Origin: a virus
DNA length: 22,715 nt
Direction: 5' to 3' (one strand)
IMG/VR virus record: IMGVR_UViG_3300027779_000171
Location: 1-22,715 of that record
Shown: one piece after another, positions 1-22,715 of the stretch
Numbering within the stretch: the first letter of the stretch is position 1
Layout of the letters: every line of letters starts with the position of its first letter
The notes under the pieces: model-generated
What the model saw: only the letters and a program-made list of their open reading frames with translations
Told to the model about the DNA's origin: nothing
The model's database searches: none
Translations under genes and position numbers: made by a program

Positions 1-2998
1 TATAGTTAGCCCCCTTCTTATCTTGGTTGGTTTCATTATCTTCCGTGACTTTCTTAAAATAATCTTTAGAATTCCAGAAAGAGAAAAAATCCCACCCAAG
101 CCATTTATCATAATCGTAATCTATTGACCCTTGGGGACCTACAAACAATTTGTTTGCTTGTCCATACTCTGATTGACCAAAACTATGATAATAAAAACTG
201 TTCATTATCAGACTCGCTGAACTTAAGTCTGTGGTTTGTGCATCGGTGGCTGATGAGGTATTAATAGTATATAAACTTGTATCACTTATAAAAAATCCTG
301 GACAAGTTACGGCGTTATCTGTATTCAAATTAAACTGTCCACAAGGGTCATAATAAATATCGGTAGATAGTTCTTCTGTGACATTTGGTAGGTAGTATCC
401 GTAACTATGTCGTATTTCTACTCCAGACAGTTTTCCTACTGTTGCATAGAAACTATAAGCCCCTGATGCATAATTATTAGCTTTGTTAACTACGCCATCA
501 GCACCCTGTGATGGCCCACCATCATCACTTGCTGAACTCGCACCTTGGAACCAATATATTGAGTTATCCTTACCCGCAGTCCCCATTTTATATCCATCTT
601 TTTCAAGTAATTCCCAAGCTTTGTTTAGAGCATCTGTTCCTGAGTCTTCTTTCAGTTTATCACGCACACCAGATAATAGTGTAAATAACTCTGTTAACTT
701 TTCTTTTGTTTCATCATTGTCTACGACTCCTGTTATCAGTGCTTCTGCTTCGGCCAATCCTTGGAGTTTTAACGCATCTTCTTGATGTGCAGCGTTTGGC
801 TTCGGACCATATAACTTTTGGGCGTAAATATATCGTGAGTCAAAAAGGTTACCGGTGGTGGTTTTTAAGTCTGTCAAGTTTTTACAGTCCACGGTATCAC
901 AAATACTAAAACGATTAGTATGACCCAATCTTAACATCGTCCTTAACATCATTAGAGGAATAATTTGCAACTCTACATCTTCTAAATCTTTATATGGGTT
1001 TGTTACCCCCGGTGTTTCTTCTAACGCAGCGGGAATATACTTTGTTTCCGCACTTGTGAATTCTGAATCATCTGGATTCCATAAAATATTTAATTCTCTT
1101 GTTTTTTTAATTATGGTATTAATCAATAATTCAATAAACCCTATTTCTGGCCAGAAAAAAGGATCGGTAGTATATTCAGGATACTCGTAAGAATCTGGAG
1201 TGATTTTTGCACCTGGAAAGACTTTTTCAAAACGGGTAACATTTTGTTTCTTCATCTTATAGGTATTAACTTCCTTATTAACTCTGTCTTCTCTAGTCTT
1301 ATAAACTAATGGCCAAGCAAATACTTTTTCTGAGTCACTTTTAATATCAGTCCCTGTAGTTGGGTTTTTAAGTAGGGCATCTTTTAAGTAAGAATCTTCT
1401 TCATGTTGTTTATCTGCTTGTTCAGATACCTTATTTAACGCCCAATTAAATGCTCCAACTCCATTACATATTAACTTAAATATATTTTCAAGTGTTGGTG
1501 GCATAACTAATGTCCCTAATTTTATACTATTTTCTTGTTTAAGTTTTACCTTTTTGAGTTGGTTTAACATTAACTCAGATTTCCTAATTACATTATCAAG
1601 TTCTTTTAGATACACAGCCGCCCTTATCTGCACACATCCCACTCTATTCTTTTTATCCCCTACATCAGCCACGGGACCCTGATAAGTGGTCGTAACCTTA
1701 GTTAAATCAGGAAGTTTAAGAGAATTCACAGCACTGGTTTCTTTAAGATCATTATATATGGACTGTGCATAGCTTTTGAAGGCATTACTTCCCTCCTCTG
1801 ACCCAGTTACGTCAGCTGCTGTTGTTTGGTCATGACCCGTAATTGCCTTATATAATAATCGATAGGCATCGTTAGCATTTTGAAGTGTTTTTGCATCGCA
1901 GGTTACTTTATCATATAACTCTGGATAGATGTCAACCGCAGGAAAAGGGTTTCCATGTATATCAAAATTTGGATTTGCAGCGTCTTCTGTAGTTATACAA
2001 GCACTAACTGTTATTGTTTCTTCTTCTTGTTTGTATGAGTAAATTTTATCTCCTCCACTTTTTATTAAATCTGATATAACTAATGTCCATCTTGACTTAA
2101 TCTCTTGGAGAACAGTAAAAGCATAATTCATATCATTATACTCAAGAGTCCCTTCATCATTAGAGTATGCGTCCATTTTAGCCGCCATATCAGCAATATT
2201 AGAAGTATAGGTACCTATAGTCATTGACCCTTCTGGCCATGGTAAACTTGGATCCTTTCCACCTGTGGTGTTATGATAATGCTGCATCATATCAGGACCA
2301 ACATCGGCGTAAATAGCAGGAATATCTGCCAAATAAGTGAATGTAAAACCAATAAACTCACAAGAAATATTAAAGTTACCAGTCTCGGCGTCAAATTTAG
2401 AGTTAAATTTTATTAGGTGGAGTTTGTATGCAATCCCTTGACCATAGTATCCTTTAACAGTTAAGGTGAATAAAGGGTAAGGCATGTGGAAGAAAGCGGC
2501 ATAAGGAGAGTTTAGTCCTGGTTCCATTAATGAAGCCCCTCTAATGTCGGTGAAGTTTATAAATACTTGAGGTTCAAAAGAGGCGTTTAGTTTTATAGAA
2601 ATGTCAGTTATTCCAAAAGTTTCGTTTGGTTCTCCTGATTTTTGAAAACTACCAAACGAATCCTGGTGCACATTACCTCCATCTTTATTCTTCATAAATC
2701 CTGAAAGTCCTCCTATGTTCGTCCAGGATGTCCCCATACCTCCATAATTATCTTCAGGTAATTGGTTAGGTTTTGGCACAATAAATCCTATATGTTCTCT
2801 ACGTTGATTTTGTGAGGCTGAATCATCAACAATAACACTTCTACCTGGAAGTATTACTTCTAGGTCTGCATACATAATTAAATCCTCAAGTGGTACACTA
2901 ACAGCACCACTACTTATGTTATTGGGGTGTGGAAGATTTGCCCGTCCTGATATATATTTTCTTAGTTCCTCATTTGGATCAATTAATTGTATTCCCAT
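1..2998 (-). CDS. Large tail/baseplate structural protein, 3' end cut by window edge
   Basis: An open frame starts at ATG 2998 (MGIQLIDPNEELRKYISGR) and I read it without a stop to the left edge, giving at least 999 residues. It begins 2 bases after the LysM gene's stop, so it belongs to the same tail/baseplate operon. The N-terminal part (residues about 115-240) is rich in alternating hydrophobic residues, with a segment PLFTLTVKGYYGQG followed by a second beta-rich stretch, which suggests a beta-sandwich or tube-like fold. The middle (about 480-560) is more helical and charged. The last third contains Tyr/Ser/Gly-rich stretches typical of exposed virion proteins. I do not recognise the family by name; baseplate or tail-tip component is inferred from position after the tape measure and next to a gp53-like gene. 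No signal peptide or catalytic motif is visible. The start has no good Shine-Dalgarno. Confidence 0.8.
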   Translation of the reverse strand, partial: MGIQLIDPNEELRKYISGRANLPHPNNISSGAVSVPLEDLIMYADLEVILPGRSVIVDDSASQNQRREHIGFIVPKPNQLPEDNYGGMGTSWTNIGGLSGFMKNKDGGNVHQDSFGSFQKSGEPNETFGITDISIKLNASFEPQVFINFTDIRGASLMEPGLNSPYAAFFHMPYPLFTLTVKGYYGQGIAYKLHLIKFNSKFDAETGNFNISCEFIGFTFTYLADIPAIYADVGPDMMQHYHNTTGGKDPSLPWPEGSMTIGTYTSNIADMAAKMDAYSNDEGTLEYNDMNYAFTVLQEIKSRWTLVISDLIKSGGDKIYSYKQEEETITVSACITTEDAANPNFDIHGNPFPAVDIYPELYDKVTCDAKTLQNANDAYRLLYKAITGHDQTTAADVTGSEEGSNAFKSYAQSIYNDLKETSAVNSLKLPDLTKVTTTYQGPVADVGDKKNRVGCVQIRAAVYLKELDNVIRKSELMLNQLKKVKLKQENSIKLGTLVMPPTLENIFKLICNGVGAFNWALNKVSEQADKQHEEDSYLKDALLKNPTTGTDIKSDSEKVFAWPLVYKTREDRVNKEVNTYKMKKQNVTRFEKVFPGAKITPDSYEYPEYTTDPFFWPEIGFIELLINTIIKKTRELNILWNPDDSEFTSAETKYIPAALEETPGVTNPYKDLEDVELQIIPLMMLRTMLRLGHTNRFSICDTVDCKNLTDLKTTTGNLFDSRYIYAQKLYGPKPNAAHQEDALKLQGLAEAEALITGVVDNDETKEKLTELFTLLSGVRDKLKEDSGTDALNKAWELLEKDGYKMGTAGKDNSIYWFQGASSASDDGGPSQGADGVVNKANNYASGAYSFYATVGKLSGVEIRHSYGYYLPNVTEELSTDIYYDPCGQFNLNTDNAVTCPGFFISDTSLYTINTSSATDAQTTDLSSASLIMNSFYYHSFGQSEYGQANKLFVGPQGSIDYDYDKWLGWDFFSFWNSKDYFKKVTEDNETNQDKKGANY

Positions 2999-3000
2999 GT

Positions 3001-3321
3001 TTATCCATTTAGTTTAATATACCTATTTACGGCATCTTCATATTCTTGTAAAGTGTCTTTGAAGGGAAATGGGATTCTTATCACGTCACCATCATTAATA
3101 GTGAACTCTAGCCCTCCTTGATCTCCATTAGCTAACATTATTAACCAACCATGTAAAGAATTTCCATAATATTTTTGACTAAGTTTATCAAAACGAGTTA
3201 CCCCCATTTTATATTTTTCAAATTTATCTGTAGTTTTTTCAGATAGTTTTATAAAGGGTATGGGTTTCGCTCTATTCCCCGCTCCAGTCATTTTGTAGTA
3301 TCTATTATAATATAAACTCAT
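3001..3321 (-). CDS. Small LysM-domain baseplate protein (gp53-like)
   Basis: A 106-residue protein with a LysM-like core at residues about 33-85: a hydrophobic helix pair around 'FDKLSQKYYGNSLHGWLIMLAN', then 'INDGDVIRIPFP', which matches the end of LysM repeats where the domain returns to a 'G-D-x-I-x-I-P' strand. T4 gp53, a baseplate wedge protein, carries such a domain, and many myophages have a short LysM protein near the baseplate genes. Here it lies 7 bases after the 1432-residue gene and 2 bases before the next large gene, so it is co-transcribed with both. Its likely role is in baseplate assembly rather than cell-wall hydrolysis, since there is no catalytic domain. It is shorter than T4 gp53 (196 residues). 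An alternative start is Met11, leaving the domain intact. Confidence 0.8.
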   Translation of the reverse strand: MSLYYNRYYKMTGAGNRAKPIPFIKLSEKTTDKFEKYKMGVTRFDKLSQKYYGNSLHGWLIMLANGDQGGLEFTINDGDVIRIPFPFKDTLQEYEDAVNRYIKLNG

Positions 3322-3328
3322 ATTTTAT

Positions 3329-6300
3329 TTACGGGTATAGTATTCTTATTCCATCATTACCAACAGTTTTACCTGCTACAGGATCACTTAAACATGCTTC
3401 AAAATTGGGATTATTATAGGGTTCCCCACTATACTGATCAACACAATAGTCTATAGAGACATGGGGACACGGAGATGTTCCAGCCGCGTCATCACAACCA
3501 TTTTTAGCAAGATATTGCCCTGCGTTTGTGTCAAACCAACCTGAATAATAAGTCTCTATCTTATTTATTGCCTCTTTAATTATATTTTTTAATGGTGCAC
3601 ATCCAGCTGTTTTATCGGCCACACATCCTGACTCATCAGTAAACACAGGAATATGGTGAGTTACACCATCTCCAATCCCTATTGGTGTTACAGGATTTCC
3701 AGCAATTCCTACCGATAAACCACCACTTTCATACCAATAACTTAGTTTATATTGATTTTCTACCCCAACTCTAGTTAATGAAAAACTAAATTTTAGTGAT
3801 GATTCAAAAGCAGAGATATCGCCTGCGCTATAATATTCATCCTGCGGACCATTATTATAGAATCCCATTGTTCCCATAGACCCCATATATCCTTCCCAAA
3901 GTACCTCATCTTCTGTAGTATCGGTTTCTGTACCATCACCTGATTCTGCTCCTGTTGAATCAAAAAAGTCGGAATTGGTACCAGTAGTATCAAAATCGTC
4001 CTGAGCGTCTGGCTCACATTTACAAGTATCTGGATTAAAAGTTTCTCCCTCGACACATTCAACAACCACACAGGGTTCCTCTTTCACACAACATGCTTCA
4101 TTAGTTGTTCCCGCAGCATGACCCGGTACGGTGCCATCACATGGACATCCTGTTGGTGGCTCTTCATCAATTATCGTAACCTCTTTATTAGGTATAGTTG
4201 GGTTTGATCTATCCATCTCACATAATTCAGTATTAGCAAAGTAATTGAATGAGACAGCATTTTGTAGTTGTGATATTGGTCCTGCTAAACTCATACCCCC
4301 CACAATAAAGAATTGCATTGAGACTCTGACTATCCAGGGTTGTGCCCCAATACCTTCAGGATTTAAGTCCCAAAAAGGTTGTTCATAACTAAAATCAATG
4401 TTATTTATCACGATTTTACAATGATAATAATCACCTAATCGTAAGACACATATAGGTGGTCTTCCAAAAGACATATTATTAGGACCGACACTTCCCTCTA
4501 GAGATGGTCCTGCTCTTAAACATTGGTTTAGGAATGTCATTCGTGAATTAAACGCACAAGGATGTATCGAGTGGAAGGCTGGGTGAAAATTCTTTATGTT
4601 GTCTTTATAATTATTAAACGCAAATAAGTCGTTTTCTTCTAAAGCCTCAAAGAAAGTACCGTCTGGAATTCTAGACTTTCCAGCATCTGTATAGTTAGTT
4701 CTTACTGTTGTCTTTCTTTCTTCGAACTCCGCGGCCACTTGTTCTTTCGCCTCCTCAGAAGCGAGATCAGGATTTAACTCTAACTTAATCGTAACTGGAA
4801 GAGCCGGAATATGTGAAGGGTATTCACCAGGATCAGCCACATCTAACAAAATATCGTCATAATTAGTTTCACCACCAAAATCTATTTTATATCTACCTTC
4901 TGGTGGGGACTCATCACTATACCAAGTCTGTGTGGTAGTGGTGGCACTTTCTGCTGCCACTACTATTTTGTTAATTTCTCCTATAAACCCCAATGCCCTA
5001 GTAGGACCACATTTTGTTGCGTCTTTGTTTATTATTTGTATCGCCTCCTCTGAAAGGGGAGTAGGAAGATTCATAACTTCTGTGAACCATTCTCCATTTG
5101 CCGCTTGGTAGTCTGTTATTTGGTCCATTCCATAATCTCTTATTGGGGCTTTATAATAAGTTACAACAATCTGATATCTCTTTCCCTCATCAGTCGCTAA
5201 AAAATTTCCCATGTCTGATATTTTTGTCTTCGCCCCAATTTTAGATACCCCTCCTCTTGTTTTTAATGCGGTATTTTGGGTATACTGGTATTGTCCCTGC
5301 CATAATTCACCACATGACGAACATTCATATGATCCTTCCTGGTCTGGCGAATAGGGCCAATTCCATAAAGATTTTGACCCTATTTCTGTACATCCACTAA
5401 AATAATAAACTGTTGTTGGTATTGTATCAAAAGACATAGGAACTGCACCAACTGGAGGTAATTTACTTGAAGCTTTTTCTGCTCCAGCATCTACCACTTC
5501 TTTCATATCTGCTTCAAATTTCTTATTTCCTACCCATTTACTATCATCTAATATAACATCTCTAAATTTTTCATCAAAATCTTCCCCACCAAAAAATTGA
5601 GCAGCTTCCATGTCTGCATCATGCCCATCAAACTCCGGTACTATACTATCTAAAACTTCTGGATAGTCTGTAACCATCATAAAGTTCAAGTTACCTTGTC
5701 TAAATGAATTCTTATAAGTAAAAATAGGTTCCATTCTCCCTAGGAAGTCTGTCTGTGTCCAATTGGCACTACTGTTTTCAGTCCAACTTTCAATATACGG
5801 TGGAAACCACATTAATCTCCCTCCGTTGGGTCCAATTTCATGAGAAGCAAGATTTTCAATTGCGTGATCTTTCCAAGCTAAATTCTCTAAAGAAAACATA
5901 AAGTTTTTTGTGTCGGTTCTACTGTTAGGTGCTATATGTGCTCCTCCTACATCATTTATAACACTACCCCCTTTACTCCATCCCTGACCTTCTTTAATTA
6001 ATCTTTGGTGTCTTATGAGTCCGTCATATCTAGAGTAATTCTTCGGTTTTTCTCCCCTAGACGCGTTATATCTATCAGTTCTTATCCAACTTCTAGCATA
6101 TGGTCTTTTACCGTCATTACTATAACTATCTATACCTGAACCTCTACTTAGTGTTCCTCTTGCTGTTTTGATATATGTCGTGTCTTGTCTTATACTGTCC
6201 CCTACATTAGTGTTAGTTGCTGTAGTACCTGAGGATGATAAATTAACTATTCTTTGTGTGTAGTTTAATATACCTATGTTCCCTACATCCATCGCTCCAT

Positions 6301-7627
6301 ACCCACCTGAAAGGCCAGCAAATTGAGTTGGTACCCAAGTATCCATGGCCTCTACTCTTTTTGATCTTACCTGATCAGCAAAATCATCAAACAAAGCCAT
6401 CCCACTTCCAAAGTTTACATCAACTACTGGGTCTAAAACCCCTCCAGCATATCTGGTTGGGTCTAACTCTGCTAAATTTAGTTGAGCAACAAAATAGTTA
6501 GTGTTTGATTTGGGTTTACGTGGTCCTGACTGAACCCAAGCCAGTGTTAAATAGTCATTATTTAGAGACACTGTCCCTTCAATAGAATCAATACCACCAA
6601 CACCATATCTATTAGAAAGATACATATTATCTGACGTAAACTTATTTCTTAGTAAAAGAGCGTCTCTATTTAACCTACTCCCATACGACCCTAAAATCCA
6701 TTGTTCTAATATTCTAGTATTCTGGATTAGTGTTGATGGTGAGTCTGAATGGCCGTCATTATACGGTTGTAAAGGAGTATAGAATGTTTTGATTCCTGAC
6801 CCATCTGGCGCTGAAGCATTATTAAATTCATATCCTCGTTGGTCAATCTTTAACCCATAAAAATGGTTATCCAGTCTAGTGAGTTCTAACATGGTCGCAT
6901 CCAATCTCATAAAATTACCATCAAAATCTGGAGAGATAAATAGATCATACATTGTGGGGTTATTCCTAAACCACGATAATGGATTATTAGCTGGATTTTG
7001 ATCTTGTGTTTTGGTAATTATGTCTAGTGCATCACTGGTACCACCTGGTCCGTATTGAGAAATATAGCTAAAATAATTAGTTGTGTTTCGTTCTCTGAAC
7101 GGAGGGAGTATTCCAAAACTATCTGGGTCATAACTTTCCGAAACCGGTGTACCCATTGATGTTATCGCCTGATAATAGTCCTCCCCATTCTTATTGTATT
7201 CCAATTCACTACTAAATAAATTTATCTCACATAGAGTAGATGATACGATAGGAAATATGTAGGGTGGTAACTCACATTCTATATGTGGCATAGCACTACC
7301 CCCAATACCTGTTGCTGTGTCAATATTTAACACTCCAAGGTTTGTGTCAGAATATGTTGGTCCGTCATTTGAACCCATATTTACCCCACCATCATAATAA
7401 AATCCGGTTTGGAAATACGTGTTAGCGACAATACTATTCTGTAAAAATTCATTGTTGGTTTCCTCAAACTGAAGAGAGGACTCCTGGAGCATTTGTACGT
7501 TTTGTTGGAATCCGTCTTCGGTGATTACATTAGGCAAGTTCCTATTTAACAACCAACTTCTAAGTTCAGATGTTGTTGTCGCTGCAGGTATTCCTTGAAT
7601 TGGTGCGTTATCTATGTTAAGTCCCAT
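3329..7627 (-). CDS. 1432-residue tail/baseplate protein with an 8-Cys segment
   Basis: This very long protein follows the tape measure gene after 64 bases and precedes the LysM protein. It has the best Shine-Dalgarno of the window (AAAAGGACATT before ATG 7627). The sequence is Asn/Gly/Tyr/Thr-rich, with few long helices and no signal peptide, as expected for a virion protein. Three parts stand out. Residues about 760-775 contain a CxxC pair (ECSSCG). Residues about 1075-1135 contain 'DLNPEGIGAQPW' followed by 'GPISQLQNAVSFNYFANT'; I associate this pattern from memory with large tail proteins of T4-like marine phages, but cannot name the family. Residues 1161-1204 hold eight cysteines in 44 residues, followed by an acidic Thr/Ser linker. 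The C-terminal 140 residues contain further cysteines. Baseplate or tail-tip protein is inferred from order; an adhesin role for the C-terminal part is possible. Confidence 0.8.
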   Translation of the reverse strand: MGLNIDNAPIQGIPAATTTSELRSWLLNRNLPNVITEDGFQQNVQMLQESSLQFEETNNEFLQNSIVANTYFQTGFYYDGGVNMGSNDGPTYSDTNLGVLNIDTATGIGGSAMPHIECELPPYIFPIVSSTLCEINLFSSELEYNKNGEDYYQAITSMGTPVSESYDPDSFGILPPFRERNTTNYFSYISQYGPGGTSDALDIITKTQDQNPANNPLSWFRNNPTMYDLFISPDFDGNFMRLDATMLELTRLDNHFYGLKIDQRGYEFNNASAPDGSGIKTFYTPLQPYNDGHSDSPSTLIQNTRILEQWILGSYGSRLNRDALLLRNKFTSDNMYLSNRYGVGGIDSIEGTVSLNNDYLTLAWVQSGPRKPKSNTNYFVAQLNLAELDPTRYAGGVLDPVVDVNFGSGMALFDDFADQVRSKRVEAMDTWVPTQFAGLSGGYGAMDVGNIGILNYTQRIVNLSSSGTTATNTNVGDSIRQDTTYIKTARGTLSRGSGIDSYSNDGKRPYARSWIRTDRYNASRGEKPKNYSRYDGLIRHQRLIKEGQGWSKGGSVINDVGGAHIAPNSRTDTKNFMFSLENLAWKDHAIENLASHEIGPNGGRLMWFPPYIESWTENSSANWTQTDFLGRMEPIFTYKNSFRQGNLNFMMVTDYPEVLDSIVPEFDGHDADMEAAQFFGGEDFDEKFRDVILDDSKWVGNKKFEADMKEVVDAGAEKASSKLPPVGAVPMSFDTIPTTVYYFSGCTEIGSKSLWNWPYSPDQEGSYECSSCGELWQGQYQYTQNTALKTRGGVSKIGAKTKISDMGNFLATDEGKRYQIVVTYYKAPIRDYGMDQITDYQAANGEWFTEVMNLPTPLSEEAIQIINKDATKCGPTRALGFIGEINKIVVAAESATTTTQTWYSDESPPEGRYKIDFGGETNYDDILLDVADPGEYPSHIPALPVTIKLELNPDLASEEAKEQVAAEFEERKTTVRTNYTDAGKSRIPDGTFFEALEENDLFAFNNYKDNIKNFHPAFHSIHPCAFNSRMTFLNQCLRAGPSLEGSVGPNNMSFGRPPICVLRLGDYYHCKIVINNIDFSYEQPFWDLNPEGIGAQPWIVRVSMQFFIVGGMSLAGPISQLQNAVSFNYFANTELCEMDRSNPTIPNKEVTIIDEEPPTGCPCDGTVPGHAAGTTNEACCVKEEPCVVVECVEGETFNPDTCKCEPDAQDDFDTTGTNSDFFDSTGAESGDGTETDTTEDEVLWEGYMGSMGTMGFYNNGPQDEYYSAGDISAFESSLKFSFSLTRVGVENQYKLSYWYESGGLSVGIAGNPVTPIGIGDGVTHHIPVFTDESGCVADKTAGCAPLKNIIKEAINKIETYYSGWFDTNAGQYLAKNGCDDAAGTSPCPHVSIDYCVDQYSGEPYNNPNFEACLSDPVAGKTVGNDGIRILYP

Positions 7628-7633
7628 AATGTC

Positions 7634-7648
7634 CTTTTAGAATAAATA
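7634..7648 (-). promoter_or_regulatory. Copy 1 of a recurring AT-rich upstream motif
   Basis: On the minus strand this reads TATTTATTCTAAAAG, 6 bases before the 1432-residue gene. Near-identical 15-mers occur before the 553-residue gene (11994-12008) and before the first sheath gene (20842-20856). It may be a phage promoter element; however, it overlaps the Shine-Dalgarno here, so it would give almost no leader. Confidence 0.3.
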
Positions 7649-7676
7649 TTTTCAATTAACTTTTATATTATATTAT

Positions 7677-7695
7677 ATAATAAACAATTTATTAT
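7677..7695 (-). terminator. Weak AT-only hairpin at the end of the tape measure gene
   Basis: ATAATAAA and TTTATTAT form a perfect 8-bp stem with a 3-base loop over the tape measure stop codon. All pairs are A-T and no clean T-run follows on the minus strand, so it is at best a weak terminator or mRNA end-stabiliser. Confidence 0.25.
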
Positions 7696-10319
7696 TGTTG
7701 TTTACCACTTACTCCAGCCTCTAAATCTATTCTGTTTTCTATTTCTTTTGTTAGGTCTCTAAGAAATCTACTATCACTTAGTAGTATTTTTCTTAATCCT
7801 CCTTCTCCAACTACATCTACAGATAATTCTCCTCCTATATCCCCTTCAACAAGTACTCGTATTGGATTTGATTTGGTATTTGTAATTAACTCTCCTAGTC
7901 TTTCTAATACTTTGAACGCCCCTCCAGTATTAGTATCTCCTAAGCTTTTGAGTCCAGATCCTACCCCCTTAAGATTCTGTGATAGTAGTTGTGCTCCTTC
8001 TCCCGCAAGTTTCATAGTAGGTCCCATCGAACTTAACCCCCAGAGCACTCCCATAGCGGCAGCCCCTCCAATCGCACCGAATGGGGTTATCATGGCAAGA
8101 CCTAACCCCGTTATAGCAAGTGCTAAAGCTCCGACACCGGCAGCGATTAATAATAATTCTACTCCGACTCCACTAACACCATCTAATTTAGCTATCTCCC
8201 CTACTAACGTACCCATACCATACGCGGCTAACCCAATACCCGCACCTAACATCAAGGCGGCGGCTCCAATCGCTAATAATACCACAACAGCAGCCCACAT
8301 GGGAGGTGTCATCGCAGTCATCCCAAAAGCCATCAATCCAACAGCAGCAAGCGCTAAGATACCAACCATTGCTGTCATAGACCACATAATAGTACTAATC
8401 ATACCATTAAACGATTCTAGATGAGTAACCGGTAGAGTGGCCACAGATTCTGCTAATGAGGAAAATCCTTGTGTTACCATATAAACACCAGCACCGACAA
8501 ACATTAACGCCGCCCCAATAGCGAGAATTACCGCAGCGGTTCCCATTAGTCTTGACTTCGTTCCTTTTCCTGCTCCTGCCAATTGAGACCCTGAAGCTCC
8601 TCCCATCATAGTGCTTTTGAGTCCTCCTCCCGCGGCTGAAGAAATAGACATAGCTTTTCCTGCTGCGGTCCCAAAAATACCTCCTGCAATAGTCATAGCT
8701 TTATACGCAAACCACGTACCTAGTGCTATGGTTATTCCAGTAATAGCTCGTTTACTCCATTTTCCGAGGTCAGCAATCCAATTTGAAAACCTCTTTGCCC
8801 AACCCCCTAATATCTCCATTAATGGTAAAAGAGTTAGTCGTAACATATTAGCAATAGCGTCGAAATTCTCTTGGAATGTCATTAAATCTTTTGCTCTCTG
8901 TTCCAGAGTTATATTATGGTCACTCAACTGCTTCATCATAGTTGGTGTTATCTTCGAGATGTCCATAAGTATCTTTTCTCCCTTTCCTCCTAGGACTTCC
9001 ATTTGGAATCTACCTCCATCACCCATCGTGGCCATCTGTTGTATCATGGACCTATCAGTATCACTAATATTTGCCCGTATTTGGGAGTCAATCATCCCAG
9101 TCTTTGATTGTAGACGTGCTTGTTTTGCTAAATCCTCAAAACTTACTCCTGTAATTTTAGCTAATTCTCTTAATCGGTCAAGGTCTGAGGCGGCAATATC
9201 AAATTCCCCTGTTGCTTGATTAAAAAATGCTGTCCATTTTGTTGCACTCATTACTTCCTGTACGAAACCTGCCATATCATTTCTGGCCATATGCATCAAC
9301 TTAAAGGGATCTCCAAGTTGTCCAAAGGAACCTCCTAAGACTTGTAGTTGTGCGGCGGCCTCTATTGCCCCCTCTGGACGGAATACTTTTTCTGCGAATC
9401 CAGCGATAGATTCCATGTTAGTTCTGAATCTTTGGGCCTGTTCAGTAATCTTTTTAATATCATCAAGTCCCCCTTTGAATCTAAACCTGGAGGCAAGCCC
9501 AATATTCTTTGCAAAGGCTTTACTGAACTCATCCGCATCTAACCCTATCTTCCCAGCGTAATTATAAATCCCCGCAACTAGTTTCATTGACTTTGCGGAT
9601 GAATATCCGAACTCATCAAGTAATCCTATTGTATTACCAATATCTGGTACTAACTTAACAATCTCCGCAATATTTTCGAAGTTTTTCGCTGACTGGATTA
9701 GATTCCTACCCGTTGACCTACCTATATCTTTTTGGACTTTAGCCATTTCTGACCCGGTTACCCCAAATCTAGCAGCATGATCAGCGGCATCTAGCATGTT
9801 ACTCCTCAATATTTCTGAATTCCCAGCAGATAACCCCATAGATTGGGTGGTCATCCTTATCCCTTTATCTATTTCTAAATAATAACTTTTAAGTTTCTTA
9901 ACACTAAATAATTCTTTATTTAACGAAACTATTTGTTTCTGAACCTCATTTCCAAGTGCTTTTTTAAGGGATAGTGTTTTTTTAAGTCCGTCTCGTTCTC
10001 GTTTTTGTATATCTAAACTTGATTCACTATCAGCATTATACGTTTTTAACCAACGAATTTCTTCTTGTATTGCTTTTTTTCTATCTTCTCCCGCCTTTGC
10101 TGCTTCCTTCTCTAGTTTAGCGATTTCTTTCTTAGATTCAAGAACCATCCCTTCGGTATAAGCAATTGTTTCTTCAACAGCTAATAATTGTTGTCTCGAC
10201 TTAAGATGTTCTTTTACTCCATTGTTAACCCGTTTTTGGTTATCAATCATCCACTGTAAGAGACCTCTCTGCTGTTCTAACTCTTTTATCTTATCCGCAC
10301 CTGTAGCACCATCCGCCAT
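7692..10319 (-). CDS. Tail tape measure protein
   Basis: An 875-residue protein with the layout of a tail tape measure. Residues about 5-160 are charged, heptad-like helices (coiled coil). Residues 160-520 are helical and mixed. Residues about 523-550, 593-622, 646-702 and 720-765 are Ala/Gly/Ile/Met-rich hydrophobic segments, typical of the part that may enter the host membrane during DNA delivery. The C-terminal 110 residues are soluble. The protein would set tube length and occupy the tube lumen until injection. It starts 3 bases after the 553-residue gene, so the two are likely translationally coupled; no Shine-Dalgarno is seen. The location shortly after a gp26-like/overlapping-frame pair agrees with the usual placement of tail chaperones before the tape measure. 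It plays the role of T4 gp29, though I cannot show sequence homology to it. Confidence 0.88.
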   Translation of the reverse strand: MADGATGADKIKELEQQRGLLQWMIDNQKRVNNGVKEHLKSRQQLLAVEETIAYTEGMVLESKKEIAKLEKEAAKAGEDRKKAIQEEIRWLKTYNADSESSLDIQKRERDGLKKTLSLKKALGNEVQKQIVSLNKELFSVKKLKSYYLEIDKGIRMTTQSMGLSAGNSEILRSNMLDAADHAARFGVTGSEMAKVQKDIGRSTGRNLIQSAKNFENIAEIVKLVPDIGNTIGLLDEFGYSSAKSMKLVAGIYNYAGKIGLDADEFSKAFAKNIGLASRFRFKGGLDDIKKITEQAQRFRTNMESIAGFAEKVFRPEGAIEAAAQLQVLGGSFGQLGDPFKLMHMARNDMAGFVQEVMSATKWTAFFNQATGEFDIAASDLDRLRELAKITGVSFEDLAKQARLQSKTGMIDSQIRANISDTDRSMIQQMATMGDGGRFQMEVLGGKGEKILMDISKITPTMMKQLSDHNITLEQRAKDLMTFQENFDAIANMLRLTLLPLMEILGGWAKRFSNWIADLGKWSKRAITGITIALGTWFAYKAMTIAGGIFGTAAGKAMSISSAAGGGLKSTMMGGASGSQLAGAGKGTKSRLMGTAAVILAIGAALMFVGAGVYMVTQGFSSLAESVATLPVTHLESFNGMISTIMWSMTAMVGILALAAVGLMAFGMTAMTPPMWAAVVVLLAIGAAALMLGAGIGLAAYGMGTLVGEIAKLDGVSGVGVELLLIAAGVGALALAITGLGLAMITPFGAIGGAAAMGVLWGLSSMGPTMKLAGEGAQLLSQNLKGVGSGLKSLGDTNTGGAFKVLERLGELITNTKSNPIRVLVEGDIGGELSVDVVGEGGLRKILLSDSRFLRDLTKEIENRIDLEAGVSGKQQ

Positions 10320-10322
10320 CGT

Positions 10323-11984
10323 CTATTGTTTTCTTTGAATATCTTCTATTGTTATATTTAATTTTCCTAAATTTTCATCTCCTGCAATAACTTCTACTTG
10401 ATATGGAAAATTAAATATAACTTGGTCATCTTCTTTATCAAATATGAATTTTACTTTCTGGGAATCAAAATCTTGATTCATAAAATCACTACTATTTATT
10501 CGTCTGATTTCAAATCCGTTAAATAACATACTCACTACATAAACATAGGATTTATATGCTTTTAGCATATCTGTAGCTGGGTTTGACTTTAGGTGGTTAA
10601 TTGGTTCAACGTCTATAATCATAGTGACATGAAATGTTTTGTCCTTATCCCCATAGTTTGATGCAGATGGGAAAACATAACCTTCTCCTTCCTCTTCTTT
10701 CTTATCTGTTTTCCCTTTGGTTGTTGTTTTCTTAGGTGTATTGTTTCCTTTATTTACGAATCGTGAGTTTACATCTACGATTGTAACATCATTTTTACCC
10801 GTGTCCGTCTCTCCCACCTTTACCGTACATGGATATGTCCGTCCAACATATAACTCTGTTTGTTCTTTTGCTAATGTTATAGACATTTCATTCTCCCTAA
10901 AAATCTCTAGTTCCTCTTTTAATATTAACTCTCCATAATTTATGTTATATTGTGGATAATCTTTTTTTAATTTTGATAAAAATGCGTTTAAGTATATTAC
11001 AAACCTTATCATATCCTCATCCTGTAAAGACTTACTATTCTCCTTAAAAACTTTCTGGATTTTTGGTTTTATTATATCTAATAACTTTTTTCTTTCTTTT
11101 TGTATTTGTTGGTCCAAGACTGCCGTCATCTTTTTATCCTTTTTCATACTATTTTTAGCCGCCTTAAGTTTCATTAATTGTGTTAATGTCTCCTTATATC
11201 CCTCTAATAGAATATCTTTAATATTAAGAAAGTGATGTTCCTTTACAATACCCTCCTCTGTGTCCAATTTAGTTGATTGGTCTGTAAAATTTATTTTATA
11301 CTCGGGAAATTCTTTTTTTAATCTTCTTAGTACTGGTCTGATATTCTTTCTAAAGTATATAACTAGAGGGTCTTTACTATCTAAATTAATCCCAACTTGG
11401 TTAAATAGGTCGACTAGCTTCTTATTTCTACTTTCTTTAGTGGTATAGGTATCACCTGTAACTACTTTATCATCGTCCTTTTTCTCACCTCCTTCTGATG
11501 TTGGGGTATCAACTAGTATTGTATTAGTTGCTCCCACAAATGTTGCGTTTTTAGTACTAAAAGACTTACCGGCTAGTATCTTACTATCTCCTATTATTAT
11601 ATCCTTCCTAAATGAGTAAGTTAATCCAAACGCTTCGGTACCATCAAAATACTTTAGTACCATATGATTTATAAAACCTTGTGATATCGGGGTATTTCCT
11701 ATCAATTCTCTTCCCCTTGCTACTCCACCTGCCGCATTAACAGCACTACTTGCGGCCGCAGTAACGTCAATACCACCTGGACTAGTCCCCTTTTCTGGGT
11801 CTAACTCCCATGTATTTGGACTTGATTGTGACCCAAAAATACTACTTCCGATCGTGCCCGCGGCACTAAGACCACTCCCTAAATAGTCGGCAACACTATC
11901 GTCATACCCCGCTTCGGTAATTAATTTAGATTTGATCCCCATCAATTCTTTAATACGTTTATATTTTCTTTCTTCAGTTTTCAA
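10323..11984 (-). CDS. Unidentified 553-residue tail protein before the tape measure
   Basis: I do not recognise this family. The N-terminus is Arg/Lys-rich up to 'KSKLITEAG', followed by a Gly/Ala/Ser-rich stretch (about 30-95) that could be flexible or processed. A small globular segment follows (about 100-160, 'GFINHMVLKYFDGTEAFGLTYSF'). Residues about 190-350 form long charged helices. After a low-complexity Lys/Thr/Glu linker (about 405-430) comes a beta-rich C-terminal domain (435-553, 'FHVTMIIDVEPINHL'). In T4 the equivalent slot between gp26/gp51 and the tape measure is filled by hub proteins gp27/gp28, so a hub role is possible by position only. The start given is a TTG with no Shine-Dalgarno; ATG at 11942 (Met15) is a reasonable alternative and leaves more room for the upstream motif at 11994-12008. 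Confidence 0.72.
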   Translation of the reverse strand: MKTEERKYKRIKELMGIKSKLITEAGYDDSVADYLGSGLSAAGTIGSSIFGSQSSPNTWELDPEKGTSPGGIDVTAAASSAVNAAGGVARGRELIGNTPISQGFINHMVLKYFDGTEAFGLTYSFRKDIIIGDSKILAGKSFSTKNATFVGATNTILVDTPTSEGGEKKDDDKVVTGDTYTTKESRNKKLVDLFNQVGINLDSKDPLVIYFRKNIRPVLRRLKKEFPEYKINFTDQSTKLDTEEGIVKEHHFLNIKDILLEGYKETLTQLMKLKAAKNSMKKDKKMTAVLDQQIQKERKKLLDIIKPKIQKVFKENSKSLQDEDMIRFVIYLNAFLSKLKKDYPQYNINYGELILKEELEIFRENEMSITLAKEQTELYVGRTYPCTVKVGETDTGKNDVTIVDVNSRFVNKGNNTPKKTTTKGKTDKKEEEGEGYVFPSASNYGDKDKTFHVTMIIDVEPINHLKSNPATDMLKAYKSYVYVVSMLFNGFEIRRINSSDFMNQDFDSQKVKFIFDKEDDQVIFNFPYQVEVIAGDENLGKLNITIEDIQRKQ

Positions 11985-11993
11985 GATACTAAT

Positions 11994-12008
11994 GTTTTAT
12001 TATAAATA
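11994..12008 (-). promoter_or_regulatory. Copy 2 of a recurring AT-rich upstream motif
   Basis: On the minus strand this reads TATTTATAATAAAAC, directly after the terminator at 12017-12043 and before the 553-residue gene. It differs at one position from the copy upstream of the first sheath gene. The placement after a terminator and before a new gene fits a promoter for the 553-residue/tape measure unit. On the plus strand the same site contains TATAAATA, the T4 late promoter octamer, so the direction is not certain. Confidence 0.4.
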
Positions 12009-12016
12009 TCTAGCAT

Positions 12017-12043
12017 AAAAAAAAGAGGTGTTATCACCTCTTT
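12017..12043 (-). terminator. Strong intrinsic terminator after the gp26-like/overlapping-frame unit
   Basis: Read on the minus strand, AAAGAGGTG and CACCTCTTT form a perfect 9-bp stem with a 4-base loop, followed by a run of eight T (12024-12017). The stop codon TGA of the overlapping frame (12034-12036) lies at the loop/stem junction, so the hairpin doubles as the end of the coding region. Confidence 0.9.
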
Positions 12044-12276
12044 GATTTAGACTTTCTTTCAGCTGCCTTTTGTGCCTTTTGTTTTTCTTGTAGTTCTTTC
12101 TCTAATTCACCTATATAAATTAACCTTTCATATATCGGCATTATCATTACATCAGCCCTAGAAAACCCACAATGATGTACTAAGATGTAGATTTGTTTAT
12201 AGAGTTCAGTTTTATAACTCGATGTTAGGCCAAAAAAATCTGACTGTAATCGGAACGAGAGCGCGAAAGCTGGCAC
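12034..12276 (-). CDS. Overlapping second frame, probable frameshift extension of the gp26-like protein
   Basis: This frame overlaps the last 65 bases of the gp26-like gene. Its formal start at 12276 is a GTG without Shine-Dalgarno, inside the other gene, so independent translation is doubtful. The residues before the T7 run (MPAFALSFRLQSD) look like out-of-frame readout. From 'GLTSSYKTELYKQIYILVHHCGFSRADV' on, the sequence looks like a real domain: a helix pair, then 'MPIYERLIYIGELEKELQ', and a Lys/Ala-rich tail. This resembles the short C-terminal domains of tail assembly chaperones made by frameshifting in many tailed phages. The likely product is a fusion with the first 246 residues of the gp26-like protein plus 65 residues from here (about 311 in total). 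In T4 the neighbouring gene 51 encodes a hub assembly catalyst, so this could correspond to gp51 by position. Confidence 0.7.
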   Translation of the reverse strand: MPAFALSFRLQSDFFGLTSSYKTELYKQIYILVHHCGFSRADVMIMPIYERLIYIGELEKELQEKQKAQKAAERKSKSKR

Positions 12277-12970
12277 CTGAAGGAGACTCCACGTCTGCCC
12301 TCAGATCTATTCCAGGTTCGATATCATCCATATATTTTCTTAAATCTAATGAATCTCCAGCTGGCATGAATTGAACAAATTGTTCAATATAACTTTTATT
12401 TGTGTCCCCTTCTATTTCTACTATCTGTAGTGATAATCTAGAAGTTAGTAACTTTGATACTTGAGCTTTTAGTAATTTTTTTCTTTTCTCTTCTGATTTG
12501 ATTAGGTTTTCTTCATCTTGTGATGTTAATAATCTAAACTTAATATCTTTTTTTGATCTTTCTAGATGAAAGGTAAATAACCCTTGTTCGTTGGGAGCCA
12601 CTCCTAGTTGTTTTACCGGAAGTTTAGATAGGTCGACTTCTGTTTCAAATTCTTCTCCTGTGTCTGGGTCAGTTAAACTAACTGGATACATCTCCCCATA
12701 GGCTGTTGATCTTAAAAATACCATAATCGCATTTCTATCACCTACTAATAAATCTTTGGCTTTTAATTCCTTATCTTTAATTTTACGTTCAAGTAAAACA
12801 TCTAAAACTTTTCCTGATTGTACTAAGTTTGGTGACGTAAGGATATTTTCATCCTCAGCTGTCATGTATTCTATCTTAAGTGTCCCATCTGAACCAGGAT
12901 ATAACAATCCTTTAGAAGGAAGTTCAATGACATCAAAAGGTACTACAAATTCGGTTTTATTTTCTGACAT
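12212..12970 (-). CDS. gp26-like baseplate hub / tail assembly protein (zero-frame product)
   Basis: A 252-residue protein that fits the T4 baseplate protein family (gp26-like, Pfam T4_baseplate as I remember it). It begins with 'IELPSKGLLYP' near residues 16-26, then 'MTAEDENILTSPNLVQSGKVLDVLLE' (about 36-61), 'LLVGDRNAIMVFLRSTAYG' (about 73-91) and 'YIEQFVQFMPAGDSLDLRKY' (about 191-210). The end, 'VPITVRFFWPNIEL', crosses the T7 run and then stops at TAA 12212-12214. Two loops where I would expect CxxCG zinc-type motifs in relatives read 'DPDTGE' and 'ESPSGA', so any metal site is absent; this comparison is from memory. The leader is A-rich with no Shine-Dalgarno, and a promoter-like sequence and a terminator lie just upstream, so it probably starts its own transcription unit. 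Confidence 0.75.
   Translation of the reverse strand: MSENKTEFVVPFDVIELPSKGLLYPGSDGTLKIEYMTAEDENILTSPNLVQSGKVLDVLLERKIKDKELKAKDLLVGDRNAIMVFLRSTAYGEMYPVSLTDPDTGEEFETEVDLSKLPVKQLGVAPNEQGLFTFHLERSKKDIKFRLLTSQDEENLIKSEEKRKKLLKAQVSKLLTSRLSLQIVEIEGDTNKSYIEQFVQFMPAGDSLDLRKYMDDIEPGIDLRADVESPSGASFRALVPITVRFFWPNIEL
12229..12241 (-). other. Candidate programmed frameshift site (T7 run)
   Basis: On the minus strand the gp26-like frame reads AGA TTT TTT TGG CCT and stops eight codons after the second TTT. The seven T (12238-12232) let a Phe tRNA slip +1 from TTT to TTT with full pairing; a -2 slip gives the same frame. Either puts the ribosome into GGC CTA ACA, the start of the conserved-looking part of the overlapping frame. 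The location just upstream of the tape measure unit is the classic place for tail chaperone frameshifts. Confidence 0.6.
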
Positions 12971-12999
12971 AACTTTTTTTTTAATGTGTTTATTTACTA

Positions 13000-13027
13000 T
13001 ATATAATGTAAATTAATCCTTTGTAAA
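13000..13027 (-). promoter_or_regulatory. Sigma70-like promoter candidate for the gp26-like gene
   Basis: On the minus strand TTTACA (13027-13022) and TATATA (13005-13000) are separated by 16 bases, immediately after the terminator hairpin at 13029-13058 and 30 bases before the gp26-like start. In such AT-rich DNA a chance match is possible. Confidence 0.35.
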
Positions 13028-13028
13028 C

Positions 13029-13058
13029 AATTAAGGACCTAATAATAGGTCCTTAATT
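13029..13058 (-). terminator. Long perfect hairpin after the tail tube gene
   Basis: AATTAAGGACCT and AGGTCCTTAATT form a perfect 12-bp stem with a 6-base loop, 27 bases past the tube stop codon. On the minus strand the T-run after the stem is poor (GTTTAC), so the stem may also act as an mRNA 3' end stabiliser for the abundant tube transcript. Being symmetric, it could stop transcription in both directions. Confidence 0.75.
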
Positions 13059-13084
13059 AAAATATATTTTTATATTAATACTGA

Positions 13085-13573
13085 TTAGTACTTTAAGATT
13101 GCTCTGTCAAATCTTAATGTTGCCGAAACATCTGCTAAATCGTCTCCACTGTAATCTAAATCACCAAAATTAACATTAGTTAACATAGTACCTCTTAATT
13201 CCCAGTTTTCAACAATAGCCCCTGTTGGGTCTAACATGAATAAGTCTACTTTCTTTTTGTAACCCGCAGCATAACCCATTCTACCTGTTACTGATTCTGC
13301 GTGTAATCTAACCCATTCCATTAATGCTTGTGATGAAGACGGTGCAATAGGGTCTCTAAAGGTAACATCGATTGTTTCCCATTGGAATTGACCAGCTACA
13401 AATGTCTTAGTATTAAGAAATGGTATTTCAACCTCATTAATTGTTATTGACGGTCTAGCCGCACTAGATACAATCCATTCTGCTATACCTAAGTCAGATG
13501 GAAATTTCATTATAAACCGATTCTTTCTTTTTGGTTCGTAAGGAACCGGCATTTTCATTAGTAAGTCTGCCAT
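13085..13573 (-). CDS. gp19: Tail tube protein (gp19-like)
   Basis: A 162-residue protein, almost the length of T4 gp19 (163). It shows the tube-protein pattern: 'EPKRKNRFIMKFPSDLGI' at the N-terminus, 'ARPSITINEVEIPFLN' (about 39-54), 'FQWETIDVTFRDPIAPSSSQALMEWVR' (about 63-89), and a C-terminal strand set 'GDLDYSGDDLADVSATLRFD'. It would polymerise into the inner tube through which DNA passes, under the sheath. The gene stands alone: 70 bases separate it from the HAD-like gene upstream, holding an A-rich leader (nine A then tagaaaa before ATG) and a TATAAT (13605-13600) without a good -35 element. A strong hairpin follows it. Separate control fits the high copy number needed. Confidence 0.93.
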   Translation of the reverse strand: MADLLMKMPVPYEPKRKNRFIMKFPSDLGIAEWIVSSAARPSITINEVEIPFLNTKTFVAGQFQWETIDVTFRDPIAPSSSQALMEWVRLHAESVTGRMGYAAGYKKKVDLFMLDPTGAIVENWELRGTMLTNVNFGDLDYSGDDLADVSATLRFDRAILKY

Positions 13574-13643
13574 TTTTCTATTTTTTTTTAATTTGTATTA
13601 TTATATTGAATACATCTATAAATATATCTAAATATAAAATTAT

Positions 13644-14426
13644 CTAAGTTGTGTGTACTATTAATTTGTTTTTACCTTTTTCAGAGGTATCATACACATA
13701 AAACTTAATTTCTGGATGTTCTTTAGAAAGGTCTTTTTCTATTTTATTTATCACTTCCTTAATATTTTCTACATCATCATCACTAAACCCTATAGCCATT
13801 TTATTATATTTATCCCTATCCATTCTTTCAAATGATAGTTTCACATTTTTAACAAAATTGTCTAGAGCTTCTGCCTTAGCCTTTGTTATGTTAGTGTCTC
13901 TATCTCTAAAAGAAACTGGATAATAGTAGTTGGACTCAATATATTTGTTTATTATGTCTTCATCACTACCAGTAAAATCATAGTTATCTTCTATACTTTC
14001 TACCATCTCCCCCTTTTCTTCATCACTAAACACTTCTTCTATTATCAATAGAATTCCTTTTTTAAGAGCCTCTGGAGACGTTGGTCTAGCGGTGATAATA
14101 GAAATTGTCTTACCTTGTAATAATGCTTCCTTAAAATCATCAAAACTAGGTGCAAAATCTCCCTTTGAAATACTTTCTTGGACGTTATCTAAGAATGTTT
14201 CGTCGTTATCGAACTCAATAAACGCATTTCTTAGTTTATTGTCGGGGTATCTGTACTCCGGAGAATCTTTTATTTCTGCATATTCACTAGTAGTTATTCT
14301 AACCTCTTTCCACCCATCACCATCTTTTTTTTCCATATATACCATAGTTGGCATATGTAGAATATTGTCATCCCAATCAAAACTATACGCTCTCATTGTT
14401 ATTTCAAATAATAATCTTCTACTCAT
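13644..14426 (-). CDS. HAD-superfamily phosphatase-like protein inserted between sheath and tube genes
   Basis: A 260-residue protein with all four HAD signatures in order: motif I 'FDWDDN' (Asp17, Asp19), motif II 'IITAR' (Thr112), a Lys candidate for motif III in 'TKAKAEAL' (Lys182 or Lys184), and motif IV 'IGFSDDDVEN' (Asp216-218). In this superfamily the first Asp is the nucleophile and the acidic motif IV binds Mg2+, so a phosphatase or phosphotransferase is predicted; the substrate is unknown. Residues about 125-170 form an acidic cap-like insertion. It starts 5 bases after the second sheath gene and is followed by the tube gene, so it sits inside the structural operon although it looks enzymatic. 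T4 has no gene at this place. The upstream Met1 start has a poor Shine-Dalgarno; Met11, directly before the motif I strand, is an equally plausible start. Confidence 0.8.
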   Translation of the reverse strand: MSRRLLFEITMRAYSFDWDDNILHMPTMVYMEKKDGDGWKEVRITTSEYAEIKDSPEYRYPDNKLRNAFIEFDNDETFLDNVQESISKGDFAPSFDDFKEALLQGKTISIITARPTSPEALKKGILLIIEEVFSDEEKGEMVESIEDNYDFTGSDEDIINKYIESNYYYPVSFRDRDTNITKAKAEALDNFVKNVKLSFERMDRDKYNKMAIGFSDDDVENIKEVINKIEKDLSKEHPEIKFYVYDTSEKGKNKLIVHTT

Positions 14427-14431
14427 AATAA

Positions 14432-17400
14432 TTAACTCACATCATTAAATGAGACGCTTGTTGGTGTGATGTTGAATTCTAACTCGATAAACTCTAAAGT
14501 TCTAGTTGGTTTAACAAATATCTTTCCAGTTAATGTATTGGTATCTAGTTCTGTTACATCATCATTTAGTTGTACTTGGAAGTCGTTTAACCCTCTATCT
14601 CGTCTTACATCTTCTAATATTGGATTAACTAGTGCTAAAAATTGTTGTCTAACAATGTCATCATTTTGTTCAAATATTAATTGTATTGCAACTTGTTTAA
14701 TCCTTGTACTAAGATATAACATTAGTCTTCTAACATTAATTCTATCTAGTGCAGAAGCGGTTGATTGAAGTGTTTTTTGTCCCCAGATAACAACACCTAT
14801 ACCATTAAATGTGGCAATTGGGTTTAGTCGGGCTTCATACAAGTCGTCTCTATTGGTTTGGGATAGTTTAATTCTGGCTCTGTCTACCTCCATCATTCCT
14901 CTATTGTATCCTGCTGTGGCAAACCATGGGAATGATACATTATCTGTTTTTGCCATATTCCTAACTATATCAGTTGTTGGTGGTAGATATATTCTAACAT
15001 TATTCTCTTTGTCATTATACCTCGCCCATGGCCAATAGGTAGCAACATAACTACTATTTAACGCCGCGTTCTCTAAATTTGTTATTGCTCCATCTACAGT
15101 TTGATTGGTTGGGTTTGATGAGGTTACTACATATAATGAGTCTCTCTTATCATTTTCTACCATTTGAATGGCTTTATTAACCAATACTAAGTTATTAGTG
15201 TAGTCAATTCCTGGAGTGGTTATAATACCACTTGGTGTGTCCTCAGGGTTAGATAATTTTCTCATTGCATCATAATAAGCGTAGTAATCGGTTACCTCAC
15301 AACTAGATGTTGTGAAACTCTGATTGTACCAGAAAGCGTCGTAGTTAGTTTTACCTATTATATCTAAATCTGTATTAGTTCTAGTTAATCTATATTCATC
15401 CCATCCATCATGTCCTCCATAAGGTAATACAGTGAATTTAAGATAATCTTTATTAGTATAGTAATTACCAACTTCACCTCCTAAAGTACCACCACTAGTA
15501 TAAAAGTTATAAGTTCCTACATTATATTGAGTTGCGTCAGCGGTAGTTAAACCCGACACTCTTTTATCAAAGTGAAAACCTTTTGTTTTACCAGTCCATA
15601 AGGTACCATTAGAACCACATTTATATGGTGATGTTTGTGTTAAATCCCCATTTAATCCTTTATAATCAAAATAATCCTGGTCAAGTCCTGTCTTTGAAGA
15701 CCATCCCAAATATGTTTTCCGGATATCATCGGCTACAATATCATATGATAAATTATAAAATGGTTTAGGTGCTATATTACCATACCATCCTGATGGTTCT
15801 GTAATTTCCGCTTCTGCTGGTGGGTCCATGTAGACTTCGTTTGAGTGTGTGGATCCACTGTAGTTTCTTATTACGTACCCTTCAAATCCTGATGGTAGCG
15901 CATCAACTGGAGCGTTTTCATCAAATTCAACCATAATATATTTAGACCTAACAGCATATTCTCCGTTCTCCGTACCTATTTTTTTACCTATATAGTTTTG
16001 ACTTCCTGGATTCATCATACATTTAGTGTATGCTTCCACAATTCTCTGATTAGCATCTGAATCAGAGAACTCTCTAACAGTTAAGGTAAATGTCTTATTC
16101 ATTACATCAACATCCTGAATTGATATTTTAACTGATTCGTTTGCTTCGTTACCGTCCGCAATTAATATAATTCTAAATAATCTAAATAGGTTCTCCCCTC
16201 TAATCTCTGATACAATCCAAGGAGTTGTTGGTCCTTCAACCGCTCCTAATGGTTGCCAATCTTCAGAATAGTTTGAGTAGGTTACCCCTGCTGTTATTTC
16301 ACTTCCAACCTGACCAAATCTAAGATTACTAAAAGTAACTGCTGACGCGGCTAACTGTTTTAATGTGTTAGGATAAAGTTCCTCAACCCACATATGTGTA
16401 TTCTTATCGTGTTTTTTTGTACCTAAAACTCGTGGTAAATATTTTTGAGATGTTGGATCTAAATTAACTTCGTAATTAAAACTCCCCCCAAACGCGTTAG
16501 TGTATCCCGAAAGATAAAAATCTTGTTTGTAGTTAGTGGTGTTTATATCAACAATCCTCTTGGACCTACACCCCACGGGTGCTGGTATCGTTCCATCACA
16601 CACAGCGTTTGTAATACCAAATGAAGGTGATGCAAAATCTGTAACCCCTGGAGGGTTTATATCTCCAGCCACATTAGCAGCGAATACATTACCTGAATAT
16701 TTTCCTCTACTTCTTAAAGTAGCTATAGACATATCTTGAGTTGCGGCACTCCAAGTGTATACAGTTCCAGTTGTTTGTGCGGTCCACCCTGTAGTACCTC
16801 CACTATGGTAACCAATATGATTTCCATATCTCCAATTAAATTGTAGTGAAGTTCCTGTAACTGGATATCCGATTGGTTGTATCGTCCTAGCACCGGTACC
16901 AGCATTAATTAGTTTATCTGGGTCTAAAGGTGATTCTGAGTTGTCAGCTGGGTCATATACCGAAATAGCTGGTCCCCAATTAATATTAGCAAAAGTTGTT
17001 CCGTTTGATTGGTCCATTACTCTCGTACACTCAAAACCTGTATTATTTGTTGCGTCTGTTGCACATGCATTAGCGTTATCTATTGATGGGTCTCCTCCAG
17101 TAGAGTGGTTGGTTGTGATAACAAATGTTCTACCACTTAATAAATTCATAGGATATGGTGTTAACTCTGATACCCAAGGTTTACCTCCTGTTGTGTACCA
17201 ATTACCACCAGTACTACCAGTTAAAACCATTTTACCGGCTCCTCCATAAGTGGTGGCAGAATAAATCATCATCATTTTTCGGGATGAAGGGTAATCAAAC
17301 ATATACCCATCTGGGTTAGCGTTATCAGCGTTTGTAAATTGTGCTCCGTTTACCTGTCCTTCTTGATTGGCGTTAAAACTGTACCCCCATGTTCCTCCAC

Positions 17401-17941
17401 TTAACATACCTGGTTGGCCAAATCCGGCCCCTTGCGTAGGAGCTGCATAAGTAGCACTCGAACCATTTATTAAACTAGTATTATTAATTAATGTTCCTGT
17501 TGGTGAAATATATGGTATACCGGTACCTCCTAGTTGATTTGGTGATTGTGATACGTAAGGGAACCCTGTACCAAAAGCTCTAAATACATTATCAAAAGTA
17601 GGTACATAGCTTACAATTATGTTCCAAGCATTACCCGCATTAAAACCAGCGTATCCTAAGGCTCTAACTGCCCACATGGAGTTAGATTCACTTAGAAAAC
17701 CTTTTGCGATATAAGATTGTTCATATTTTGGAATTGTGGTTCCTGAAAAAACTGTCGTATTTAACCCGCCGAAATAGGTTTGATATTCATTATAAGTTTC
17801 TACAAATATAGGTTGTTGTGCAGGTCCTTTTAGTGTTTCTCCGACACTTGCCAAAGTTGTTGCACCTATACTAGGTGTACTAAATGTAAGTTCTCTTTCG
17901 GAGGTATACACTCCTGGGGATATTGAAGCTTGATTCGCCAT
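14432..17941 (-). CDS. gp18: Tail sheath protein, second paralog (gp18-like, 1169 residues)
   Basis: The N-terminus 'SPGVYTSERELTF' and the C-terminal region from 'NRGMMEVDRARIKL' through 'RINVRRLMLYLSTRIK', 'NPILEDVRRDRGLNDF' and 'GKIFVKPTRTLEFIELEFN' are typical of T4 gp18 sheaths. T4 gp18 is 659 residues; this one is nearly twice that. Residues 1-105 and about 490-1169 match the neighbouring sheath, whereas residues about 105-490 are a Gly/Ser/Thr/Asn-rich insertion without a counterpart there. In T4 gp18 such insertions form protruding outer domains, so this one is probably exposed on the tail surface. The gene starts 24 bases after the first sheath gene with no Shine-Dalgarno, and is followed after 5 bases by the HAD-like gene. 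It would contract on infection, or form a special part of the sheath if the two paralogs differ in place. Confidence 0.93.
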   Translation of the reverse strand: MANQASISPGVYTSERELTFSTPSIGATTLASVGETLKGPAQQPIFVETYNEYQTYFGGLNTTVFSGTTIPKYEQSYIAKGFLSESNSMWAVRALGYAGFNAGNAWNIIVSYVPTFDNVFRAFGTGFPYVSQSPNQLGGTGIPYISPTGTLINNTSLINGSSATYAAPTQGAGFGQPGMLSGGTWGYSFNANQEGQVNGAQFTNADNANPDGYMFDYPSSRKMMMIYSATTYGGAGKMVLTGSTGGNWYTTGGKPWVSELTPYPMNLLSGRTFVITTNHSTGGDPSIDNANACATDATNNTGFECTRVMDQSNGTTFANINWGPAISVYDPADNSESPLDPDKLINAGTGARTIQPIGYPVTGTSLQFNWRYGNHIGYHSGGTTGWTAQTTGTVYTWSAATQDMSIATLRSRGKYSGNVFAANVAGDINPPGVTDFASPSFGITNAVCDGTIPAPVGCRSKRIVDINTTNYKQDFYLSGYTNAFGGSFNYEVNLDPTSQKYLPRVLGTKKHDKNTHMWVEELYPNTLKQLAASAVTFSNLRFGQVGSEITAGVTYSNYSEDWQPLGAVEGPTTPWIVSEIRGENLFRLFRIILIADGNEANESVKISIQDVDVMNKTFTLTVREFSDSDANQRIVEAYTKCMMNPGSQNYIGKKIGTENGEYAVRSKYIMVEFDENAPVDALPSGFEGYVIRNYSGSTHSNEVYMDPPAEAEITEPSGWYGNIAPKPFYNLSYDIVADDIRKTYLGWSSKTGLDQDYFDYKGLNGDLTQTSPYKCGSNGTLWTGKTKGFHFDKRVSGLTTADATQYNVGTYNFYTSGGTLGGEVGNYYTNKDYLKFTVLPYGGHDGWDEYRLTRTNTDLDIIGKTNYDAFWYNQSFTTSSCEVTDYYAYYDAMRKLSNPEDTPSGIITTPGIDYTNNLVLVNKAIQMVENDKRDSLYVVTSSNPTNQTVDGAITNLENAALNSSYVATYWPWARYNDKENNVRIYLPPTTDIVRNMAKTDNVSFPWFATAGYNRGMMEVDRARIKLSQTNRDDLYEARLNPIATFNGIGVVIWGQKTLQSTASALDRINVRRLMLYLSTRIKQVAIQLIFEQNDDIVRQQFLALVNPILEDVRRDRGLNDFQVQLNDDVTELDTNTLTGKIFVKPTRTLEFIELEFNITPTSVSFNDVS
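15399..15439. repeat. 41-base perfect repeat shared by the two sheath genes (copy in second paralog)
   Basis: This stretch is identical, base for base, to 18948-18988 in the other sheath gene. It encodes KFTVLPYGGHDGW, including synonymous positions, while neighbouring stretches of the two genes have diverged. Confidence 0.9.
16042..16069 (-). repeat. Intragenic hairpin in the second sheath gene
   Basis: TTCTCTGATT and AATCAGAGAA form a perfect 10-bp stem with an 8-base loop within codons for 'EFSDSDANQRI'. The matching place in the first sheath gene ('DYSDSDAKQVV') does not form it. No T-run follows on the minus strand, so this is not a standard terminator. Confidence 0.55.
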
Positions 17942-17965
17942 CTATGTTAAAAGTTTTAATCTATG

Positions 17966-20806
17966 TTATATGTCGTCAAAACTTGTTGCTGTCGGTGTGA
18001 TGTTAAATTCTATTTCAATAAACTCTAATGAACGAGTTGGTTTAATAAAAATCTTACCTGTCAACTTGTTTTGATCGATTTCTTCTGGGTCGTTAGAAAG
18101 AACTACCTTAAAGTCTGTTAATCCTCTATCTCTTCTAATATCTTCTAATATTGGATTAACTAAGCTTAAAAATTCTTGTCTTACGATTTCATCATTTTGT
18201 TCAAATACTAATCTAACCGCAACTGCTGACACTAACTTTCTCGCTCTAAGAAGTAATCTTCTCACATTAATTCTATCTAATGCTGAAATAGCTGTTTGTA
18301 GAGTTTTATTACCCCAGATAACAGGTCCGGTTGCTGTAAATGTCGCGATTGGGTTGATTCTAGCCTCATATAGGTCGTCTCGGTCGTCTTGTGTTAGATT
18401 CCTTCTAACCTTATTGGCTTTTACAATACCTCTATTGTAACCTGCCGTTGCAAACCATGGGAAAGCTACATTATCAGTTATCGCCATATTTCTTAATACT
18501 TCACAAGTAGGTGGCATGTATAGTCTAACATTATTTTCGGTGTCATTGTATTGTATCCATGGCCAGTAAGTAGCAACATAATTACTATTAAGACTCGAGT
18601 CTTCTAATGCATTTACCGCTGATTCAATACTTTGGTCTTTGTAGTTATCTGCTGTAAGAAGGTATAAAGAATCTGCTCTATCATCCTCAATCATATCAAT
18701 AGTATCATTAACTAATGTTAAATTATTGGTATAATCAATTCCTGGTGTTGCAAATAAGTTTATATCAGTTTCTTCTGGGTTAGCAAACTTTCTTATTGCT
18801 GATTGGAACGAATACCAGTCTGAATTTTTATTATAAGCATAAGCTCCTAGTCCCGCTACTGCTGTTGAGCCAGAACCATAGTTTGAAAGATAGTTGGTAG
18901 CGTTTTCTTTCCATAAGTCACCATTACTACGTACTGATCTATATGGTTCCCATCCATCATGTCCTCCATAAGGTAATACAGTGAATTTTCTATATTTTTT
19001 ATTGTAATACAGATTTTTACTAGCTGATGTTTCATTTGAGCTACCAGCTCCGTAATATCCGTTTACAGTATATTGTGACGACGCCCCATAGAATGGGAAA
19101 GTACCAACTGATCCTGAGAACCATACTTTATAGTCTCCAGCGTTAGTGTTTTGTAAGAATGTACTTCCTGAAGCTCTTGTATCTAAATGGAATCCATAAG
19201 TTTTTCCTGTCCAAGCCGATGCACATACAGTACCCACAGTGTCTTCACAACCATGATAATCGAACATATCTTGGTCATAACCGAATTTACTTCCTAGACC
19301 TAAATAAGTTTTTCTGATGTTATCAGCTACTAGGTCATAACTAAGATTATAATATGCGAAAGGTTCTACTCTAGAATGAAGTGCTAAACCATCAGCAGCT
19401 CCCGTTCCTTGAGTTTGAGTCCTTCCACTTAGATTACCCCAATTATTTGAACCATTGGTTGTAGGATATCCGTCATATCCACTTGGTACAGCGTCTATTG
19501 GACAATTTTCATCAATCTCAACCATTATATATCTTGACCTTAACGCGTACTCTCCATTTAATGTTCCAATTTTCTTTCCTAAGTAGTTTTGACTTATCGG
19601 GTTAAGACTTATGTTTTTATATCCTTCTAATACTACTTGTTTTGCGTCTGAATCACTATAGTCTCTAACCGCTAAATCAAATGTTTTATTATCAATATCA
19701 ATATTAACGAAAGAGAATTTTACGTAATTATTGGCTGTGTTTCCATCTGCTATTGTAATGATTCTAAATAATTTTACTATTTCAGTACCTCTAACTTCTG
19801 AATAAATCCATGGTGATTGTGGTCCATCTGGTGTTGCTGTTGGTTGCCATGTGTCTGTATAATTATCCCAACCAGATTTTGCGTTAAACCAAGACATGTC
19901 TGTAACAGCATCTAAATAACTATTCGCCGCTGAACCACCCCATTCTTTACCCATTTGTTTAACAGTGTTAATATAGATTTGTTCTACATATAGTCTTTGG
20001 TCTGGGTTATTTTGGTCGTAGAAAGGATTAGTTCCTAGAACTTTTGTAATATAGTTATTACTATTTGGATTAAAACTAACTAAGTATCTGTCGTCCGGAT
20101 CTCCAACACCTGCATATGCTTGTCTTCGAGCGGCTATAGTAAAATCACCTGTTGCGTCAGCCCAAGCACCACCATCAATATTTGCACCAAGGATTCCACT
20201 ACCTCCAACAGTAAATCCATTTGCTGCCCAGGTTGGAGAAGCAACATTAGTATTAGCAATACCATAACCAACCGTAGGTACAATACCAATTTGAATATTT
20301 GGTTGATTGTATGTTGGTCCTGAATAGTATTTTCTAGCTCTAATTACACAAGCTGTTGTTGCAGATAATCTTGATCCATTAGTTGCTTGTCTCACAGACG
20401 ATGTTGTTGGGTGTGGTAAAGAACCAACACAATCTGTACCACATCCAACACTTAAGTTAATAACTAAAGCTTCAGTTGCATCATATCCTGTACCGCCTAG
20501 AACACGAGTTGTCCATAAATTGTTCGATTCACTTAAATAAGCCCTAGCAATATAGGTGGTTTCGTATCTTGGATATTTCGCATCACTAGAGACACAAGGT
20601 TGACCTAAACAATACTGGTCTGTTTTTTGTCCTCCAAAATAGGTTTTATATGTATCGTAGTCCCCTACGAATATTGGTTGGTTTGCTGGTCCTCTATAAG
20701 TTTCCCCCGCAATACCTAAACGTGTTATACCAACACTAGAAGCAACAAACGAAAGATCTTTCTCTGATGTATAAACTCCTGGTGATACTACTACTTGATT
20801 TGCCAT
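17966..20806 (-). CDS. gp18: Tail sheath protein, first paralog (gp18-like, 946 residues)
   Basis: A second gp18-type sheath: 'SPGVYTSEKDLSF' at the start, 'YIARAYLSESNNLWTTRVLGG' near residue 85-105, and the C-terminal core 'DDLYEARINPIATF', 'ALDRINVRRLLL', 'LVNPILEDIRRDRG', 'GKIFIKPTRSLEFIEIEFN'. It is closely related to the following gene at both ends. Its own insertion (about residues 110-245) is shorter and different in sequence; it contains Cys pairs (YCLGQPC and CGTDC) that the other paralog lacks. Sheath subunits surround the tube and contract to drive it through the cell envelope. The gene opens the sheath/HAD unit, with an A-rich leader and promoter-like elements at 20844-20872 and 20926-20933. 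Having two complete sheath genes in tandem suggests a mixed sheath, alternative tails, or recent duplication with change of surface. Confidence 0.93.
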   Translation of the reverse strand: MANQVVVSPGVYTSEKDLSFVASSVGITRLGIAGETYRGPANQPIFVGDYDTYKTYFGGQKTDQYCLGQPCVSSDAKYPRYETTYIARAYLSESNNLWTTRVLGGTGYDATEALVINLSVGCGTDCVGSLPHPTTSSVRQATNGSRLSATTACVIRARKYYSGPTYNQPNIQIGIVPTVGYGIANTNVASPTWAANGFTVGGSGILGANIDGGAWADATGDFTIAARRQAYAGVGDPDDRYLVSFNPNSNNYITKVLGTNPFYDQNNPDQRLYVEQIYINTVKQMGKEWGGSAANSYLDAVTDMSWFNAKSGWDNYTDTWQPTATPDGPQSPWIYSEVRGTEIVKLFRIITIADGNTANNYVKFSFVNIDIDNKTFDLAVRDYSDSDAKQVVLEGYKNISLNPISQNYLGKKIGTLNGEYALRSRYIMVEIDENCPIDAVPSGYDGYPTTNGSNNWGNLSGRTQTQGTGAADGLALHSRVEPFAYYNLSYDLVADNIRKTYLGLGSKFGYDQDMFDYHGCEDTVGTVCASAWTGKTYGFHLDTRASGSTFLQNTNAGDYKVWFSGSVGTFPFYGASSQYTVNGYYGAGSSNETSASKNLYYNKKYRKFTVLPYGGHDGWEPYRSVRSNGDLWKENATNYLSNYGSGSTAVAGLGAYAYNKNSDWYSFQSAIRKFANPEETDINLFATPGIDYTNNLTLVNDTIDMIEDDRADSLYLLTADNYKDQSIESAVNALEDSSLNSNYVATYWPWIQYNDTENNVRLYMPPTCEVLRNMAITDNVAFPWFATAGYNRGIVKANKVRRNLTQDDRDDLYEARINPIATFTATGPVIWGNKTLQTAISALDRINVRRLLLRARKLVSAVAVRLVFEQNDEIVRQEFLSLVNPILEDIRRDRGLTDFKVVLSNDPEEIDQNKLTGKIFIKPTRSLEFIEIEFNITPTATSFDDI
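18948..18988. repeat. 41-base perfect repeat shared by the two sheath genes (copy in first paralog)
   Basis: Identical to 15399-15439; see that entry. The longer surroundings on both sides are similar but not identical. Confidence 0.9.
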
Positions 20807-20841
20807 GTTTTACTGTATTTTTTAATTTTTGTTATTCTTTG

Positions 20842-20856
20842 GTTTTATAATAAATA
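20842..20856 (-). promoter_or_regulatory. Copy 3 of a recurring AT-rich upstream motif
   Basis: Reads TATTTATTATAAAAC on the minus strand, 35 bases before the first sheath ATG. It matches the copies at 11994-12008 (one difference) and 7634-7648 (two differences), and overlaps the -10 element proposed for the sheath promoter. Confidence 0.4.
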
Positions 20857-20872
20857 CTCTTGTTTTTATCAA
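20844..20872 (-). promoter_or_regulatory. Sigma70-like promoter candidate for the sheath operon
   Basis: On the minus strand TTGATA (20872-20867) and TATAAA (20849-20844) are exactly 17 bases apart, each one base from the sigma70 consensus, and lie 38 bases before the sheath start codon. If it is used, transcription of both sheath genes and the HAD-like gene starts here. Confidence 0.5.
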
Positions 20873-20895
20873 AGGTCGAGGGGTTTTTACCATGA

Positions 20896-20924
20896 GTATG
20901 AAAAGAATCATACTTTTTTCATAC
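20896..20924. repeat. Operator-like inverted repeat upstream of the RHH gene
   Basis: GTATGAAAA (20896-20904) and TTTTCATAC (20916-20924) are perfect 9-base inverted arms. A third half-site, TCATAC (20908-20913), lies between them and pairs with the first arm as well. Such multi-half-site layouts are common for ribbon-helix-helix repressors. The cluster ends 10 bases before the start codon of the RHH-like gene and lies just downstream of the TATAAATA on the minus strand. Confidence 0.5.
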
Positions 20925-20925
20925 T

Positions 20926-20933
20926 TATTTATA
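20926..20933 (-). promoter_or_regulatory. T4-type late promoter octamer facing the sheath genes
   Basis: The minus strand reads TATAAATA, the exact T4 late promoter consensus, 120 bases before the first sheath ATG. A start 6-7 bases downstream would fall inside the inverted repeat 20896-20924. The octamer also occurs by chance elsewhere in this AT-rich DNA. Confidence 0.35.
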
Positions 20934-20934
20934 T

Positions 20935-21108
20935 ATGGATAATCTAAAACGTAATAAAAACCTTAAAATCGATAGTAAGACCCATTCTATCCTAAAATCT
21001 TATTGTGATAAAAATGGTCTAAAGATGTTTGCCCTTGTAGAAAAGTTAATAAGGGAAAATTGTTCCTCCACTCGTTATAATAAAAAAGACGATCTTTACA
21101 ATGACTAA
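20935..21108 (+). CDS. Small ribbon-helix-helix-like DNA-binding protein
   Basis: A 57-residue protein, the only convincing plus-strand gene here. Residues 9-13 (NLKID) fit the DNA-contacting strand, residues 14-27 (SKTHSILKSYCDKNG) the first helix, and residues 30-42 (KMFALVEKLIREN) the second helix with its hydrophobic face. The two termini are Lys/Asn/Asp-rich. RHH proteins are dimeric repressors that often control their own gene. The gene is encoded against the late genes, in a gap of about 300 bases, and its stop codon overlaps the stop of the gp15-like gene by 4 bases (convergent). The inverted repeat at 20896-20924 sits at a good operator distance. No Shine-Dalgarno is visible; a TATAAT occurs at 20846-20851 without a matching -35. 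The opposite orientation suggests early or constitutive expression, unlike the structural genes. Confidence 0.68.
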   Translation: MDNLKRNKNLKIDSKTHSILKSYCDKNGLKMFALVEKLIRENCSSTRYNKKDDLYND

Positions 21109-22235
21109 ATCTTATTAATGTAACCATGTAAGGTTAGTGTCGCATCTAAACTAACATTAATAAGGTTTCCATCTATATAGAGATAATACCCTGGTAGTAC
21201 TTGTAGAGGTAAGTTTACTGATGTAAATGTCGCCCCCTCATCTAGACTCAGGTAAAGTCGAGGCCCCCCTACTGGACAATCATCACTAACCTCCGGACAA
21301 TCCCTAAGATTATCAAAAGTCATTGTTGTTAGTAATGCACTATCTATAACTTTAGTTGAGTTGTCTATGGTTGTTATAGAGGTTCCGTCTAAGGAATCTC
21401 CTACATTCCATTGGAAGTTTATTGTTGATTCGTCTGTTCGTCTTCCCGAGTCTAGTCCATCTGTAGCGTTCAAACTTGGTACGATTTTGGGTTCCGTTTC
21501 AAATAATGTAATTACTCTTTTTATTGCTGGTGTCACTTCATATTCTTCTTCATCCATAATATAACCTAACATCTGCATTTCAAAACTTTGGATGTAAAAT
21601 CGTTTCTTTTCAAACTGATCTATCGTACTTTCGTCTCCTATATTTTCTAATATTATTGGGAAATAGTGACCATTACAATTAATGTACTTTTGTCTTGATT
21701 GGAATTCTTGCATCACAGCTTTATTGAATTTGTTTATCTCTCTCATTCTATAGGAGAAAAATCTAACCTCGTAAGTTAGATTAACTGCGATTGGTTGTGG
21801 TATTTTATAGACATCGACACCAACACCATCCCCGTCATAATTTGGAACTTTCATATAGTCAAACCGTTGTTTCTGAGGTATTGTATATTGAGTAACTGGA
21901 TTCGTACCAAATTGTATATCTGGGTGACGCACTATAGTTACAAAAGGAATTTGTACATTACGGTCTTTATCAGAAAATTCCCAAGTTCTTGCGAATTCTG
22001 CCCACCTTTGCATTGTTAGAAAAAATACCGGTACCTTTTCACCACCTAAAGAAACACTTAATTCGTCTTTAACAAACTTAATAAAGTCTCTGTCCATATC
22101 TTCATAAAGTACTCCTTTAGGTACAAAAGTACCACTAGCATTCCATCCCTCTTCCCATAACTCTAGTCTTCTTGCGTGGTTACGAGACTTTGCCTTAAGT
22201 TGTACATTCTTTAAGAATTTCTTAGGTATTCCCAT
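21105..22235 (-). CDS. gp15: Tail completion protein (gp15-like) with C-terminal extension
   Basis: A 376-residue protein whose first about 250 residues fit T4 gp15, the hexamer that caps the tail and joins it to the neck. Visible features are 'VPVFFLTMQRWAEFARTWEF' (68-87), 'NVQIPFVTIVRH' (93-104), 'PIAVNLTYEVRFFSYRMREINKFNKAV' (148-174) and 'FPIILENIGDES' (192-203), the pattern of a beta-rich core with one long helix. T4 gp15 has 272 residues. The extra C-terminal part (about 250-376) is a Thr/Ser/Asp-rich segment with two Cys pairs and a beta-rich end, possibly a separate decorating domain. The gene starts 2 bases after the gp14-like gene, as in T4 order 14-15-18-19. Its 3' end contains an inverted repeat (21111-21164) and overlaps the RHH gene. 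Confidence 0.75.
   Translation of the reverse strand: MGIPKKFLKNVQLKAKSRNHARRLELWEEGWNASGTFVPKGVLYEDMDRDFIKFVKDELSVSLGGEKVPVFFLTMQRWAEFARTWEFSDKDRNVQIPFVTIVRHPDIQFGTNPVTQYTIPQKQRFDYMKVPNYDGDGVGVDVYKIPQPIAVNLTYEVRFFSYRMREINKFNKAVMQEFQSRQKYINCNGHYFPIILENIGDESTIDQFEKKRFYIQSFEMQMLGYIMDEEEYEVTPAIKRVITLFETEPKIVPSLNATDGLDSGRRTDESTINFQWNVGDSLDGTSITTIDNSTKVIDSALLTTMTFDNLRDCPEVSDDCPVGGPRLYLSLDEGATFTSVNLPLQVLPGYYLYIDGNLINVSLDATLTLHGYINKI
21111..21164. repeat. 11-bp inverted repeat at the convergent gene ends
   Basis: CTTATTAATGT (21111-21121) and ACATTAATAAG (21154-21164) are perfect inverted arms around 32 bases. An alternative inner stem, GTTAGT (21133-21138) with ACTAAC (21150-21155), competes with it. 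It starts 3 bases after the RHH stop and lies inside the last codons of the gp15-like gene. It may be a bidirectional terminator-like element, though no T-run follows. Confidence 0.45.
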
Positions 22236-22237
22236 AA

Positions 22238-22715
22238 TTAAATTGCTGTAAATTCATTAGGGTCGGCTACTGCACATTCTATTGTTCTAACCGCTCCTTT
22301 ATAACCAAATATAGTATGTTCATTGTCTGCGTGTATTTTTCCATCATTAACAACAACCCAGAATTTCATATCACTTTCGGTATATCTATAACCTATATAA
22401 TCCCCATACTTAATATCTACTTCTTTTTCATTTAATTGTTTCTGATAAACATTAAATATTAAATTACCAAAATCTCTATATCGTAATGTTCCATTAGGGT
22501 TATACGTAGCGTTCTCCGCTTCTGCGATAGTTAAGTTAACAAGTATTTCCACAGGTGGGTAAAATCTTACATTTTCCGCACCAACCTCCTTATATACATC
22601 ATCTGTATCTGTCTCCTCAATATCAATACTAAAAAGTACTACTGACATGTGAAGATCGCCCTCCATATATTCTCTACCAAAATCTACCTCTAAATCGAAA
22701 TCTTGATCATCAAAG
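22238..22715 (-). CDS. Neck protein (gp14-like), 5' end cut by window edge
   Basis: The frame is open to the right edge; an internal ATG at 22666 is not the likely start, because the codons upstream (FDDQDFDLEVDFGREY) continue without a stop. The visible 158 residues contain 'VRFYPPVEILVNLTIAEAEN', 'DFGNLIFNVYQKQL' and 'EVDIKYGDYIGYRYTESDMKFWVVVNDGK', an SH3-like beta pattern close to the 'KEGDLIYF...FEINWV' region of T4 gp14. Position directly before the gp15-like gene agrees, since T4 genes 13, 14 and 15 are adjacent and build the neck. The name is from pattern and order; another head-closure protein is possible. Confidence 0.55.
   Translation of the reverse strand, partial: FDDQDFDLEVDFGREYMEGDLHMSVVLFSIDIEETDTDDVYKEVGAENVRFYPPVEILVNLTIAEAENATYNPNGTLRYRDFGNLIFNVYQKQLNEKEVDIKYGDYIGYRYTESDMKFWVVVNDGKIHADNEHTIFGYKGAVRTIECAVADPNEFTAI

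Follow-up and report, generated by a model that had tools for sequence, protein, structure and literature searches.

A putative ribbon-helix-helix regulator encoded divergently from the tail sheath gene in uncultured contractile-tailed phages

Contractile phages must make tail sheath protein at the proper time and in the proper quantity, and the locus described here raises the question of whether one small protein is dedicated to controlling it. The window, meaning the whole analysed stretch of 22,715 nucleotides, comes from an uncultured phage with a contractile tail. In this 22.7-kb fragment all genes lie on the minus strand other than a 57-codon open reading frame (ORF) on the plus strand (20935–21108, ATG start, TAA stop). 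No in-frame ATG, GTG or TTG was found upstream of its start. The ORF occupies a 298-bp gap (20807–21104) upstream of the first sheath gene and in opposite orientation to it, in agreement with the preliminary description of a plus-strand frame opposed to the tail genes in a gap of roughly 300 bases, and it overlaps by 4 bp the end of a 376-aa gene (21105–22235, minus strand). A toxin-antitoxin reading was dropped, the gap holding no partner gene.

The tail-gene setting assumed from the outset is confirmed by PHROG matching, which places two tandem sheath genes and one tube gene of the window in known phage tail families. The divergent partner of the small ORF, and its inferred regulatory target, is a sheath gene of 946 aa (17966–20806, minus strand; phrog_23, E = 2.8e-59), followed by a second sheath gene of 1169 aa (14432–17941, minus strand). 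The two products are approximately 45–50% alike across their shared parts and both far exceed the length of the 496-column sheath PHROG. Two sheath genes are present in close relatives too, while more distant relatives may have one. A terminator-like hairpin, AAGGACCTA...TAGGTCCTT, is located between the tube gene and a 252-aa gene (12971–13084, minus strand). The 376-aa neighbour had been labelled gp15, a label left unsupported by searches of PHROG, PDB and phage records, which returned zero matches.

The 57-codon ORF is a real, conserved gene under purifying selection. A single-sequence scan recovered 42 encoding loci, with 46–100% identity to the window protein, and a profile scan extended these to at least 523 relatives, the gene being present in more than 500 viral contigs. 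Across twelve gap-free relatives pN/pS in the reading frame of the ORF is 0.27; the two remaining plus frames each give 1.0 and the opposite strand 0.56–1.9, a pattern unlike that of non-coding DNA. Among the 42 diverse members nine residues are invariant (K8, N9, K11, I12, H17, K21, C24, I39 and Y55) and a KDIYG-like C-terminal motif is frequent. An ORF so short, overlapping the end of its neighbour, could be suspected of being a chance frame over a regulatory region or an antisense RNA, but constraint confined to this one frame, together with hundreds of homologues sharing invariant residues, rules this out for practical purposes.

On profile matches and a predicted fold, which agree, the 57-aa protein belongs among the ribbon-helix-helix (RHH) regulators, as its apparent strand-helix-helix pattern had suggested. 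The PHROG family phrog_582, 'Arc-like repressor', is matched by 38 of the 42 members (best E 5.3e-6). In Pfam, RepB-RCR_reg is matched in 16 of 17 members and ParG and Omega in 8 of 17; the Pfam families matched by most members are of RHH type, and the window protein's own matches to such families stay below the Pfam cut-offs. The Pfam Arc-type model matched neither the window protein (E up to 10) nor the 17 members (E up to 0.5). A PDB profile search returned SvtR (E = 8.7e-4) and, weakly, ParG, and SUMO matches from the same search were discarded as a 15-residue chance likeness. When modelled as a single chain from the 17-row alignment, the protein gave one long helix with modest confidence; the 42-row alignment gave the layout expected of RHH proteins, with an extended segment (residues 1–13) and two helices (14–27 and 31–48), the N-terminal strand not being formed in the monomer. 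This layout fits the strand-helix-helix core of about 45 residues of the RHH superfamily, and the model's best Foldseek matches are mostly RHH proteins (Arc, the top match, then ParG, AvtR, CopG and NikR), at E values of 0.27 or worse. Repeats spaced 10–12 bp, as RHH operators have, are present beside the gene.

The position of the gene is constant. It lies divergently and directly upstream of the sheath gene at 42 of 42 loci in the single-sequence set and at 75 of 75 loci drawn from the best 80 of at least 523 profile matches, to which locus inspection was applied. More broadly, the sheath is its divergent neighbour in all 349 assessable cases among 350 ORFs (overlapping loci, 190 distinct proteins). 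A scan led instead by a neighbouring 142-aa gene found the RHH gene in 54 of 79 loci, always adjoining the sheath. Six of the other 25 have an adjacent sheath but no RHH gene, and in the remainder the sheath falls outside the stretch examined. When 26 whole records were searched, 24 proved to carry one RHH copy and no more; four of these had no RHH gene at their 142-aa locus. These two results identify the sheath, rather than the 142-aa or 376-aa gene, as the partner of the RHH gene, which stays with it even at loci where other neighbours have moved. The suggested check for the gene between gp15 and gp18 in related phages came out in favour, with the gp15 label unsupported.

Between the two divergent genes lies a candidate operator. 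In the window it comprises the palindrome GTATGA-N6-TCATAC (half-sites 2 and 3; 20896–20913) and an extra direct GTATGA half-site (20919–20924, minus strand), 11 bp from half-site 2 and 10 bp from the RHH start codon. The same layout, an 18-bp palindrome with 6-bp arms and a 6-bp spacer plus a direct half-site 10–11 bp further out (11 bp, but 10 in one class), recurs in relatives, and in all half-site classes the RHH start codon is nearby. Of 90 non-redundant regions, 88 contain the palindromic layout at a score of 9 of 12 or higher. Scored against the consensus arms of its class, the palindrome reaches at least 10 of 12 in 76 of the 90, compared with 6.3 in shuffles. For direct repeats, 70 non-redundant regions demonstrate a strong excess at lag 11 (70%, against 23% after shuffling; z = 11.8), a lesser one at lag 10 (z = 4.2) and none at lags 12–19. 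Six relatives without the RHH gene, read by eye, keep the sheath promoter and lack the operator.

Within a genome the site is rarely repeated. In 11 of 12 long records (55–231 kb) GTATGA-N5-GTATGA has a single occurrence, next to the RHH gene, and the GTAGAA form of the operator is likewise single in 7 of 10 records. A global-regulator reading was consequently dropped, these two forms being essentially unique per genome, although the case is less clear for AAGATA palindromes, similar copies of which AAGATA-class phages carry elsewhere too. In three loci of that class (L381, L385 and L387) an AGATA-N6-TATCT palindrome stands 68 bp from a TATTTAT, in similar phase, where one gene ends and ahead of a homologous gene for an acidic protein. 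Either a second target or chance within coding sequence could explain it.

The sheath side of the region carries two elements conserved in relatives, TATTTAT (20850–20856, minus strand), 48 bp from the palindrome centre, and CTTTG (20870–20874, minus strand), at fixed spacing to it. TATTTAT lies 37–62 bp before the sheath start in 69 of 70 non-redundant intergenic regions. It is also found upstream of the tube gene, in gene sense, in 42 of 42 relatives, and is therefore taken as a promoter element directed at the gene. The conserved ATATTTAT was initially taken for a late promoter of the T4 type (TATAAATA) directed at the RHH gene. This reading was rejected because, ahead of the tube gene, all 42 relatives have TATTTAT in gene sense and 3 of 42 have ATAAATA. 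TATTTAT is a candidate late promoter element of this phage group, resembling the reverse complement of the T4 TATAAATA. Gene-sense copies are seen in the gaps before 7627, 11984, 13573 and 20806 (minus strand), upstream of late genes. A scan for sigma-70 promoters and terminators returned nothing above chance.

Operator and sheath promoter are held at a fixed helical position relative to one another. Among 88 sites the palindrome centre lies 47–48 bp from TATTTAT in 26, 57–60 bp in 59 and at another distance in 3, so that two main spacings of about 48 and 58.5 bp, which differ by one helical turn, cover 85 of the 88. In phase are 87 of the 88 real sites, against 38% of chance sites in shuffled regions, counts to be read in the knowledge that a mischosen palindrome would look phased also, because the half-site array itself repeats every 10–11 bp. 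Phase coherence at 10.5 bp, expressed as the resultant, is 0.91 for the distance from palindrome centre to TATTTAT; measured to the RHH start it falls to 0.18, and the sheath 5' leader gives 0.08. Conservation of the spacer sequence is low (46% vs 36% expected), and it is accordingly the length of the spacer, not its sequence, that is kept. Approximately three clean one-turn changes of spacing are evident (the clade of the window, L066 and the AAGATA clade); on a tree of poor resolution, parsimony counts eight, and those beyond the clean three may arise from the choice among half-sites repeating every 10–11 bp. The 68–69 bp spacings given by L065 and L189 are artefacts, the wrong repeat having been chosen. 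An upstream site locked to one face of the helix, ahead of the -35 region as in class I activator architecture, is hence present, with transcription start sites estimated, and the earlier suggestion that the protein controls sheath expression gains support from it.

The half-sites occur in three versions, GTATGA, GGTAGA and AAGATA, and the version follows two residues of the ribbon predicted to contact DNA, those that precede its conserved KN. Proteins of the GTATG class have R-x before KN in 38 of 42 cases, those of the GNAGAA class have x-I in 20 of 20, and those of the AAGATA class have mostly K or T, then Q, S or T. N9 and K11 are invariant, and the residues before KN track the half-site class, an association that shared descent explains in part. 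On the sheath tree, built from few columns, the class changes about seven times.

Taken with the divergent pairing with the sheath gene, a DNA target whose helical position relative to the sheath promoter is fixed makes the 57-aa protein very probably a dedicated switch for tail-sheath production. The RHH protein, as a dimer or a pair of dimers, would bind the three short half-sites in the divergent region. Once bound it would shut down its own synthesis, as expected from an operator adjoining its start codon. The GGTAGA class gives the best support for negative autoregulation, since a promoter element directed at the RHH gene appears to read into the operator there: TATTTAT in this direction adjoins the operator in 28 of 33 regions, compared with 2.9 in shuffles. 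No convincing RHH-directed promoter was found in the class of the window. The same operator would serve the sheath promoter, the site facing a constant side of the helix. With a transcription start assumed some 12 bp beyond the first T of TATTTAT, the operator would be centred near -60 or -70, positions estimated from sequence. Class I activators contact RNA polymerase from such positions, although helically phased repressors exist as well. It is this match in geometry that favours activation of the sheath promoter, combined with negative autoregulation, and we consider it probable that an autoregulated RHH protein acts in this way from its upstream operator. The estimated sites resemble that of CRP at lac, which acts from -61.5 (PMC6301791), which further makes activation the first choice.

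The same protein could, on the other hand, repress the sheath promoter as well as its own gene, delaying the sheath until late, as is thought for SvtR of the virus SIRV1. The majority of RHH proteins are repressors (PMC3325190), SvtR, itself a profile match, represses itself and acts on a structural promoter some 80 nt downstream of its site (PMC5569661), and the extra direct half-sites would permit spreading. Yet the operator stands upstream of both sheath promoter elements without covering them, and simple occlusion needs no helical phase although phase is kept, which leaves double repression a rather unlikely alternative.

Helical phase also bears on whether the protein regulates only itself, its place beside the sheath being inherited and irrelevant to sheath expression. 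An operator near the RHH start codon in every class, and the frequency of autoregulation among RHH regulators, would fit this; the phasing is nevertheless to the sheath promoter and not to the RHH start, and the gene follows the sheath when other neighbours move, so that self-regulation alone appears improbable. More remote still is the case in which another factor, of host or phage, binds the repeats while the RHH protein acts elsewhere or outside transcription. Binding of the repeats by the RHH protein is predicted, and plasmid partition proteins, as well as an endonuclease-like ORF at one locus, have similar domains; against this, the half-site version follows the ribbon residues immediately preceding the conserved KN, and relatives without the gene are also without the operator. 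Activation of the sheath promoter with self-repression is retained as the preferred reading.

Known regulators share parts of this arrangement. Arc and Mnt of phage P22 are likewise small RHH phage regulators, with Arc-like PHROGs matching 38 of the 42 members; they are located in the immunity region, and Arc recognises two half-sites about 11 bp apart. The window protein shares the spacing of about 11 bp with Arc, which is its top structural match. It differs in that its gene adjoins the tail sheath gene rather than lying in an immunity region, in having three half-sites with the operator phased to a divergent late-type promoter, and in lacking a match to the Pfam Arc model. Like the proposed switch, SvtR of SIRV1, an RHH protein of about 55 residues (profile match 8.7e-4), controls itself together with a virion structural gene, on whose promoter it acts from roughly 80 nt upstream (PMC5569661); however, its host and promoter are archaeal, it has several binding sites on its genome, and its structural target is not described as a divergent neighbour (PMC5569661). 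The phi29 protein p4 activates a late promoter from upstream and represses others (PMC3100819), so that a phage protein doing both is possible. It too is a small phage regulator acting at inverted repeats between promoters, but it has another fold and serves a genome-wide early-late switch together with p6, not the sheath in particular. For a single RHH protein the combination is possible as well, given that AmrZ of Pseudomonas aeruginosa represses its own gene and activates another (PMC3325190); AmrZ differs as a bacterial regulator of many genes, with its activating site 282 bp upstream of the start.

The components are known, and their probable dedication to the sheath gene is new. Neither an RHH protein linked with a tail sheath or a cyanophage nor a gene-specific sheath regulator was found described in the open-licence literature searched. 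Four diverse queries found no relative in 50,697 phage records, no RHH gene was found near the sheath in Mel-JY01, Mosig, S-CAM22, immuto or the uncultured phage LR756508, and no isolate phage was found to carry the gene at the sensitivity used. The gene is small, easily missed by length cut-offs and very common in environmental phages. Together with their operators, the approximately 190 distinct proteins form a natural series, spanning three versions of the half-site and two main spacings to the promoter, in which RHH recognition and promoter phasing are directly testable. The full picture, in which widespread uncultured contractile phages possess an RHH regulator for the sheath only, combining phased activation with self-repression, and have changed operator and ribbon together several times, is put forward tentatively, its likelihood falling a little short of even.

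The sole cellular match is a contig of a Prochlorococcus single-cell genome (L135) with the same RHH-sheath arrangement. This contig probably belongs to a phage of that cell and is the only host hint for the phage group. At a further locus (L095) an endonuclease-like ORF beside the RHH gene, with a weak match to phrog_945 (endonuclease), ends in a domain resembling the RHH protein, and two loci with long gaps (L084 and L086) are grouped with it. The RHH domain of the regulator may thus be shared with mobile endonucleases.
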